From: Candidatus Kuenenia stuttgartensis
Lineage (GTDB): Bacteria; Planctomycetota; GCA-002687715; CAIWVZ01
NCBI GenBank assembly: GCA_945860915.1
Contig: CAMARR010000001.1
Location: forward strand, 1 to 64,000
DNA length: 64,000 bases
Direction: 5' to 3'
Part shown: positions 1 to 64,000 of the stretch, in pieces
How positions within the stretch are numbered: position 1 is the stretch's first letter
Layout of the letters: the number at the start of each line of letters is the position of its first letter
Program-made: the position numbers and the translations under genes
The notes under the pieces: generated by a model
Database searches by the model: none
Told to the model about the DNA's origin: nothing
The model's input: the letters and a program-made list of their open reading frames with translations, nothing else

Positions 1-638
1 AGCGTGGTTGCATCCTTGATAGTTGCTGTCAGCCGAAAGCCCGGTGGCAGGATGATGGGTGGGACAATCACGGAAGTGCTTTGAGCGGAAACGGAAATGA
101 CTCCCGACTCCATCGATAGGTAGTTGCCCGTGGCGGGATCCGCGACGATGCGGTACGTTCCGGCGGGGACGACCACGGAGTAGACTCCAGTTAGGCTTGT
201 GTTGTCTCCGGGAGTGAAGAGTTTCGCGCCGGTAACTGAGTCGAGCACGTCGGTGTCGGCATTCGGGACAGGGAGCCCTCCTTGATAAAAGACCGATCCG
301 GTAAGTGTGTAGCCCAATTGAAGTGCAATCGTTCCGACGTTCAGGGTCGTCACGACGTGGCGTGACTCAATCCGAGCCCCCGCATACACAAGAGCGCCGG
401 CCCCCGAAGGCTCGACATCGATCGTATAGACACCTATTGATACGGGAAGCGTGAACGCGCCCGTCGCGGTCGTGGATGTACTGTAGGACGTAGTGCCTGC
501 GGTCGCGGTGACGGTAGCCCCCACGTCGGGCAGCCCGCCCGCAGTCACGACCCCCGTGATCGTTTGGGCGCCTGCAATGGAGACGCCAAACGACAAGATG
601 AGCATGGCTTTTGACAACGACCAAGGGATGCGTGCCAT
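1..638 (-). CDS. Secreted protein with carboxypeptidase-regulatory-like repeats (C-terminus cut by window edge)
   Basis: This gene is absent from the ORF track because it has no stop inside the window; I read it directly on the minus strand. It begins MARIPWSLSKAML, has a hydrophobic signal-peptide core ending near SIAGA-Q, and then shows repeats that start TITGVVTAGGLPDVGATV, TLTGSVFYQGGLPVPNADT and RLTATIKDAT. That spacing and the G-x-V-x-x-G-G-x-P pattern are typical of CarboxypepD_reg-like beta-sandwich domains found in exported surface or adhesin-like proteins. An AAAGGA ribosome-binding site lies just upstream of the ATG. About 212 residues are visible and the protein continues to the left. 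The 85 aa track ORF at 367-624 is a shadow in another frame. The function beyond being exported is unknown. Confidence 0.75.
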   Translation of the reverse strand, partial: MARIPWSLSKAMLILSFGVSIAGAQTITGVVTAGGLPDVGATVTATAGTTSYSTSTTATGAFTLPVSIGVYTIDVEPSGAGALVYAGARIESRHVVTTLNVGTIALQLGYTLTGSVFYQGGLPVPNADTDVLDSVTGAKLFTPGDNTSLTGVYSVVVPAGTYRIVADPATGNYLSMESGVISVSAQSTSVIVPPIILPPGFRLTATIKDATT

Positions 639-741
639 CGTTCAGTCCTTTTACTGAGGAATGTACCCCAGTTAACGATGATAGCCTCCGTCGATGTCCG
701 ACCCAAAGTCTCGACGTGAGACTGAGTATCTGTGAAGTGGT

Positions 742-2334
742 TCAATTCCGATGGGTGTGAATCGTGATGCGAACGAGCGAGTCGGTTCCGGCCCAAGCGC
801 GCAGGGCGTTGTCTTTTGGCTCACCGAGTGTGAGAGGGAGTCTCACAAACGAGACTGTGGACGGAGCTAACGCGCGCAGCGAATCGAGCGCCGTGGTGTC
901 AGGTGTGATTATGTCAATATCTTTGCTTAGGTGTCCGCGGGAGGTGAGCGCGACGAGTTCTGGAACCCGATCGGGCGGTAAGTCAATGACAAATCCGCGA
1001 AGGTATCCCGAGGCGGTTCCAAGAGGTGTCGTGCTTGCGAATGCAACGTCTTTGCGCTGTATCGTCGCCAATGCTTGAGCGAGGCTCTCGTTAGGTTCGC
1101 TCGTGTCTCGGGCTCGGTGTGCGGAAAGTTGGGTGATGCGGAATGCTGCGAGCCCCAGCGCCGTTCCGAGCACAAGCACCACACCGAGACCTTGCCAACG
1201 ACCTTCGATTCGGGACTTCAGATGATTCAGAATGCTCGCGACAATCCAGGCACTCGCGGGAGCTAGATGGATGACCCAAAAATCATGTTGACGCGCGTGC
1301 AATCGAAACAAGGCAATGTTGAGGATCCCTGGAATTGCGAGAGCCGCGATCAAGCCGCGGTGCCTGGTGAATGCGAACACTGCAACGGCCGGGATGAATG
1401 GCCAGATAATCAATGTGTCGAATGAGGTGTAAATCGTTGACCACCATGCGCCCAATTCGGTCGATGCAGGTGCCGTCGCAGATCCTTGGCTGATGAGTCG
1501 GGCATGGGAGATCCCTTCGATTAGGCAATCCCATAGAGAGACAGACGGCACAGCTGACGACGATGCCTTTGTGCCTTCGAGGAGCAGTATCCGGATCGAG
1601 TCGAGATGAATCGACGCATGTCCGATCCACGTGATGACACCGACGCATGACAACGTAGTTACAGCCGAGATGATGACGGGGAGTTGCCACTTGCGTTCTG
1701 CGCGGGGCTTCAGGATTTCTCGCAGCAAGATCGCCGGCGCGAGGAACGCCCCTTGCCAGTCCATCCATGGCCCTATGGCTGCGAGAGTCAAAAGGACCGC
1801 GTTGAGTCGGCGCGCGCCGTCTCGGCGCAAGTCGTCGAGAAATAGGGCTGCGATGAGGATCAGCTGTACAGATGCCTCGGGATTTGGCATTGCCCCGTAA
1901 GCGGAGATGATGGGCGCTGTCGCCACCACCAAAATGGAGACGGGCCACCAAATCCCACGGCGCGTCATCCAGCCTACGAGGAGTCCGACCGATAATGCGG
2001 TGAGGATCGCTGGCAGCAATCGGAGCGCCGTCGGAGTCAACCCCGTTAAACGGGTGAAGGCGTAGAGGAACGCCGGCCAGCCAGGCGGATGGTGGACGTA
2101 TGGGTGACCGATGGGCGGGACGGTCGGAAGGAGCCCGAGGTGGGGAATGCCCTTGAGCTCGAAGTAGCCGGATGCCTCAAATGCCCGCATTTCCGACAGC
2201 ATGTAGTAGCCGCCATTGATTGATGCGAGGTCCCTTCCCCAGGGCGACGCGAGTCCCGGGAGCATAAGGACGCACGCGAGCACGAACCCTCCGAGTCCGG
2301 CTTGCCATGGACAGAGGCTGACACGCCCTAGCAT
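742..2334 (-). CDS. GT-C (PMT/ArnT-like) membrane glycosyltransferase-like protein
   Basis: This is a roughly 530-residue multi-pass membrane protein. The track starts it at 2583, but the first 83 residues are an arginine-rich shadow of the upstream gene. The start MLGRVSLCPW at 2334 gives a TGATG overlap with that gene's stop, so the two are probably translationally coupled. An early loop contains WGRDLASINGG and then YVHHPPGWP, matching the acidic residue and HPP motif of family 39 (dolichyl-phosphate-mannose/ArnT-like) GT-C enzymes, followed by about ten hydrophobic segments and a C-terminal soluble part. Family members move sugar from a polyprenyl-phosphate donor on the periplasmic side. 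Donor and acceptor cannot be read from the sequence, and a non-enzymatic homologue is possible. Confidence 0.75.
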   Translation of the reverse strand: MLGRVSLCPWQAGLGGFVLACVLMLPGLASPWGRDLASINGGYYMLSEMRAFEASGYFELKGIPHLGLLPTVPPIGHPYVHHPPGWPAFLYAFTRLTGLTPTALRLLPAILTALSVGLLVGWMTRRGIWWPVSILVVATAPIISAYGAMPNPEASVQLILIAALFLDDLRRDGARRLNAVLLTLAAIGPWMDWQGAFLAPAILLREILKPRAERKWQLPVIISAVTTLSCVGVITWIGHASIHLDSIRILLLEGTKASSSAVPSVSLWDCLIEGISHARLISQGSATAPASTELGAWWSTIYTSFDTLIIWPFIPAVAVFAFTRHRGLIAALAIPGILNIALFRLHARQHDFWVIHLAPASAWIVASILNHLKSRIEGRWQGLGVVLVLGTALGLAAFRITQLSAHRARDTSEPNESLAQALATIQRKDVAFASTTPLGTASGYLRGFVIDLPPDRVPELVALTSRGHLSKDIDIITPDTTALDSLRALAPSTVSFVRLPLTLGEPKDNALRAWAGTDSLVRITIHTHRN

Positions 2335-3800
2335 CAGGGACGAACCAGCTTGACGACGCACGCGACGACCAAAGCGCCGATGATATCGAGAGCAATGCCA
2401 TTGCGAAGCATCATGTTGAGGGGGATACGTCCAGTCGCGTAAACGAGCGCGTTGGGTGGTGTGCCGACCGGGAGCATGAAGGAACAGGATGTCGCGAGAG
2501 CGATCGTGAATCCGTACGTCAAAGGATCGATCCCTGTTGATCTGGCAAGAGCTAGACCTATGGGCACGAGCAACGCTGCGCACGCGATGTTGCTTGCAAA
2601 TTCACCAAAGAAGGTCACGACTAAGGCAATCAGAATGAGCTGGGCGAGAAGTGGAAGGCCCGACACGGACTCGAGGGAACCCGCGATCCATGCAGAAAGC
2701 GTGTCCGGCGCACCCTTCGGGAGGTCGAATGCATCGGCAAGTGCGAATGAGGATCCAAGGAGAATGAGCACATCCCAAGGCGCGGCTTGAACGTGTTCTC
2801 GAGTCAATAACCGGCTGCCCGTCGCTGAAGGAAGCGCTGCCAACAGTAGGGCTGCAAGAATCGCAATGGTTCCGTCACGGATGGCGCTCGGGGCGCCGGA
2901 TGGGAGGAGCCCCGAGTTGACGAGAGCCTGAGGCCATCCCGGAATAACGACACTGCCAAGATTGAGTCCGTCTCGGAAAAACCACAATGAGATCATGCCG
3001 ACGAAGATGGTCGCCACCCACCGTTCGTCCCGGGACCAAGGCTTGGCGGAGATGTCAGAAGGTCCGGGAATGACGACATCGCCTGGAATGCGAATTGTGA
3101 TAAAGGTCATCAGTGCCCAGAGGCATACGATCAGAACCAACCAGATCGGAACACCGACGGCCATCCAGGTGCTGAACGAAATGCCCCCCATTTGTCCGAC
3201 GAGGATCGTGTTGGGAACGGTACCGATCGGGCTTGCCATCCCCCCAATCGACGCAGCAAGAGCGGTTCCTAGGAGCAGTGCGATTCCGAATCGACGGGCA
3301 CCAGGGCTTTCAGTCCCCACATGGTCGGCGAGCGCTCGGGCCGAGGGCAGGAAGAGCAGCGTCGTTGCTGTGTTTGAGAACCACCATGACACAAACGAAA
3401 CGGAAACGAGGTAACCGAATAGCAACTTTCGAGGAGAGGTCCCGAAACACTTCAATACGGCCTCTGCCATCCGCTTGTGGAGCCCGCATCGTTCCGCTGC
3501 CATTGCGACCAGAAAGCCGCCGAGAAAAAGGAAGATGGGGTCGCGATGATATCCGCGGGCAACAGCATCTGCTCCCATGACATTGAGGAGCGGGAAGCAC
3601 ACCAGCGGAAGTAGGGACGCAATCCCAGAGGGGATTGGTTCAGTGAACCACCAAACCGCGAGCCAGGCTGTTACCGCCAACGCTCGGTGTCCGACGACGT
3701 TAAGGCCATCAGGCACAGGAGAAAGCAAAATCGCAAGGAAGACCAAGGGTCCTGCGATCATTCCGGCCCGTGCGACGGTGGGATGGGATCCCGATTCCAT
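2334..3800 (-). CDS. DASS/SLC13-family sodium:anion symporter
   Basis: This 488-residue, very hydrophobic protein is of normal length for the divalent anion:Na+ symporter family. It carries the duplicated substrate/sodium-site signatures: FSNTATTLLFLP in the first half, and a C-terminal half with LLGSSFALADAF and LPVGTPPNALVYATG. In characterised relatives (VcINDY, NaDC) these loops bind Na+ and a dicarboxylate or sulfate. The start MESGSHPT has a GGAG ribosome-binding site 6 nt upstream. The gene lies 42 nt downstream of the tRNA-Thr on the same strand and overlaps the next membrane gene by one base. The exact substrate (C4-dicarboxylate, citrate, sulfate) is not deducible. Confidence 0.9.
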   Translation of the reverse strand: MESGSHPTVARAGMIAGPLVFLAILLSPVPDGLNVVGHRALAVTAWLAVWWFTEPIPSGIASLLPLVCFPLLNVMGADAVARGYHRDPIFLFLGGFLVAMAAERCGLHKRMAEAVLKCFGTSPRKLLFGYLVSVSFVSWWFSNTATTLLFLPSARALADHVGTESPGARRFGIALLLGTALAASIGGMASPIGTVPNTILVGQMGGISFSTWMAVGVPIWLVLIVCLWALMTFITIRIPGDVVIPGPSDISAKPWSRDERWVATIFVGMISLWFFRDGLNLGSVVIPGWPQALVNSGLLPSGAPSAIRDGTIAILAALLLAALPSATGSRLLTREHVQAAPWDVLILLGSSFALADAFDLPKGAPDTLSAWIAGSLESVSGLPLLAQLILIALVVTFFGEFASNIACAALLVPIGLALARSTGIDPLTYGFTIALATSCSFMLPVGTPPNALVYATGRIPLNMMLRNGIALDIIGALVVACVVKLVRP

Positions 3801-3842
3801 CTGTACTCCAGGCGGATCGTACCCGGTTGGACCGGGGAAGAG

Positions 3843-3914
3843 AGCCGATGACGGGACTTGAACCCGTGACCTGCGGTTTACGAAACCGCTGCTCTACCAC
3901 TGAGCTACATCGGC
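3843..3914 (-). tRNA. tRNA-Thr (anticodon CGU)
   Basis: On the minus strand the sequence GCCGATGTAGCTCAGTGGTA begins a complete cloverleaf. It has a 7-bp acceptor stem (GCCGATG/CATCGGC), a D-arm, an anticodon stem GCGGT/ACCGC with loop TTCGTAA giving anticodon CGT, and a T-arm ACGGG-TTCAAGT-CCCGT. The discriminator base is T and no CCA is encoded, so CCA must be added enzymatically. The anticodon reads ACG threonine codons. Short spacers separate it from the receiver-like gene upstream and the symporter gene downstream, so it may be cut from a longer transcript. Confidence 0.95.
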
Positions 3915-3952
3915 GGGGTAGGGGCGAAGGTTACGTCCCGTCCCCTCCGGCA

Positions 3953-4330
3953 TCAAGCCGGAATGGGGGCTCCCCGGGACAGCCGAAATGCTTGATCCAA
4001 CAAGGACCATGGCTCTATCGGGAGCATCACAAGTGCCGAGATATCATGCTCAAGACGAACATGTTTGACGAGGGTACGCGAGTCTTTGGGGCAGACACCA
4101 ACGATCGTCACTTTGCGATCCTGCCTGCGAATGGCCGCGACTAAAGCTTCATCCGCGGGGTCACCATTCAGGTCGACGACGACGATTCCGGGCTTCGGCG
4201 GCACAGAGAGGTTGGTCAACACATCTTCTGGGCGAACGGCGCGGACACGCCACACGGCAACATCGCGGAAGGTCAGAACAAGAAGATCTGATACGCCACG
4301 GTCGCGGGTCGCTATGACGACGTCTGCCAT
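3953..4330 (-). CDS. Degenerate response-regulator receiver-like domain protein
   Basis: This is a 125-residue single-domain protein with the alternating beta/alpha pattern of a CheY-like receiver: MADVVIATRD, then PGIVVVDLNGDPAD, VTIVGVCPKD and a final helix. The aspartate in VVVDLN (about residue 53) sits where the phospho-acceptor would be. The usual acidic pair after beta-1 is reduced to one Asp, and the conserved Lys-Pro after beta-5 is replaced by PIEPW, so normal phosphorylation is doubtful. There is no output domain. It lies between the divergent RNase HII-like gene and the tRNA. It may be a pseudo-receiver acting by protein contact. The family call is by fold pattern only. Confidence 0.55.
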   Translation of the reverse strand: MADVVIATRDRGVSDLLVLTFRDVAVWRVRAVRPEDVLTNLSVPPKPGIVVVDLNGDPADEALVAAIRRQDRKVTIVGVCPKDSRTLVKHVRLEHDISALVMLPIEPWSLLDQAFRLSRGAPIPA

Positions 4331-4362
4331 GCTAAGACCATCGGCCGCAAGGCACTCACTGC

Positions 4363-5277
4363 ATGAGTCGCTCTACATCAAGCCTTGGCATCGATGAAGC
4401 CGGATACGGGCCCACACTTGGCCCTCTCGTGGTGGGCTACGTACGTGTCGACGGCCCTCCGGGGGCGCTTGGGCGAGCATTTGAGGCTGCGCGACGCGCC
4501 GTGCCTGTTTTGCCCCCGCTGGACGACAGCAAGCGACTCCACGCAGGAGGGCGGCTTGATCGGATCGAGACCATCGCGCTCGCTGCCGTCGAGTCAGCCA
4601 TCGGCAGGGCCCCGACGCTATTCGACCTGATTGGGTCGGTTAATGAGTGGGACTCACATCCCTGGTACTCACCTCAACCGTCAATTCCACTTGCCGCGCA
4701 AAGTTCCGCAATCTCGAACGCAGCGTCAGCACTCACAGCCGCGCTTCAGGCTGAAGGTGCTTCGATCGGGTCCATCGGGGTGTCACTGGTCCTCGAGGGG
4801 CCGCTCAATTGCGCTTTCGATCGACTTGCCAACAAGGGGACCGCGCACCTCGAGATTGTCGAGTCGACGGTCCTGCGCGCGTGGCCTGCCGGAACCACCG
4901 GGAGGATTTGGTGTGACCGACTTGGTGGCAGGAAGTTCTACGCCGATGCCCTGACTCGGTTATTCCCGTTCCGCGGTCTCGACACTCTCGAGGAAGACGA
5001 GTACACGAGCCGGTACATCATCGACGACGGTGTGATTGAAACGGGGTTCCTCGTTAATGGCGAATCCCGCGCACCTGAAATCGCACTGGCGAGCTGCCTT
5101 GCGAAGACCGTGCGCGAGATCTGCATGCATAGTTTCAATAGTTACTTTAGTCGACTGGCTCCAACGTTGCGCGAAACCGCCGGATATCCGGAGGACGCAG
5201 CTCGTTGGCTCGCCGATCTGGCAGGTCATGTCCCGAATTTTGAGACATGGCGCTCACGACTTGTGCGAACGCGCTGA
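4363..5277 (+). CDS. RNase HII-like nuclease with GYG loop
   Basis: This 304-residue protein opens with GIDEAGYGPTLGPLVVG, the first active-site block of type 2 ribonucleases H (consensus GIDEAGRGPxxGP), followed by DDSKRL, matching the family's DSKxL. A later block WCDRLGGRKFYADAL could give the third carboxylate (D185), and IALASCLAKTVRE matches AASIxAKVxRD with the last Asp as Glu (E252). The Arg of the GRG motif that reads the ribonucleotide junction is Tyr here (Y15). The protein is about 90 residues longer than typical RnhB, mainly through an insertion between blocks. It could act on RNA/DNA hybrids with altered specificity. The fold assignment is fairly sure; the activity is inferred. 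Confidence 0.75.
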   Translation: MSRSTSSLGIDEAGYGPTLGPLVVGYVRVDGPPGALGRAFEAARRAVPVLPPLDDSKRLHAGGRLDRIETIALAAVESAIGRAPTLFDLIGSVNEWDSHPWYSPQPSIPLAAQSSAISNAASALTAALQAEGASIGSIGVSLVLEGPLNCAFDRLANKGTAHLEIVESTVLRAWPAGTTGRIWCDRLGGRKFYADALTRLFPFRGLDTLEEDEYTSRYIIDDGVIETGFLVNGESRAPEIALASCLAKTVREICMHSFNSYFSRLAPTLRETAGYPEDAARWLADLAGHVPNFETWRSRLVRTR

Positions 5278-5280
5278 ACG

Positions 5281-6273
5281 CTAGTTAAACGTCACGCTTG
5301 ATTCGGCCTTCTTGATAGCAGAAACCATAGCCGGATCGTCAGTTGGGGGCGTTGTCACTTGTATGCTGATCATGTACGCCTTTCGTTTGATGAACCATCG
5401 TCGGAATGCGTGCTTGTTTCCCTTGATTGATCCCTGGAAACTGACGAAGGCGGCCTTCTCACCGCGGAAAATCGCCTTGGGTTCAATCACAAGCCCAGAC
5501 GTTCCGTCCACCCCATCCGTGAAGGATGTGCGATTGCTGTCAACCAGTTGCGCAAGCGTGCCAGCGTACTTTTGGATGTTCACAGACAGATTGACATACC
5601 CGTCACCCTTCTTGACGGCTACGTCGCCCTGCATCACCGTCAGCGTCGCACTTCCCTGCTCCTGCGGTTCCTGTCGCTCCGCGATCCATTTCCACGCCTC
5701 GGGTAACGAGACTTTTAATCCAAGGTCTTTCCAAACGCGAGGTGGTTCCGCTTTCGGAAGAGATCCTTCCCGAAACTTCATTGCGGCACGAGCAGCCGAG
5801 AAGGCTGACGATGCCGCCGCCGCGACTTCCTTACGGTTCTCTTCCCGCCAAGTGAGTAGTAGGGCGCCACGTCGCTGAAGGAACGTTCTTTCCTCCGAAA
5901 GCTCTTTGCCTTCGTTTCGAACTCGGGTTAGCCGAACGATGACAGCCTTCGCTCCGCCGAAGACGCTGTTCCGATCCACCGCGAAGTCGCGGAAGTCGGG
6001 CCCGCCTGCCTTAACCTTGGCCTCAAGTTTGGCGATCTCGTCGTCCACCGCGACGTCGTCCGCAGATAGGAGTTCGCCGAAGATCTCTATCGGCCCCGTG
6101 GCGTACGGGATGGTCATTTTGATGGCCAGATTGCTTCCGAAATCGCTTTGCCATGCCCACGCGCCGGGCAACGTAAACGTAAGACCCTCACGCTTGAGGT
6201 CGCGCGTCTTTTCCTGTGCGTGGAGGCCGCACACCATTAACGACGCGATAAGGAAGATTAAGGCTGACTTCAT
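5281..6273 (-). CDS. Exported protein with duplicated PsbP/DcrB-like domain
   Basis: This is a 330-residue protein with a clear signal peptide (MKSALIFLIASLMVCGLHAQ) and a strong GGAGG ribosome-binding site 5 nt before the ATG. It contains two copies of the same domain: copy one starts LKREGLTFTLPGAWAW, copy two (about residue 181) starts WKDLGLKVSLPEAWKW. Both run on through a beta-rich segment that includes FGGAKAVIVRL and FRGEKAAFVSF respectively. The (G/L)-x-x-LP-x-x-W opening resembles the DUF1795/PsbP-like (Mog1/PsbP) fold of periplasmic proteins. It converges on the RNase HII-like gene with only 3 nt between stops. The function is unknown. Confidence 0.7.
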   Translation of the reverse strand: MKSALIFLIASLMVCGLHAQEKTRDLKREGLTFTLPGAWAWQSDFGSNLAIKMTIPYATGPIEIFGELLSADDVAVDDEIAKLEAKVKAGGPDFRDFAVDRNSVFGGAKAVIVRLTRVRNEGKELSEERTFLQRRGALLLTWREENRKEVAAAASSAFSAARAAMKFREGSLPKAEPPRVWKDLGLKVSLPEAWKWIAERQEPQEQGSATLTVMQGDVAVKKGDGYVNLSVNIQKYAGTLAQLVDSNRTSFTDGVDGTSGLVIEPKAIFRGEKAAFVSFQGSIKGNKHAFRRWFIKRKAYMISIQVTTPPTDDPAMVSAIKKAESSVTFN

Positions 6274-6398
6274 GGAGACCTCCGACGCTCTATTGTGCCT
6301 TACGGACCGATTAGGTCAAACTCCGGCGGCATTCGGTACGATGAGGAGATCATGCTCCGACCGATTTCATCTTCTTTACGTTCATTGGAGTCCCTCCG

Positions 6399-7700
6399 AT
6401 GAAAGTGGCGCTACTCGGCGGAGGAATCACGGGTCTCAGCGTTGCCTGGAAACTTGAACGCAAGGGACATGAAGTAACAGTTTTTGAGGCAGGCGATCGA
6501 CCGGGCGGCCTGTGTCGAAGTGAGACAATCGACGGATATGTCGTCGACCATGCCGGTGGGCACATTATCTTCTCGACTGACGCTGAGGTTCTCGAGTTCA
6601 TGTTGAGCGTGCTCGGGCCCGGAGGCGCCTACAAGAGTGAGCGTCGCGCGCGAATTTTCCACCACGATCGCTACGTCACCTATCCGTTCGAGAACGGACT
6701 TGGAGATCTATCGCCTGAACACCGATTTGATTGCCTTAAAGGCTATGTGGAAGCCTGGCACACACGTAAGTGCGGAGCGACGGAACCCACCAACTTCAAG
6801 GACTGGTGCTTGTGGCGGTTCGGGGATGGGATATGTCGTCACTTCATGTGGCCCTATAACGAAAAGATCTGGAATGTCCCACTCACCGAGCTGGGAACCG
6901 CATGGGTAAGAGGGCGCGTTCCGGATGCGCCTGTCGAGGACGTGCTCAAGGCTGCTTCGGGAATCAAGACGGTCGGGTACGGGCATCAGGCGGTGTTTTG
7001 GTATCCGACCTCTGGGGGATTTGAGTCCGTTGTGAAGGGAGTGTTGAGCAGCCTGAAGACCACCAAGGTCCGTTGCGCGACACCTGTCGAGTCAGTTCGT
7101 CGGAATCAGGGAACGTATGAGGTGAACGGTGAGGTGTTCGATCGAGTTGTTTCGACGATCCCGCTTCCGTTGCTCGTGAAAGTGCTCGATGCCGTTCCGG
7201 CTGAGGTCGCCGTTGCAACTGCAGGCCTCGCACATACGTCGTTGACAACGGTGTTTATTGCGCTTCGCAACGCGACGGTGCCTGACTTGTCGTGGGTTTA
7301 CTTTCCTCATCCAGCGGACGGTCCGCAGAATCGGGTTACGTTCATTTCGAATTACGCACCGAATAATGCCCCGACGGGCTGCTCATCGATTATGGCGGAA
7401 GTGACGCATCTCGGGGCGCCCTCCAAGTCAACGGAGGCAATTGCTGCCGAAGTTGTGGACGGCCTTGCCGGGAGAGGCGTTTTGCGTCACGAAGACGTGG
7501 CGTTTACTCGGACCTTCAGCAATCGATTCGCTTACATCCTTTACGAGAGCGGGATCGAATCTCGCATTGAAACTGTGAGACGGTTTGCGTCGGAAGCAGG
7601 GATCGACACGGTAGGCCGATTCGGGAACTACAGCTACTTCAATTCGGACCGCTGCATTCGCGCCGCGTTCGACCTCGCGGCAACTTACCCGGACGCCTGA
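6399..7700 (+). CDS. FAD-dependent amine-oxidase/UDP-galactopyranose-mutase-like flavoprotein
   Basis: This 433-residue protein begins MKVALLGGGITGLSVAWKL, a Rossmann FAD-binding loop (GxGxxG), followed by VFEAGDRPGGLCRS and DHAGGHIIF, as in the protoporphyrinogen oxidase/UDP-galactopyranose mutase-like NAD(P)-binding_8 family. The middle contains RYVTYPFENGLGDL and WPYNEKIWNVPL, features shared with the second flavoprotein in this window (20087-21517). In glycan clusters such proteins are usually UDP-sugar mutases or oxidoreductases acting on nucleotide or lipid-linked sugars. It stands alone on the plus strand, converging by 16 bp with the next gene. The substrate is not determined. Confidence 0.8.
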   Translation: MKVALLGGGITGLSVAWKLERKGHEVTVFEAGDRPGGLCRSETIDGYVVDHAGGHIIFSTDAEVLEFMLSVLGPGGAYKSERRARIFHHDRYVTYPFENGLGDLSPEHRFDCLKGYVEAWHTRKCGATEPTNFKDWCLWRFGDGICRHFMWPYNEKIWNVPLTELGTAWVRGRVPDAPVEDVLKAASGIKTVGYGHQAVFWYPTSGGFESVVKGVLSSLKTTKVRCATPVESVRRNQGTYEVNGEVFDRVVSTIPLPLLVKVLDAVPAEVAVATAGLAHTSLTTVFIALRNATVPDLSWVYFPHPADGPQNRVTFISNYAPNNAPTGCSSIMAEVTHLGAPSKSTEAIAAEVVDGLAGRGVLRHEDVAFTRTFSNRFAYILYESGIESRIETVRRFASEAGIDTVGRFGNYSYFNSDRCIRAAFDLAATYPDA

Positions 7701-9589
7701 AGTACCACGAGTCGACGGGTGGCCGAGATGCCGACACGTAAGCCTGCGGCGTTCAGGGCTTCCACGCGCCAGCCAACCGCCATGGGCGAGGCAAAGGTCC
7801 CTTGTGATAGCAGAGCCCAGGCATTCGGGGTGCCGGTTGCGTCGCCGCGGTCAAACGTCCAGCGAAAGGCCGTGCCGAAACGCTCTGCATCGACATCGGG
7901 CCGGATCGTGAAGGTGACTTTTTGGCTAGGAACTTCCAGATGTAGGAGATATCGCGTCGCCTTTGGAACCGATGTGAACACGAAGACCGGAGCAGGTCCC
8001 GGGCAACTGAGCGTCGCTCCGTCATCTGGGGCGAGGATCTCGGGGGGACGACCATCCGGCGGATCCCCGGCTCCATACAAGGGAGTAATGCCCCAAGGAT
8101 TCCGGGTCATCACGACATGAACGATGGGACTATCGGGACTGCGTTCGCGTTGCAGCGCAAGGCGATCGGAGAGCTGCTCTGGCCAATCACGCTCCTGTCC
8201 TTCAATCAGCGGGATGAGCTGGATCGGCGTCTTGAGAAAAGGTGGCTTGGTCGCGAGAGCCACGCTTAGGTCAAGCGTCGCTACTCCTCGATGCTCGGTG
8301 GGAATTCCGTATGCAACGATGATGGGATCACGACCGTCAAGGTGGGCGGTTTCGACAAGACCCAAGATCACTGCGCGCTCCTGCTTATCCGCTTCGATGT
8401 ACGCGCGTCGATTCCCGTGTCCCGTTACGGCGAACATGGGTAGCGCAATCAGCATGCAGAGTAAAACCCAGCGAGAGTGCTTTCCATCTAGGCCGGCCGT
8501 CGCAACGACCACAACCCCGAGCAACGGCTGGTAGAGAAAGCGTCCGTTGGTGAGTTCTCGGGAGATCCAGAAGATGGGGAGAGTGGGCAAGAATGAGGCG
8601 ACGGCAATGACGCAGCCAACCAACGTGACCGCTCGAGTAACTGCCGAGGCGCGCCATGTCGCCAGAATCGCCAAAAGGCATCCCAGCGCAAGCACAACTG
8701 TTGACACGATGGCAATGGTCAGTTCATCACCGGTGAGTTCACCGTGGTTGGCCCCGACAAGCCCGTACATGAGGGACTGAGGAAGCCTCTCGATGACTTC
8801 GAACTTCCTCATGTACTCCAGCGGCGCAAGATTTGCGTAGGACCCTCCGAAGGTGTCGAAAATGATTCGACGCATCCCCATCACGATGACGGGGATGAAG
8901 GCAAACGCGAGGCCACCGCTCGCGGCAGCGCGAATTCTTGATTGTGTCGCCATGGGGTAACACCAAGCGAGCGCCGCGGTCATAAGAGGCAACGTGGCCG
9001 CTGTCTCCTTGGACAGGATCGCAATAAACGCGCCAAGTCCGCACACCACCAGTGCAGATCTTCGCTTGTCGCTGCGCCAGACCTGAAAGCCCAAGAGGCA
9101 CAGGAGCGTGCCCGTAGTTGACATCACCACCATGCGCTGCGTAATCCAAATCACCGCCTCTCCATGAAGAGGATGGAGCGACCAGAGTGTCGCCGCGAGG
9201 CACGCCGCAACGGCATGTCTAAAGTTCAGCAGACGGTGAATGAACACGGCCAATAGCACACCGTTCAATGCGTGGAAGCCGATGTTCGCGATGCGAAAGA
9301 AAGAAGGGTCTGGTCCCGCGATAAGAAGATCGAACCAGGCAAACAGCACGGGTAGCGGACGCCAGAACTGATCGTGTCCCTGCCCCGTCGGCCAGAGAAT
9401 GTGGCGTATGAACGCATCCCACGAAACCGTGCCGGTCCAAGTAATCGGGTTGGAGCCGTCGGCCAAGAGCCCGAGGGCGAGGTCGTCTTTTAGAAAGTAA
9501 CAGTCAACGTGGGGAAGATAGGCGATGACCGCCGATGCTGCGATCGCGAGCAGCCAAAGAAACGGGATTCTCCGTGAAGGCTCTGGCAT
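7685..9589 (-). CDS. TMTC/DUF1736-like GT-C membrane protein with C-terminal soluble domain
   Basis: This 634-residue protein starts with a membrane segment and the loop YLPHVDCYFLKDDL, then WRPLPVLFAWFDLL and LHPLHGEAVIWITQR. These loops (D-D early, WRPLx, HPxHxE) are characteristic of GT-C proteins related to TMTC O-mannosyltransferases and bacterial uncharacterised homologues. About ten hydrophobic segments occupy residues 10-400. The last 200 residues are soluble and include a beta-rich region (PAPVFVFTSVPKATRYLLHLE) resembling a carbohydrate-binding or Ig-like domain. The start lies 2 nt after the stop of the nucleotidyltransferase, so the two are probably one operon: sugar activation followed by membrane transfer. 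Donor and target are unknown. Confidence 0.7.
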   Translation of the reverse strand: MPEPSRRIPFLWLLAIAASAVIAYLPHVDCYFLKDDLALGLLADGSNPITWTGTVSWDAFIRHILWPTGQGHDQFWRPLPVLFAWFDLLIAGPDPSFFRIANIGFHALNGVLLAVFIHRLLNFRHAVAACLAATLWSLHPLHGEAVIWITQRMVVMSTTGTLLCLLGFQVWRSDKRRSALVVCGLGAFIAILSKETAATLPLMTAALAWCYPMATQSRIRAAASGGLAFAFIPVIVMGMRRIIFDTFGGSYANLAPLEYMRKFEVIERLPQSLMYGLVGANHGELTGDELTIAIVSTVVLALGCLLAILATWRASAVTRAVTLVGCVIAVASFLPTLPIFWISRELTNGRFLYQPLLGVVVVATAGLDGKHSRWVLLCMLIALPMFAVTGHGNRRAYIEADKQERAVILGLVETAHLDGRDPIIVAYGIPTEHRGVATLDLSVALATKPPFLKTPIQLIPLIEGQERDWPEQLSDRLALQRERSPDSPIVHVVMTRNPWGITPLYGAGDPPDGRPPEILAPDDGATLSCPGPAPVFVFTSVPKATRYLLHLEVPSQKVTFTIRPDVDAERFGTAFRWTFDRGDATGTPNAWALLSQGTFASPMAVGWRVEALNAAGLRVGISATRRLVVLQASG

Positions 9590-9591
9590 GA

Positions 9592-10524
9592 TCAGCAGCG
9601 AATGATCGTCTCAGGGGAACAAATCGCCCTGCGAATTGGATCGTCTGCGGTCACGGTGGTATCGGGAAGAACAACGGAGTCTTCGATGTGTGCGCCTGGC
9701 AGAATCGTTGCCCCCGCGCCGATCACGGATCGAATCACGGTTGCGGTTGAGTGGACATTGGCTGTCGGGTGGACTTCACGAGCCTTCTTCGAGTGTTCAA
9801 GCCAATGAAGATTCCCAAGGAGAAGGTCTTTTGGAAACGTGACATTCAGATCCCAATCGACCACGCGTTCGACGGCGATCTTGAGACCATCGTCAATCAG
9901 TATTTGCAGGCTTGTGGTGAGCTCATACTCATCGCGAAGGGCAGTTCGCGGCGTCTTTCGAATGGCGTCGAAAATCTCTGGTCCAAACAAGTAGATGCCA
10001 CAGCCCTTGAGGCGGGTCTTGGGATTCCGCGGTTTCTCGACCACGCGGGTTACGTAGCCATCTGATCCGAGCTCAACGGAGAAGTTCTTGCGAAGTGATG
10101 CGACGTCGGGTTCTTCCATGACCGCGAGTACTGCGGATACATCCCCCTTGGCGTAACGTTCCACTAGGCGAGAAAGTCCTTGAGTCAAATAGAAAATATC
10201 ACCTAGACATAGCAATATTGGCCCGTCTGCGAGAGCCTCGGCGCGCCCGACTGCATGTGCGATACCGAGCGTCTGCTGTTGTTCGACGTAGCGGATATCG
10301 AGCCCCTCGGCCTCGCCCCGGCCGAAGTGGTTGATGATCCGATCCATCAGGTGCCCGACGACCAAGATGGTCTTGGTGATTCCAAGTGACCGAAACATTT
10401 CTAGGTGGTGCCCAATTATTGGGCGATTGCCGATCGGAAGAAGCGGCTTCGGCCAATGTGCGTTGAACGGATCAATGCGCGAGCCCTTGCCCGCCGAGAG
10501 AATCACCCCAACCAAGTCATTCAT
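9592..10524 (-). CDS. Sugar-1-phosphate nucleotidylyltransferase
   Basis: The ATG at 10524 (MNDLVGVILSAGKGSR) fits family N-termini; the track's longer form uses a TTG 12 codons upstream. The 310-residue protein has the nucleotidyltransferase P-loop GKGSRIDPFNAHWPKPLLPI, the substrate block LCLGDIFY with the metal-binding Asp, EKP in VVEKPRNPKTR, and DWDLNVTFPKDLL. A short C-terminal left-handed beta-helix (VHPTANVHSTATVIRSVIGAGA) follows. This is the NTP_transferase architecture of glucose-1-phosphate thymidylyl/uridylyl- and mannose-1-phosphate guanylyltransferases. It would charge a sugar for the surface-glycan enzymes. Base and sugar specificity are not assignable by eye. Confidence 0.88.
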   Translation of the reverse strand: MNDLVGVILSAGKGSRIDPFNAHWPKPLLPIGNRPIIGHHLEMFRSLGITKTILVVGHLMDRIINHFGRGEAEGLDIRYVEQQQTLGIAHAVGRAEALADGPILLCLGDIFYLTQGLSRLVERYAKGDVSAVLAVMEEPDVASLRKNFSVELGSDGYVTRVVEKPRNPKTRLKGCGIYLFGPEIFDAIRKTPRTALRDEYELTTSLQILIDDGLKIAVERVVDWDLNVTFPKDLLLGNLHWLEHSKKAREVHPTANVHSTATVIRSVIGAGATILPGAHIEDSVVLPDTTVTADDPIRRAICSPETIIRC

Positions 10525-10941
10525 GCGATCTATCTCGCCCTTATCTGCACGTTTCGTCAAGTTCTAGATGAGAAAGGTCGTCGTAATTTTCCGATCTTCC
10601 ACCTCAAGACCCGGTCGCACCTTCCGAAGATACGTTATGCGAGTTGTCAGGCTTTTGGCAAGGCGCTCGCGACCCTAGGACGACTCGGGAGGGTTGTCAT
10701 CGGAAGTTTGCAAGGCTGTGGGTGTACCAAGGTGGTGCGCTCACCATCGGCTTTAGCTGCGAGACTTCCGAAGATGACGTAGCGGGTGAGTTGAGGGTCG
10801 CAATTTTTATTTCGCTCGCCAGCAGAAATGTTGGTGAGGCGGTTACACGGTGCCTCGAGCGTCTTTTGATGCTCGAGGCGCTTGTGTTTCGATAGGGCAT
10901 TTCGGAACCGATCCGAAGGTGCAAAGGTCAGCAGCCGAGCG
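10525..10941. other. 417-bp intergenic region
   Basis: This lies between the start of the nucleotidyltransferase and the stop of the secreted propeller gene, both on the minus strand. The overlapping track ORFs look like noise: they are short, rich in Arg/Ser/Cys and start without ribosome-binding sites. It must hold the promoter of the nucleotidyltransferase operon. I could not pick a convincing -35/-10 pair. The only structured element seen is the 9-bp inverted repeat listed separately. Confidence 0.6.
10852..10879. repeat. Perfect 9-bp inverted repeat, possible transcript end
   Basis: GCCTCGAGC and GCTCGAGGC face each other across a 10-nt loop, 63 nt beyond the stop of the minus-strand propeller gene. 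No T-run follows on either strand, so it is not a standard intrinsic terminator. It may be a factor-dependent terminator hairpin, an RNA-stabilising 3' structure, or a protein-binding palindrome. Confidence 0.5.
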
Positions 10942-12375
10942 TCAGAACGTCGGAATGAAGAGCATTGACTGTTCGGGGGTTGTTGCGACCGGCGCGAGCG
11001 TGATCGGGTCCAAGACGGCGCTGGCGAGCCAAATCCGAAGCCCGATGAGCGCAGGCACCATGGGGACGTTGATGCTGGCGGTCACGGAGCCGGATGCGTC
11101 TAGCATCCCTGGAAGCGGAAAATTGAAGATCCCGTTGCCCGCTGTGACCGACATAGCAACGATTGGCGAAGTGAAATTGATGTAGAGGTCGAGCCCAGGC
11201 GCCAAGTTCACGGTGGGTCCGGAAGCGTCGGATGCTGCTGCATATGCGATGTATCCCGCGCGGCCCGGGGCCGTGACGCGAATTCCGACCGTCGTACCGA
11301 TCATCGGAGGAGAGGTCACCGTAACGGATGCGTTGCCACGAGGCTTGATGCGGTGAATGAGGGACGTGGAGAAGTCCGCGACAAGCATCGAACCATCCGG
11401 CAGGAAGAGCACGTCGATGGGGTTGGTGAAACCGGTCGCAAACGACTCGTAAACACCCGCCGGCTGTCCGCTAATAGGCCCGTACCAGAGCGGTACGCGC
11501 GCAATCGTTGCAACCGTCGTCGAGAACAGGGCTACATAGACTTCGTCGCCATAGCCCGAAATGAAGGAGTTCGGGTTGAACGCCATCCCGCACGGAGCAA
11601 TGCGCGGAGGAAGCGCAACCGTGGGTCCCGTGAAAGTCTGTCCGAGACTCGGCGCGCCAAACCCGACTGGAAATCCGTAATTCGCGCCTTGAACAACTCG
11701 ATTGATTTCGTCGCCTCGAAGTGGCAAAGAAGGATGGGCATTCCATTCGTTGTCGCCAACAAATAGGTCGCCGGTGACCGGGTGACGCGCTAGTCCGAAG
11801 ACATTGCGCAACCCCGTTGCGTAAATCACCGGACTTCCACCTGCCGCCGGGAAGCGAAGGAGTGTCGCGTTGAGAGGGCTGGTCTCAGGGCCTAGGTCAG
11901 TTCCCGAGCCCATTCCAAGCAGAAAGTGGCTAGGTCCATCTTCAATTAGTCCATTGTTCTGATGGAAGCCAAATGGGAGGCCCGTCACGATATCGGCGAC
12001 GAGATCCGCAACGCCATCATTGTTGGTGTCAGTAAGAGTAGACACCTTGCCGAGGTGGCTCACATAGAGCTTGCCGGCCATCCACATGATGTCTGTCACG
12101 CTAACTAGGGAACCCGTAAGGGTGGCGTCGTAGAACGTCGTGACGGCGTCGACGATGCCATCGTGGTTCGTGTCTACGAGGGCTCTGATGTTCCCGTCGA
12201 TGGTCGATACAAGCACCCGCTGCGACGGATCGATGCACATAGACGTGACTGGACTCGTGAACCCGGAGTAGTAGGTCGCAATGTCATACCCCGACGGTGT
12301 CACGACCGGTGTGGACTGGCCGTAGATGCTCGCGGCTGCAAGAAGCGCACCGATTGCTGCGGGTAGTGACTTCAT
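10942..12375 (-). CDS. Secreted glucose/sorbosone-dehydrogenase-like beta-propeller with C-terminal domain
   Basis: I chose MKSLPAAIGALLAAASIYG at 12375 as the start because it is a perfect signal peptide; the track begins at a GTG 7 codons earlier. The 477-residue protein carries propeller signatures of the soluble quinoprotein (GSDH) family: GFHQNNGLIEDG, GLRNVFGLARHPVTGDLFVGDNEWN and GDEINRVVQGANYGFP. It also has acidic DTNHDGIVD and DTNNDGVAD loops that look like calcium sites. From about residue 365 a separate beta-rich domain begins (GRAGYIAYAAASD to GLRIWLASAVLDP). I recall this type from secreted planctomycete proteins. It is probably an extracellular sugar-oxidising or carbohydrate-binding protein. 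PQQ use is inferred from the family only. Confidence 0.8.
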   Translation of the reverse strand: MKSLPAAIGALLAAASIYGQSTPVVTPSGYDIATYYSGFTSPVTSMCIDPSQRVLVSTIDGNIRALVDTNHDGIVDAVTTFYDATLTGSLVSVTDIMWMAGKLYVSHLGKVSTLTDTNNDGVADLVADIVTGLPFGFHQNNGLIEDGPSHFLLGMGSGTDLGPETSPLNATLLRFPAAGGSPVIYATGLRNVFGLARHPVTGDLFVGDNEWNAHPSLPLRGDEINRVVQGANYGFPVGFGAPSLGQTFTGPTVALPPRIAPCGMAFNPNSFISGYGDEVYVALFSTTVATIARVPLWYGPISGQPAGVYESFATGFTNPIDVLFLPDGSMLVADFSTSLIHRIKPRGNASVTVTSPPMIGTTVGIRVTAPGRAGYIAYAAASDASGPTVNLAPGLDLYINFTSPIVAMSVTAGNGIFNFPLPGMLDASGSVTASINVPMVPALIGLRIWLASAVLDPITLAPVATTPEQSMLFIPTF

Positions 12376-12466
12376 CGTGATAGGTATCGAGGTCACCTAG
12401 TTTACACCCTTCGGGGGCGAGTTCCTAAGTCGAACTTGGTTGACGTAAGTCCCGAAGCGGCGGCTA

Positions 12467-13237
12467 TTAACCCTTTTTGGGAACCATTCGCGCCGATTGC
12501 GCCAGGCGATCCGGCGGCAACGAGGCCTGCATTCTCTTTCGGAATATAGCCCGAAGCATCTTGACCGCTGTTCGAGCGATAGCAGCGAAATTCTTTGAAT
12601 GTTTGCTCGCTCCGCCTGCACGATTGAAATAATGCACCGGGATCTCAATGATTCTGAGGCCGTGCCTCAGGGTCTCACACATGAGCTCCGGCGAGAATGC
12701 TGGACCTGCTTCGATCAAATCGGCTCTGATTGCGTTCCAGCATTCTTTTGTGAGCGCCCGGTAGGTGCATCCCACGTCGGTCAGCCGAGGTTCATGGGGT
12801 ACGTACCAAAGGAACTGAAGGATCTTAGCGGCAGCGACGTTTCCCCACCGCAGATGGAACGGCATGTTGGCGCCCTGTTGAACCATCTGCCGGGTCGTAC
12901 GAGTCCCCATGACGAGGTTTGCGTCAGGCAAGTAGCAAAGGAACTTATCGAGGTCGTGTGCTCGAAATGAGCCATCTGCCTCAACAAGAACGAGCCAATC
13001 ACCTGTTGCAGAATCGATACCACAGCGCAACGCGCAGCCGTATCCCGGCGAGTGCTCAACAACCACCCGCGCCCCCGCCGCAAGTGCGCGCTCTGCCGTC
13101 AAGTCCTTGCAGTTGTTGTCGACGACAACCACCTCGTCCACCGACGGATGTTGACGAAAATCCTGAACGACAGCCGAGATTGTCGCCTCCTCATTGTAGG
13201 CAGGCACGATGACTGAGATTCGGTGTCCTTGGTGCAT
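12467..13237 (-). CDS. GT2 glycosyltransferase, polyprenyl-phosphate sugar synthase-like
   Basis: The real start is MHQGHRISVIVPAYNEE at 13237; the 70 residues before it in the track ORF belong to the neighbour's shadow. The 256-residue protein has the GT2 nucleotide site VVVDNNCKDLT, the metal-binding VEADGSF, GTRTTRQMVQQGANMP, and DVGCTYRAL. It most resembles dolichol-phosphate mannose synthase/CsbB-like enzymes that load a sugar on undecaprenyl phosphate at the cytoplasmic face. No C-terminal membrane helices are seen, unlike CsbB. It starts 5 nt after the stop of a YfhO-like gene, a pairing that mirrors the CsbB-YfhO partnership in lipoteichoic acid glycosylation. Confidence 0.85.
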   Translation of the reverse strand: MHQGHRISVIVPAYNEEATISAVVQDFRQHPSVDEVVVVDNNCKDLTAERALAAGARVVVEHSPGYGCALRCGIDSATGDWLVLVEADGSFRAHDLDKFLCYLPDANLVMGTRTTRQMVQQGANMPFHLRWGNVAAAKILQFLWYVPHEPRLTDVGCTYRALTKECWNAIRADLIEAGPAFSPELMCETLRHGLRIIEIPVHYFNRAGGASKHSKNFAAIARTAVKMLRAIFRKRMQASLPPDRLAQSARMVPKKG

Positions 13238-13242
13238 GGCGA

Positions 13243-15786
13243 CTACAACCTGTTTCGGCGCGAAAGGATACCACTCACGAGAAGGATCAGGAGGGCTGCC
13301 GCACAGGTCCCCAATCCGAGGGGCCAGGTCACGGGCTGAAAGGACCAAGTGACGCGGGAAGTTCCCTTTGGAACGAAAATGGCTTGGAAGGCATGATTCG
13401 CAGGCGCGAGCGCAAGCGGATGCCCATCCTGATCGCGTGCGCCCCACCCGCGATGAAACGATTCGGAAATGACGAGGAGTCCATCGCTCTTGGCAGACAC
13501 CTCATACGTGCAAGTGGAGGAGCCCTCGTGTGTTGGTATCAAGGTTGCCGAATCGTCGCCGATCTTGATTACGCGTGGTAAGCCGGCATCGATTCCCAAC
13601 GTTCGCGCGTCCGTGAGTGTGAGCGTGACCTCGTTGCGTGGGTTGAACTCGCGTGATGTCACCCAGTCGATGGACTCTCGATCAGATGACACAACCCGCG
13701 CATTCGAAACCCATGTAGCGTGTGCGTTCCAATGCGGATTCTCAAAGATTGCGGTGCGCTCGTCAGCGAAGGCGGCAACTCGAGCGAATCCAAGAGGGGC
13801 CTCTGCGCGAGTCGCAAGCCAATATCGGATTCCCATGAAGTCCATGATCGGGAGCGTCGCCACGTTGGAGTCGGAAAATGGTCTAAAGTAGTGGTGCTCA
13901 TGAACGCTTCCAGGTTCGATTTTCGACCACAAGGCTTCGAGTCTTGGTGGAACGAGCGCCTCATATCCTGCAGCATCACGAAGCCCAAAGAGCATCGGCG
14001 TGTTAGGCGGAAGAGGGGGAATCCAAGTTGAGGGATCTTGGCTCGTCAAGCGAGCGATACGCCAAGGGACTTCGCGTGTTCGGAACGGAGAGGTGGGACT
14101 TCGTACGGGATCTCGATTCGCCGTGTGATCCTTCAGTAGGTATTCGGTGGTCTTGGTTGGTGGAAAGAGATCAGTTGCCGGCAGGAGCGGATTGACTCGT
14201 GTGGCATGTGCTGTCAAGTCGACAACGATGCCGATGAAAAGAACGATAACGCCGTATCGAGGCAGCCATCGTCTCATGAGCACGATGGTTGCAATCAAGG
14301 TTAGTACTGCAGGCAACCACAGCTCGGTAAGAACGGAAGTCAGATTGAGCTGACATAGCGGCAGTGACGTGGACGTTGCGATGGCAAGCCAGCCCGCCAT
14401 CGTCTTTGGCACCAACAGACAGAGAAGCCAAGCGAAAGCTGGAATCGCCGCGATCACAGCAGCTCCGCGTCGCCAAGACGCCGCAGCGTTTCCAAGTGCC
14501 TGGATACCCTCTCCGACCAAAAGGGACGCGCCGAGCGCGGTAAGCACCATCCATCGCCGTGGATTCCCGATCGAAAGCGTAGGAAGGTGCTGGATTAGCT
14601 CCCACCAGGGGCCTCGAGTCGAGACGAGGAAGCCGACGACTCCGAGCGCGAGCGCGAGTGGCCGCGCGCGTTGTCTACCGACAGCGAGACCGATCAACAT
14701 CAAGGCGAACGCGCACGCACCCGGCGAAACGACAGCTTCCATGTAGGTCGCGCCGCCACGCGTCCGAGCGCCGAAGAGCTTCGCCGTTGGCCATCCGTCT
14801 TCGGCAGGAATCACAATGTCCGACTCTTGGGATTGGGCTCTTGCGATCGCAGCAGGTGTTCCAGCTAGCTCTGCCCACCCTAACGTGAGCCACTCTCTCA
14901 AGGGGACGGCGAGCTCCGACTGGAGCGCGAGTGAACTTTGAGCACGAGGCGCATCGACTGCGAGTTCAGCGAGTGGAAGGAGTTGCGGCGCTGCGAGCGC
15001 CAATCCCAGGCCAAGCGCTGCGCAAAGACGTGCAAGGCTCTTCACTCTTTCACGTCGACCAGAGGTTCGAAGCGCGTCGTCGAGGCCCTCACGAATCGAA
15101 ATCGCGACTGCCGCAATTCCTATCTGGAGAAACTGCGCCATCCCAGATAGAGCCGCGATGCATGTCGCGAGCGCAAGTCCAAGGACCGCCTGATAGCGTC
15201 GCGTCGCGAGCACGTTAATGCCTAGAAGCGATAGCCAGGGGATCCATGCCGCAGTCATCGTTGCAAGAGTGTCATGATGGGCGGTCATCCACGGACCTGC
15301 GCCAAACACGGTCGCCGAGAACAGGGCTGCGATCTCATCAAGTCCGAGTCGTCGGCACAACAGATAGCAACCCAGCGCAGCGATCCACGCGTGCACCCAT
15401 GCGAGAACGGCGAACTGCCAATGGATGCCGGACGTCCAGGGTAGCCAGTGTGCCGGATGTAGCGCGAAGGTGTCCTGCGTTGCGAGGAATGGAGTTCCGC
15501 AAAGCTGTCCTGGGTTCCACAGCAGTGCGCCGGAGTCGGCGTGTTTCGACCCGAGGAGCGAAGACCATGGTTTGATTCGCGAGGCGTAGACGAGATTTGG
15601 GTAGGTGAATGCGGGTAGATCGGACCCGGCGTTGTCCTCGATTCGGGATGCGGGCGGCGGCCCCCAAGGTGGAGCGGTATCCCCCACCATTGGGATCCAC
15701 ATTTCCCCGCGCAGGATGCCGAGGAATGGAAGTCCGGTAACCACCAAAAGCAGCAGAGCGTGAAATCGGAATGACCGAAACATCAT
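13243..15786 (-). CDS. YfhO-like multi-pass membrane protein (GT-C) 1
   Basis: This is an approximately 847-residue protein starting MMFRSFRFHALLLLVV at 15786, where ATGATG overlaps the upstream stop by 4 nt; the 12 extra track residues are not needed. A periplasmic loop after the first helix includes GDTAPPWGPPP and GALLWNPGQLCGTPFLATQ, followed by about a dozen membrane segments and a C-terminal beta-rich extracellular domain ending in one more helix (LGLGTCAAALLILLVSG). This layout matches the bacterial membrane protein YfhO family. In Firmicutes YfhO transfers GlcNAc from undecaprenyl phosphate to lipoteichoic acid. Here the acceptor is unknown. It is flanked by a paralogue and a polyprenyl-phosphate-sugar-synthase-like GT2. 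Confidence 0.75.
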   Translation of the reverse strand: MMFRSFRFHALLLLVVTGLPFLGILRGEMWIPMVGDTAPPWGPPPASRIEDNAGSDLPAFTYPNLVYASRIKPWSSLLGSKHADSGALLWNPGQLCGTPFLATQDTFALHPAHWLPWTSGIHWQFAVLAWVHAWIAALGCYLLCRRLGLDEIAALFSATVFGAGPWMTAHHDTLATMTAAWIPWLSLLGINVLATRRYQAVLGLALATCIAALSGMAQFLQIGIAAVAISIREGLDDALRTSGRRERVKSLARLCAALGLGLALAAPQLLPLAELAVDAPRAQSSLALQSELAVPLREWLTLGWAELAGTPAAIARAQSQESDIVIPAEDGWPTAKLFGARTRGGATYMEAVVSPGACAFALMLIGLAVGRQRARPLALALGVVGFLVSTRGPWWELIQHLPTLSIGNPRRWMVLTALGASLLVGEGIQALGNAAASWRRGAAVIAAIPAFAWLLCLLVPKTMAGWLAIATSTSLPLCQLNLTSVLTELWLPAVLTLIATIVLMRRWLPRYGVIVLFIGIVVDLTAHATRVNPLLPATDLFPPTKTTEYLLKDHTANRDPVRSPTSPFRTREVPWRIARLTSQDPSTWIPPLPPNTPMLFGLRDAAGYEALVPPRLEALWSKIEPGSVHEHHYFRPFSDSNVATLPIMDFMGIRYWLATRAEAPLGFARVAAFADERTAIFENPHWNAHATWVSNARVVSSDRESIDWVTSREFNPRNEVTLTLTDARTLGIDAGLPRVIKIGDDSATLIPTHEGSSTCTYEVSAKSDGLLVISESFHRGWGARDQDGHPLALAPANHAFQAIFVPKGTSRVTWSFQPVTWPLGLGTCAAALLILLVSGILSRRNRL

Positions 15787-18380
15787 GAGGTCACTACGAC
15801 GTCTCGTCCGACGAACGACCACGCGACCAAGAGCAACATCGCGACAAGCGCCAGTGCATATCCGAAAGTCTCACCCGGAGAGACATAACGAAAAGTCACT
15901 TCGTGTGTGCCTTGTGGGAGCGCGACAGCTCTGAACAACCCCATCGCCCGTACAACGGTTGCCTCTGACGAAAGTCCACCTTCTGAAACGACATGTGCAG
16001 TAAAACCAGGCGCAAAAGACTCTCTAACCACCAACCAACCAGGTTCAGTCAACGCGGTTTGCACCACGTGCTTCCATGGAGTGCGAATAACCGTTCGAGC
16101 CATATCTGCGGATGGTCTTCGGCCCGGTGGCAGCGACGACAAAGCCATGTCCGTTGAATGAAGAAGTAGATTCGATGCGGCGATGCGTCCACTCTTCCAG
16201 CCATCGACGAGAGCTGCGATGGACTGCGCGGTATCGCCCTGGTGCGGAAGAAGCTCGGGTGATCGCAACACCTCGACCCGACGCCTTGCATCTGGGTTCT
16301 CGTAGATCACTAGATCGAAAGCGCGTGGTGACTCGATGGAGGTGCGACGGAGTCGTGAGGACTCAAATCCCTCAGTCGATTCTAGTGCATGTGATGCCAC
16401 AAGGTATCGAACCCCAAAAGCATCGAGAACCGGTGAATCGGCTTGATCCAATCCGACTCCTGCAAAGCCCACATCGGCGACAAACGCGGAGGTCGAGCGA
16501 AAGGCACTTAGCCAGCGAGAAGACACTTGCTCGCGGTAGCCCTGTACGTCCGGCAAGCCATGGATGGTTGGTGTGTTTGGAGGGAAAAGCGCGTCCTTCT
16601 CGGCAAGTGCGTCTGCGCTAGTTTCGCTGATGCGAATGAAAGCAGCGTCTGCCGCAATAGCAGCTCTTCCCAATGCGAGCGTGGCAGGCGAGTCGTCGTA
16701 GCCTCCGAGTCGCCGGATGGGTTCATTCCATCGAGAGAAGCGGGGGAGCAAATCAAAGGTCGCAATTCCGACTACAACGCAGCACGTCACCAGTCCGATG
16801 CGTGGCCGACTGCACAGGAACCATGTTGCGGCGCCGAGTAGCACACCCAAACCTAGCGATCGAAGGTCATGTCGAAAGCCGAGAACAAGGGGCGTCATTG
16901 CGTCACGCCATGTTTCGTGTGCGGGGAGGACAGATAGCCCAAGGAGTCGTGCCGCACGTGGACCTCGCACGGCGTCAGTCAGGACATCGGCAAGAGCGCG
17001 ATCAGAAAGGAACGAAATGCACACGAGCGTGGCCCCGAGGGCGAGAACGAATCCGCCAATCATGTAGCGGAGCGAAGGGTGTCGTCCGGTGTTGGCAAGT
17101 GTCAGAGCCAAACCCGCGGCGAGCGGGAGCATCATGGCGGTGATGACAATTGCCCGGGCCGGTGCGCCGATGTTGAGGCCTAGGGGAACAGCGACTACGT
17201 CGGGCAATGGAAGAATTGCGACGACGAGGCCGAACATCGCAACGATGAGTGCAGCTCGGACGCGGCGATCTCGGAGGAATGTCAGGGCTAGGAGGCAAAG
17301 CCCGAGCACCGCGCCTCCCGGTGCGAACATACGTTCGGATACTCCTGCCGTTCGAGGAACTTTCCCATTGCCTTCGGAGCCGATCGACGCTCGCGCAAAC
17401 ATCTGGCGCGCAATATGTGTCCGATCGGATTCCGCGTCGGGCACCTCGTCAATAGGCTTGTCCTTCGGTCCACCGAGGAATTCTGGGAGGAAAGCACTAA
17501 CGAGAGCGCCTGCCGGATACTGCTGCGATTGTCTGGATTGCTCGGTCATTCCAGCGCGGGCCACCTCATCGCGAAACTGGATCACGGTTGTGAGTTGTGG
17601 TGCAGCCAGTAGCAGCCCCAAAATGAGTGCGAGAAACAACCATCCGAAATCCGAAACGCGACGCTGGTTTCCAGCCGTCGAAGACCAAAGTGCGAGTGCC
17701 CAGACTCCGCAGGCCAGCGTCCCGAGCGCGGCGACTTGTGGGAATCCGGAGACCCACATGAGTCCAATCGCCACGGCCATAATCGGAATGCCAACGCGCC
17801 TTCTGCCTTCCACAATGTCTGTTGCCCCGGCGAGAGCCCACGGAATCCATGCAGCCGTTGCGAGCACCTGGACGTTGAACCAGTGCGCGGCGCTCCATCC
17901 GCTGAATGCCGTCGTGATGCCAACGAACGCAGCCGACACCAGATCGCATCCGGTTCGGCGGGCGTGCCACCAAGCGCCGAGGGAAAGAATCATGATCCGG
18001 AGTGCCGCGTTGATGCCCCAAGAGGTGAGTGGGTCGATCGGCCACCGCGCGGGGTTCAGAGGGTCGTAAGAGGCTGTCAACGGATTTTGGGGCTGCGGGA
18101 CTCCGCCAAGGGTAAACGGGTTCCATGAAGGCAATGAGAATCCGTGTCGGTTCTTGGCAGCAAAGAGGTGATCGGGAACGAGGAGGTTGACGGGGTCCGT
18201 CATCGATCGGTTGAATGGCTCATGCTTTGCCGCCTCGGCCGAAGGTCCCATTGCGTAAGGGAGGTCGCGCGCGGCAGGGTGGCGGGGAAGGAAGATCCGA
18301 TCGTTGCGCTCCATCGACACAACCCATGAAGCACATGCGATTGCCAGCACCAAGGGGAACAGGATCGTGCGTCGGGTCAT
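15783..18380 (-). CDS. YfhO-like multi-pass membrane protein (GT-C) 2
   Basis: This 865-residue paralogue of the next gene downstream has the same plan. There is a signal-anchor (ILFPLVLAIACASWVV), the loop HGFSLPSWNPFTLGGVPQPQ that parallels the WNPGQLCGTPFLATQ loop of copy 1, about twelve helices, an exported C-terminal region with VFRA/LPQGTHEVTFRY near the end, and a last helix. It shares 4-nt overlaps (ATGA) with genes on both sides. Neighbouring methyltransferases and the GT2 suggest a role in modifying a lipid-linked glycan outside the membrane. The degree of divergence suggests an old duplication with different substrates. The assignment is by topology and loop motifs. Confidence 0.72.
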   Translation of the reverse strand: MTRRTILFPLVLAIACASWVVSMERNDRIFLPRHPAARDLPYAMGPSAEAAKHEPFNRSMTDPVNLLVPDHLFAAKNRHGFSLPSWNPFTLGGVPQPQNPLTASYDPLNPARWPIDPLTSWGINAALRIMILSLGAWWHARRTGCDLVSAAFVGITTAFSGWSAAHWFNVQVLATAAWIPWALAGATDIVEGRRRVGIPIMAVAIGLMWVSGFPQVAALGTLACGVWALALWSSTAGNQRRVSDFGWLFLALILGLLLAAPQLTTVIQFRDEVARAGMTEQSRQSQQYPAGALVSAFLPEFLGGPKDKPIDEVPDAESDRTHIARQMFARASIGSEGNGKVPRTAGVSERMFAPGGAVLGLCLLALTFLRDRRVRAALIVAMFGLVVAILPLPDVVAVPLGLNIGAPARAIVITAMMLPLAAGLALTLANTGRHPSLRYMIGGFVLALGATLVCISFLSDRALADVLTDAVRGPRAARLLGLSVLPAHETWRDAMTPLVLGFRHDLRSLGLGVLLGAATWFLCSRPRIGLVTCCVVVGIATFDLLPRFSRWNEPIRRLGGYDDSPATLALGRAAIAADAAFIRISETSADALAEKDALFPPNTPTIHGLPDVQGYREQVSSRWLSAFRSTSAFVADVGFAGVGLDQADSPVLDAFGVRYLVASHALESTEGFESSRLRRTSIESPRAFDLVIYENPDARRRVEVLRSPELLPHQGDTAQSIAALVDGWKSGRIAASNLLLHSTDMALSSLPPGRRPSADMARTVIRTPWKHVVQTALTEPGWLVVRESFAPGFTAHVVSEGGLSSEATVVRAMGLFRAVALPQGTHEVTFRYVSPGETFGYALALVAMLLLVAWSFVGRDVVVTS

Positions 18381-19147
18381 GGATCGGGAGGTTTCCTCGC
18401 GATCAGGATAAGGGAGTGGCCAAAGGGCATCGAAACCCTACTGACGACATGTCGTTCAAATGCGAGGAGCCAGGCCAACACACCATTGGCAGGGCCCGGT
18501 ACCGGAATGGAGACATTTGAGGATTGATCCGTAGCACTTGGGGGTGAGAATCGCTCTTTGAGCTTGATGTATCCGAGTGCGATCAGGATCAACGGGAATA
18601 GCGTGATATTGAAATACGAACGATGCTCTACGATGAATCCTGCGCTCCGGGCAATCGACGCGACCTTCGACGTCGTGTACCTGCGTTGGTGGTGAACGAC
18701 ATCGTCCTGGTGAGTCCAAAGCCAGTTGTAGGCAGGCCCCGAGAGGAGAAGTCTCCCGCCGGGGCGAAGAACGCGGAAGCACTCTCGGAACGCTGCCGCA
18801 TCATCAGGAATGTGCTCAATCGTGTCGAACGCCGTGACGACATCGAAGCTCGCATCAACGAAGGGTAGCCTCGTGCCGTCCGCATGAAGGACTCTCTGGA
18901 ATCCGCGTCCACGGCAGAACTTGAGCGCGTCTAGCGACACATCCGTCCCGGTGACCGTTCCACCTGCTGCCGCGAGCCGTTCAAGTGCCCCGCCCATGCC
19001 GCAGCCAAGGTCAAGGCAGTCAGGCGACCGATTCAGGCCCGGCAAGACGCGCGTCCGAAGAAGTTCCGTGAAGATGGCCCAACGCCCGATGAACCACCAG
19101 TGGCGCGCCTCAAGATCTCGGAACTCGACGTAGGCGTTGGCTTCCAT
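18377..19147 (-). CDS. Class I SAM-dependent methyltransferase
   Basis: The start MEANAYVEFRDLEARHWWF at 19147 forms TGATG with the previous stop; the track's 24 earlier residues lie inside the upstream gene. The 256-residue protein has SAM motif I DCLDLGCGMGGAL, the acidic loop TGTDVS, LPFVDASFDVVTAFDTIEHI (motifs II/post-I) and LRPGGRLLLSGPAYNWLW. The HWWF(x)GR opening is common in glycan-cluster methyltransferases. A hydrophobic stretch near residue 190 (LFPLILIALGYI) could associate with the membrane. It is the third gene of the minus-strand operon. The target is perhaps a sugar hydroxyl or a lipid-linked intermediate. Confidence 0.85.
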   Translation of the reverse strand: MEANAYVEFRDLEARHWWFIGRWAIFTELLRTRVLPGLNRSPDCLDLGCGMGGALERLAAAGGTVTGTDVSLDALKFCRGRGFQRVLHADGTRLPFVDASFDVVTAFDTIEHIPDDAAAFRECFRVLRPGGRLLLSGPAYNWLWTHQDDVVHHQRRYTTSKVASIARSAGFIVEHRSYFNITLFPLILIALGYIKLKERFSPPSATDQSSNVSIPVPGPANGVLAWLLAFERHVVSRVSMPFGHSLILIARKPPDP

Positions 19148-20070
19148 CAGTCGACTCTCGATTTGGCAGAGACGACAATCTCGTCCCACGGGTTGACGTA
19201 GACGAAGTTCCTCGCCCACGGAGAGAACAGCCTTGCGATGTGATGAAGGACTCGCGAGAACCGCTTCACCCGGTCAATAACGAATCCAATCGAAATGTCC
19301 TTGCCGGCACCACGCTTTCGAATTTCGACGACGTCGAAGTGGGCGCGAGAAAGCAACTCTCGAGCCGTTGATGGCGAGAAATGCCAAACGTGCTCCAGTT
19401 GTTTGAAGTGAGTCCATTTGGCGCCCAACGCTCGCCGCGTCAACGATGAAACGTCCTGTGTCTGAAGGAAGAGCCAGCCACCCGGCTTCAGATACGTTCG
19501 GGCCAATTTCAAAACGGCGATGGGATCGGGGAGGTGTTCGATGACATCCCAAAACATGACCGCATCAAATGAACCCTTCTCGCCCGGATACTCCTCGAGC
19601 GGCCCGTGGAAGATGTTCTTCAACTTCAGGGTGTCGCGCGCATGCGTCACGATGGAGCCCGCAACTTCGACGCCATGGACGTCGTAGCCACGCTTTTCTA
19701 AGACCTTAAGGAAGAACCCTGCCGCACATCCGACTTCGAGGACCTTTCCTTTGGGGAGGTGACGAGCGAGGATGTCGGCCTTGCGCTCAAACGTCCGAAA
19801 ATAACCCGTCGCGTCTTCAGCATAGGACGCATAGCCGAAGTCTCCCGCCGACTCGGACGAGAAGTAACCCAAGTCGTAAATGTCTTCCAGTCGGTCTGCG
19901 CGAACCCGCGGCGACGTGAAGCCAAGCCCGCAAGATCCGCATAGCCACACCTTGAAAGGCGGGTCGTCAACAAGGAGTGACTTCGGAGCCTCTCCGCAGA
20001 GATAGCAAGACACCTCTTCGAGTGGCAGTCCGCCACGACGTTCAGAAAGCTCTCGAGTTCTATGCGTCAT
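19147..20070 (-). CDS. Methyltransferase with N-terminal zinc-ribbon-like knuckle
   Basis: I place the start at MTHRTRELSERR (20070), 16 nt after the flavoprotein stop. The N-terminus has CYLCGE and LCGSCGLGF, two CxxC pairs as in the methyltransferases with zinc-binding N-terminal domain (Methyltransf_13-type proteins) of deoxysugar C-methylation pathways. The SAM domain follows: VLEVGCAAGFFL, VHGVEVA, SFDAVMFWDVIEHLPDP and KPGGWLFLQTQD. The C-terminal C-methyltransferase partner domain of the long family members is absent, so it is probably an O- or C-methyltransferase of a sugar or lipid. About 307 residues. It is tightly linked to another methyltransferase downstream. Confidence 0.83.
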   Translation of the reverse strand: MTHRTRELSERRGGLPLEEVSCYLCGEAPKSLLVDDPPFKVWLCGSCGLGFTSPRVRADRLEDIYDLGYFSSESAGDFGYASYAEDATGYFRTFERKADILARHLPKGKVLEVGCAAGFFLKVLEKRGYDVHGVEVAGSIVTHARDTLKLKNIFHGPLEEYPGEKGSFDAVMFWDVIEHLPDPIAVLKLARTYLKPGGWLFLQTQDVSSLTRRALGAKWTHFKQLEHVWHFSPSTARELLSRAHFDVVEIRKRGAGKDISIGFVIDRVKRFSRVLHHIARLFSPWARNFVYVNPWDEIVVSAKSRVD

Positions 20071-20086
20071 GAAGTGGAGGCCTCGA

Positions 20087-21517
20087 CTAGCCGAACCACT
20101 TCTGTTCGTCTGCGATCTTTGAGTGTGACTCACCGCGACCCATTAGGTTTTCCGCGGCGGCAAGGCCCATTCCAATCGAATGGTCCATATTGTTGTATTT
20201 GAACAGACCTTGGCGGCCCGTGGTGTCGAGGCCATTGATGGACGCGAGGTAGCCGAGCACGCAGTCCTTGTTCGCCTTGTAGTTGAGATCGTAGAGAGGG
20301 TAGGCATAGCGCTCTCGTCTGCTGAAAGTCGTAAGAACCTCGTCGCGTTTGATGAGGCCGATCTTCACTAGATCGTCAACGCATGTCTTGCGCAGGTTCT
20401 CGTCTGAATCAACCCAAAGTTCGTCCATGAAGTCGCACGTGATCTCGGCACAAAGAAGGGTTTGGTCCTTTGGCGCCGAGTAAGGCGAGAAGTTCTTGAA
20501 CTCCGAGAGGCGGTGAACCGTAATCGAATCTTCAGGCAGGTAGATCCAATGGTCGTCGGTCACCTTTTGTCGGTTGAGAATGAGGTAGACAAAAATCATC
20601 GATCGGTGTTTCATCGATGCGACCGCATCAGTGACGGCCTTCGGGGCCGGTGGCGAAAGGATCCCCGAGAGAACCGTGCACGGAATCGTCGAGAGGACAG
20701 TCTTCGCCTTGATGAGGCGACGGCCTTCAGGGCCTTCTACTTCCACGCCCGTCGTCGCACCGTTCTCGTGGTGGACGACCACGGCGCGGGTGGATGTATG
20801 TACGGAGCTGCCTAGCTTCTCGATTTCCTCCTTGTAGCGGACGCAGAGGGTGCCGATGCCGCCTCGTCTGGGATAGAAGAACTTCGAGACGAGGGTTCGA
20901 GGAGTCGAGCCGTCCTTCGGTTTGAACAGCGTCTTGACCACCGTGTCCCAAAGCGACAGCAAGGTGATGCGTTGCGCAGCCCAATCCGGGCTGATCTGCG
21001 AACAAGGGATTCCCCAAGTCTTTTCGGTGTAGACCCCGAAGAAAATCTTGTACAGCGTTCGCCCGAAGCGATTGACAACCCAGTTCTCGAAGTTGGAGTC
21101 AGGAGTCTTGACGAAAAGACTCTTGATCTTCACCATCAGATAGTCAAAGAACGCTTTGACTAGAATAACCTTCGGAAGATTGCGAATGACGTTCGGACCG
21201 TGAAGCGGGTAGTTGAAGAATCGTCCGAATAGAAAGATCCTTGAAAGGCGATTGGCTTGGACGACGTTGTCTCCGAGCAACGCCAGGACTTCCTCATTCA
21301 GGTGCTTTTCGCCTGTGTGAAATCGGTGCGGTCCGTTGTCGTAATCGAACTCGCCCCATTCGGTGACGATGGTGCCGGAGCCGGCAAGTCCGCCAACCTT
21401 CGGATCGGATTCGACGACGACGACTCGTTTCCCTTGGCGCGCAAGCTTGTACGCGGCAGATAGGCCAGCGAGGCCTGCACCGAGCACGAGGACGTCTGGG
21501 GTTTGATTGTCAGACAT
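20087..21517 (-). CDS. FAD-dependent UDP-galactopyranose-mutase/amine-oxidase-like flavoprotein
   Basis: The start is MSDNQTPDVLVLGAGLAGL (21517), preceded by GAAGG; the track's earlier residues are upstream DNA. The 476-residue protein has the FAD Rossmann loop, ESDPKVGGLAGSG, and DYDNGPHRFHT, which resembles the GPHxFHT/S region of UGM-like proteins, then FFNYPLHG and TEKTWGIP. These match the first flavoprotein (6399-7700) in order, though the two are clearly diverged. It heads the minus-strand operon and faces the Wzm gene across a 309-bp region. Likely roles are nucleotide-sugar ring contraction, or oxidation/reduction of a lipid-linked sugar or carotenoid-like prenyl compound. Confidence 0.8.
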   Translation of the reverse strand: MSDNQTPDVLVLGAGLAGLSAAYKLARQGKRVVVVESDPKVGGLAGSGTIVTEWGEFDYDNGPHRFHTGEKHLNEEVLALLGDNVVQANRLSRIFLFGRFFNYPLHGPNVIRNLPKVILVKAFFDYLMVKIKSLFVKTPDSNFENWVVNRFGRTLYKIFFGVYTEKTWGIPCSQISPDWAAQRITLLSLWDTVVKTLFKPKDGSTPRTLVSKFFYPRRGGIGTLCVRYKEEIEKLGSSVHTSTRAVVVHHENGATTGVEVEGPEGRRLIKAKTVLSTIPCTVLSGILSPPAPKAVTDAVASMKHRSMIFVYLILNRQKVTDDHWIYLPEDSITVHRLSEFKNFSPYSAPKDQTLLCAEITCDFMDELWVDSDENLRKTCVDDLVKIGLIKRDEVLTTFSRRERYAYPLYDLNYKANKDCVLGYLASINGLDTTGRQGLFKYNNMDHSIGMGLAAAENLMGRGESHSKIADEQKWFG

Positions 21518-21826
21518 CTTTTGACCTTCGGGTCTGTCCCGACACGACGTTCGCAATGATGCCGTAGCAGCCTAATCGCACAGGAGCGAAGTGGAGTGGG
21601 GGGAGAACTGTGTGCGGGTATGGCAAGGGAGGTAGAAACCCTGAAGTGGTCACGGTTAGGAGACTACCACCCTCTCGGCAGGATGACGACCCGCGCTTGT
21701 GGCCGTATCCCGCCATCTGAGAGAGGTTTAAGGTGATGCATGCGGTAGGCTTTCCTTGACGATGAGGTGACCTAGGATTAGGTTCCCGCGGTTCGGAAAT
21801 GGGGCGACGGTCCCAAAAAACCCACT
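21518..21826. promoter_or_regulatory. Divergent intergenic control region
   Basis: These 309 bp separate the two opposing arms of the glycan cluster, so promoters for both operons must lie here. On the plus strand the best candidate is TTGACG at 21756-21761 with TAGGTT 17 nt further on (21779-21784), a good -35 with a weak -10, about 45 nt before the Wzm start. No convincing minus-strand promoter was found. The purine-rich stretch GGAGTGGGGGGAGAA (around 21590-21605) would be pyrimidine-rich in the minus-strand leader. No ORF here looks real. Confidence 0.4.
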
Positions 21827-22687
21827 TTGATCCAACTACTACGGCACGCCCTCAAATATCGCGAGCTCATTTCGGCCTTCGTCGGCCGAGAGTTGAGAGC
21901 CCGTTACAAGGGTTCCCTCCTCGGTGGCGCCTGGCTCCTTTTACAGCCCATCATTTTTCTTGCTGTGTATTACACCGTGTTCATCGAGATCCTCCAGTTC
22001 AAGATGCTCTCCGAGGGCGACCTTGGGCTGGCCGCCGGCGATGCGGCTTCCGAACTCACGGTCGCGAAACTGTCGGCACTCGCCATGTTCATCGCGTTGG
22101 TTCCTTGGACGGTCCTTCAGGAGTCAATCGTTCGGAGCCCGGGTGTCATCACCGACAACGGAAACATGATCAAGAAGATCTCGTTTCCTGCCGAGCTCTT
22201 GCCGGTCTGTTTGGTTGGATATGGGATAGTCAATCTGCTCGTCGGTCTTACGGTTTCAGTGGCGACGGCCCTGATCGTTTTGGACGGCAATCCGTTCACG
22301 GTGGCGGTATTCGCGCTTCCGCTTGTTGTCATCGTCCAAGCGTGTCTCATGCTCGGGGTCGCGTATCTGCTTTCGTCCATTAGCGTTTTCGTTCGAGACA
22401 TCGCTCAGGTGATTCCAATCATCTGCACCGTCTGGTTCTTCTTCACTCCTATCTTCTACTTCCGACTGCCCAAGCCCGAGTACCAGTGGGTGTTTGATTG
22501 GAACCCCGCGGCGCTTCTCGTCAACCTCTATCGTGCGGTTCTCATGGGTGGGCAACTCCCGATGGGATCCATCACGGATACGGTCTGGATCCCTCTGGGG
22601 AAATTGGCAGCGTTCGCACTTGTGGTTCTCTACATAGGCTATTCGGTCTTCATGGCGAAGAAGTCCGACTTTGCAGACGAGCTCTAG
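21827..22687 (+). CDS. wzm: ABC-2 type polysaccharide export permease (Wzm-like)
   Basis: This 286-residue permease has six hydrophobic segments and the family opening RHALKYRELISAFVGRELRARYKGSLLG, the RxLRxRYK(x)SxLG amphipathic helix typical of Wzm/TagG/KpsM transporters. PEYQWVFDWNPAALLVNLYR near the end is the conserved NP(l)xxxxxxYR block. The only start is TTG at 21827: an in-frame stop at 21779-21781 rules out upstream starts, and no strong ribosome-binding site is visible. It pairs with the ATPase 4 nt downstream to export an undecaprenyl-linked polysaccharide across the inner membrane. Confidence 0.92.
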   Translation: MIQLLRHALKYRELISAFVGRELRARYKGSLLGGAWLLLQPIIFLAVYYTVFIEILQFKMLSEGDLGLAAGDAASELTVAKLSALAMFIALVPWTVLQESIVRSPGVITDNGNMIKKISFPAELLPVCLVGYGIVNLLVGLTVSVATALIVLDGNPFTVAVFALPLVVIVQACLMLGVAYLLSSISVFVRDIAQVIPIICTVWFFFTPIFYFRLPKPEYQWVFDWNPAALLVNLYRAVLMGGQLPMGSITDTVWIPLGKLAAFALVVLYIGYSVFMAKKSDFADEL

Positions 22688-22691
22688 GCCG

Positions 22692-23882
22692 ATGAAACCC
22701 GCAGTCACTGCAACCAACATCGGCAAGTGCTATCGGCTGTATCCGGATTCAGCGTCGCGCCTTGTCGAATGGATTACTCGCGGCAAAGCCGTACGCCATT
22801 CCGAAATGTGGGCCCTGAAAAATGTGTCGTTCGAGCTTGAAAAGGGAAGTGCGCTCGGTGTCATTGGCGGAAATGGTGCAGGTAAGAGCACGTTGCTCAA
22901 GATCCTGACCGGTACCACGCGCGCGACGACCGGGAGCTACGAGATAGATGGGCGTCTGGGGTCGTTGCTCGAGCTCGGCGCGGGATTTCACCCAGAGTTC
23001 ACCGGCAAAGACAATCTTTATATGAATGCAGCCATCTTGGGCATTCCGAAGGACGAGGTTCGTCGGCGATTTGACGAGCTCGCAGAATTCGCAGATATCG
23101 GCGAGTACCTCATGCGTCCCGTACGAACCTATTCGTCCGGCATGGCGATGCGCCTCGGGTTTGCGGTCGCGATGATGTCAAATCCCGACATTCTTATTCT
23201 GGATGAGATTCTTGCTGTCGGAGACCAGCATTTTCAGAAGAAGTGCTTTGATCGCATCAAGGAACTGCGCGAACGAGGAACGACCTTCCTATTTGTTTCC
23301 CATTCGACCTACCACATTCGCCAGATTTGCGATCGAGCGCTCTGGCTTCAAAATGGCGAGCCCGTGATGCTGGGCGATCCGACTCTTGTCACCGACGAGT
23401 ACGTCAACTTTCAGTATGCGCTTTCGGGTGGACAGTCTGCTATTGCCGCAAGTCATGGTGGAGAAGGTGCTCTCAAAGATTTGCCACACCTCGTCAGCAT
23501 CTCGATTCACGCAGCAGGTTCCGAGGAGACGTCCGAGACCTTCGAGCACGGAGATACGATCGAGGTCCGCATGCGTTGGCGTGATCCGCAGAAGGGTGCG
23601 CACCACGCGGGGTTCATCTTGTACCGTAATGACGAAACCATGTGTTTCGGGACGCGTACGACGGACCAGATGAAGGCGGTTGGCGGTACTGAGGTCGAGA
23701 TTGTTGCGAAATTGCCCCTACAAGTTCTGGCAGGCGAGTACTACCTTTCCGGATTCCTGTTAGACGAGTCGAGCGAGCACGTCCTAGATCAGCGACTTGC
23801 GTGGACGCGGTTTAAAGTCACATACAAGGGAATCGAAAAAGGCGTCTTTCGGGCGCCGGTGACGTGGAGAAAGGCGCCTTGA
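22692..23882 (+). CDS. wzt: Polysaccharide export ATPase with C-terminal carbohydrate-binding domain (Wzt-like)
   Basis: This 396-residue ATPase starts MKPAVTATNIGKCYRLY, 4 nt after Wzm. It has Walker A GGNGAGKSTLL, the GSLLELGAGFHPEFTGKDN block specific to Wzt/KpsT/TagH, the signature YSSGMAMRLGFA, Walker B ILILDEIL and the switch His in FVSHS. After residue 250 comes an extra beta-sandwich (FEHGDTIEVRMRW to YYLSGFLLDESSEHVLDQR) matching the Wzt C-terminal domain. In E. coli O8/O9a this domain recognises the methyl or phospho cap at the end of the polymer before export. A methyltransferase-containing gene follows immediately, suggesting a capped, length-controlled glycan. Confidence 0.93.
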   Translation: MKPAVTATNIGKCYRLYPDSASRLVEWITRGKAVRHSEMWALKNVSFELEKGSALGVIGGNGAGKSTLLKILTGTTRATTGSYEIDGRLGSLLELGAGFHPEFTGKDNLYMNAAILGIPKDEVRRRFDELAEFADIGEYLMRPVRTYSSGMAMRLGFAVAMMSNPDILILDEILAVGDQHFQKKCFDRIKELRERGTTFLFVSHSTYHIRQICDRALWLQNGEPVMLGDPTLVTDEYVNFQYALSGGQSAIAASHGGEGALKDLPHLVSISIHAAGSEETSETFEHGDTIEVRMRWRDPQKGAHHAGFILYRNDETMCFGTRTTDQMKAVGGTEVEIVAKLPLQVLAGEYYLSGFLLDESSEHVLDQRLAWTRFKVTYKGIEKGVFRAPVTWRKAP

Positions 23883-25564
23883 TTCCATGGCCAAGAAACG
23901 CCTATGGCCCGCTTTTCCCGACCGAGAATTCTGAGGAGGCCGTTCGACTTCTGGCCATTTCTCCCCACGAGCGCGTCCTCGAGGTGGGAGGAGCGGCCAA
24001 TCCGTTCCCGCGTGCGGATGTTGTATGTGATCTGACTTTCGGATCGACGAATCAACGAAACGGATCGCCAGGGGTCTTTCGACCTGGCGTGACGTATGTC
24101 GAAGCGTCTGCTGAGTCCCTTCCGTTCGCAGATGGCGAATTCGATGTCGTCTGGTGTACGCAGGTCCTCGAGCACGTGCCGGATCCGATTAAGGCAGCAG
24201 CCGAACTCTGCCGCGTTGCAAAGCGCGGGTTCATTGAACTTCCGTCTCGCGTGGGGGAGATGATGAACGGCAATCCGACCCACAGGTGGGTTGTCGACCG
24301 AGAGGGGGACACCTTGGTGTTTCATCCTCGGACTTTCGTCGAACATCCATTCGACAATCTTCTCTACGCACATCTATTTCGGGACGAGTCTTTTCGCGTC
24401 AGGTGTGATCGCGATTTGCGAAATGTCCTGAATCACCAAATTGCCTTCGAGGGCAGACTTACCGTCCGCGTCGCCGCGGCCGGATCTTGCGTTTTCGACT
24501 ATGGCAATGTGGAACAGGCTGCGCGTGCGCATCACTCGTTTGCCCGACATTGTCTCGTGGCCGGTGCTGAGGTTACGTACGCTCTTCCTGACGCGCTAGA
24601 GGCATACCGGCTAGTTCCCGATCGTCCTGAGACGCGTTTCCTCTATGCGTGCTACCTCGCTCGCCTCTTGCAATTCGACGATGCGTTGGCGGTCCTCGGG
24701 GATGAACAGGAGATGGCGGTTTCTTCACTGCGCCGCTTGTTGCTTCGAGCGAGAGACGGAGAACCCGTCGACATGGATCACCTTCCGGCACCACCGATAC
24801 TTCCGGAGGGATTGCCACTGATTCGAGATGGTGGTGATCGCCCTCCCGTAAGCCTCGTGATTCCTGCGCCGTCCACCGACGGACTTCGGGACGCTGTGGA
24901 GAGCGCGCTTGCGCAAGACTATCCCCACGTCGAAGTGGTCGTCGCTACGTGTGCTCCAAAGACGGAAGTGGATGCTTATCTTGCGCCGTTTTCTGGCATT
25001 GACCGACTTCGGCTGGTCTTTGTCGCCACGGGTGCCGACGAAGTTCGACTTTTGCAGGAAGGGTTTGGCGCCGCGCGGGGAACACTCATCGGAGTCGTTC
25101 TACTCGGCGATCGCCTGATGGCGCAGCATGTCGACAGACTTGCGTCGGAACTACACGCGTCGGATGCGGGTGCGGTGTTCAGCAATGCGCTCCTTCTAGA
25201 TGGTTCCGGCGTCCTTGTCCCGAAGCTCGCTCCTGGAAACCCAGGGGGCGGAGGTTTCCCACTTTCATGTCTTCTAGCGCGCGATCGCGCACTCATGTCG
25301 GGCGGGCCCATCCACGCGGGGGAACCTCACGCGCTCTCAGAATGGCTAGCTCGGTTTGCTCGCGCGGTGCGACCACGACATGTCCACGTGGTGACGGTGC
25401 TCACTGGGCGTCCGAGAGAACTCGGGGCTCACGTAATTGATGCGGCGAGGGCAGCGCTGGATCTTCGGCCGCTCGATCTCTACCGTGAACTTTTGGCAGC
25501 TCACGAACGCATTCGAGCACTTGAGGGTCGCCACGGCAACCCGATGGGAAACACACGTGTCTGA
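23864..25564 (+). CDS. Fusion of SAM methyltransferase and degenerate GT2-like domain
   Basis: This 566-residue protein begins inside the Wzt gene: GTG at 23864, or TTG at 23879, which has the better AAAGG ribosome-binding site and a TTGA overlap. The first 200 residues form a methyltransferase with RVLEVGGAANPFPRADVV, LPFADGEFDVVWCTQVLEHVPDP and RGFIELPS. Residues 320-560 follow a GT2 pattern (PPVSLVIPAPSTDGL, ESALAQDYPHVEVVVATCAP), but the metal-binding DxD position reads LLGDR. The second domain may be inactive or may bind rather than transfer. Position next to Wzt suggests a chain-terminating or capping role. The methyl target is unknown. Confidence 0.75.
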   Translation: MEKGALIPWPRNAYGPLFPTENSEEAVRLLAISPHERVLEVGGAANPFPRADVVCDLTFGSTNQRNGSPGVFRPGVTYVEASAESLPFADGEFDVVWCTQVLEHVPDPIKAAAELCRVAKRGFIELPSRVGEMMNGNPTHRWVVDREGDTLVFHPRTFVEHPFDNLLYAHLFRDESFRVRCDRDLRNVLNHQIAFEGRLTVRVAAAGSCVFDYGNVEQAARAHHSFARHCLVAGAEVTYALPDALEAYRLVPDRPETRFLYACYLARLLQFDDALAVLGDEQEMAVSSLRRLLLRARDGEPVDMDHLPAPPILPEGLPLIRDGGDRPPVSLVIPAPSTDGLRDAVESALAQDYPHVEVVVATCAPKTEVDAYLAPFSGIDRLRLVFVATGADEVRLLQEGFGAARGTLIGVVLLGDRLMAQHVDRLASELHASDAGAVFSNALLLDGSGVLVPKLAPGNPGGGGFPLSCLLARDRALMSGGPIHAGEPHALSEWLARFARAVRPRHVHVVTVLTGRPRELGAHVIDAARAALDLRPLDLYRELLAAHERIRALEGRHGNPMGNTRV

Positions 25565-26681
25565 ACTTTCCGTCGGAATCGTCAATTATCGTAGTGCCGA
25601 GCTCTTGCTCGGGGCTGTCGAGACATTGCTTCACGACGCGACGAGTTTTCCAAATGGAATTGATGACATCGATATCGCCGTGGTGGAGAACGCCTCTGGT
25701 GACGATTCGTTGGCGGTCCTTGAGTCAAGACTTCCTCGTCGGGTGAAGCTCATCGTCAACACCCTCAATGTCGGGTACGCGCGCGCGAACAACCAAGCGC
25801 TTTCAGTGACCAAAGGGCGCCTGCACCTCGTCTTGAATCCCGACTGCCGTGTGACTCGAGGAATGTTGGGCGAATTGCGATCAGCGCTGGACGGACTCGC
25901 GAGTCCTGGCCTCGTCGGCCCCAATGTCTCGATGGATATTGATGGTGAGGTGCTGCTTCCGCCGAACGAAATGGTCGATCCATACATTGACACGATCTGC
26001 CATCTTTCACGCAGTAGTGACGCAATCGCTCGATGGAACGGTCGCCGACGTGCGCGCTTTGCGCACGCGATCTGGACAGCATCAGCCCCCATGCAAGTTC
26101 CGATGCTCTCCGGCGGGTGTTTTTTGGGGCGTCGATCGGATTTCATCGAGCACGGGCTCTTCGATCCCGGCTATCCCCTCTACTACGAAGACACGGATCT
26201 GTTCCGTCGATTCGTGAGTCGGGGGCTCGGCCTATGGCAGGTACCTGCCGCCCGGGTTGTCCATTTCTTCTCGAGATCCGCTGGGCAGCGCGTCAAGGCA
26301 TCGTCCTACCGACATGCTCTGTCGGCGCGTCGTTACTTCGAACATTGGTTCGGGGCTACGGGACTCGCCACGCATGATTATTTCCGAGAACGCGGGGAAT
26401 CCCATGCCCGTGACGCAATCTCGCCTTGGCCGTTGATTGAACTCGCTCCGTCGCCCGAACCTCCGGTACTCGACATCGCCGGACCTGCCGGCACTTACCT
26501 CGAGATCGCGGGAAGCCCAAAGTTCACGCTTGCGGCCGGGATGTTCCCAGCGAATACCGGAACCTATATGATTCCTCGCGGGTTCTTCGACGGTCTCGGT
26601 CCGGCGCATTATTGGGTGCGCTCGGTGGATCCAACGACGGGCGATACTCTCTCTGCCTGGCGTTTTACGAAGTCCGCCTAG
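25557..26681 (+). CDS. GT2 glycosyltransferase (rhamnosyltransferase-like)
   Basis: The real start is GTG at 25557 (SELSVGIVNYRS), overlapping the previous gene by 8 nt; the first 40 track residues are a shadow. The 374-residue protein has the WbbL/RfbF-type GT2 core: VVENASGDDS, NVGYARANNQAL, LVLNPDCRVT (the DxD-like metal site), PMLSGGCFLGRR and YYEDTDLFRRF (the ED catalytic block). Residues after about 290 form an extra beta-rich tail (LDIAGPAGTYLEIAGSPKF) not seen in standard rhamnosyltransferases, possibly carbohydrate-binding. It acts in the cytoplasm on a lipid-linked glycan exported by Wzm/Wzt. Confidence 0.85.
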   Translation: MSELSVGIVNYRSAELLLGAVETLLHDATSFPNGIDDIDIAVVENASGDDSLAVLESRLPRRVKLIVNTLNVGYARANNQALSVTKGRLHLVLNPDCRVTRGMLGELRSALDGLASPGLVGPNVSMDIDGEVLLPPNEMVDPYIDTICHLSRSSDAIARWNGRRRARFAHAIWTASAPMQVPMLSGGCFLGRRSDFIEHGLFDPGYPLYYEDTDLFRRFVSRGLGLWQVPAARVVHFFSRSAGQRVKASSYRHALSARRYFEHWFGATGLATHDYFRERGESHARDAISPWPLIELAPSPEPPVLDIAGPAGTYLEIAGSPKFTLAAGMFPANTGTYMIPRGFFDGLGPAHYWVRSVDPTTGDTLSAWRFTKSA

Positions 26682-26692
26682 GCTCGTTACCG

Positions 26693-27718
26693 ATGTCGTT
26701 GCCTAAAATGGAATCGACTTCCGACGCTTCAGAAATTCGCCCATACCGAGATGGCGATGGTCCAAAGATCATTGCCTCCTTCCGCCGAGTATTTCCATCG
26801 ACGACTCGAACGTATGCGGAATGGGAATGGCAGTTTGCATTGAATCCAGCTGGGATTCGTATTCACTTGGCGGTCGCGAGCGACGGGACCGTGCTGGCTC
26901 AGTTCGCGGGAATGCCTCGCAGAGTTTCGGTAAGAGGGGAGACGCGTGTTTTTACGGAGATGGTCGATTCGTTTGTCACTCCCGAGGGACGCGCGGGACT
27001 TCGTCGCCCAACCTTGTTTGCTCGGACCGTCAACCGATACGTCGCACGCCATGGCAATCCGAGCGGCGACACGCTGATGTACGGTATTCCCAACGAACCA
27101 GCATTTCGCATTGGTAATCGCTTCCTCGGTTACGTCCCTATTTTCAATGTCGATGGAATCATGGGGCGTTGTTCCGACGCGTCATCTGTCGCGGAGGTGC
27201 TCGGTGGCCTCAGACTCGAGGAGGTGACGGCTTGGCCCTTGCATGTGGATGCGCTCTGGATGACGGTCATGGCACAGCATGACGTGATCACGATTCGCGA
27301 CCACGCCTATCTCACTTGGCGCTGGGTGAGGCGTCCGCACAACGTCTACCGGCGATATCTTCTGAAGGAATCTAATGGCGAGTTAGCTGGGTTGTTTGTG
27401 CTCCTCCATCGCTGGAATCACCGTGAAGGCGATCCTCCCGTGACGGTTGTTGCGGAGTGGATGGCCGATCGAACTCGACCGGCGTGCCGGGTCCTTCCGG
27501 AGCTCATTCGGGCGCTCGGTCGGGAGGCCGGGGCCGACCATGTCAGGTTCCATTTTCGGCCTAATTCGCCGGAAGCGCTGCATCTAAGCGAATTTGGCTA
27601 CGAAATCGAGCCGTCTGGCCGCACTCTCGTCGGCGGCACCTATGATTCCAAGCTCGTTCCGTTACACCGACTCTCGCACGGGTGGAGCATCACGCCGGGC
27701 GATTTCGACATCGTTTAG
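26693..27718 (+). CDS. GNAT-like acyltransferase, copy 1
   Basis: This protein has about 341 residues from ATG 26693 (MSLPKMESTSD; ATG 26708 is an alternative). The order is EIRPYRDGDGPKIIASFRRVFP, EWEWQFALNPAGIRIHLAVA, LAQFAGMPRRV and EMVDSFVTPEGRAGLRR, which fits the N-terminal half of GNAT-type acetyltransferases that act on large polymers. WRWVRRPHNVYRRY lies in the middle. It ends LSHGWSITPGDFDIV, almost the same as the ending of copy 2. No cofactor was tested. The position between glycan transferases and an ABC pair suggests acylation of a sugar or of an aminoacyl substituent. It is a tandem paralogue of 27754-28773. Confidence 0.7.
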   Translation: MSLPKMESTSDASEIRPYRDGDGPKIIASFRRVFPSTTRTYAEWEWQFALNPAGIRIHLAVASDGTVLAQFAGMPRRVSVRGETRVFTEMVDSFVTPEGRAGLRRPTLFARTVNRYVARHGNPSGDTLMYGIPNEPAFRIGNRFLGYVPIFNVDGIMGRCSDASSVAEVLGGLRLEEVTAWPLHVDALWMTVMAQHDVITIRDHAYLTWRWVRRPHNVYRRYLLKESNGELAGLFVLLHRWNHREGDPPVTVVAEWMADRTRPACRVLPELIRALGREAGADHVRFHFRPNSPEALHLSEFGYEIEPSGRTLVGGTYDSKLVPLHRLSHGWSITPGDFDIV

Positions 27719-27753
27719 TCCGCAAGTTACAACATGGTGCGCAGTTCACCCCA

Positions 27754-28773
27754 ATGTCTGAAACCGACTCCTCAGATCCAACCGACCAAGTCATCGACAT
27801 TCGGTCCTATCGCCCAGGCGACGAGTCCGAAATCCTCGCCGTTTGGCATCGCGTCTTCACTTGGGCACATCGCTCGATTGACGAATGGAATTGGGAATTT
27901 CGCGACAACCCCGAAGGAGTTCATGTCTTCGTAGGAGTGACGCCTTTCGGGCGCGTGGTAAGCCAGTTCACTGGAATTCCCCGGCTCATGAAGGTTGGCA
28001 GCGAGACTCGTCAGTTTGCGGAGATCGTTGATTCGCTTTCCGACCCGGACTTTCGAGCCGGGCTTAAGAAACTCGGACTGTTCGCAACAACGGTTCACCG
28101 ATACGTCGAGCATTTCGGAAATGTCCAACACGAAACCGTGATGTATGGATTGCCGACCCAGGAAGCGTTTCGCCTTGGCCAAAAACTCTGCGGCTATGTC
28201 CACATCGATCACCTTGAAGCCGTAGTTGTGCCGAGCAGTCAGACGAGCCCTGATCTTCGAGGAGGCTGCTTAGAGCGATGGACTTCTTTTGGCGCAGAGG
28301 CGGATTCACTTTGGAACAGGATCGCCCCTCAGCACGACGTGACCGTGGTGAAGGACTCTCGATACCTCAATTGGCGATATGTCAGTCGCCCTGGGGTGAC
28401 CTACCGAATCGTTGCGCTGCGAGACTCAAACGGCCTGCTCTATGCAATCCTCGTGCTCCGCGATCGTTGGCTCGAGGCCGAACGAAAACGCCACCAAACG
28501 GCTGCCGCTGAGTGGATTGTGGACCGATCCCACCCCGATGCGGGAGTCACGTTTGACGTACTTCAGGCCTTGGCAGGTGAAGACGGTGCGGAGCGTGGGG
28601 TCGTTGTTTTTCGTAGGGACAATGCTGACTGGCGCGCAGCATGTGACCGAGGCTTCACAACCGATCCCGTAGATTTCCGATTCGTAGCTCGAACCTACGA
28701 TGCAGAGAGCGTTCCGATCAGTCGGCTCGCCATGGGGTGGGACTTGGCACTTGGAGATTTCGATGTCATCTGA
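27754..28773 (+). CDS. GNAT-like acyltransferase, copy 2
   Basis: This protein has about 339 residues from MSETDSSDPTDQ at 27754. It is collinear with copy 1: DIRSYRPGDESEILAVWHRVF, EWNWEFRDNPEGVHVFVGV, VSQFTGIPRLM, EIVDSLSDPDFRAGLKK, YLNWRYVSRPGVTYRI, and the ending LAMGWDLALGDFDVI. The two copies have drifted substantially, so the duplication is not recent. No clear ribosome-binding site precedes the start. Its last 11 nt overlap the start of the ABC ATPase gene, tying it to the following transport genes. The substrate is unknown; the fold call rests on the repeated N-terminal GNAT-like pattern. Confidence 0.7.
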   Translation: MSETDSSDPTDQVIDIRSYRPGDESEILAVWHRVFTWAHRSIDEWNWEFRDNPEGVHVFVGVTPFGRVVSQFTGIPRLMKVGSETRQFAEIVDSLSDPDFRAGLKKLGLFATTVHRYVEHFGNVQHETVMYGLPTQEAFRLGQKLCGYVHIDHLEAVVVPSSQTSPDLRGGCLERWTSFGAEADSLWNRIAPQHDVTVVKDSRYLNWRYVSRPGVTYRIVALRDSNGLLYAILVLRDRWLEAERKRHQTAAAEWIVDRSHPDAGVTFDVLQALAGEDGAERGVVVFRRDNADWRAACDRGFTTDPVDFRFVARTYDAESVPISRLAMGWDLALGDFDVI

Positions 28774-29437
28774 CACGGCGCTCGTGGTCGAGGGTGTTAC
28801 CAAGGCATGGAGGTCGCCCTCCGGTACTGACCGGCGGGTTCTTGACCATGTTGGATTCGTTGTGGAACGCGGTAGTTCCATGTGCGTCACCGGCGGATCC
28901 GGCTCGGGTAAGACGACGCTTCTGCACATCCTTGCGGGGTTGGTTAACCCTGACGCGGGTTCTGTGATCTTGGGTGGACAGTCATTGTTCACGCTTGGTG
29001 AAGCTGCGCGCGACCGATTTCGGGCGCGGCACATCGGCTACATGTTTCAAGTGTTCAATTTGGTAGGCATGCTCAGCGCGATGGAGAACGTCGCACTTCC
29101 TTTAGTGTTCGCCGGGGAAAGTGCAAGTTCCGCGCAAACGAGGGCGGGGGCGCTTCTTGAGCGACTCGGTCTGTCTGGTAAGTCAGACCATCGCCCGCAG
29201 GCCCTTTCGGTTGGAGAGCAACAACGGGTAGCGCTTGCCCGTGCTGTAGTGGCTGAACCATGGCTACTGCTTGCAGATGAACCGACAGCAAGTCTTGATC
29301 CCGCGAACGCAGAAATGGCGTTGGAACTACTTGCCTCGGAGGCCTCGCGGACGGGTGCCTCGACGGTCATTGTGACGCATGATCCGGCAGTGCGTGCGCG
29401 CTTTGCCTTGCAGCTTACCGTCGGAGGTGGGACTTGA
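28763..29437 (+). CDS. LolD/MacB-type ABC transporter ATPase
   Basis: The ATG at 28763 (MSSDTALVVEG) has GGAG 8 nt upstream and lies inside the end of the GNAT-like gene. The 224-residue protein has Walker A GGSGSGKTTLL, Q-loop FQVFNLVGMLSAMENV, signature LSVGEQQRVALARA, Walker B LLLADEPTASLD and switch VTHD. The Q-loop sequence and short length place it with the MacB/LolD/FtsE class, which work with FtsX-like permeases as mechanotransmitters or lipoprotein extractors rather than as classical pumps. Its partner permease is the next gene, joined by TTGA. Confidence 0.92.
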   Translation: MSSDTALVVEGVTKAWRSPSGTDRRVLDHVGFVVERGSSMCVTGGSGSGKTTLLHILAGLVNPDAGSVILGGQSLFTLGEAARDRFRARHIGYMFQVFNLVGMLSAMENVALPLVFAGESASSAQTRAGALLERLGLSGKSDHRPQALSVGEQQRVALARAVVAEPWLLLADEPTASLDPANAEMALELLASEASRTGASTVIVTHDPAVRARFALQLTVGGGT

Positions 29438-30795
29438 ATCTCCTTTCGTTGATCCTACGTTCGCTTTCTTCACGCAAGACCAGCACGTTGTTGACTGCGT
29501 TGGGGGCCGCGCTGGGCGTGGCCCTCGTATCTGCCGTCGTGGTGCTCGGACATGAAGTCGAATCCTCGTACCGGAATTCCGGTTCGGGTTTTCCGATGAT
29601 CGTCGGACCCAAAGGTTCGCCGATGCAGCTTGTCTTGAACACCGTGTACCACCTCGACAAGAGCCCTGGATTGATGCCCTATCGCGCCTACGAAGAGCTT
29701 CGCGACGCGAGGTGGGTCCGACTGGCGGTTCCGTATGCGGTTGGAGATTCATTCCGAGGATTTCGTGTAGTCGGCACCACTGACTCAATCTTTACTGAGC
29801 GTTTCACGCCACTGCCTAAACAGCCTCTAGTCATTGCGCAGGGGCGAGCGTTTAAACACGATTCGAAGTTTCTCAATCATTTGATTGACGACTTGCGTGG
29901 CAAGGCGGTTGCGGCCTCACGGCCATCGTCGGAGTCGAGCGGCCATCACCATCACGACCATAGCCATGAGATCATTGCAGAGGCCGTGGTTGGTGCAACG
30001 GTCGCGCGCGAGCTCGGACTAAAAATTGGTGACAAGATTGAACCGACCCATGGAGTTGAAGGCGGCAAGGACCACAAACATGAGCATCTGTGGACATTGA
30101 CCGGCATCCTTGCTCCGACGAGCACAGCGATCGACCGGCTGGTCTTCATCAGCCTTGAGTCTTTCTTTGGTATTGAAGACCACCAACAGGGAGCCCTTCT
30201 ACCCGATTCTGGCGATGTGGGACTTTCTGCGGCCATCGTCTATCCCGCAGCGGCGACGCAGCGCGCCATTATGCTTCCTCGACTCAACAAGCGGTCGGAT
30301 ATCCAGGCGGTTAGCCCTTCGGAGGTCATTAGAGGACTTCTCGACATTGTAGGAAACGTAGACAAGGTTCTCCTGCTCGAGGCAGTCCTTGCGGTGATTG
30401 TCGCCGTTCTCGGGACCGCGGTCGCCATCTACAATCTGATGAACGAGAGGCTGCGCGAGATTGCAATTCTCCGCGCGGTCGGAGCACGACGTTTTCAGGT
30501 CTTGCTGCTCGTCGTCGGCGAGTCGGTCTTTGTTGCGAGTCTTGGGGCGATCGCAGGATTGGCTGCTGGGCGTGGTCTCATCGCAGCAGTTTCAGACCGG
30601 GTTGCCGCGACAGCCGGATTTGTTCCTGATCCCCTCGCGTATGTGCCGGTATCTCTCGGCGATTCGGTCCCGGCCGTACCATTCGAGGTCATCACGCTCG
30701 TTGCGGTCGTGGTCGTTTCAGCCATTGCCGGGCTTTTGCCTGCGGCAAAGGCCTATAGTGCGGACGTGGCTCGACACCTTGCGCCACCAACTTGA
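29434..30795 (+). CDS. FtsX-like ABC permease with histidine-rich periplasmic loop
   Basis: This 453-residue permease starts at TTG 29434 (MNLLSLILRSLSSRKTS) in a TTGA overlap with the ATPase stop. It has the MacB/LolC layout: helix 1 (LTALGAALGVALVSAVVVL), a large periplasmic domain of about 260 residues, then three C-terminal helices including NLMNERLREIAILRAVGA, the conserved ATPase-coupling segment. The periplasmic domain holds HHHHDHSHE at 171-179 and KDHKHEH at 212-218, a likely divalent-metal (Zn/Ni/Cu) binding or sensing site. The following DUF3299 gene strengthens a metal-related or envelope-maintenance role. Confidence 0.85.
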   Translation: MNLLSLILRSLSSRKTSTLLTALGAALGVALVSAVVVLGHEVESSYRNSGSGFPMIVGPKGSPMQLVLNTVYHLDKSPGLMPYRAYEELRDARWVRLAVPYAVGDSFRGFRVVGTTDSIFTERFTPLPKQPLVIAQGRAFKHDSKFLNHLIDDLRGKAVAASRPSSESSGHHHHDHSHEIIAEAVVGATVARELGLKIGDKIEPTHGVEGGKDHKHEHLWTLTGILAPTSTAIDRLVFISLESFFGIEDHQQGALLPDSGDVGLSAAIVYPAAATQRAIMLPRLNKRSDIQAVSPSEVIRGLLDIVGNVDKVLLLEAVLAVIVAVLGTAVAIYNLMNERLREIAILRAVGARRFQVLLLVVGESVFVASLGAIAGLAAGRGLIAAVSDRVAATAGFVPDPLAYVPVSLGDSVPAVPFEVITLVAVVVVSAIAGLLPAAKAYSADVARHLAPPT

Positions 30796-30805
30796 TCGGA
30801 CAGCT

Positions 30806-31711
30806 ATGCCCTATCTGACACTCGTAGTTCTGGCGTTCTTGACGGGCGGTCTGGTCGCTCAGGCTCCGGACTCGCGTCCGACAACACCAGTTCCGGCGCC
30901 TGTCGCAGATTCACGCCCCGCGCCGGCGTCACGACCGCTTCCCACGGATGTTCCGGAGGGATCGCAAGATCCTTTGGTCGATGGGATGCGCTCTATTGTC
31001 GGCGAGATGATTCTGAGAGGATTAAAGACCGAGGACGTTGACTTCGTCGGTGATCGCATCCGCGTCGTGTTGGAAAAAGCTAATGTGGGTGATGATGGTC
31101 GCCGTCGTGTCGAAGCTACATCGCTCGCGCGACAGTTGATGGAAATTCAGAAGGACTATCGGCCGAAGAACGAGCCGGTGCGTGAGCGTCCTCGTGATGC
31201 TGCCGAGGAGTCTCGAATTAGGACGGTCGCTGAGTTTCTCGCCCGCGACCTCTATCGTCGCCTTCCGGTCGCTGGAACTCCAGGTGCCGGAGGTCTACAT
31301 ACGGGTAGCTCAATTCGGGCGTCAGTCGAGGTAAAAGCCCCGCCTGGTTATGAGGCGGTGACGTGGAAGCTTCTTGGTGGATTCGAATACACAGAGGGCA
31401 TGAAACTCCCTGAGAATGTGAAGTCGCTTCATGGCAAGAAAGTTGCAATCGCAGGCTACATGATGGCGTTGGATGAGGTCGAGAACATCCATGAATTCCT
31501 TCTCGTCGAGTCGCTCTGGTCGTGCTGCTTTGGCCAGCCACCGTCTGTGAATCAAGTGCTTGTCATACGCATTGAAGGCAAAAAGGGAATCGAATACACG
31601 TCGGGCCCTATTCTCGTCATTGGAGCGCTCGAAGTCGGTGAGAAGATCGAAGATGGGTTCGTATCGAGTGTTTACCGACTTAAGGCCGACAAGGTCATGC
31701 CGGCCGAATGA
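30806..31711 (+). CDS. Exported DUF3299-domain protein
   Basis: The real start is MPYLTLVVLAFLTGGLVAQ at 30806, a signal peptide; the 115 earlier residues in the track ORF are a shadow of the permease. The 301-residue protein has a Pro/Arg-rich linker (DSRPTTPVPAPVADSRP), a helical middle, and a C-terminal domain with LHGKKVAIAGYMMALDE, EFLLVESLWSCCFGQPPSVNQ and GALEVGEKIEDGFVSSVYRL. These are the signatures of the DUF3299 family of periplasmic proteins, including the paired cysteines. It starts 10 nt after the permease and overlaps the next gene by ATGA, so it is probably the periplasmic accessory of this ABC system. Confidence 0.82.
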   Translation: MPYLTLVVLAFLTGGLVAQAPDSRPTTPVPAPVADSRPAPASRPLPTDVPEGSQDPLVDGMRSIVGEMILRGLKTEDVDFVGDRIRVVLEKANVGDDGRRRVEATSLARQLMEIQKDYRPKNEPVRERPRDAAEESRIRTVAEFLARDLYRRLPVAGTPGAGGLHTGSSIRASVEVKAPPGYEAVTWKLLGGFEYTEGMKLPENVKSLHGKKVAIAGYMMALDEVENIHEFLLVESLWSCCFGQPPSVNQVLVIRIEGKKGIEYTSGPILVIGALEVGEKIEDGFVSSVYRLKADKVMPAE

Positions 31712-32940
31712 GAACGTGCTTCGTTGTTTCGTTGATGGTCCATCTCGTGCTGGCTCAATCTGAGTCGATGCCGACTCGGTCTCCGATTCCGGATTCAGGG
31801 CTAACGAGCCGTCCACAAGTGTCAGATGGATTGATCGACAAGGCGAATTCGGCCAATCCCTATATAAGCGTCCGCGCGACGGAGGCGTTGGCTCGTTACG
31901 GAAACGAGGCAATCCCAGCGCTTAATCGCTTCATCGAACGTCGGTCCGTGCATGCACTGAGCCCACAGGTGGTGACGTGGCTCGGGACTCTAAGTGATCC
32001 AAGAGCCCGCGAGATTCTCGTACGAGTCTTGAGGGATCCGGACTTTCCATGGAGACCTTTCGCTGCCAAGGCACTTCAAAGACCCCGGAATCATGGGGAG
32101 GTGATTACGTGGCTTCCGTGGCTCGACGATGCTCTACCAGCCGTCAGGGAAGCTGTCATTGTCGGATTGGGGGAGGCGGCGTATTCCATGGAGGGGCCTT
32201 TGCGGGCTGCGATGCTCGACGATTTGGCGAAGAAGCTCACGGATAAGGCATTTGAGCCTCGACTCGCAGCGGCTGAGGCGCTCGTGCGGGCAAATGACCC
32301 TCGCGGTGTGGGTACGTTATTCACCGCTCTGTCATGCACGCGTAGGTGGTTCGATGTGGATTATGGCGAACTCGCGCGTCGACGAGCGTTCACGGGATTG
32401 GGCGACTTTGGCGTTGGGACAGGCTTTGATCCTGCATCTCCACCTTTGCTAATGCAGCGTGCCCGTGATGCGATTTCCTTGCGTCTGAAGGCCCGATGGA
32501 ATGAAGGTTGGGCGGAAGCGCCGCCTTCAGTTGGCGAACCCACGCAGATCCTCTATGGGCTTGAGGTGCGTTCCTGTCGGAGGGGTGATGCATTCGTTCG
32601 CATTACCTCGGACGGGACTCTCGTGCTCGGCAATTACGACCTCGAGACGGTCAAGCTTGAGCCGAACGTGTTCGAGCAGATCCGCAGGGACCTTGAGTCG
32701 CTCCGAGTGACGCCCGATAGTCCCTACTTCGGACTGGGTGGATGTGACTTCGAACGTCACTACTTACCGGATGAAGGCGGGTTACGTCGGTTCACCGTCG
32801 GGCTGCTAGGCCGTCCGAGAGGCGCCATGGGCATCGTTGAGACGCTCGCAAAGGCAATCGAGGCGTCGCGCGGCGAAGCCGAGGCCCATGCGTTTCGCGA
32901 TCGAGTCGACCCTTTTGGACCCGATTCCGACGGCGGATAA
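31708..32940 (+). CDS. Exported HEAT-repeat protein
   Basis: This 410-residue protein starts with a short signal-like segment (MRTCFVVSLMVHLVLAQ). Residues 40-230 contain four to five HEAT/PBS-lyase-type helical repeats, for example NPYISVRATEALARYGNEAIPAL, DPRAREILVRVLRDPDFPWRPFAAKAL and PAVREAVIVGLGEAA. The C-terminal 150 residues are unlike the repeats and contain GLEVRSCRRGD, LVLGNYDLET and GGCDFERHYLPDEGG. It overlaps the DUF3299 gene by ATGA and is the last gene of the plus-strand run. It is possibly a scaffold for the ABC/DUF3299 module. No enzyme function is visible. Confidence 0.72.
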   Translation: MRTCFVVSLMVHLVLAQSESMPTRSPIPDSGLTSRPQVSDGLIDKANSANPYISVRATEALARYGNEAIPALNRFIERRSVHALSPQVVTWLGTLSDPRAREILVRVLRDPDFPWRPFAAKALQRPRNHGEVITWLPWLDDALPAVREAVIVGLGEAAYSMEGPLRAAMLDDLAKKLTDKAFEPRLAAAEALVRANDPRGVGTLFTALSCTRRWFDVDYGELARRRAFTGLGDFGVGTGFDPASPPLLMQRARDAISLRLKARWNEGWAEAPPSVGEPTQILYGLEVRSCRRGDAFVRITSDGTLVLGNYDLETVKLEPNVFEQIRRDLESLRVTPDSPYFGLGGCDFERHYLPDEGGLRRFTVGLLGRPRGAMGIVETLAKAIEASRGEAEAHAFRDRVDPFGPDSDGG

Positions 32941-33059
32941 GAGATTTACGCGATTTTTTTCTACGAATTCGCGTTGGAACTTCATGACAGTCGATGGGTA
33001 GATTACGGTAGGATGAGAGTGGTTCTCGCCAAGCATCACGGCGGAAACTTGAAAGCACC

Positions 33060-34382
33060 ATGAAGGTCACACTTATACACTGGTCACGCGGCGATCGTGA
33101 GTTCCACCCTGGCGTGGCAGCGCTATCGGCCATTTTGAAGCGCCACGGCCATGAAGTGAAGGTCATCGTCGACGACAACACGATGACTCCTGAGTCCTAT
33201 AAGGCTCACATCGACGACTGGAAGCCCGATCTGTTCGGGTTCTCCTGTATGTCATTCCAGTGGGCACCGGTGAACGACCGGGCGCACTGGGTCAAGGCAG
33301 CGAACGGCAACGTGCCCGTGATCGTGGGTGGTTACCACCCGACGGCGCTTCCTGAGATGGTTCTCAAGCACCCATGTGTCGATTTCGTTTGTCAGGGCGA
33401 AGGCGACTTGGCGTTGGTCGAGCTGTGTGATCGCATGCAGTCCGGCGGCGACCTCAAGACTATTCAGAACATCTGGTACAAGGAGCGCGCGGCGACAGGC
33501 GATGTCTTCCATCGCAATGCCCTGCGCCCACTCATCGACGATCTCGACACGCTGCCCGACTGGGATCGCGAGGCCTTCGACATGGATCGCCTCCTGCAGG
33601 ACGTCGGCAAGCTCGCCCTCGTTTGGGGCAATGAGATCATGCCAGTGTATGCGGGCCGCGGTTGTCCCTACGCATGCACGTTCTGTGCGAACTCGTCATG
33701 GCTCATGATGTATCGAGGCAAGGGCCGTTTCACGCGCAAGCGTTCCGTGCCGAACGTCATCGATGAGTTGAAGCGGCTGAAGGATCGATATCGGGTCAAG
33801 CGATTCGAATTCTGGGATGAGATGTTCTGTCTCGGAACCGGTTGGCTTGAAGAGTTCTGCAGACTTTACGCCGAGCAGATCGGCTTGCCGTGGACCGCCT
33901 TCGTTCGTGCGGAGACTTGCACTATCTCCAACCTTCGAATGATGAAGTCGGCCAATTGCCAGATTTTGGCCATGGGCGTCGAAGCGGGCAACGAAGAGTA
34001 CCGTCGCCAGCATCTCAAGAAGCGCACCACGGACCGGATCATCATCGAGGCGTTCGATAACTGCCGCGAGGTAGGTATTGAGACCGTGGCTTCGAACATC
34101 ATCGGACTTCCGTACGAGACGCCGGATTTGGTTAGAGACACGATTGCCCTCAATCGCCGTCTCGATCCGCACGCGTTGTACTTCTTTCACTTCACGCCGC
34201 TTCCGGGAACGGAACTTTACGACGTGTGTGCCAAAGAGGGTTACCTCGCAGAGAACCAAGACTTCTGGTACGAGTCCGCAGACACGATGATTCACCAACC
34301 ATCGATGTCCGAGGACGATCTTGATCGCGTGTGGCGCGAATTCCGCGAGCTACAACGCGAAATCGAGAAAAAGTACGAGTGA
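33060..34382 (+). CDS. B12-binding-type radical SAM protein
   Basis: This 440-residue protein has an N-terminal Rossmann-like cobalamin-binding-type domain (HPGVAALSAILKRHGHEVKVI, DLFGFSCMSFQ, VPVIVGGYHPTALPEMVL). It is followed by a radical SAM TIM barrel with the 4Fe-4S cysteines C202, C206 and C209 in GRGCPYACTFCAN, then FWDEMF and ILAMGVEAGNEEYRR. The canonical DxHxxG of B12 sites is not present in the first loop, so cobalamin binding is uncertain. Relatives include methylases of phosphonate, lipid and hopanoid pathways, many uncharacterised. Among glycosyltransferases it might methylate or rearrange a sugar or lipid carrier. It is preceded by a 119-bp gap, so it probably has its own promoter. 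Confidence 0.85.
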   Translation: MKVTLIHWSRGDREFHPGVAALSAILKRHGHEVKVIVDDNTMTPESYKAHIDDWKPDLFGFSCMSFQWAPVNDRAHWVKAANGNVPVIVGGYHPTALPEMVLKHPCVDFVCQGEGDLALVELCDRMQSGGDLKTIQNIWYKERAATGDVFHRNALRPLIDDLDTLPDWDREAFDMDRLLQDVGKLALVWGNEIMPVYAGRGCPYACTFCANSSWLMMYRGKGRFTRKRSVPNVIDELKRLKDRYRVKRFEFWDEMFCLGTGWLEEFCRLYAEQIGLPWTAFVRAETCTISNLRMMKSANCQILAMGVEAGNEEYRRQHLKKRTTDRIIIEAFDNCREVGIETVASNIIGLPYETPDLVRDTIALNRRLDPHALYFFHFTPLPGTELYDVCAKEGYLAENQDFWYESADTMIHQPSMSEDDLDRVWREFRELQREIEKKYE

Positions 34383-34389
34383 CGTCGAG

Positions 34390-35331
34390 GTGACTGAACT
34401 GATTGCGGTAGCTAGGCCGACCCTTTCGGTCGCCATTCTGTCTTGGAACACCGAGGCACTCCTTGCGGAGTGCCTCGAGTCTGTTTGGGTCGCATGCGAA
34501 GGGATCTCATCCGAGACCGTGGTCGTTGACAATGCATCCTCCGATGGTTCCGTTGCGATGGTTGAATCGCGTTTCCCTTGGGTGAAGCTCGTCAAGAATC
34601 GAACGAACGACGGCTACGCCATCGGAGTGAATCATCTTCTTTCGCATTGTCGCGGGGAGTACATCCTGCTTCTTGGGTCAGACACTCGCCCAGAGCGCAA
34701 TTCACTGAAGACACTCCTAGAGTTCGCAAGATCAAAGGGGGAAGCGCTCGGAGCCGTCGCGCCACGACTCGTAAATCCGGACGGCACGATTCAGCGCGCG
34801 TGCATGAGGTGGCCCACCATGAAGACGCTTCTCTGGTGGGATACTCCTCTTGGCACGCGTTGGCCAAAGTCGAGTGAACTCGTGAGGTACCAGTACCTCG
34901 ATTGGGACCACCACGGGACGCGCGAAGTGGATCAACCTCCCGGCACGTGCTTACTCGTTCCAGCGGTCGTCGTCGCGCGCATCGGATCGATGGACCCGTC
35001 GCTATGGCTGTTCTTCAATGATGTGGACTGGTGTCTGCGAATGAAGCAGGCCGGATTTTCCCGTTGGTACTGCGAGGAGGCCGAAGTTCTGCACCATCAG
35101 GGGGCATCGACCAAGAAGTATGCCGACTTCGGCCCCGAATGGCATCGCAATCGGATTGCGTACTATCGTAAGCACTTCGGAAGAACTGGTAAGTTTCTCG
35201 CGAAGCTCGTGCTGCTTTTCGTCGCAATTCGTCAAGTATTCAGGGTTAGACGAGATATTGGCTCATGGAAGGCCACGCGACCTCACGTGCGTCAGATTAC
35301 AAAGACCGCCGTCCAGATCCTTCGACGCTAG
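34390..35331 (+). CDS. GT2 glycosyltransferase (rhamnosyltransferase-like)
   Basis: I chose GTG 34390 (TELIAVARPTLSVAILSWN), 7 nt after the radical SAM gene; the track start at TTG 34321 lies deep inside that gene. The 313-residue protein has VVVDNASSDGS, NDGYAIGVNHLL, LLLGSDTRPE (metal site), QPPGTCLLVPAVVV and FFNDVDWCLRMKQAGF (catalytic block), then YYRKHFG and a C-terminal amphipathic/hydrophobic helix (LAKLVLLFVAIRQVF) that may bind the membrane. The fold is that of WbbL-like rhamnosyltransferases. An 11-bp perfect hairpin lies 62 nt into the coding region (listed separately). Confidence 0.87.
   Translation: MTELIAVARPTLSVAILSWNTEALLAECLESVWVACEGISSETVVVDNASSDGSVAMVESRFPWVKLVKNRTNDGYAIGVNHLLSHCRGEYILLLGSDTRPERNSLKTLLEFARSKGEALGAVAPRLVNPDGTIQRACMRWPTMKTLLWWDTPLGTRWPKSSELVRYQYLDWDHHGTREVDQPPGTCLLVPAVVVARIGSMDPSLWLFFNDVDWCLRMKQAGFSRWYCEEAEVLHHQGASTKKYADFGPEWHRNRIAYYRKHFGRTGKFLAKLVLLFVAIRQVFRVRRDIGSWKATRPHVRQITKTAVQILRR
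34452..34477 (+). repeat. 11-bp perfect hairpin inside the 5' end of a GT2 gene
   Basis: CGAGGCACTCC and GGAGTGCCTCG are separated by the tetraloop TTGC. It encodes part of the first helix of the glycosyltransferase (TEALLAECLES). In mRNA it would form a stable GC-rich stem about 60 nt after the start codon, in a position where it could slow ribosomes or transcription. It could also be a coding coincidence. Confidence 0.6.
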
Positions 35332-36515
35332 TTGCGCCGTGGCTGCGGTGAGACCAAAGGGAAGCCCATCACAGTGTCGCCAATCGGATCGCAATCGGGG
35401 ATGGGAAGCATCCTAGAGTCTGTGATGACCGCGCGCCTTGTTCCGCGACGCCGCAAAGATTCGGCGAGCTTCCCCCGAGTCTCCGGTGCGATGGTCAGGC
35501 AGTGCTGACGCGTGACATGACCGGCCCGTGCATAGATGCGCCAAGCATCATTGCCTTCGCCGATGACCAACGCGTCTCCCGGAAGCATAGCGGTGACGAT
35601 TTGATCAAGCTTCGTGCGCGGGTCGTCTGGGGTCGGAACGATGGACGGAACAACGAGGCAGGAGATTGCGATCGAAAGTGTGAAACAGCACTTCTGGACA
35701 AGCGTCAGCGATGTGATCCACCGATTTGCCAAGATCACGAGAAACGGAATGATGATCGCTAGTCGACCGTCACCCAAAACTGCTTGACCGCCCAGCGTAA
35801 TGCCGCCTGGAACTTGGAAATCAAACCCGGGCTGCCCTGCGGGTAATCGGTCTGGATCGATGAAAGCCATGAGCGCGACGGTTACCGAGAAAAGGCCGGC
35901 GGTTAGCTGGCGAGTGCGAATCGCGAGTGTGGGAATGAGAAGTGCTGCGCAGACCGCAGCCACGCATGCGGCCATCGGATCGATCCAGGCGAGAAGCCCC
36001 GCAAACGCGAGACCTACTGCGCTCACCGCGACCCCTCCTTGGCGTTCCGCGAGCGGCCATGCAAGCAGACTTCCAATCGACAGGAAAATTGATTCCTCTG
36101 CGAACGGAACTCCGACGCCCGAAAAGGCGCCCGGCAGGAACATAAGCCCCATGGAAACGGCGGCTGACGTGGTCCCTCGACTGAGGGACCCGTGGGCGAG
36201 AGCGGCCGCGCCGAGCACGAGAGCGAGGGCAATCGAGAGCCGGAGCGAGCGTTCAGTCACCCCGAAGGCAGTGATGGCGGCAGAGGCAAACTTGGCAAAC
36301 GGGGAGGGTGCAATGGTCCACGGCGCAGGTTCGAGTAACCCGAGCCGCTCCATTCCGCCAGTTACCAGCCGGGTTTCGCTCGGAACAAATGGCCGTCCGA
36401 GGTGCCCAAACATGGCTCCAACCAGTAAAATGGCAGCGATGAGACACCAAAAGGTGCACGCCGACGCCGACTTGACGTCGTTTGGTTCCTGTTTCCCCGT
36501 TGCCTCGGCGGTCAT
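35328..36515 (-). CDS. Multi-pass membrane protein, GT-C-like but unassigned
   Basis: This 395-residue protein has about nine hydrophobic segments between residues 20 and 300 and a soluble C-terminal part (IVTAMLPGDALVIGEGNDAWR, RRGTRRAVITDSRMLP). The layout resembles shortened PMT_2/ArnT-like membrane proteins: helix, short exported loop (RPFVPSETRLVTGGMERLGLLEP), then many helices. The DE/HPP motifs are not obvious. It is the only minus-strand gene between 21.8 and 59 kb, converging by 4 nt with the GT2 before it. Its start lies only 21 nt from the divergent start of the next gene. No function can be assigned. Confidence 0.6.
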   Translation of the reverse strand: MTAEATGKQEPNDVKSASACTFWCLIAAILLVGAMFGHLGRPFVPSETRLVTGGMERLGLLEPAPWTIAPSPFAKFASAAITAFGVTERSLRLSIALALVLGAAALAHGSLSRGTTSAAVSMGLMFLPGAFSGVGVPFAEESIFLSIGSLLAWPLAERQGGVAVSAVGLAFAGLLAWIDPMAACVAAVCAALLIPTLAIRTRQLTAGLFSVTVALMAFIDPDRLPAGQPGFDFQVPGGITLGGQAVLGDGRLAIIIPFLVILANRWITSLTLVQKCCFTLSIAISCLVVPSIVPTPDDPRTKLDQIVTAMLPGDALVIGEGNDAWRIYARAGHVTRQHCLTIAPETRGKLAESLRRRGTRRAVITDSRMLPIPDCDPIGDTVMGFPLVSPQPRRN

Positions 36516-36536
36516 GGTGGTCGATCATACAGGGAC

Positions 36537-37754
36537 ATGCCCGACTCAACTGCGACTTCTCGAGTAACGCTCATTGCGCAGCGCGACGGTGGGGAAGTTT
36601 CTGCCGAGCTGGCATTCGCGGCCGGCGCGCTTCGTTTGATGGGGCGTGACGTTTCCCCGCTGCTCGTGGACTTCTCGTCGACGGAATCGGCGGTTGCCGA
36701 AGCAGTGGCGTCGGGCCAGGGTGATGTTCTTATCGTGTCGACGCTCGAGGGACGCGAGATGGATCTCCTCCTCGCATCGCGTGCGAGGGCTGCCACCCGC
36801 GGCAAGGTCGTTTTGGCCGGTGATGCGTTGAGTCGCTGTCCGCTGTTTCCTGGCGCATTGGACTCAGGGGTGGCCCAAGCCTCCGCGATTACGACAACAG
36901 CCCTTGCTCCCTTCTTTTCCTCTACTTCGGCGCATCGCAGCGGACCCGAGCGCATAGGTGCCGACTTCACTGCTCTCGGGGGCGCATCTCTGCTTCGTCG
37001 CACGCTCGGGGGGTCGTTCTTTGGCGAGGTCGGAGAGATTCCCATTCTCGCAACTCGACCAGCGCGGGATCGAGTCTCACCTGTCGCCGAGCTAGCACGA
37101 TTCGAAGCACCCTTGAATGTGGAGACCGTGCTTCTACCGGCGCCGGCGCTTTCGACTTTGCGTGACCTCGCAGATGACGGACGTTCTGTCGCATTCTGGG
37201 ATCGTGACCTTCCCGACGCGCTGTGGCCCTTGGTTGAGGCTTGCGGTGCGCGCGAACTTGGAATCTCGGTCAGGCTTGCTCCAGATCGTGCACTTCCTGA
37301 GCGACTTAGTGTTCTGCGCTCCTACGGTGTGACTCGCATCGTGATGGACTGCGACGCCCATTCGGAGCAACGACTTCCCGGATCGATCGGATCGGCCGAG
37401 GACATCGCACGTGCAGCTTCATGCGTTCATGGGCTGAATATGGAAGTTGGCGTGTTCCTCGTCGCAGGACTCCCAGGCGAAACCACACGCATCATGCAGG
37501 CCCGCATCGATTTTCTCCGGGCGGCGCGAATCGACCGTGTGCGTGTGGTCCCGTTTGAACCAACGGGCGGCACGCCGGCATGGCATGCCTGCATTGCGCT
37601 CGGTGTATGGCCACCCATTGGCGAGCTTTGGAACCGTGAGGTTTATCGGCCTATTCGGCAGCCCGAGGCGGCTCGCGACATGTGGACCGAAATCGAATCC
37701 ACAGCGCTCCACTACCTAGCTGAAGTCGACGTGGTGTATCGAGGGAAACGATGA
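36537..37754 (+). CDS. Radical-SAM-like protein lacking the cluster cysteines
   Basis: In this 405-residue protein the N-terminal 130 residues follow a B12-binding-like pattern (VTLIAQRDGGEVSAELAFAAGALRLMGRDVSPLLVD, DVLIVSTLEG). The C-terminal half matches the radical SAM barrel: LSVLRSYGVTRIVMDCDAHSEQRL, NMEVGVFLVAGLPGETTRIM and VRVVPFEPTGGTPAW. These align with IIGLPYETPDLVRD and FHFTPLPGTELY of the B12-type protein at 33060. No CxxxCxxC exists anywhere (cysteines are isolated), so no 4Fe-4S/SAM chemistry is expected. AGGGA precedes the ATG, and the stop overlaps a PIG-L gene. It may be a pseudoenzyme partner or a binding protein. Confidence 0.7.
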   Translation: MPDSTATSRVTLIAQRDGGEVSAELAFAAGALRLMGRDVSPLLVDFSSTESAVAEAVASGQGDVLIVSTLEGREMDLLLASRARAATRGKVVLAGDALSRCPLFPGALDSGVAQASAITTTALAPFFSSTSAHRSGPERIGADFTALGGASLLRRTLGGSFFGEVGEIPILATRPARDRVSPVAELARFEAPLNVETVLLPAPALSTLRDLADDGRSVAFWDRDLPDALWPLVEACGARELGISVRLAPDRALPERLSVLRSYGVTRIVMDCDAHSEQRLPGSIGSAEDIARAASCVHGLNMEVGVFLVAGLPGETTRIMQARIDFLRAARIDRVRVVPFEPTGGTPAWHACIALGVWPPIGELWNREVYRPIRQPEAARDMWTEIESTALHYLAEVDVVYRGKR

Positions 37755-38506
37755 CATTCCGTCCGCCTGTTGATCCCGTGCGAGTTCGCAACGTGCCTCA
37801 CGGTCGAGTGCTGGTGATCGCACCACACCCGGATGATGAGACGCTCGGACCGGGGGGTACTCTCTCACTTCATATTGCACAGGGTGACCCAGTCACCGTG
37901 CTGTTCGTGGCGTCGGGAGTCGGTGGCGATCCCGATGGATGGTTCGGTCGAGAACAGCTTCCCGCGATCCGTGAGTCTGAGGCTCGCGAGGCGGCTCGGA
38001 GGCTCGGCATCGACAAATTGGTCTTCCTCGGGTACCCAGACAACCTCGGCGAGGGGGATTGGCGTCATGTATTTGGCGATCTCCCCGAGGACCGTGACGA
38101 ACAACGTAGAGCGCTTGTGAATGGTATTTCGACTCTAGTCGAAACTTGGATTTCCGAGCATCGTCCGGACATTGTCTATTACCCTTGGGAAGGGGAGCTT
38201 AATCCAGATCACTGGATGGTAGGGCAGGGGATTCGCAACCTTTTGCTGACCCATCCTGAGCGCAGGATCGGGATCGCGTGGCTTGGATACGAGATTTGGG
38301 CAGCCTGCGCGCCAGATACGATCGTTGATGTTTCGTGCACCATGTCTCGAAAGCTAGACGCAACCAACGCCTACGCGAGCCAACTCGTTTATCGTGATTA
38401 TGCGCCGCATATTACGGGCCTGGCTCGATACAGAGCATTGTTTCTTGAAGCTGGATCGACGTATGGAGAGGCGTTTACCGGGCACTATTTGAGGCTCACG
38501 CCATGA
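37751..38506 (+). CDS. PIG-L/LmbE-family N-deacetylase, copy 1
   Basis: This 251-residue protein has the zinc motif APHPDDE (H26, D29) and the later NPDH (N151-H154). In MshB-type deacetylases the second motif is HPDH, where the last His binds zinc and the first helps stabilise the intermediate; here the first is Asn. GAGGGA ribosome-binding site and ATGA overlap on both sides show coupling to the radical-SAM-like gene and the GT4 gene. Family members remove N-acetyl or other N-acyl groups from sugars such as GlcNAc-PI, GlcNAc-Ins or bacillithiol precursors. It is probably involved in making a free amine on the surface glycan. Confidence 0.88.
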   Translation: MTFRPPVDPVRVRNVPHGRVLVIAPHPDDETLGPGGTLSLHIAQGDPVTVLFVASGVGGDPDGWFGREQLPAIRESEAREAARRLGIDKLVFLGYPDNLGEGDWRHVFGDLPEDRDEQRRALVNGISTLVETWISEHRPDIVYYPWEGELNPDHWMVGQGIRNLLLTHPERRIGIAWLGYEIWAACAPDTIVDVSCTMSRKLDATNAYASQLVYRDYAPHITGLARYRALFLEAGSTYGEAFTGHYLRLTP

Positions 38507-39810
38507 AAGTGCTTCAGCTCGTACACAATTATCCACCGGAATTTCGGGGTGGCGTTGAACGTGCTGTTGAAAACATGGTCGAAGCCTTGGCCGTGTTGGG
38601 CGTCGAATCAACGGTACTCGCCGGCTCCGAGCTTTCTGAGAACGTCGCGTCTGTTCGAAGCGAAGTGTACAATCGTATACGCGTGCATCGGGTTGTCGGA
38701 GGTCGGCTCCTCCGCCAACCAGCAGATCCGTTCCGCGCCGATCTTGCCTCGCTTATTGACGGGGTATTTAGACAAGAACGACCTGACGTCATTCACGTTC
38801 ATCACTGGTGGAATCTTGGGAACGATCTGGTGCGACGCGCTGCCCTTCATGGGATACCGGCTGTGGTAACGCTCCACGATCATTTTTCATCGTGCGCGCG
38901 TTTCTTTCGGCTGCCGGCCGGGATCCCCTGTGGGAAGCCGCAGGACGTTTCAACCTGTGGGCCGTGTCTTGCTCCGGACAATCCGCTGGACGACATTGAA
39001 TTGACTGCACGAATCGGAAGACGCCATTCAGATTTTTGTGCTGAATTGGCGGCGGCCTTTTCAGTGATGGCGCCCTCTCTCTCACACGCGGCGCGCTGCG
39101 AATCGGCATTTCCGGGATTGCATGTAAAGGTTGTGCCATTGGGAAGCCAACCCATCGCGGCAGCCCAAGTGCATCGTTTCGATGGAACCCTGCGAATCCT
39201 GCATGCTGGAAACCTCTGTCGCATCAAGGGCGTAGAGGTCCTCTGCGAAGCGGTGCGTAAAGCCGTAGCCACTGGCGCCAAGCTGAAGCTGACTCTCGCT
39301 GGGCCGTGCGTCGAGTCCGGCATGAACCTTGATGGTGCAGAGTTGGTCGGATCCTACGATCATCAGGCCCTTCGGGAACTTGGCTCGAATCACGATGTCA
39401 TCGCGATTCCCTCTTTGGCTCTCGAGTCGTACTCATTTGCCCTCGACGAAGCACTTCAACTAGGGCTACCGGTCATGGTCTCCGATCGCGGAGCACTTCC
39501 CGATCGACTTGGTGGTCGCGGTCAAGTCGTCGCCGCGGGAGATGTTGCTGCATGGGCAAATGCGTTGACGTCGTGGTCAACGCATGTAGAGCAACTAGAG
39601 CGATTCCGTCTGGCGTCATTCCCGAGCCTCTCGGCACCCTCTGATCACGCATCCATCATGTCGGCTATCTACGAACAGGCTCGTGGCTTCGCTCCTCCGC
39701 GAGTGAGCCTCGAAGAGGGAGCGCTCAGTCGCTTGAAGCACCTCGAGGGGCGACTGGCTGATATCCTCGCCGCTACGGCACGAACGCATACACAGAATAA
39801 GTCACCATGA
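38503..39810 (+). CDS. GT4 glycosyltransferase
   Basis: This 435-residue, two-domain GT-B enzyme starts MKVLQLVHNYPPEFRGGVE (donor-side glycine loop GG). VIHVHHWWNLG and VTLHDHFSSC (catalytic-site His-Asp) follow, then a C-x11-C-x8-C-x2-C group, the second domain ILHAGNLCRIKGVEVL (GxxxxxKG nucleotide loop), and ESYSFALDEALQLGLPV (the E-x7-E sugar-nucleotide site). The ES(Y/W)SFALDEA signature groups it with the N-terminal domain of the 1406-residue protein at 47215. The last 50 residues form a helix with LSRLKHLEGRLADIL, possibly a coiled-coil contact. It is coupled by ATGA to genes on both sides. Confidence 0.9.
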   Translation: MKVLQLVHNYPPEFRGGVERAVENMVEALAVLGVESTVLAGSELSENVASVRSEVYNRIRVHRVVGGRLLRQPADPFRADLASLIDGVFRQERPDVIHVHHWWNLGNDLVRRAALHGIPAVVTLHDHFSSCARFFRLPAGIPCGKPQDVSTCGPCLAPDNPLDDIELTARIGRRHSDFCAELAAAFSVMAPSLSHAARCESAFPGLHVKVVPLGSQPIAAAQVHRFDGTLRILHAGNLCRIKGVEVLCEAVRKAVATGAKLKLTLAGPCVESGMNLDGAELVGSYDHQALRELGSNHDVIAIPSLALESYSFALDEALQLGLPVMVSDRGALPDRLGGRGQVVAAGDVAAWANALTSWSTHVEQLERFRLASFPSLSAPSDHASIMSAIYEQARGFAPPRVSLEEGALSRLKHLEGRLADILAATARTHTQNKSP

Positions 39811-40637
39811 CAGAACTCGTTTCAGTCGTCACGCGCACCAAGGATCGCCATCAGTTTCTACGCGAGGCGATCGCGAGTGTTGCGGCGCAGACTCATCGTC
39901 CTATTCAGCACGTCATCGTCAACGATGGTGGTGATGACGTTTCTTCAATCGTCGATCCTTTTCGCCAGCAAATGGAGATAACAGTCATCGACACGGGTGG
40001 GGTGGGTCGATGCAAGGCTGGCAATTTGGGACTGGCGGCAGCGCGAGGAACCTACATTCAGTGGCTTGATGATGACGACCTGCTCTACCCGACACACATC
40101 GCATCACTCTTGCAAGAGGCGGTGTCGACGCGCGAGAAAATCGTCTACTCCGATGCCCATCTCATCCATCAATCACGAACCTCGGATGGTGGATACCGGG
40201 AAGTTTCGCGCGTGCCGGCCCCAGTATTCGAGGGCACGAAGATCGCCCTGTGGCGTCGCGGGGACCTTCATCTCGTGATGGTGTTGCACCACAGAGAGTG
40301 CACCGATCGCTTGGGCGGATTTGACGAGTCGTTGCCTGTCCTCGAGGACATGGAGATGTTTGGTCGTTTCGCGCAGGACTATCGATTTCACCGGCTTCCT
40401 GGCATTACGGCAGGATTCAGAGTTCGGGATGACGAAACGAACGCCGTCACGGCACTGCGATCTGAGTTTGCCGAAACACGGGCAACTCTTTATCGACGCT
40501 ATGCTCATATCGTCATGCCTGAGTTGTTGTCAATGGTTGAATTCGGTGCAATCGAGTTAGCAGGCTTGAAGTCTCGCGTGGAGTCACTTGAGGCGGCGCT
40601 TCGTGAATTTCGCGAGGGATCCAAGTGGACTTCCTAA
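39807..40637 (+). CDS. GT2 glycosyltransferase
   Basis: This 276-residue GT2-A enzyme has SVVTRTKDRHQFLREAIASV, HVIVNDGGDDVSS, RCKAGNLGLAAARGTYIQWLDDDDLLYPTH (the DDDD metal-binding site) and a later block FDESLPVLEDMEMFGRF (catalytic ED). A C-terminal helix MVEFGAIELAGLKSRVESLEAALREF is predicted coiled coil. It overlaps the GT4 gene by 4 nt and the second PIG-L gene by 13 nt. It presumably adds one sugar to the lipid-linked glycan in the cytoplasm; donor not predictable. Confidence 0.88.
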   Translation: MTELVSVVTRTKDRHQFLREAIASVAAQTHRPIQHVIVNDGGDDVSSIVDPFRQQMEITVIDTGGVGRCKAGNLGLAAARGTYIQWLDDDDLLYPTHIASLLQEAVSTREKIVYSDAHLIHQSRTSDGGYREVSRVPAPVFEGTKIALWRRGDLHLVMVLHHRECTDRLGGFDESLPVLEDMEMFGRFAQDYRFHRLPGITAGFRVRDDETNAVTALRSEFAETRATLYRRYAHIVMPELLSMVEFGAIELAGLKSRVESLEAALREFREGSKWTS

Positions 40638-41371
40638 GACGCTATGAGCCGCTCTATGGCGCAGACCATTTTGTCCGAGGAACACTCGTCGTCATCGCGC
40701 CGCATCCGGATGATGAGACGATCGGAGTCGGCGGCCTCATTGCGGCGCATCGCTCAAGAGGAGTACCGGTACACGTCATCGTGATGACGGACGGTAGTTC
40801 GGGGATTCCAGGCGAAAAAGCGACGGCAGACTATTGCGCGCTTCGCGAAGCGGAAACTCGTGCGGCGTCGAAGGCACTAGGTGGATTCGAACTTCGATTC
40901 CTCGGTTTCGAGGATGGTGCACTTGCGTCGTCGTTGGGCGTTGTGGACTCGCTGAGCAAGGCGCTTGTTGATATCAACCCAAAGACACTGGTGTTCCCGT
41001 CACCACTTGAGGTACACCCGGACCATCGAGCGGCCTCGTTAGCGGCGCTTCGTGCGTCAGCCGTGCTCGGTGGATCGGCGCGGCTTCTCGCATATGAGAT
41101 CGGCGCGATGATGCCGGCCAATGTGTTGCTCGACATCACTCCTTGGCAATCACAAAAACACGAAGCCATTCGCGCCTATGCCTCTCAGCTCGCGCACATG
41201 GACATTTGCGGCAAAGTGGCTGGGCTTAATCGTGCGCGGACGGTGAATGTTTCAGATCCTCAAGTGTTGGCTGCAGAAGCGTTCGCGGACATCGCTCCGA
41301 AGGACGTGGTTAACTACCTAACTTTCATGGATCAACTGGCACGGCTTCTTGATGGATCACTACCTACATAG
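40625..41371 (+). CDS. PIG-L/LmbE-family N-deacetylase, copy 2
   Basis: This 248-residue protein starts at GTG 40625, inside the end of the GT2 gene. It has the full motif set: APHPDDE (H27, D30) and HPDH (H131, H134), plus GFEDGALASSLG and LAYEIGAMMPAN. Unlike copy 1 both histidines are kept, so this copy is more likely an ordinary zinc N-deacetylase. Both copies share the C-terminal KLDATNAYASQL / KHEAIRAYASQLAH block, which marks a glycan-cluster subgroup. It is the last gene before an 87-bp gap. Confidence 0.9.
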   Translation: MDFLRRYEPLYGADHFVRGTLVVIAPHPDDETIGVGGLIAAHRSRGVPVHVIVMTDGSSGIPGEKATADYCALREAETRAASKALGGFELRFLGFEDGALASSLGVVDSLSKALVDINPKTLVFPSPLEVHPDHRAASLAALRASAVLGGSARLLAYEIGAMMPANVLLDITPWQSQKHEAIRAYASQLAHMDICGKVAGLNRARTVNVSDPQVLAAEAFADIAPKDVVNYLTFMDQLARLLDGSLPT

Positions 41372-41458
41372 CGGTGGCTCCTCGTCCCGCGACGTGGTAG
41401 ATTTTATAGCCTTGTGCGGTGTTTCTGCCGCAACGCGTTGAAGGACGATTAGGTCAGT

Positions 41459-42460
41459 ATGCCTGTAACTCAGGAGTCCAATCAGGCCCCGCAATCCGCT
41501 CGCGAGGTGGATGCTAGAGAGCGTTGGCTCAATTCGTCTCCGTTGCGTGGTCGGCACGGGGTGACGGCGGTGATGACATCCTTCAATAAGTGCGACTTCG
41601 TACGGAAGAACCTAGACGCCCTCCGTGGGCAGTCGGTGAAGTTTGACGCAATCGTGGTGGTTGACAACGCTTCGTCGGACGGAACGATCGAGATGATCAC
41701 CTCGGGCTACCCCGAGGTCACGTTAATCGTCATGCCCCATAGTCGCTATGGAGCTTGCGAGACTTTCAATATCGGATTCGCATCTGCCAGGACAGACTTG
41801 ATCGCCATTCTCGACGATGATGTTGAGCTCCCCGCCGAGTGGGTAGAGAAGATGGTGGCTCGGTTGGACGCGGACCCCGCAAGCACCGCAATGATCTCAT
41901 CGCATGTATGGGAGCCTGGGACGCCGGACTGGTACATGACGCATCCCGATGTTGTGCGGGAGCGATATATGGCGACGTTTCGTGGATGCGCAACGTTGGC
42001 ACGTCGCGACGTTCTCGAGCGTTGCGGCTGGTATGACGCCGATTTCTTCATCTACGGCAACGAACGAGACCTCTCGGCTCGTGTGTTGAACCTCGGGTGC
42101 CGCATACTTCAGTATCCTTCGGTTATCGTGAAGCATGGGACGCCATTCGGAATGAAGCACGGCAAGCGAAGCCTTTACTATCACGTCAGGAATTTGTGGT
42201 GGTATCTCTTCAAGCACGTGCCATGGTCGCAAGTGGCTCGATTCTTGGCGATGTTCGTGTGGAGATCGGTTGCTTCGAAGAAAACGGCAGCCGTTTCGGA
42301 CGCCGTTGGCACGATCGGGTTCTTCTCTACCGTCAAGGAAACTCCGGGCGGATTTTGGGTGGTGTTGAAGGCTACGTTCGACGCCTTCGCAGGCCTGCCT
42401 CGATGCCTTAGGAAGCGTGCGCCCTGCACGGCCGCCGATTTCAGCCTCCCAATCGGCTAG
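41459..42460 (+). CDS. GT2 glycosyltransferase
   Basis: This 333-residue protein has a 35-residue polar N-terminus, then the GT2 core: GVTAVMTSFNKCDFVRKNLDAL, VVVDNASSDGTIEMI, IAILDDDVELP (metal site) and YGNERDLSARVLNLGCRI (catalytic block, with E as the acidic residue). The C-terminal 80 residues contain YYHVRNLWWYLFKHVP and other hydrophobic segments, consistent with a peripheral-membrane anchor next to the lipid carrier. An 87-bp gap precedes it, so a new transcript may begin here, although no confident promoter was found. Confidence 0.87.
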   Translation: MPVTQESNQAPQSAREVDARERWLNSSPLRGRHGVTAVMTSFNKCDFVRKNLDALRGQSVKFDAIVVVDNASSDGTIEMITSGYPEVTLIVMPHSRYGACETFNIGFASARTDLIAILDDDVELPAEWVEKMVARLDADPASTAMISSHVWEPGTPDWYMTHPDVVRERYMATFRGCATLARRDVLERCGWYDADFFIYGNERDLSARVLNLGCRILQYPSVIVKHGTPFGMKHGKRSLYYHVRNLWWYLFKHVPWSQVARFLAMFVWRSVASKKTAAVSDAVGTIGFFSTVKETPGGFWVVLKATFDAFAGLPRCLRKRAPCTAADFSLPIG

Positions 42461-42463
42461 CTC

Positions 42464-43546
42464 ATGGGCGTAGCCAATACGAACGAGGTGAGTCAATCGG
42501 TCGTGCATCGTGTGTCCGTTGTTGTGACCTCGCACAACGCGAAGGCGACACTGCCGCGGACCCTGGCGTCCATCGCTGCGCTCACGGGCGTCGCGGAGGT
42601 GATTGTCATTGACAGTGGATCAACTGACGGTACCCCGGAACTTGTTCCCTCGTTCCTTCCAAATGCACGTGTCATCAAGTTGGCCGAAAACGTTGGTCCA
42701 TGCGTTACTCGAAATCTCGGTCTCAAGCAGGCGACATCGGCGTACGTCCTCCTCTTGGACGACGACATGGTATTTGACGGAGACATGCTTGATCGACTAT
42801 TAAGAGCCCTGTCGGATGCGCCGGGTCATGTCGCCGCAGGGCCGACGATCGTCTTTGATGATCGCCCCGGTTCTATTCAGTACGCGGGTGGCCGTATGCA
42901 TTTTGGTGGGCTCCCGCATCTGTTTCGACTAGGTGAGAGTCCTGATTCCGTCACGCGACCTGTCGATGTCGACATTCTGACAGCCGGGTGTCTGCTCGTC
43001 GCTAAGGAAAGTGCGCTGTCGATCGGTGGGTTTGACGAAAGGTTCTTCTATCTTGCCGAAGACGTCGACTTCGCCCTTCGGCTGCGATACAGAGGACATC
43101 GTCTTCTCTTAGTCTCTTCGGTGGTCGTTCGAAATGTTGGCGGATCGTCCGCGCTTTCCTTGAAAGACTCGGCCTATCCCGCCCGGCGTGTCGAACTCCA
43201 TAGCCGAAATCGATGGCTGCTTGTCGGACGCAATTACGATACTTGGACAATCTACGCGTTGATGCCTGCGCTCTTGTTGTACGAGGTCGCTTGGGCGGCG
43301 TTTGCGGCGTCGACAGGGCACCTCATGCCTTACATTCGTGGCAAGATGCGCGCCGTGGGATCCCTCCTCGAGCGCAGTCCTTGGCAGCGACAAGCTAAAC
43401 GCATCACAGATCGTTCGTTGATCGGTGCGCCCGCTATGACGTTCACGCGGACCGCTCTTTCGCAGAGCGGCGCTAAGGTTGGAGCCGTCGCGCTTGACGG
43501 TTCCTTGCGACTGATGTGGACATGCCTGCGGGGTTTGTTGCAGTGA
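42464..43546 (+). CDS. GT2 glycosyltransferase
   Basis: This 360-residue protein starts 3 nt after the previous stop. It has the core VVVTSHNAKATLPRTLASI, VIDSGSTDGTPELV, NVGPCVTRNLGL, VLLLDDDMVFDGD, AGCLLVAKESAL and FFYLAEDVDFALRLRYRG. The tail has a hydrophobic stretch (YALMPALLLYEVAWAAFAAST) common in GT2 enzymes that sit on the inner membrane. Its stop overlaps the start of the next GT2 (GTGA). The three consecutive GT2 genes here are similar in plan but clearly divergent in sequence, implying different linkages. Confidence 0.88.
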   Translation: MGVANTNEVSQSVVHRVSVVVTSHNAKATLPRTLASIAALTGVAEVIVIDSGSTDGTPELVPSFLPNARVIKLAENVGPCVTRNLGLKQATSAYVLLLDDDMVFDGDMLDRLLRALSDAPGHVAAGPTIVFDDRPGSIQYAGGRMHFGGLPHLFRLGESPDSVTRPVDVDILTAGCLLVAKESALSIGGFDERFFYLAEDVDFALRLRYRGHRLLLVSSVVVRNVGGSSALSLKDSAYPARRVELHSRNRWLLVGRNYDTWTIYALMPALLLYEVAWAAFAASTGHLMPYIRGKMRAVGSLLERSPWQRQAKRITDRSLIGAPAMTFTRTALSQSGAKVGAVALDGSLRLMWTCLRGLLQ

Positions 43547-44463
43547 CAGCCCTTCCAGTCCACGTCATTATCGTGAACTGGAATGCCATCGAGGAGACCG
43601 TCCGATGTCTTCAGTCACTTTCACAAACTGAGCCACCGCCACAGCAGATTCATGTGGTCGATAATGGATCCGAACATGATGAGGCAGCTCGTCTGGCAGA
43701 ATCATTTCCGAACGTTCGTGTTCATGCGTTGGCTTCGAATACCGGCTTTGCGGGTGGATCGAATGTCGGAATTCGGCACGCGCTTGCTGAGGGTGCAAAG
43801 TTTGTGTTTCTGCTGAACAATGACGCAAGAGTGGATCGGGACACGATTCGCGCCCTTGTGGATGCGGCTTCGCGCCATCCGAGCGCGGGGCTGATCGGGC
43901 CGAGAATCTGGCGGGACCGCGCTCGTGATGTTCTTTGGGCGTGTGGTGTCAGGATGGGATTTGGACCCAATCTGGGGCAGCTTCGCGGTTTCAATCAGCT
44001 CGGTCAGGGACGCTACTTGAATGATGAGCGCGTTGACTCGCTTACCGGATGTGGCCTCTTGGTGCGTCGAGAGGTGTTCGAGGCCATCGGCGTTCTTGAT
44101 GAAAGCTACTTCGTTTATGTCGAGGATGCGGACTTCGCCGCCCGCGCCCGCGAGGCCGGATTCGATTGCCTGTACGTCTCGACTGCTCATTTGGAGCACC
44201 CTGGCGGATATTCGACAGGCGGGGGATATGCGGCAGGACGCAAGTATCTAACGGCGCATGGTGCGACTCGCTACCTCAAACGTCACGGCCGGTTCATTAA
44301 CTACATGTCATGGATCACATTCGATGTGGTTCTTTGGCCGTTCTTGTTAGTTCTCGCACTTTTTCGTGGTGAACTGCGCGCAGCTTGGGCAAAGGGAATG
44401 GGGACTCTGCATGGGGTGCTCGGGCTGGCGCCACGGCCGCCCAGTCGGACGCGTTCGTCGTGA
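43543..44463 (+). CDS. GT2 glycosyltransferase
   Basis: I prefer GTG 43543 (TALPVHVIIVNWNAIEE), a GTGA overlap, over GTG 43516 or ATG 43522 further upstream; the family usually begins just before the first beta strand. The 306-residue protein has HVVDNGSEHDEA, NTGFAGGSNVGI, VFLLNNDARVDRD, LTGCGLLVRREVF and YVEDADFAARAREAGF, the classic rhamnosyltransferase-type set. LWPFLLVLALFRGELRAAW gives a C-terminal membrane-touching helix. The next gene starts at the last codon (GTGA). Confidence 0.87.
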   Translation: MTALPVHVIIVNWNAIEETVRCLQSLSQTEPPPQQIHVVDNGSEHDEAARLAESFPNVRVHALASNTGFAGGSNVGIRHALAEGAKFVFLLNNDARVDRDTIRALVDAASRHPSAGLIGPRIWRDRARDVLWACGVRMGFGPNLGQLRGFNQLGQGRYLNDERVDSLTGCGLLVRREVFEAIGVLDESYFVYVEDADFAARAREAGFDCLYVSTAHLEHPGGYSTGGGYAAGRKYLTAHGATRYLKRHGRFINYMSWITFDVVLWPFLLVLALFRGELRAAWAKGMGTLHGVLGLAPRPPSRTRSS

Positions 44464-45803
44464 GGGTCTTGATCGTTGTTCACCAGCTTCCTCCGCGGCA
44501 CCTTGCGGGAACAGAGATCTACTCACTGCGGCTGGCGCACGCGCTAAAAGACCTCGGACACACAGTGGCGCTTGCTTGTTCCGATGATTCGGGGTCGACT
44601 TCGACGGGGCGGATCTCAATGGGCGTGCTTGAGTCTGTGCCTGTCTATTGGATAGGGGTGGATCGGGTGGCCTCGTCATGTCGGGAGTCAGTTTTCCCTC
44701 CGAACACACGGGGCTCTCTTGCGCGTGTTGCATCGCAATTTGCACCTGACATTATTCACATTCAGCACTTGCGTTGGCTCGGGCTTCACGCGTTGGAAGG
44801 CATCAGCGGGATCCGATTGGTCGGCACATTGCATGACCACTGGGCTCTATGCGCACGCGATGGTCAACTCCTGACTCGAGATGGCGTACCCTGCGAGGGG
44901 CCAGATCCCTCGCGCTGCGCTGCTTGTCTTGTGGGATATCAATTCGGTTTAAGTCCACTGGAGGCGCGTGTGCGCCGAGTTCTTGGAAGGGTTGGAATCA
45001 GTCATTCAGGCGCCATCGGACGAGGGCTTCGCCGACTCGGCTTGTGGCGGCGCGGCACGCTGCAAGCACAACGTGGCCCTGAGTCAATCGATTTGGAATC
45101 GCGCGACGCGGCGTTTTTGGACTACTCGAGACGTGTAGATCGGTGGATTGCGCCGTCAGAGCATGTCGCAGCTTCACACAGGGCTTTTGGTTTTGACGCG
45201 ACAAAGATAGTTGTGGTGCCCCACGGAGTAGACGGCGACGCCGGCGCGAATCATGTCCCTCGAGAGGGTGGGCCGCTTCGTGTTGCTTACCTCGGCACCG
45301 TTGCACCCCAGAAGGGTGTTCACGTGCTCATCGAGGCTGCAAGGCGATTGCCACCAGATCTGATCCGTCTTGCCGTTCATGGCCGCATGGATCTTCGACC
45401 GGAGTACGCGTCGAGCCTCGTCGCGGGCGGCCTTCCGCGTGACGTGACGCTTCACGGCACCTTCGCGCCAGGTGATGCCGCTTCGATCCTTCGCCATGCC
45501 GACGTTGTTGTGGTCCCGTCCATCTGGCCCGAAAACCACCCGCTAGCCGTCGCTGAAGCTCTGGCTGCCCGAGTGCCCGTGGTTGCGAGCAATCTGGGCG
45601 GAATCCCTGAACTTATCGTAGACGGCTGCAACGGGCGTCTGGTCCCTCCCAACGACCCCGGGGCGCTTGCTGACGTACTTCACGAGCTGGCGAAGGACAC
45701 GGCCCATTTGTTGCGTCTTAAGGCGGGAATCATTTCGCCCATGAGTTTCAAAGACCATGCCAAGCGGGTGGTCTTGGCGTACGATATGGGTGAGGAACCC
45801 TGA
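44460..45803 (+). CDS. GT4 glycosyltransferase
   Basis: The true start is GTG 44460 (RVLIVVHQLPPRHLAGTE), overlapping the previous stop as GTGA; the 25 upstream track residues are a shadow. The 447-residue GT-B protein has IIHIQHLRWLG, TLHDHWALC followed by the C-x13-C-x7-C-x2-C group, VAYLGTVAPQKGVHVL, HGRMDL and PSIWPENHPLAVAEALAARVPVV. The (W/P)EN(x)PL motif and sequence around it match the C-terminal GT4 domain of the 1406-residue protein. It probably acts in chain assembly. Confidence 0.9.
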   Translation: MRVLIVVHQLPPRHLAGTEIYSLRLAHALKDLGHTVALACSDDSGSTSTGRISMGVLESVPVYWIGVDRVASSCRESVFPPNTRGSLARVASQFAPDIIHIQHLRWLGLHALEGISGIRLVGTLHDHWALCARDGQLLTRDGVPCEGPDPSRCAACLVGYQFGLSPLEARVRRVLGRVGISHSGAIGRGLRRLGLWRRGTLQAQRGPESIDLESRDAAFLDYSRRVDRWIAPSEHVAASHRAFGFDATKIVVVPHGVDGDAGANHVPREGGPLRVAYLGTVAPQKGVHVLIEAARRLPPDLIRLAVHGRMDLRPEYASSLVAGGLPRDVTLHGTFAPGDAASILRHADVVVVPSIWPENHPLAVAEALAARVPVVASNLGGIPELIVDGCNGRLVPPNDPGALADVLHELAKDTAHLLRLKAGIISPMSFKDHAKRVVLAYDMGEEP

Positions 45804-45804
45804 C

Positions 45805-47187
45805 ATGTCCGAAGCTAGCCTTTACGACCCATCTCGATACACGCCTGAGCAGATTGCTGCGTACAAGGCGGATAACGAACGTCGTGTCCGGGATGCAGCA
45901 CGGAAAGGCGATGCGTTTGTCGACGGATTGCCTCTCAAGGTTACTCTCGAGCTCACGGCCGACTGCAATTTGTATTGCCGCATGTGCGAGTTTCCAGTTC
46001 CCCGTGAACAGGGACGTGGCCGCTACGACCTTCACATGCCCGTCGAGACATTTCGCATGCTAGCGCCCCAGGTGTTTCCGCACGCGCGGATCGTCAATCT
46101 GACTGTTGTCGGGGAACCCTTGATGGTTCCGTACCTCGACGAGGTCCTCGACGAGTGCGCGAAGTGGCAGACCAGATTGGAACTTATTTCCAACGTCGTG
46201 TTGCTCGATGCAGCGATGTTGCAAAAAGTCGGACCGCACCTTGGTTGCCTCATCGTGTCATTCGACGGCGGAACTCGCCGAACGTTTAATCGGATTCGAG
46301 TGGGCTCAGATTTTGAACAAGTAACGCGCAACATGCTTCGCTTTGCTCGGTGGAGAGAAACGCTCTCTCCTGAACGTCGTCCCGGATTCCACCTCGCAGT
46401 GACGATGATGAAGGAGAACGCTCACGAGCTTCCGACCATTGTTCGAATCGCGAAGCTTTTAGGTGCCGACTTGGTTTCGGCGGCTTGGATGATTGCTTTC
46501 AACGACAAGCTCGCCAACTCGTCGCTTCTGCGGAATCGACCCCTCGCTAATCGCGCCTTGCGAGAGGCTCGTCGCGTGGCGGCAGAGCTTGGGGTGAAGA
46601 CGAATTTCCCGGTTGACTTCCCGGACGTTTCAGAAGCAGAGGTCGATGCAGTCCCGTTTGTCGAACCGCAGCTTCCCGACGGCGCACTCCCTCACCTCAA
46701 CGCGGCGTTGGCGGGCGGTCCGATCGACGCAGCAGCGTCTCTATCCGTGGTTGATGGGGATGTGCTCATTCCGCTGAGCGAAGTTGGCGGTCTGTCCACC
46801 GACGAGCCTCTTCCTACCGGCGACTCGGCAGATGCACGTCGTGTGCGCAATATGGCGTTTGCGGTCGCGCCTGCGGAGCCCCCGACTCCCGACCCAGGTC
46901 CTGACGGAAAACCACGGAATACCTGCAAGTTCCTCTGGAATGAACTATTCGTAAACGTATCTGGGGACGTCGCACCGTGTTGCATCCAGGGGCGGCCGGT
47001 GGTCGGAAGTACGCAGGAAACGAACCTGTCCGAGATCTGGAACAACGAACCCATGAAGGAAATGCGTCAGCGACTTCTCGATGGGGATCCGATTCCCTGT
47101 TGCAAGGACTGCAATTACAATACGCAGTTAGGTCAGGGCGCGTATCGGGAGGATACTTACTTCATCGATCTCAACCGAAAAGTTTGA
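45805..47187 (+). CDS. Radical SAM/SPASM-domain protein
   Basis: The start MSEASLYDPSRYTPEQ at 45805 has GAGGA upstream and lies 1 nt past the previous stop. The 460-residue protein has the radical SAM cluster CNLYCRMC (C54, C58, C61), NLTVVGEPLM, ISNVVLLD and VSFDGGTRRTFNRIR. The C-terminal SPASM region holds many cysteines (CKFLWNELFVNVSGDVAPCC, then PCCKDCNY) for auxiliary Fe-S clusters. Between them lies an unusual linker of about 90 residues rich in Pro/Asp/Ala. Relatives modify peptides or oxidise sugars (for example aminoglycoside epimerases and dehydrogenases). In this setting sugar epimerisation or dehydrogenation of the glycan is plausible. Confidence 0.85.
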   Translation: MSEASLYDPSRYTPEQIAAYKADNERRVRDAARKGDAFVDGLPLKVTLELTADCNLYCRMCEFPVPREQGRGRYDLHMPVETFRMLAPQVFPHARIVNLTVVGEPLMVPYLDEVLDECAKWQTRLELISNVVLLDAAMLQKVGPHLGCLIVSFDGGTRRTFNRIRVGSDFEQVTRNMLRFARWRETLSPERRPGFHLAVTMMKENAHELPTIVRIAKLLGADLVSAAWMIAFNDKLANSSLLRNRPLANRALREARRVAAELGVKTNFPVDFPDVSEAEVDAVPFVEPQLPDGALPHLNAALAGGPIDAAASLSVVDGDVLIPLSEVGGLSTDEPLPTGDSADARRVRNMAFAVAPAEPPTPDPGPDGKPRNTCKFLWNELFVNVSGDVAPCCIQGRPVVGSTQETNLSEIWNNEPMKEMRQRLLDGDPIPCCKDCNYNTQLGQGAYREDTYFIDLNRKV

Positions 47188-47214
47188 TCGTTCGTAGGGT
47201 CACCGGGGGAACGG

Positions 47215-50200
47215 GTGGGGAAGAGGGCTCGGATTAAAGTGCTCCATGTGGTGCACGGGTTCCCGCCGGAATGCCGTGGAGGCACAGAGTCCCTCGTGAA
47301 GACGGTTGCGGACGCACAGTGCGCACGTGGCGATGACATTGCGGTGCTTTACGGGACCCTCGAGGTCGGCGATGCACCGGTTTCCAAAGTGGACAACTCT
47401 GGCCCATTGACCCTCTACCGTCTGATCAAGGGTGGGTTCGACATCGACCGCTGGGATAAGTCCGATGACCTTGCCGCTGCCGCCGAGATCGACAGAATTC
47501 TCGAGTCCTTTGCACCGTCGGTTGTTCACGTCCATCAGTGGATTCGGCTGTCGCGATTCCTAGTTCGAGTAGCCCGATCTCGCGGGATTCCAGTTGTTCT
47601 GACCCTGCACGACGCAACGGCGACGTGTCCCACCGCATTTCGTCTCAGGTGTGGGTCGCTTTGCGATCGCGTTCCATCGGGCGCATCATGCTCAGGGTGC
47701 GCTCCGACGCCCCCGATGATGCGAGACCAGGAACTGGGTAAGGCGCTGGACCGTTATGCGTCCGACCTCCGACAGGAGGTATCTGCCGCGAATGTCGTGG
47801 TTGTTCCAACTCAGGCACATGCGACGTTTCTTTCTTCGTGGCTCCCCGTCGAGGTCCGGCCGATAGTCATTCCACACCCGCCTTTGAAGATTAAGCCTAG
47901 TTCTGCGGTAGCCCGGTCGCCCCGGTCCGAGGGTCCGCTTCGCGTCGTTTCCTTTGGATCGTTGAGCGACATCAAGGGCACGCCACTCCTCTACGAGGCG
48001 CTGCGGCTGCTGTCGTCTGCCGATCGCGCGGCTCTTCGCCTTACGGTGAAGGGCGAGGCAATCAACAGTGATGTCCGTGCCCGTCTCGATGCTCTCAAGC
48101 AGGGCATGCCCATTGAGGAAACCGGACCATATCGCCCCGACGAACTTGACGGTTCGCAATTCGATCTGGCGGTACTCCCGTCGTTCGCGTCTGAGTCGTG
48201 GAGTTTTGCGCTTGATGAGGCATGGGCCATCGGGCTTCCGGTTGTCGTCCCATCTCGGGGCGCACTCGGCGAACGTGTGGGAACCGCGGGGTTCACCTTC
48301 GACCCCGAAAACGCGAACGCTCTTGCGGGTGTGCTTTCCAGCCTTATTGCGCAGAGATCATTGATTCTGACAGCACGCGAGGCTATTCCCGCGCCCACGT
48401 CTCTCGTTTCGCATCTCGAAGAACTCGACCGAGCCTATTCGGCCGCGTCGAGATCACGGCAGACGTATGCTCCGCTCTGGCGCGATGCCGCAAGCGACAT
48501 GGCCAATCGCTTCCGGGATGCCGAACAAGAGTTACTTAATGCGCGGGGCCGATTGCAGGGCGAATCGGATCGATTCAACGATCTCACAACTGCGTTCCAC
48601 AGATCAGAGATCTCGGTCACAACCCTGCGCGGTGAGGTGGGGCGACTTGAAGGCATCGTTGCGGACTATCGGACGTCCGTGGCCAATCACCAAGGCGAGA
48701 ATGCAAGTCTCAAATCCGAGATACGCAGCCTTCAAGCCGAGCGCGCAGAACTCGCCGACGTCGTCCGCGAGCGTGACCGTAATCTCAGAGAGTTCGAGCG
48801 CTCCGTTGTTGAGTATCGCGAACTCCTTGCGCGGAAAGAGTCAGATCTATCACAGTTTCGAGTTTCGATTTCAGAGCATCAGCGCGTTCTCGAGGCGAAG
48901 AACGACCATCTCGAAGATCTACGCGGACAGGCGATGGACGCATCTACCGCCCTTCGTGAAGAGATTGCGCGCGCTACCGCGGATCACAACCGAACGAAGG
49001 AGCAGCTGGAGCAGCGTTCCGAGGAGCTTGCCCGTGTCTCTGCGGCCGGAGTAATCGCCGCGCGGGAGTTCCAGTCTCGATATGAAGAACTCTCCGTAAG
49101 ACTGAATCAATCGGAGGCGACCGCCTCGGCCTTGACACAAGAGTTGCTTTCGCTGCGCGAGTCGTCGGCAAGAGAAGCGCAACGGGTTGCTGCTCGGGCA
49201 ATGGAGCTTGTCTGTGAAGTGAGCGCCGTCAGAGAGAGACTTGACGCACTGACGACCGTTGCGATGCGCCACGTTGAGTCAATCGAGCATTTGCAAGGGC
49301 GTATTGAGGCCTCAGAGCGACGCGAGGCGTCCTTGTCGAAGAAGGTGACTGAACTTGCGTTGCGAGTGACCCAGTCGGACGGCGAGATTCAGATCTACGA
49401 GATCCGTGTCCGAGAGCTCGCTCGGGCTCGGCAGCTTTCCGAGGAGGTGGCATTGCATCTCAGTTTCGACCTCGGCCTTCTCCGCCGAGAACTCTCGCGT
49501 CAGGAATTAGCACAAGGTGCGCTTCGGCGGGACTTGGAGAGTTCGAGGACCGTCGCGGTCGAACTCACTTCGCGAATGTTACGCGCCGAGCAACGCTGGA
49601 TGCAGTCGGAAAGCGCTCATCGCGCCGCGTTGGCTCGCTCGGCCGAACTCGCGTCTGATGCGACGGAATTGAGCCGTCGCGTGCGTGCGATGAGCACGGG
49701 AATTACCCGAGAACTAGCGGCTTCCGAGAGTTGGCGTCGCCGTGCGATGGATGCGGAAAAGGCAGCGGCTACAAGAGCTGCATACGCACAAAAAATTAAG
49801 GAGTCCCAAGAAGACCTAGCCGTGAAGCTCGCAGAAGTTCAACTTGAACTGGGACTCAAGCTCGACGAAGAGGCGCGATTGACGGCACTCCTTGGGTCTC
49901 TCGCTCCTAGCAGAGCGAGCCTGGCAGATGCGGTTGCACAGCTACGCGCAGAGTCGGATGGTGTTCGTGCACAGCTCTCGGGAGTGTTCTTGGCCCTATC
50001 TGGAGCGAAGGCGGATCTGCCGGGCGCGCGGCGCTTGCTCGGTGTAACTGATAAGCGCTTGCGGGTGTTGATAGTTGTGCATGACTTTCTCCCATATCAC
50101 GCCGCGGGTTCCGAGATCTACACGTACCAACTCGCCAAAGCACTTTCGACTCATTGCGATGTGCATCTGCTGTTCTGCGAGAATCGACCGGATCGACCGC

Positions 50201-51435
50201 AGTATGAGACCAGAAACGGCGTATACGATGGGATTCCATTCACCGAGGTTGTTCACCATGACGCCTTTCCAACGTTCGGACTCACCTACGAGGATCCCGC
50301 GATGGAGCGGGTCTTTGATGGCGTTGTTGATAGTTTCCAACCGAACGTTGTTCACATCCAACACCTCAAGTTTTGGGGCGTCGGTATCGTCGAACGCGCG
50401 CGAGCAAAGAACTGCCCCGTATTCTTCACCCTGCATGAGTACATGCTGATCTGTCCGCGAGACGGCCAAATGCTTCGCCCGAGCGGCGAGCGATGTGACG
50501 TGCCTGTGGTTTCGACCTGCGCCTCATGCATCGAAGGCAGGGCACTGGAACAGGGTTGGATAGGTCGTCGAGCCATCGCAGCCGGCCGTTTTCTGTCCGA
50601 GCGACTCCCGGATGGTGCGCGCCATCTGGGAGCTCGAGTCGCTAGGCGAGTCGCCGTGCGGAATGCCTCTGCAGGGACGCAGATAGCGCGAGAACAGGCT
50701 ATCTCCACTCGACTTTCGCGCACAGCGGACGCACTCCGACATGTAGAGACATTCTTGGCCCCAAGTCAATTCTTGCGAGATCGATTTGTTGCGTCAGGGA
50801 TGATCCCCCCCGATCGCATTGAATGGTCGAGATACGGACAAGAGGTCTCGCGTTTCCCACATGTCGCGAAGGTTCCTTCCGCTCGATTGCGGGTGGGATA
50901 CCTTGGCACAGTCTCGGCCTATAAGGGACTGGGCGTCTTTGTTGAGGCGCTTGAATCACTGTCGTCGTTCCCCATCGAAGGGCGCATTCACGGTGCCCTT
51001 GAGATCTTCCCCGACTATGTGTCTTATCTGCGGGAAACCGTAAGGAACCCCAACATCCATCTGATGGGGAGATTCGATAACAAGGATGTCGCGCGCCTGT
51101 TGGCAGAGATCGATGTCCTGGTAGTTCCGAGCCTCTGGTGGGAGAACGCGCCGCTTACTATTCATGAGGCCTTTCTCGCTCGTGTGCCGGTTGTCTGCTC
51201 AGATATTGGCGGAATGAGGGAGCTTGTGACACATGGCAAGAATGGCCTTCACTTTGTCGTCGGCGACGCATCAGACCTAGCTCGCAAGTTGCTTTCGCTC
51301 GCAACCGATCAAGAGTTTCTCAAAAAATTGACTCCGGATCCTGCGGACATTCGCGACATTCGTGAGGATGCGGTCTCAATGATTGCTCGATATCATCGGG
51401 CGCTTGTTCGTCGTAAGCAGCACGGTGCTTCATGA
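47215..51435 (+). CDS. Giant GT4-coiled coil-GT4 glycosyltransferase
   Basis: This is a single 1406-residue ORF from GTG 47215 with a GGGGGA ribosome-binding site. Residues 1-410 form a GT4 enzyme (VLHVVHGFPPECRGGTE, LTLHDATATC, SDIKGTPLLYEAL, ESWSFALDEAWAIGLPV). Residues about 415-920 are charged heptad-rich helix with almost no Pro (RFRDAEQELLNARGRL, LKSEIRSLQAERAEL), a long coiled coil. Residues 947-1406 form a second complete GT4 (RVLIVVHDFLPYHAAGSE, TLHEYMLIC, LGTVSAYKGLGVF, WWENAPLTIHEAFLARVPVV). Both active-site sets look intact. It may be a two-headed polymerase with a molecular-ruler rod. ATGA links it to the next GT4-GT2 gene. Confidence 0.93.
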   Translation: MGKRARIKVLHVVHGFPPECRGGTESLVKTVADAQCARGDDIAVLYGTLEVGDAPVSKVDNSGPLTLYRLIKGGFDIDRWDKSDDLAAAAEIDRILESFAPSVVHVHQWIRLSRFLVRVARSRGIPVVLTLHDATATCPTAFRLRCGSLCDRVPSGASCSGCAPTPPMMRDQELGKALDRYASDLRQEVSAANVVVVPTQAHATFLSSWLPVEVRPIVIPHPPLKIKPSSAVARSPRSEGPLRVVSFGSLSDIKGTPLLYEALRLLSSADRAALRLTVKGEAINSDVRARLDALKQGMPIEETGPYRPDELDGSQFDLAVLPSFASESWSFALDEAWAIGLPVVVPSRGALGERVGTAGFTFDPENANALAGVLSSLIAQRSLILTAREAIPAPTSLVSHLEELDRAYSAASRSRQTYAPLWRDAASDMANRFRDAEQELLNARGRLQGESDRFNDLTTAFHRSEISVTTLRGEVGRLEGIVADYRTSVANHQGENASLKSEIRSLQAERAELADVVRERDRNLREFERSVVEYRELLARKESDLSQFRVSISEHQRVLEAKNDHLEDLRGQAMDASTALREEIARATADHNRTKEQLEQRSEELARVSAAGVIAAREFQSRYEELSVRLNQSEATASALTQELLSLRESSAREAQRVAARAMELVCEVSAVRERLDALTTVAMRHVESIEHLQGRIEASERREASLSKKVTELALRVTQSDGEIQIYEIRVRELARARQLSEEVALHLSFDLGLLRRELSRQELAQGALRRDLESSRTVAVELTSRMLRAEQRWMQSESAHRAALARSAELASDATELSRRVRAMSTGITRELAASESWRRRAMDAEKAAATRAAYAQKIKESQEDLAVKLAEVQLELGLKLDEEARLTALLGSLAPSRASLADAVAQLRAESDGVRAQLSGVFLALSGAKADLPGARRLLGVTDKRLRVLIVVHDFLPYHAAGSEIYTYQLAKALSTHCDVHLLFCENRPDRPQYETRNGVYDGIPFTEVVHHDAFPTFGLTYEDPAMERVFDGVVDSFQPNVVHIQHLKFWGVGIVERARAKNCPVFFTLHEYMLICPRDGQMLRPSGERCDVPVVSTCASCIEGRALEQGWIGRRAIAAGRFLSERLPDGARHLGARVARRVAVRNASAGTQIAREQAISTRLSRTADALRHVETFLAPSQFLRDRFVASGMIPPDRIEWSRYGQEVSRFPHVAKVPSARLRVGYLGTVSAYKGLGVFVEALESLSSFPIEGRIHGALEIFPDYVSYLRETVRNPNIHLMGRFDNKDVARLLAEIDVLVVPSLWWENAPLTIHEAFLARVPVVCSDIGGMRELVTHGKNGLHFVVGDASDLARKLLSLATDQEFLKKLTPDPADIRDIREDAVSMIARYHRALVRRKQHGAS

Positions 51436-53696
51436 AGATTCTCATGGTGACAACCGGGCTTCCGCCAGGTTCGCGTGGTGGCACAGAGACCCATGTCGTC
51501 TCCCTTGCGTCGCATCTCGCGCGCCAAGGCCACGATGTCGTTCTTTTTTGCCGTGAAGGCGGATCCTCGCGCGCTCCGTTCTCCGTTCGTCGAGATACTC
51601 TTCATGGGCTTTCGACGCATCGAATCGCGTATGGCTTTCATGATGCGTCGACTTTCGACAAGATCCACCGGAATGTCGAAATCGAGATGGCGTTTCGATC
51701 CGTGGTGGTGGAGGTTAAGCCGGACCTTGTTCATGTCCATCACTTAAGTTGCCTTTCAACGGGCATTCTTGACCTCGTGGCGAGTCTTGACATTCCACTT
51801 GTCATGACTCTTCATGACTACTGGCTGGCATGTCCACGGGGCCAGCGCATCATGAAAGACCTGACCGTGTGTCAGGACCTTGATCGTTCGCGGTGTGCGC
51901 CATGCCTGAAGGAACTTTGGCCGCATTTTGAGATTACGCCCGGCGACCTCGAGGCACTTGATCTTGAGTTGCTCGCGCGTGTCAATCGTTGTGATCTTCT
52001 TCTTGCACCGTCAGAGTTTCATCGAGCGCGCATGACTGAGTGGGGCGTTGACCCCAATAGACTTCACGTTGAGGCCCACGGGCTTGATTCTGGTGGATTT
52101 GAGATCGCACAGCGGCTTCGCGAAGGCATTAGAACCGTGGGCTATATTGGCAGCCTGATTCCTTCGAAGGGAGTTCATGTTCTCATTGAAGCCTGGAATC
52201 AAGTTGGGCGCGAAGACGTTGAGTTAGTGATCCATGGAGAGGCTCCTAACTTTCATGGAGACTCGGGCTATCTCGAACGTCTCAACGCGTCAGTTCGCAG
52301 TGGGTTGAAAGTGCGATTCGGGGGCCCTTTTGATGTGGCCGGCGTTCCCCGACTGCTGCGGGGGATCGACTTGCTCGTGGTCCCACCGGTGTGGTGGGAG
52401 TCGTTCTGCCTGACCGCACGTGAAGGGTTTCTAGCTGGGGTTCCAGTGGTGGCGTCACGACATGGCGCACTTGTGGAGGCATTCGATGACGGCAAAGGCG
52501 GGGTGTTCTTCGAGCCGGGGAACGCATCCGATCTCGCAGCTAAGCTTCGCGGCCTAATCGACGCCCCGAAGGCACATGCAGCGCTTGCCGCTTCGGTTCC
52601 ATCCGTGCGATCAATGGACGACTGCGCTCGCGCGACTGCTGCACGATATGCGTCCGCGATCGCTGCGCGAAGGCACGCGCGAGCGGCCTCCGGGGAGTCC
52701 TCGATTGGGTTCGTGTCGGGAGATTCTTCGGTCCAACCGTATGTGACCGTGTTCTTGCCAACGTGGAACGGTCTTCCCGAGATTGACGCCGTCCTTGCTC
52801 AGATTACGAGACAGGTGACATCGTTTCCCTATGAGGTGTTGATCATCGACTCCGGATCAACTGACGGTACGCTGGACGTGATTCGCAAGTATCCCGGCAT
52901 TCGACTTCTGACTATTCCCAACGACGAATTCAATCATGGGCTCACTCGAAATCGTGGTGTCGCAGAGTCTCGTGGCGACATTGTCGCCTTGCTGACGCAG
53001 GACGCGGAACCCCTCAACGAGCACTGGTTGGCGCAACTCGTCTCTAACTTCCAAGATCCTAAGGTCGCAGGTGTCTACTGCACGCAGAGACCTCGACCTG
53101 ATTGCAATCCGTTCGCCCGTGACCGATTGAAGGATTGGACGGCGGAGTCGGGTGATCCGGTCGTCCAAGGTCCTATTTCTGCAGGGGAATTCGCAGCGAT
53201 GCGTCCGTGGGATCGTTACCTAGTTTCACGATTCGATGATGTGGCATCGTGCGTGCGCAAGTCCGCAATGATCGAGGTCCCCTATGCGCGTCGCCAGTTT
53301 GGCGAGGACGTTGAATGGGGCAGCCGAGCCGTCGTGGCCGGTTGGAAGATTGTTAACGATCCGAAGTCGGTAGTGATTCACTCCCACGACAGCCCGGTCC
53401 TTTACGAGTTTAAACGTGTGTACTTGGACCATCAAAATCTCTTTCAACTGTTTGGTTTGCACACTCTCCCTAGGATCTCTGACGTTCCGCTGTGCTCAGT
53501 TCGCTATTTCCTCCACTTGCTTCCTGTCGTCTGGCGGGATGATCGAAGCGTCGGATTCCGACTTTGGTGGACACTCAAGCTTCCGCTTTACGCATTTACT
53601 CAGAATCTCGCACAGTGGCTTGGCGCTAAGTCTGTTCAATGGAGAAAAGAGGGTAAACATTCTTGGGTGGACGCTCTTATGAAAAAGTCGGTTTGA
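51432..53696 (+). CDS. GT4-GT2 bifunctional glycosyltransferase
   Basis: In this 754-residue protein residues 1-415 are GT4: MKILMVTTGLPPGSRGGTET, MTLHDYWLAC with the Cys4 group, VGYIGSLIPSKGVHVL and WWESFCLTAREGFLAGVPVV. Residues 435-754 are GT2 of rhamnosyltransferase type: VTVFLPTWNGLPEI, IIDSGSTDGT, NHGLTRNRGVAESRGDIVALLTQDAEP (TQDAEP as the metal site) and YARRQFGEDVEWGSRAVVAGW. The C-terminus has hydrophobic patches. Covalent linking suggests consecutive sugar additions. Start and stop abut the neighbours (ATGA; 1 nt), so it is part of the chain 47215-59237. Confidence 0.92.
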   Translation: MKILMVTTGLPPGSRGGTETHVVSLASHLARQGHDVVLFCREGGSSRAPFSVRRDTLHGLSTHRIAYGFHDASTFDKIHRNVEIEMAFRSVVVEVKPDLVHVHHLSCLSTGILDLVASLDIPLVMTLHDYWLACPRGQRIMKDLTVCQDLDRSRCAPCLKELWPHFEITPGDLEALDLELLARVNRCDLLLAPSEFHRARMTEWGVDPNRLHVEAHGLDSGGFEIAQRLREGIRTVGYIGSLIPSKGVHVLIEAWNQVGREDVELVIHGEAPNFHGDSGYLERLNASVRSGLKVRFGGPFDVAGVPRLLRGIDLLVVPPVWWESFCLTAREGFLAGVPVVASRHGALVEAFDDGKGGVFFEPGNASDLAAKLRGLIDAPKAHAALAASVPSVRSMDDCARATAARYASAIAARRHARAASGESSIGFVSGDSSVQPYVTVFLPTWNGLPEIDAVLAQITRQVTSFPYEVLIIDSGSTDGTLDVIRKYPGIRLLTIPNDEFNHGLTRNRGVAESRGDIVALLTQDAEPLNEHWLAQLVSNFQDPKVAGVYCTQRPRPDCNPFARDRLKDWTAESGDPVVQGPISAGEFAAMRPWDRYLVSRFDDVASCVRKSAMIEVPYARRQFGEDVEWGSRAVVAGWKIVNDPKSVVIHSHDSPVLYEFKRVYLDHQNLFQLFGLHTLPRISDVPLCSVRYFLHLLPVVWRDDRSVGFRLWWTLKLPLYAFTQNLAQWLGAKSVQWRKEGKHSWVDALMKKSV

Positions 53697-53697
53697 C

Positions 53698-54966
53698 ATG
53701 CGGGTCCTCTTGGTCGGGCATGTGCGCGAGGGATCTGAGGGAGGTGGGGTTGGGCGTCACCTTGAGGCACTAGCAGCGGCGCTGGCTTCAGCGTCTCACG
53801 AGGTGTCGATATTCACACGTGTCTCTGAACCTCGCTTTCCCGACTTGTGCTGGTTTGAAGAATCGCCCGGTAGATTTCGATGGAATCACCTTGGGAAAGC
53901 AGGGACTTCCTTTCGCGCTCGAACAGTGTTTCCACCTGCAGAAGTTGCATTTCGACACGTCGTTGATCGTGTTCAACCAGACCTAATTGCGTTCCATCAT
54001 TTGTCTTGGTTGTCAGTGGGATTGGTGGGCATCGCAGCGAGTTGCGGGGTGAGGACCGTCATTACTCTCCATGATTTCATCTCGGATTGTCCTCGCGGTC
54101 AGCGTTATCGGCCTGATGATGTGGCTTGCGTCGAAGTTGATCGCGCGCGTTGCGCCACTTGCGTGACACCTCGTTTCGTTGAGGGGTTTCGCGGCGAGAA
54201 TAGGATTCAGTCGGCGCTGTCGATGCTGTTGCCTTCTACTGACACGAAGTTGTTTTCTGAGCGTGACGCTCATTGGACAGCGACTCTCGCTGCAGCAGAT
54301 GCAATCGTTGTCCCGAGTGAAAGCACGCGTCGACTACTCGAAGCGACGTTTCCTGTCGCTATGGCCCGCGCACGAGTTTTGCCGCCGTTCGTTGAGGTCG
54401 TTGGCGAGCCGCCTCCTCAACGCTTGCGGGGGACGGCGTCTGAGTACGCTGTGGGCTACTTCGGATCAGTGATTCCATCGAAAGGTGTTGACATCGCAGC
54501 GATGGCTGCGGTTCGGTCTGCGGGGCGGGTTCGACTTCACGTTTTTGGTGGAGATGTCAACGAGTTTCAGGCCGGGATTTCGCTCCGGGCCGGCAATGCT
54601 GTCGTCTGGCACGGGAAATTTGACGAGGGGATGCTTCCTCATTTGATGTCCGAACTCGATGCCGTGGTGATTCCGTCCCGATGGCCGGAGACCTTCAATA
54701 TTGTCTTGCGGGAGACCGTGATCTTAGGGCGCGCGGTTATCGCCAGTCGCGTCGGAGCGCTTGTAGAGGCAATTGATCGGGGTTGGGCTGTCGGTGTCGA
54801 GCCGGGCGACCCCAATGCGTTGCTACAAGCGTGTCTCGATGTGATTGAGAGCGGACCTCCTAGTGTTTCGCTGCGTGGGGAGGCAATGAACGAATTCGCG
54901 GAGTCAAGGCAGAACCATCTCCGGCTCTACGAGCAGGTGGCTTCAAGTGGTATGACGGTGGCATGA
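53698..54966 (+). CDS. GT4 glycosyltransferase
   Basis: This 422-residue GT-B enzyme starts MRVLLVGHVREGSEGGGVGRH, with a glycine-rich donor loop longer than in its neighbours. LIAFHHLSWLSVG, ITLHDFISDC and the C-x12-C-x7-C-x2-C group follow, then VGYFGSVIPSKGVDI and PSRWPETFNIVLRETVILGRAVI (catalytic E-x7-E-like motif). It lies 1 nt after the GT4-GT2 gene and overlaps the phosphodiesterase gene by ATGA. It is the last glycosyltransferase of the core block. Confidence 0.9.
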   Translation: MRVLLVGHVREGSEGGGVGRHLEALAAALASASHEVSIFTRVSEPRFPDLCWFEESPGRFRWNHLGKAGTSFRARTVFPPAEVAFRHVVDRVQPDLIAFHHLSWLSVGLVGIAASCGVRTVITLHDFISDCPRGQRYRPDDVACVEVDRARCATCVTPRFVEGFRGENRIQSALSMLLPSTDTKLFSERDAHWTATLAAADAIVVPSESTRRLLEATFPVAMARARVLPPFVEVVGEPPPQRLRGTASEYAVGYFGSVIPSKGVDIAAMAAVRSAGRVRLHVFGGDVNEFQAGISLRAGNAVVWHGKFDEGMLPHLMSELDAVVIPSRWPETFNIVLRETVILGRAVIASRVGALVEAIDRGWAVGVEPGDPNALLQACLDVIESGPPSVSLRGEAMNEFAESRQNHLRLYEQVASSGMTVA

Positions 54967-57065
54967 TTCGACCCTCGCTGATAGTCGCTGTGATGACGTT
55001 GACCTTGCCGATGTGGAGCCAGGGTAGGGCTATCGTGATTGGTGTCGACGGATTGGACCCGGCATGGTGTTCTCGTTGGATGGCGGACGGAAGCCTTCCT
55101 GAACTAAAGGCGCTTGCTGACTCTGGACGACTTTCACCACTTCGACCAACAAATCCCGCTCAGTCTCCCGTGTCATGGTCGTCGATGGTGACGGGCCGTG
55201 ATCCCGGCGAGACCGGCATCAATGACTTCCTTCGCCGAGACTCACGCGGCGGCGAGATAACTGCGGAGCTGTCCCTCGTCGACCGTGTGCAGATTCCGTT
55301 GCGGGCGCCTGCTGTCGGGCTCATGACGGCAATCGTACTCGTCGTCACCGGCTTCGTGGCCTGGAGACGACTCCGGCGTGGCGCGGTCGCTCAGAAGGCT
55401 CCGCTACTGATGACCTTGGGTGGCATTGCGATTTGCATTGCTGCGGTGGGAAGCTGGTTGCCGTCTTACGTCGAAGTCCCCCGCAATGCGCGTGGAGGCG
55501 AGGCGATCTGGGAGCGTGCCGATCGGGCAGGACTAGGTTCAGTCAACCTGTTTGCTCCGATGTCTTTTCCTGCTCCACAGCTCGATCATGGTTGCGTTCT
55601 CTGCGGACTCGGGGTGCCCGATGTCATGGGCACCCCAGGAACTGCGACCGTCTATCGCGAGGAGCCGATTCCGGGAGGGCGTCTACTCACGCCGACCGGG
55701 TGTCGCGTTGAGTCCGTGCGCGAGGAAAACGGGGCACTCGTTGGGCCGAGAGTCGAAGGCCCTAAGCGCTCCGACGGTACACGTCCTACGCTTCCAATCA
55801 GATTTGTACCTGATCGCGCGCGTCGCACGGTTTCATTGACTATTGGAGATGGACTCGCAATTGAGATACCGGAGGGCGGTTGGACTCCCTGGGTGGACAC
55901 ACCACTCAGCCTAGGACCTCTCGGTGTCCTAAGCGCAATTTCGAGATGGCGTCTAGTTGAAGGTGGTGCGCGGACCGTGATCTATCAAGAGCCATCGTGC
56001 TTCGATCCTAGGTCTCCAATGATGGCTGCACCGGTTGTTTCGCCATCGAACTTCGGAACGCAACTGCTCGCGGACGGACGCGCCTTCGGCACATTGGGAT
56101 GGGCGTGCGCGACAAACCCTCTTCAGGACGAGATCATCGACGAGTCGACGTTCATCACTCAGGTTGAGGCTATCGACGCAGAGCGAGAAGAAATGGTGAT
56201 GCGAAGCTTGAGTCGCAAGGGCTGGAAGTTGTTCTTTTGCGTTCTGTCGACGCCCGATCGAGTTCAGCACGTCTTCTACCGCGATCACGACCCTCTGCAC
56301 CCACGGCACGACGCATCGGCGATTGCTCGACGTGGCGATCCCATGAAGGATTCCTACCGACGCCTAGACCGCCTGGTCGGGCGCGTGCGGCGCGAAATTG
56401 CTTCGAAAGACGACCTCGTCATGGTGGTCTCCGATCACGGCGTCGCTCCGTTTCGCTGGCAGGTCAACCTCAATCGTTGGTTGGCGGAGGAGGGGTACCT
56501 GGTCGGATCCGATTCGGGTTCGATTCGCAGCATCGAAGAGTCGATCGGTGGTGCAGCGCTATTCCCGGGAGTGGATTGGTCTCAAACGAGGGCCTACTCC
56601 ATGGGCCTCGGAAAAATCTACATCAACGTGGCCGGGCGTGAGCCGCGAGGTTCCGTGCCAATCGGCGAGCGACGACGGGTTTTAGAGGAGATCAAGGTCA
56701 AATTGCTTTCGCTCACTCATAGTGGACGGAGGGTGGTCCGCTCGGCCGAGATCCGAGAGGATCTCTACGTTGGCGATCGCATAGAGGCATCTGCCGATCT
56801 CATTGTGGGGTTCGAGTCGGGATATCGGATCTCATGGCAGGCGACCCTAGGGGCATTCGATGAGGCGGTCGTGACCCCAAATCGACGACTCTGGAGCGGA
56901 GACCATTGTTCGGTGGATCCTGGTGTCGTTCCCGGGGTGTTAATTGCATCACGCCCGTTTGATGACGAATCGATTTCGGTCGTCGATGTCTTCCCTACGA
57001 TTGAAGCTTGGCTTGCGCTTCAGAAGTCACCCGGACTTCGCGGGAAGGCACTGACGTGGAGGTAG
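54963..57065 (+). CDS. Alkaline-phosphatase-fold phosphodiesterase with membrane hairpin insert
   Basis: This 700-residue protein begins with a signal-like segment (MIRPSLIVAVMTLTLPMWSQ). The catalytic core has VIGVDGLDPAW (metal Asp), the nucleophile region PAQSPVSWSSMVTG (Ser68), RVQHVFYRDHD, VVSDHGVAPF and WSGDHCSVDPGVVPGVLIAS, as in type I phosphodiesterase/nucleotide pyrophosphatases. Two hydrophobic helices (about 117-135 and 147-168) interrupt the catalytic domain right after the nucleophile block. Substrates in the family include phosphodiesters of lipids and nucleotides. Here it overlaps GT and prenol-kinase-like genes and may cleave or transfer a phospho-linked headgroup. The residue assignments are mine by eye. 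Confidence 0.82.
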   Translation: MIRPSLIVAVMTLTLPMWSQGRAIVIGVDGLDPAWCSRWMADGSLPELKALADSGRLSPLRPTNPAQSPVSWSSMVTGRDPGETGINDFLRRDSRGGEITAELSLVDRVQIPLRAPAVGLMTAIVLVVTGFVAWRRLRRGAVAQKAPLLMTLGGIAICIAAVGSWLPSYVEVPRNARGGEAIWERADRAGLGSVNLFAPMSFPAPQLDHGCVLCGLGVPDVMGTPGTATVYREEPIPGGRLLTPTGCRVESVREENGALVGPRVEGPKRSDGTRPTLPIRFVPDRARRTVSLTIGDGLAIEIPEGGWTPWVDTPLSLGPLGVLSAISRWRLVEGGARTVIYQEPSCFDPRSPMMAAPVVSPSNFGTQLLADGRAFGTLGWACATNPLQDEIIDESTFITQVEAIDAEREEMVMRSLSRKGWKLFFCVLSTPDRVQHVFYRDHDPLHPRHDASAIARRGDPMKDSYRRLDRLVGRVRREIASKDDLVMVVSDHGVAPFRWQVNLNRWLAEEGYLVGSDSGSIRSIEESIGGAALFPGVDWSQTRAYSMGLGKIYINVAGREPRGSVPIGERRRVLEEIKVKLLSLTHSGRRVVRSAEIREDLYVGDRIEASADLIVGFESGYRISWQATLGAFDEAVVTPNRRLWSGDHCSVDPGVVPGVLIASRPFDDESISVVDVFPTIEAWLALQKSPGLRGKALTWR

Positions 57066-57595
57066 CGGGCCGTGCAGAATGGCTCCGTCGTTGCGTACAC
57101 ATTGCGGTCGGCATACCTGCATGGATCGTCACGCGCGAGACGGCGATGACGTGGGCATACGCATGTTTTGCAGGGGCGTTTTTCAATACGTTGTTGCTGT
57201 CGCGGGTTCCGGTTGTCGGCGACGTGACTCGAGTTGTCCGCGGAACCCGTGGAACTATCTTGTATCCTTTGGTCATAGGCGTCCTTCTTGTTCTGTTTCG
57301 GGAGCGACCACAGTTGGCGTGTGTCGGCTGGCTAGCGCTCGCACTCGGCGATGGATCAACACCGTTCTTTGCAAGAGTTCGGTCTTGTGCGTGGCCCACC
57401 AACCCAAAGAAGAAGCTCATACCCTCGCTCCTCGGTGGACTCGTGGCGGGCGCCGGGGCGTCTTTTGTGATTGACGCCAAAATCGCTTTTCCCGCCTGTC
57501 TTGTTGCCGCACTCGCCGATGCGATCCCGTGGTGTGACGACAATGTGTCGTGGCCGGTGTTGGCGGCTACCGTCGCATGGGGGATGAGTACGTGA
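57056..57595 (+). CDS. Dolichol/phytol kinase-like (VTE5-type) membrane protein
   Basis: The preferred start is GTG 57056, which has GGGAAGG upstream and overlaps the previous gene by 10 nt; it gives 179 residues. There are about five hydrophobic helices. The block LALALGDGSTPFFARVRS followed by WPTNPKKKLIPSLLGGLVAGAGA matches the GDxxAxxxGR...KTxxGSxxG core of CTP-dependent polyprenol/phytol kinases (SEC59/VTE5-like family), although several positions are changed. These enzymes phosphorylate prenyl alcohols. The gene is followed directly by a VTE6-like gene and UbiA, which supports a prenyl-phosphate pathway. Confidence 0.7.
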   Translation: MEVAGRAEWLRRCVHIAVGIPAWIVTRETAMTWAYACFAGAFFNTLLLSRVPVVGDVTRVVRGTRGTILYPLVIGVLLVLFRERPQLACVGWLALALGDGSTPFFARVRSCAWPTNPKKKLIPSLLGGLVAGAGASFVIDAKIAFPACLVAALADAIPWCDDNVSWPVLAATVAWGMST

Positions 57596-58305
57596 CGCGT
57601 GACCCTTGGCTCAACGATGTGGCGGTGTCCGCGGTCACCGGTCTCGTATTGACGTTGCCCGTGGTCGCCGCGCGTGTCGCTACGCCATCGGGCGTTCTCG
57701 CTGGGGCGTTTTTCACTGCGTGGATGAGCTATCAGGGCGGCGCTCCGACTCTGGTGGCATTCGCCTGCCTTGTGGTTTTCGGAAGTCTGTCGTCGCGCGC
57801 AGGTCGGGCGCGCAAGGAAGTTCTTGGGGTCGCACAGGAGGGAGGTGGGCGCCGCGCGTTCAAGCACGTGCTGGCGAATGCCGGACCTGCTGCTACCGCA
57901 CTCTTTTTCGGGTTGCTGTTTCCGCAATTCCACGACGCCTCGGTGGCGGCCGCCTGCGGTGCCCTCGCGGGAACACTTTCAGACACAGTATCTGGTGAAA
58001 TTGGGATGCTCGTCTCGAGTCCACCCAGACTTCTTTTGATTGGTCCGATTGTCCGCCGGGGTACCGACGGAGGGATGACCTACGTTGGCGTGATGGCCGG
58101 AGTCGTTACTGCTGCTTTGGTTGCACTCGCGGTCACCCCGTGGAACCTGCGATGGGTCTCAGTCTTCGCCGCAGGCGTCATGGGGACACTCTCAGATAGC
58201 GTCTTGGGTGCCACGATTGAGCGTCGGCGCTTGATCGGCAATGAGGGCGTGAATTTCGTGTCTGGAGCCTTAGCTGCAGCGACCGCCTGGAGTCTTGAGT
58301 CATGA
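57592..58305 (+). CDS. DUF92/VTE6-like polytopic membrane protein
   Basis: I chose GTG 57592 (TRDPWLNDVAVSA), which makes a GTGA overlap and has GGGGGATGAG upstream; ATG 57577 is possible. The 237-residue protein has about six hydrophobic helices and the DUF92 blocks RRAFKHVLANAGPAA, ACGALAGTLSDTVSGEIGML, RRGTDGGMTYVGVMAG and GVMGTLSDSVLGATIERR followed by NEGVNFVSGAL. Plant VTE6 and the archaeal homologues belong to this family; VTE6 turns phytyl phosphate into phytyl diphosphate. With the VTE5-like gene upstream and UbiA downstream, a two-step prenol activation is likely. Confidence 0.82.
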   Translation: MTRDPWLNDVAVSAVTGLVLTLPVVAARVATPSGVLAGAFFTAWMSYQGGAPTLVAFACLVVFGSLSSRAGRARKEVLGVAQEGGGRRAFKHVLANAGPAATALFFGLLFPQFHDASVAAACGALAGTLSDTVSGEIGMLVSSPPRLLLIGPIVRRGTDGGMTYVGVMAGVVTAALVALAVTPWNLRWVSVFAAGVMGTLSDSVLGATIERRRLIGNEGVNFVSGALAAATAWSLES

Positions 58306-59237
58306 CTCGTGTTAGGGCATTGCTTGAGTCTACGCGTCCATTCACCTTGGCACCGCCAGTCCTTGGGATGGTTTCAGGAGGCTTGAGCGCGCTTGGCGCC
58401 GGCCGAAGCCTCGTCAGCGGGTCTTCCTTCGTTACGCATGTCGTATGTGGCGCGGCCATGGCCGGGCTACTCAATGCGGCAAGCAATGTGCTGAATCAGA
58501 TTCACGACATTCATCTAGACGAGATCAACAAACCGGAGCGCCCGATTCCATCAGGGCGTCTATCGCTGTTCGCGGCTCGCGCGTGGGCTTTGTTGCTTTA
58601 TGTAGTCTCTATCGGTCTTGCGTTCCTTCTGACACCAGCTGGATCCCCGGAGGTCGGCGGCATTGTTCTCGTGACCGCGATTCTCACCTGGATCTACTCA
58701 GCGCCTCCAATTCGTGCGCGAAATTCGTGGTGGTTAGGCCCGTTGGTCATCGCCATTCCGCGCGGACTTCTACTGAAAGTCGCGGGGTGGGGAGCGGTGG
58801 CGCCCGTGTTGTCTGATCGAGAGCCTTGGGTGCTTGGATGTGTGTTTTTTGTCTACGTTATTGGAGCGGCTCCCGTCAAGGACTTCGCGGATGTCGAAGG
58901 CGATCGAAGAGGTGGCGCTTCTTCATTGCCAATTAGATTTGGCCCCCGGAGGGCGGCGACGATCGTCGCAGCGTTCCTCGTACTTCCAGGGATCTTGCTG
59001 ATGGCTCTACCTTCGATCCATGTTGGTGGGCGTCCACTTCTTTCTCTTAATCCGCTCTTTGCGGCACTCGCTGGTGCCGTCATTTTTGGACACGGACTTC
59101 GAGTGGGACGAGTTATGGTCTCCGATCCTCTGGCACTTGTCCACGGCGGAGGGCAGGCCGCATGGCGACACATGTACCTTCTGATGATGGAGCTACAGAT
59201 CGCGGCGGCTGCGCTCTACTTTTTCGGTCACCCGTGA
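58302..59237 (+). CDS. UbiA-family prenyltransferase
   Basis: This 311-residue, roughly eight-helix protein overlaps the DUF92 gene by ATGA. It carries both aspartate-rich motifs: NVLNQIHDIHLDEINKPERP (NxxxDxxxD) and KDFADVEGDRRGGASSLPIRFG (DxxxD...R). UbiA enzymes attach a prenyl chain from a prenyl diphosphate to an aromatic ring, chlorophyllide, a glycerol phosphate or a sugar phosphate. The second motif resembles ChlG/digeranylgeranylglyceryl-phosphate synthase-like members. Next to VTE5- and VTE6-like genes it would use salvaged prenyl diphosphate. The acceptor is unknown. Confidence 0.9.
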   Translation: MTRVRALLESTRPFTLAPPVLGMVSGGLSALGAGRSLVSGSSFVTHVVCGAAMAGLLNAASNVLNQIHDIHLDEINKPERPIPSGRLSLFAARAWALLLYVVSIGLAFLLTPAGSPEVGGIVLVTAILTWIYSAPPIRARNSWWLGPLVIAIPRGLLLKVAGWGAVAPVLSDREPWVLGCVFFVYVIGAAPVKDFADVEGDRRGGASSLPIRFGPRRAATIVAAFLVLPGILLMALPSIHVGGRPLLSLNPLFAALAGAVIFGHGLRVGRVMVSDPLALVHGGGQAAWRHMYLLMMELQIAAAALYFFGHP

Positions 59238-60409
59238 CGTGCGGTGATCGTAGACCATGATCCGCAGCGGTAGGCGCCTTGCGATGCAACTGCAAATGTC
59301 CAGCGAAGTACGCCACCGTGGGGTAGGAGCTCGCCGTCCTCCCAGCGGAGCTCTCTTGCTCCCGTTGACGATCGCCACGATGGGCGCCACTTTACGGTGG
59401 TGAGATGTTGGTCGGTGGATAGGTCTAGAATGTCGCGATCAAGTGCCCGCGTAACTAAGCGGCTCCGGCCCATCGAATCTGTCGCGATGGCGATGAAGAA
59501 CAGCTGCGATTTCAGGAGCTCCGACTGAAACACAGCGCTGAACACTGGCTCGTCGTCTGGGACTCGAAGTGATATTTCGCACAAGTTCGGGTGGGGGTTC
59601 CGAATTTGATTAGTCGATTCCACGTTGCCGAGAGGGCGAATAACTGGCGCCGTGTTCTTTAGAAATCCGTCCTCTAAGATTGGGCCGAGTCCGGCGAGCG
59701 TCATCTTCCCTTCGTGGGGAATCGTTGCAGGGTCAGAGTTGGCGAACCCTGATGTGGCGTTGACGAGGGCCTCGATTTCATACTCGACACCGTCATGCTC
59801 TGGAACGAGGAAGACGCAGTGAGTCGGTGACTGTCGCACAAGCGCAAGAACGCTCGTGAGGTTGTTCGCGCGAGCCGTCCTGCCCGATAGCGTTGATTGA
59901 ACGCGCGCATAACTGGCGGGAATCCAAAGACCTCCAAGCAAGACAAGGATGATTCCGGTGACGCACGGACCACGTCGGATGGGAATTGAGCGCCCAACTA
60001 ATACGATTCCGGCTACCGTTGCGATTGAGACAACAGCGCCGAGCATGGAAGGCGTTCCATCGGCCTCGGGGGTCGGTGCATAGCGAAGGTGGTTGGAGAA
60101 GGCAAACGTCGATGGGTGCAGGGCCCAAGTGACGATCGCCCCAACTGAGAGATCTACGCGCTCTGTCAGGAGCCCGATAGCCGTTCCGAGGATCATCCCG
60201 ACCATCGTCACGGCGACGATTCCTGGTACATGCGCGAGGGATGCCGAAAGTGGGTCTTCTGGCGACCAGATGCCGATTGCTGCAAGAGCCGCGGCTTCCT
60301 CAGGCAAGGGCGCGAGTCCACTCGAGAGGATTGCATACGCAGTCGCCATGACGGTCGACGTTGCGGTGCTCGCAACGAGCACTCGGCGTGAAGTTGCACT
60401 GATCCCCAT
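59228..60409 (-). CDS. Unknown multi-pass membrane protein
   Basis: I start it at MGISATSRRVLVASTATST (60409), preceded by AGGGAGTGG; the 60 extra residues in the track contain no family feature. The 393-residue protein has about six hydrophobic segments up to residue 190, then a soluble, probably periplasmic C-terminal half (SPTHCVFLVPEHDGVEYEIEALV, SLRVPDDEPVFSAVF, WRPSWRSSTGARELRWEDGEL). The two-part plan (helices plus exported half) resembles that of several other proteins here, but no family motif was recognised. It converges by 10 nt with UbiA. Confidence 0.55.
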   Translation of the reverse strand: MGISATSRRVLVASTATSTVMATAYAILSSGLAPLPEEAAALAAIGIWSPEDPLSASLAHVPGIVAVTMVGMILGTAIGLLTERVDLSVGAIVTWALHPSTFAFSNHLRYAPTPEADGTPSMLGAVVSIATVAGIVLVGRSIPIRRGPCVTGIILVLLGGLWIPASYARVQSTLSGRTARANNLTSVLALVRQSPTHCVFLVPEHDGVEYEIEALVNATSGFANSDPATIPHEGKMTLAGLGPILEDGFLKNTAPVIRPLGNVESTNQIRNPHPNLCEISLRVPDDEPVFSAVFQSELLKSQLFFIAIATDSMGRSRLVTRALDRDILDLSTDQHLTTVKWRPSWRSSTGARELRWEDGELLPHGGVLRWTFAVASQGAYRCGSWSTITARHG

Positions 60410-60631
60410 CCACTCCCTATCGGTTTCTCGTGTCTTCTCAATGGAAACACACTCGATGGGGCACGTTTTATGAGGCCGGAGCCGCCACGATGAGAGTTTG
60501 CGCGATGGTCCGATCCCGCCGCTGAGCCCGAAGACCTGCTTTAAATCCCCATGTTCGTGGGTGTTTACGGGGCGGGCTGCGAGGGTCACGCGAGGTTCGT
60601 ATCATCGGGGGCGCCATAAGGAATTCAACCC

Positions 60632-61348
60632 ATGCCTCTCTTCGACATGAAATACTGGATCATCGTCGGACCCGCCATGCTGCTCTCGATGCTGGCTGGG
60701 TTCTGGGTGAAGTCTGCTTTCAATAAGTGGAAAAATGTTGCGACGCGTTCGGGGCTTACTGGGTCGCGCGTCGCCCAACTCATCCTCGCACGCAATGGAA
60801 TCCATGACGTCAAGGTGGAGATGACAGACGGATACCTTTCCGATCACTACGATCCGAGGGATAAGGTGCTGCGTCTCTCGCCGGATGTCCACAATGGACG
60901 GTCGATTTCATCACTTGGTGTTGCGGCCCATGAAGTGGGTCACGCCATTCAGCACGCCGAGGGGTACAGTCCGCTAGGTTTTCGCTCAGCCTTAGTCCCA
61001 CTCGCGCAGTTTGGCTCGAACCTGTCGTGGATCTTCCTCATGGTGGGGATGCTGCTTGGAGCGGCCTCCCCGCTTGGTCGAGGGGTCATGATGGTCGGTG
61101 TCGGATTGTTCTCGTTCGCGGTGTTGTTCTCGCTTGTCACGTTGCCAGTCGAATTTGACGCGAGTCGCCGGGCGCTTATTACGCTCGAGCAAGGTGCCTA
61201 CCTCGACGCCGAGGAGATGACGGGCGCTCGCACGGTGTTGCGTGCGGCCGCAGCAACCTACGTCGCAGCAGCCATCATGGCTTTGGCCCAGCTCCTATAC
61301 TTCGTCATTCGATCGGGCTTGCTCGGCGGCGGTCGTCGAGAGGAATGA
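60632..61348 (+). CDS. YugP-type (DUF/Zn_peptidase_2) membrane zinc metallopeptidase
   Basis: This 238-residue protein has an N-terminal helix (IIVGPAMLLSMLAGFWV), the family lead GSRVAQLILARNGIHDVKVEM, SDHYDPRDKVLRLSP, and the zinc motif VAAHEVGHAIQHAEGYSPLGFR. Two further helices and FDASRRAL (the conserved distal Glu/Asp-S-R block) follow. It fits the neutral zinc metallopeptidase family of B. subtilis YugP in length and motif order. An AAGGA ribosome-binding site lies 9 nt before the ATG. The substrate is unknown. A 222-bp region upstream holds the divergent promoters; I saw no convincing boxes there. Confidence 0.92.
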   Translation: MPLFDMKYWIIVGPAMLLSMLAGFWVKSAFNKWKNVATRSGLTGSRVAQLILARNGIHDVKVEMTDGYLSDHYDPRDKVLRLSPDVHNGRSISSLGVAAHEVGHAIQHAEGYSPLGFRSALVPLAQFGSNLSWIFLMVGMLLGAASPLGRGVMMVGVGLFSFAVLFSLVTLPVEFDASRRALITLEQGAYLDAEEMTGARTVLRAAAATYVAAAIMALAQLLYFVIRSGLLGGGRREE

Positions 61349-61401
61349 CGGGCTTGTCCTTGGTCCGACGCCGTCGTGGCGCCGGGGTTTGGATAGGCTA
61401 G

Positions 61402-61428
61402 GCGTTGCGGAAGGCAACTCCGCAACGT
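61402..61428 (+). repeat. Inverted repeat upstream of the phosphoglycerate mutase gene
   Basis: CGTTGCGGA and TCCGCAACG form a 9-bp perfect stem with a 7-nt loop, extendable by one G-U pair. It lies in the 139-bp gap 54 nt after the peptidase stop and 60 nt before the mutase start. No T-run follows, so it is either a weak terminator for the peptidase gene or a leader structure of the mutase mRNA. Confidence 0.55.
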
Positions 61429-61487
61429 GGGTGCGGGTGAGGATGACTCGAGAATCCTCGCTCGGGTGACCCGCTGAGGAGAGTTTT

Positions 61488-63020
61488 GTGGCACGACGTC
61501 CCTTCGGGCTTATTGTTTGTGACGGTTTTGGTTGTCGTGAAGAGCGCGAAGCGAATGCGGTTGCACTTGCGCATACGCCGGTCTTTGATCGATTGCGACG
61601 TGATTATCCACTGACACAGATCCTCTCTCACGGCGAGTCGGTTGGGCTGCTTCCGGGGCTGATGGGGAACTCTGAAGTGGGCCACATGAACCTTGGCGCG
61701 GGACGCATCGTGGTGCAGTCGATTGATCGGATCAACAACGCGATTGGGGACGGCTCACTTGCGCGGCATCCGGTTCTCGTCGATCTCCTGCGGGCAACCA
61801 TTGGAGCAAAACGCCGCCTTCACCTGATGGTGTTGCTCTCCGATGGTGGAGTGCATAGTCATGAGGACCACGTTGCAGCGCTGCTCCAGATAGCTGCTAC
61901 ATACGGCTTTCATCGTGACGATGTGGTCGTCCATGCGTTCACGGATGGCAGAGATACGGCTCCCCGATGTGCGACGACATATCTGGATCGACTCGTGCGA
62001 GCGTTCGCTGATTCGGGTTGCGGAGTTCTCGGCACGGTGATTGGTCGCTACTACGCGATGGATCGAGACAATCGTTGGGACCGCGTCAAACTGGCTTACG
62101 ACGCGCTCATTCATGCCCGTGGCCACGTCGTTCATTCAGGGCGCGAGGCGGTCGAATCGGCGTACGGACGTGGAGAAGGCGACGAGTTCATTGCTCCGTC
62201 TATCGTGCATGGTGTTCCTCCGGTCGCGGCGGGAGACAGCGTGTTCTTTGTCAACTTTCGGCCTGATCGTGCGCGACAGTTGTCTATTGCCCTTAATCAG
62301 ATCGGCGAATTTTCCGAATTCGAAACGATCCCGCTTGGTCTGCGCTACGTGACAATGACGCAGTATCGAGGTGACTTTCCGTTCCCGCGTCTCTTCGAAC
62401 CAATCTCCCTTCAGGAGGTCTATGGCGAGATGATGGAATCAGCCGGTCTTCGGCAGCTTCGAATCGCCGAGACGGAGAAGTACGCGCATGTCACCTTCTT
62501 TCTGAACGGTGGGCGCGAAGTCGCTTTCCGCGGCGAAGAACGCATTCTCATCCCATCTCCGAAAGTCGCGACATACGACCTCGCGCCCGAGATGAGTTCC
62601 GTGGAGGTGACGCGTCGTACGGTCGATGCGATCCGCTCGGGGACGGTGGATACCTTTGTGGTCAACTACGCGAATCCGGACATGGTCGGACACACGGGGA
62701 TCCTCTCCGCCGCGATCAGAGCGGTGGAATCGGTCGACGTCGGGATCGGGGCGATTGTCGAGGCGACGTTGGCGCGCGGGGGAGCCCTGATCATCACGGC
62801 TGATCACGGGAACTGTGAGATGATGACGGACCCCATCACTGGGCAGCCCCACACCTCGCATACAACCAACCCAGTTCCGTTTCACCTCGTGTCAGCGGGC
62901 CACCGCGGACGGCGACTTCGACCGGGTGGTCGGCTCTGCGATGTGATACCGACCCTCTTCGAAGTGGCTGAGATTCCCCCAAGCCCGCTGATGACAGGCC
63001 GAAGCCTTCTTACAGACTAG
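61488..63020 (+). CDS. gpmI: 2,3-bisphosphoglycerate-independent phosphoglycerate mutase
   Basis: This 510-residue protein is the normal length for the family. It starts at GTG with a strong GAGGAGAG ribosome-binding site. Metal and catalytic blocks are all present: VCDGFGCREEREANA, GLMGNSEVGHMNLGAGR (catalytic Ser), SDGGVHSHEDH, FTDGRDTAP, NFRPDRARQL, NYANPDMVGHTG and ITADHGNCEMM with HTSHTTNPVPF. It interconverts 3- and 2-phosphoglycerate in glycolysis/gluconeogenesis using two Mn2+ ions. DGFG replaces the more common DGWG. It has no functional link to the glycan genes beyond its position. Confidence 0.97.
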   Translation: MARRPFGLIVCDGFGCREEREANAVALAHTPVFDRLRRDYPLTQILSHGESVGLLPGLMGNSEVGHMNLGAGRIVVQSIDRINNAIGDGSLARHPVLVDLLRATIGAKRRLHLMVLLSDGGVHSHEDHVAALLQIAATYGFHRDDVVVHAFTDGRDTAPRCATTYLDRLVRAFADSGCGVLGTVIGRYYAMDRDNRWDRVKLAYDALIHARGHVVHSGREAVESAYGRGEGDEFIAPSIVHGVPPVAAGDSVFFVNFRPDRARQLSIALNQIGEFSEFETIPLGLRYVTMTQYRGDFPFPRLFEPISLQEVYGEMMESAGLRQLRIAETEKYAHVTFFLNGGREVAFRGEERILIPSPKVATYDLAPEMSSVEVTRRTVDAIRSGTVDTFVVNYANPDMVGHTGILSAAIRAVESVDVGIGAIVEATLARGGALIITADHGNCEMMTDPITGQPHTSHTTNPVPFHLVSAGHRGRRLRPGGRLCDVIPTLFEVAEIPPSPLMTGRSLLTD

Positions 63021-63089
63021 GTTTACGTCGATTGCGGGGCAGAAGCGGCTGAAAGATCAACTCCGGTCAAGCGTATGCTGTGATGACCG

Positions 63090-63647
63090 ATGAGCGATTC
63101 TGCCTCAAGCGAAGCTGTCCTTCTCACCCGGGCTCGGAACCGGGATCAGGAGGCATTTGGCACCTTGGTGTCGCGCTACGAAACCACGCTTCTGAACGTG
63201 CTAATGCCGATCGTGGGCGAGCGCGAACGTGCCCGAGATCTCGTGCAGGAGACCATCCTGCGTGCGTATGAAAACCTTCATACCTACATCGATACGCACC
63301 GTTTTTCGACGTGGTTTTTTAGAATCGGCGTGAATTTGGCTATCAGCCTCAAGCGACGAATGCGGGTGGAGGGCCGGATCCTCGAGGAGCAGGCAAACGA
63401 GCCAGGGGCAGGGCTCGAACCCGGCCATTCACCGCTCGAGACTCTGGCGCGTGAAGAGGAAGCCCGAACGGTCCGTTTGGCGGTTGGAAGACTGCCTGAA
63501 CGATATGCCAACGTCGTGCGTATGAGATACGTCGAAGGGCTTTCTTGCCAGGAGATTGCCCAGAAACTTGATACGACACCTAACACCGTTTCCTTGGTCC
63601 TTTTTAGGGCTAAGCAACGTTTGCGCGAGGAGCTTTCTTCACCATGA
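63090..63647 (+). CDS. ECF-family RNA polymerase sigma factor
   Basis: This 185-residue protein has sigma region 2 (DQEAFGTLVSRYETTLLNVLMPIVGERERARDLVQETILRAYENL, then FSTWFFRIGVNLAISLKRR) and region 4 (AVGRLPERYANVVRMRYVEGLSCQEIAQKLDTTPNTVSLVLFRAKQRLRE). A short acidic linker separates them. It is of RpoE/SigW type, regulated by the zinc-finger anti-sigma encoded in an ATGA overlap. The trigger and the regulon are unknown. Confidence 0.95.
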   Translation: MSDSASSEAVLLTRARNRDQEAFGTLVSRYETTLLNVLMPIVGERERARDLVQETILRAYENLHTYIDTHRFSTWFFRIGVNLAISLKRRMRVEGRILEEQANEPGAGLEPGHSPLETLAREEEARTVRLAVGRLPERYANVVRMRYVEGLSCQEIAQKLDTTPNTVSLVLFRAKQRLREELSSP

Positions 63648-64000
63648 CTTCCCATTTATGCACCCGGATCCGTGTCCAATCGGAGTTTTACTTCGACGGC
63701 ACGCTGACACCCGCAGAGGAAGCCGTTTTCAATGACCATCTCGCGGCGTGCACAGCATGTGCAGCAGCCGTTGGGGAGGACTTGGCTTTGATCGAGACCC
63801 TCCGCTCGCTGCCGATGGTCGCATTCGACCGTCGCCCACAGGCGCCTCGTTGGCGCTCGATTGCTGCGGCCGCCTCCATCGCCATGCTCGTCGGCGTATC
63901 GTCGTTTGTGGCTGGGCGCTGGACGGTTCCATCCAAGGTCTCTGGCACGTCGGGCGGCACAAATCAGATCGTTGCATCTAACGGGGACGGTCGTGAACGG
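63644..64000 (+). CDS. Zinc-finger anti-sigma factor (cut by window edge)
   Basis: The ORF track misses this because it has no stop in the window. It begins MTSHLCTRIRVQSEFYFDG in an ATGA overlap with the sigma gene. The ZAS motif is FNDHLAACTACAAAV (HxxxCxxC). One membrane helix (SIAAAASIAMLVGVSSFVAG) follows at about residues 72-91, and then the periplasmic part begins. About 119 residues are visible. It binds and silences the sigma factor until an envelope signal releases it. Confidence 0.85.
   Translation, partial: MTSHLCTRIRVQSEFYFDGTLTPAEEAVFNDHLAACTACAAAVGEDLALIETLRSLPMVAFDRRPQAPRWRSIAAAASIAMLVGVSSFVAGRWTVPSKVSGTSGGTNQIVASNGDGRER

Follow-up and report, generated by a model that had tools for sequence, protein, structure and literature searches.

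A planctomycete MAG (2.37 Mb in 23 contigs, 87% complete) carries a phosphodiesterase gene (PDE) and three genes resembling those for prenol activation and prenyl transfer directly downstream of a series of glycosyltransferase genes. This raises the question of what such prenyl genes do in this location and whether their product is used with the glycan, as the original prediction held on the basis of the overlap between the PDE and the GT4 gene before it.

Gene organisation and its conservation in the order

The ORF list and Pfam matches place four chained genes at positions 54963–59237 of the window, which is the whole stretch of 64,000 nucleotides that was analysed (Table 1). The predicted ORFs are all present and the overlaps between them are real. 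An ATGA at 54963 joins the upstream GT4 gene to the PDE, the VTE5-like gene begins at a GTG (57056) and shares 10 nt with the end of the PDE gene, a GTGA at 57592 joins VTE5 to DUF92, and an ATGA at 58302 joins DUF92 to UbiA. Chained by these start/stop overlaps, the PDE-VTE5-DUF92-UbiA set and the upstream glycosyltransferases are probably one translationally coupled operon. While the ORFs given originally stand, the starts of the longest frames (TTG 57008 for the VTE5-like gene and GTG 57550 for DUF92) are probably too early, and GTG 57056 and GTG 57592 are preferred. The GT4-coil-GT4 protein encoded at 47215–51435 is 1406 aa long, its long coiled-coil-like middle being flanked by two terminal GT4 domains.

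Table 1. Features of the window around the prenyl genes, with the evidence for each.
Feature	Position	Strand	Evidence
Radical SAM/SPASM protein, head of the order-level block	45757..47187	+	PF13186 2.9e-13; kept in 7 relatives
GT4 - long coiled-coil-like middle - GT4 protein	47215..51435	+	Conserved in order
GT4-GT2 two-domain glycosyltransferase	51432..53696	+	PF13439 + PF00535
GT4 glycosyltransferase, directly upstream of PDE	53698..54966	+	PF13439 2e-18
PDE, type I phosphodiesterase/alkaline-phosphatase-superfamily	54963..57065	+	PF01663 6.5e-32
VTE5-like (phytol/farnesol/dolichol-kinase-like) membrane protein	57056..57595	+	Phylum homologues, motifs, relatives' PF01148, AlphaFold
DUF92 (VTE6/COG1836-like) integral membrane protein, putative prenyl-phosphate kinase	57592..58305	+	PF01940 3.1e-35
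UbiA-superfamily prenyltransferase	58302..59237	+	PF01040 7e-35

The nearest named relative is a Planctomycetota bacterium (L048), with 72% UbiA identity. Profile searches on six frames were used to follow the locus through the window's order. In all 10 genomes of the order with a VTE5-like gene, from three families, this gene is immediately preceded by the GT4-GT2 gene and the PDE, and UbiA follows DUF92 in nine of them. Where the contig extends far enough, this block is mostly headed by the radical SAM/SPASM and GT4-coil-GT4 genes. The GT4 gene adjoining the PDE is confined to the window's genus; it is present in L025 and absent from the other families of the order. The predicted GT4 contact holds as an ATGA overlap in the window, while in the order's other families the glycosyltransferase at this place is GT4-GT2. 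The recurrence of the PDE-VTE5-DUF92-UbiA order in genomes of the same order, together with the co-occurrence of the last three families across 294 genomes of the phylum, indicates that the grouping is not due to chance.

Some variation is seen around UbiA. In HyVt-576 (L032, 11161–12627), one of these nine genomes, a 1.5-kb ORF on the opposite strand lies between DUF92 and UbiA. An SDR follows UbiA in four genomes of the order (L027, L029, L030, and L031). At the corresponding place the window has a 453-aa ORF on the minus strand (59228–60589), convergent with UbiA, for which there were no Pfam or NCBIfam matches.

Assignment of the four proteins

The UbiA protein matches PF01040 with 121 bits, against a cut-off of 34.2, and has intact Asp-rich motifs (N65xxxD69xxxD73 and D197xxxD201) that are invariant. 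It scores far below every equivalog cut-off, with the chlorophyll-synthase models outscoring the others. The match to the ChlG model has an E-value of 7.9e-39, but its 133.6 bits fall well under the cut-off of 313; by this score, and with no Photo_RC match in the genome, the protein does not qualify as chlorophyll synthase ChlG. The NCBIfam GGGP geranylgeranyltransferase model matches at 1.5e-26, and the UbiA profile finds chlorophyll a synthase (8.5e-29) and DGGGP synthase (7.4e-25) in the PDB. Judged from these comparisons, the protein is nearest the chlorophyll synthase/DGGGP synthase branch.

The two archaeal-type matches raise the possibility that UbiA is a DGGGP synthase acting on geranylgeranylglyceryl phosphate in the synthesis of archaeal-type ether lipids, with VTE5 and DUF92 recycling geranylgeraniol. 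DGGGPS homologues and archaeal-type lipids have been described in bacteria of the FCB group (PMC7852524). This function is improbable, however, given the higher scores of the chlorophyll-synthase models, the distance of all scores from the equivalog cut-offs, and the annotated neighbour families, among which no GGGP synthase or G1P dehydrogenase is recognised.

Likewise, the position of UbiA near ChlG and homogentisate phytyltransferase could point to synthesis of a prenyl-quinone or chromanol (tocopherol/phylloquinone-like) from the phytol of salvaged algal chlorophyll, since in plants VTE5 and VTE6 supply the synthesis of tocopherol and vitamin K1 (PMC9782597). In the 87% complete genome, the Photo_RC profile found no reaction centre and no geranylgeranyl reductase scored over the cut-off; PF14249 found no tocopherol cyclase, in a search that also missed a cyanobacterial control and is of uncertain sensitivity. 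A photosynthetic or tocopherol context, for which a genome-wide check had been proposed, is therefore rejected, which bears out the original view of the setting as heterotroph-like. The genome has three other UbiA genes, for a heme O synthase, an MqnP/UbiA-like protein, and an EboC-like protein, and the MqnP/UbiA-type enzyme probably serves menaquinone. In addition, the cassette is found in MAGs whose names suggest groundwater or other sources with no obvious phytol supply. A role in quinone or chromanol synthesis is, on these grounds, unlikely. In the same genome, the UbiA-family gene at G000:C1:175979-176506 (L004) is nearest EboC/SCO3242, and an ebo-like operon may be present.

The DUF92 protein matches PF01940 with 122.2 bits, against a cut-off of 27.5, and TIGR00297 at 3.4e-28, under the cut-off of that model. 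It has an invariant DT..E.G motif. COG1836 was predicted in 2011 to act in phytol-phosphate metabolism, through plant-prokaryote comparison (PMC3223725). The AlphaFold model (pLDDT 92.1) is all-helical and has no significant match among solved folds, the best plausible neighbour being CdsA, a weak match (Foldseek probability 0.72, E 0.2); the family profile found nothing convincing among PDB sequences. As CdsA is the sole fold likeness, a cytidylyltransferase-like role is possible. The reading that follows from this, in which DUF92 and the VTE5-like protein are both CdsA-like enzymes of CDP-lipid metabolism rather than prenol kinases, would also account for weak PF01148 matches among the VTE5-like relatives. 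It is nevertheless very unlikely, as characterised members of both families are kinases (PMC9782597) and the fusion of the two genes and their linkage to UbiA and prenyl-PP synthase fit prenol activation.

Profile searches bear out the original naming of the DUF92 and UbiA proteins. The VTE5-like ORF of the window has no significant match of its own in Pfam or NCBIfam. Among its relatives, PF01148 (CTP_transf_1) is matched by 3 out of 21 (best 4.7e-6) and, in a second set, by 4 out of 46 (best 1.2e-4). R27 and H31 are invariant in 46 sequences of the family, with a middle residue that is R or K, giving RR..H in the window protein. These residues resemble a charged clamp of Arg, Lys, and His (R-K-x-x-H, close to the N-terminus) in the model of PfPolK, the prenol kinase of Plasmodium (PMC10849223). 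The family core GDG...K...DDN is also conserved, and at position 171 the window protein has Asp in place of a near-invariant Glu. The AlphaFold model (pLDDT 92.6) is of an all-helical, multi-helix membrane protein. Foldseek gave no significant match of this model to a solved fold and the family profile found no match among PDB sequences; alignment of the VTE5 and DUF92 profiles with hhalign gave an E-value of 5.8e-4 at a probability of only 29%. The weak PF01148 matches of relatives, the R..H motif, the DUF92 fusions, and the gene context together suggest that the gene is probably prenol-kinase-like, this being the weak link among the four assignments.

The PDE has a signal-like N-terminal segment and an internal hydrophobic hairpin. 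Its metal ligands (D432, H436, D491, H492, and H648) are intact and invariant in 13 relatives. Because most of the relatives also begin with a signal-like segment, the protein probably acts outside the cytoplasm. The PDE is best explained as part of the prenyl cassette rather than of the glycan genes.

Distribution of the trio and its relation to glycan genes

Scanning GTDB genomes with the UbiA profile gave 286 relatives, and 80 named loci among them were retained. Forty-six of the 80 have VTE5, DUF92, and UbiA together as a trio within 8 kb. The trio recurs in Planctomycetota, Acidobacteriota, Glassbacteria, Gemmatimonadales, and Krumholzibacteria, and thus in at least five phylum-level groups. 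VTE5 and DUF92 are in a single ORF in 26 named loci and in the planctomycete families f43, f47, and f50. Fusions of VTE5 and VTE6 may, reportedly, have been recorded in plant-prokaryote comparison work on COG1836. The usual partners of the trio are an HpnA-like NAD-dependent dehydrogenase, a short-chain prenyl-diphosphate synthase, and the PDE. The module-type SDR (HpnA/SdmB/OleD-like), in which S108, Y136, and K140 are invariant, lies no more than 700 bp from the trio in 28 out of 46 loci. There is no clear SDR of this type in the window genome, where the best matches are weaker paralogues (144 bits, compared with 254–352 bits in two relatives). A fuller planctomycete form has the order PDE, prenyl-PP synthase, VTE5, DUF92, UbiA, SDR without a glycosyltransferase (L149, with L156 similar), the synthase in L149 being of the FPP/GGPP type.

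For 36 of the 46 trio loci, the DNA retrieved around the locus, at most 10 kb to either side, has no detectable glycosyltransferase. The 10 with a glycosyltransferase are eight from the window's planctomycete group and two from Krumholzibacteria (L068 and L119). Since the same block is common elsewhere without glycan genes, the overlap with GT4 does not imply a use of the product together with the glycan, contrary to the original prediction, which had itself named such a distribution as grounds for refutation; the planctomycete form lacking glycosyltransferases argues the same way. Coupling to glycan synthesis as a general rule is rejected on the basis of the 80 named loci, the linkage being present only in the window's order and the two Krumholzibacteria loci. 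The latter are an independent link between the trio and envelope-glycan genes. In L119 (1409–13721) the genes for UbiA, AcpS, VTE5, SDR, and DUF92 follow one another next to those for GT9, GT2, and a bacterial sugar transferase, and L068 is similar, with UbiA, VTE5, SDR, and DUF92 beside envelope-glycan genes.

Within the window's order the linkage is conserved, and a prenyl glycolipid there is possible, although not implied. The trio would in this case make a prenylated anchor for the glycan of the adjacent glycosyltransferases, at least in this order. In its favour, the order GT4/GT4-GT2-PDE-VTE5-DUF92-UbiA is kept in 10 genomes of three families, the start/stop overlaps span the boundary between glycan and prenyl genes, and Krumholzibacteria also have the trio near glycan genes. 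Set against these are the 36 trio loci without a glycosyltransferase and the restriction of the touching GT4 to one genus. Furthermore, the acceptors prenylated by characterised UbiA enzymes of this branch are small, and no carrier-dependent glycan step is known to require a C15–C20 diphosphate. An anchor function is therefore rather unlikely. As the set recurs in many phyla, usually without glycan genes, the trio probably forms a portable cassette for isoprenoid lipids instead of belonging to glycan synthesis.

Among 294 genomes of the phylum, VTE5-like homologues are present in 58, DUF92 in 52, the UbiA clade in 70, and all three in 40. Pairwise Fisher tests of the three families in these genomes give p-values of 1e-23 to 1e-33, which overstate the evidence because relatedness is uncorrected; many families are involved nonetheless. 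The pairwise distances of VTE5, DUF92, and UbiA are also correlated (r 0.69–0.87). The UbiA clade occurs without VTE5 in 25 out of 70 genomes. In 13 out of 15 genomes with UbiA and no adjoining VTE5, a VTE5 gene is located elsewhere in the genome. Two genomes without any VTE5 match (G304 and G305; loci L106 and L095) have a prenyl-PP synthase beside UbiA, which, from two cases only, suggests that the same donor can come from either the kinases or the synthase. The fusions in 26 loci, the co-occurrence, and the presence of VTE5 elsewhere support the predicted two-step prenol activation feeding a prenyltransferase.

Other arrangements were seen. In a second recurring one, the UbiA clade is near a short-chain prenyl-diphosphate synthase and/or a radical SAM protein of family NF045502, sometimes with the PDE (L093, L095, L106, L056, and L066; also L057, L097, L107, and L121, where no synthase was seen). 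Seven Acidobacteriota loci (L084, L060, L070, L072, L075, L077, and L094) have DUF92-UbiA with no VTE5 adjoining, and a divergent VTE5-like match was found elsewhere in all six genomes tested. In L084 an LptD-like ORF is directly upstream of DUF92-UbiA. A plasmid search with the fused VTE5-DUF92 protein gave one DUF92 match and nothing more.

Predicted pathway and comparison with known systems

The trio of this non-photosynthetic bacterium is likely to be a cassette for prenol salvage and prenyl transfer. The activities, direction of flow, and chain length that follow, as well as the use of an acceptor, are predictions from the gene families, the intact catalytic motifs of UbiA and the PDE, synteny, fusions, and co-occurrence. 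The VTE5-like protein would phosphorylate a free prenol to the prenyl phosphate, probably with CTP as in plants, and DUF92 would convert this to the prenyl diphosphate. The prenol is probably C15–C20, because the neighbouring synthase is of the FPP/GGPP type. In the inner membrane, UbiA would then attach the prenyl group to an acceptor. In some relatives the short-chain prenyl-diphosphate synthase would make the same donor de novo. The HpnA-like extended SDR beside the trio in most relatives may interconvert prenal and prenol, an FLDH-like part, and the PDE, which appears to be exported, may cleave a prenyl-phospho (glyco)lipid outside, freeing prenyl or head-group material for recycling. The plant precedents are VTE5 and VTE6, CTP-preferring kinases of phytol and phytyl phosphate (PMC9782597) that also take geranylgeraniol and its phosphate, and the NADH-dependent FLDH, which reduces farnesal to farnesol before phosphorylation by FOLK (PMC13415981).

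Each of the protein families is already known. Searches of the literature, with most subscription journals outside their reach, found no work coupling VTE5/DUF92 to UbiA in Acidobacteriota or Planctomycetota and no published description of an SDR-VTE5-VTE6-UbiA-PDE cassette in heterotrophic phyla. A more speculative and doubtful proposal is that of a widespread, undescribed prenol(prenal)-salvage cassette (SDR, VTE5, VTE6, and UbiA, often with PDE and the short prenyl-PP synthase) that makes a new prenylated envelope lipid in non-photosynthetic phyla and has been captured in the window's order as an anchor or modifier of an exported glycan. If many heterotrophic phyla have a clustered, and in some cases fused, VTE5-VTE6-UbiA cassette, genes for the pathway would become available from bacteria, and a UbiA product not yet described would be indicated for Acidobacteriota and Planctomycetota. 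The fused VTE5-DUF92 proteins are single-gene kinases, if correctly assigned, and would be convenient to assay. In Sulfidibacter corallicola, whose genome is complete, there are both the UbiA gene and a 483-aa open frame with a VTE5-like domain, so that the question can be put to the test.

Several known systems share parts of this cassette. DGGGP synthase of archaeal ether-lipid synthesis has the same UbiA fold and is the second-best solved relative of the window UbiA, which nevertheless scores below the equivalog cut-off and has no recognised GGGP synthase among its annotated neighbours. The ebo operon also pairs a UbiA-like protein (EboC) with a PF01663 phosphodiesterase (EboF) (PMC5133447). 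However, the window UbiA is far below the EboC cut-off, the PDE matches no Ebo model, no other ebo gene is recognised beside UbiA, and the described ebo operon is without VTE5/DUF92. The plant farnesol/geranylgeraniol cycle (FLDH, FOLK, and prenyl-P kinase) likewise has an NAD-dependent dehydrogenase and a prenol kinase followed by a second kinase; the bacterial version differs in being a linked cassette that ends in UbiA, and the likeness of the SDR to FLDH would be one of role. Plant and cyanobacterial phytol salvage (VTE5, VTE6, and then a UbiA-type HPT or ChlG) has the same three families in the same logical order, with DUF92/COG1836 corresponding to VTE6 and the window UbiA being nearest the ChlG branch. 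In contrast to that system, the window genome has no reaction centre or tocopherol cyclase match, the VTE5-like protein has diverged and is only about 180 aa long, and the genes are clustered or fused, with the SDR, prenyl-PP synthase, and PDE as partners in the cassette.
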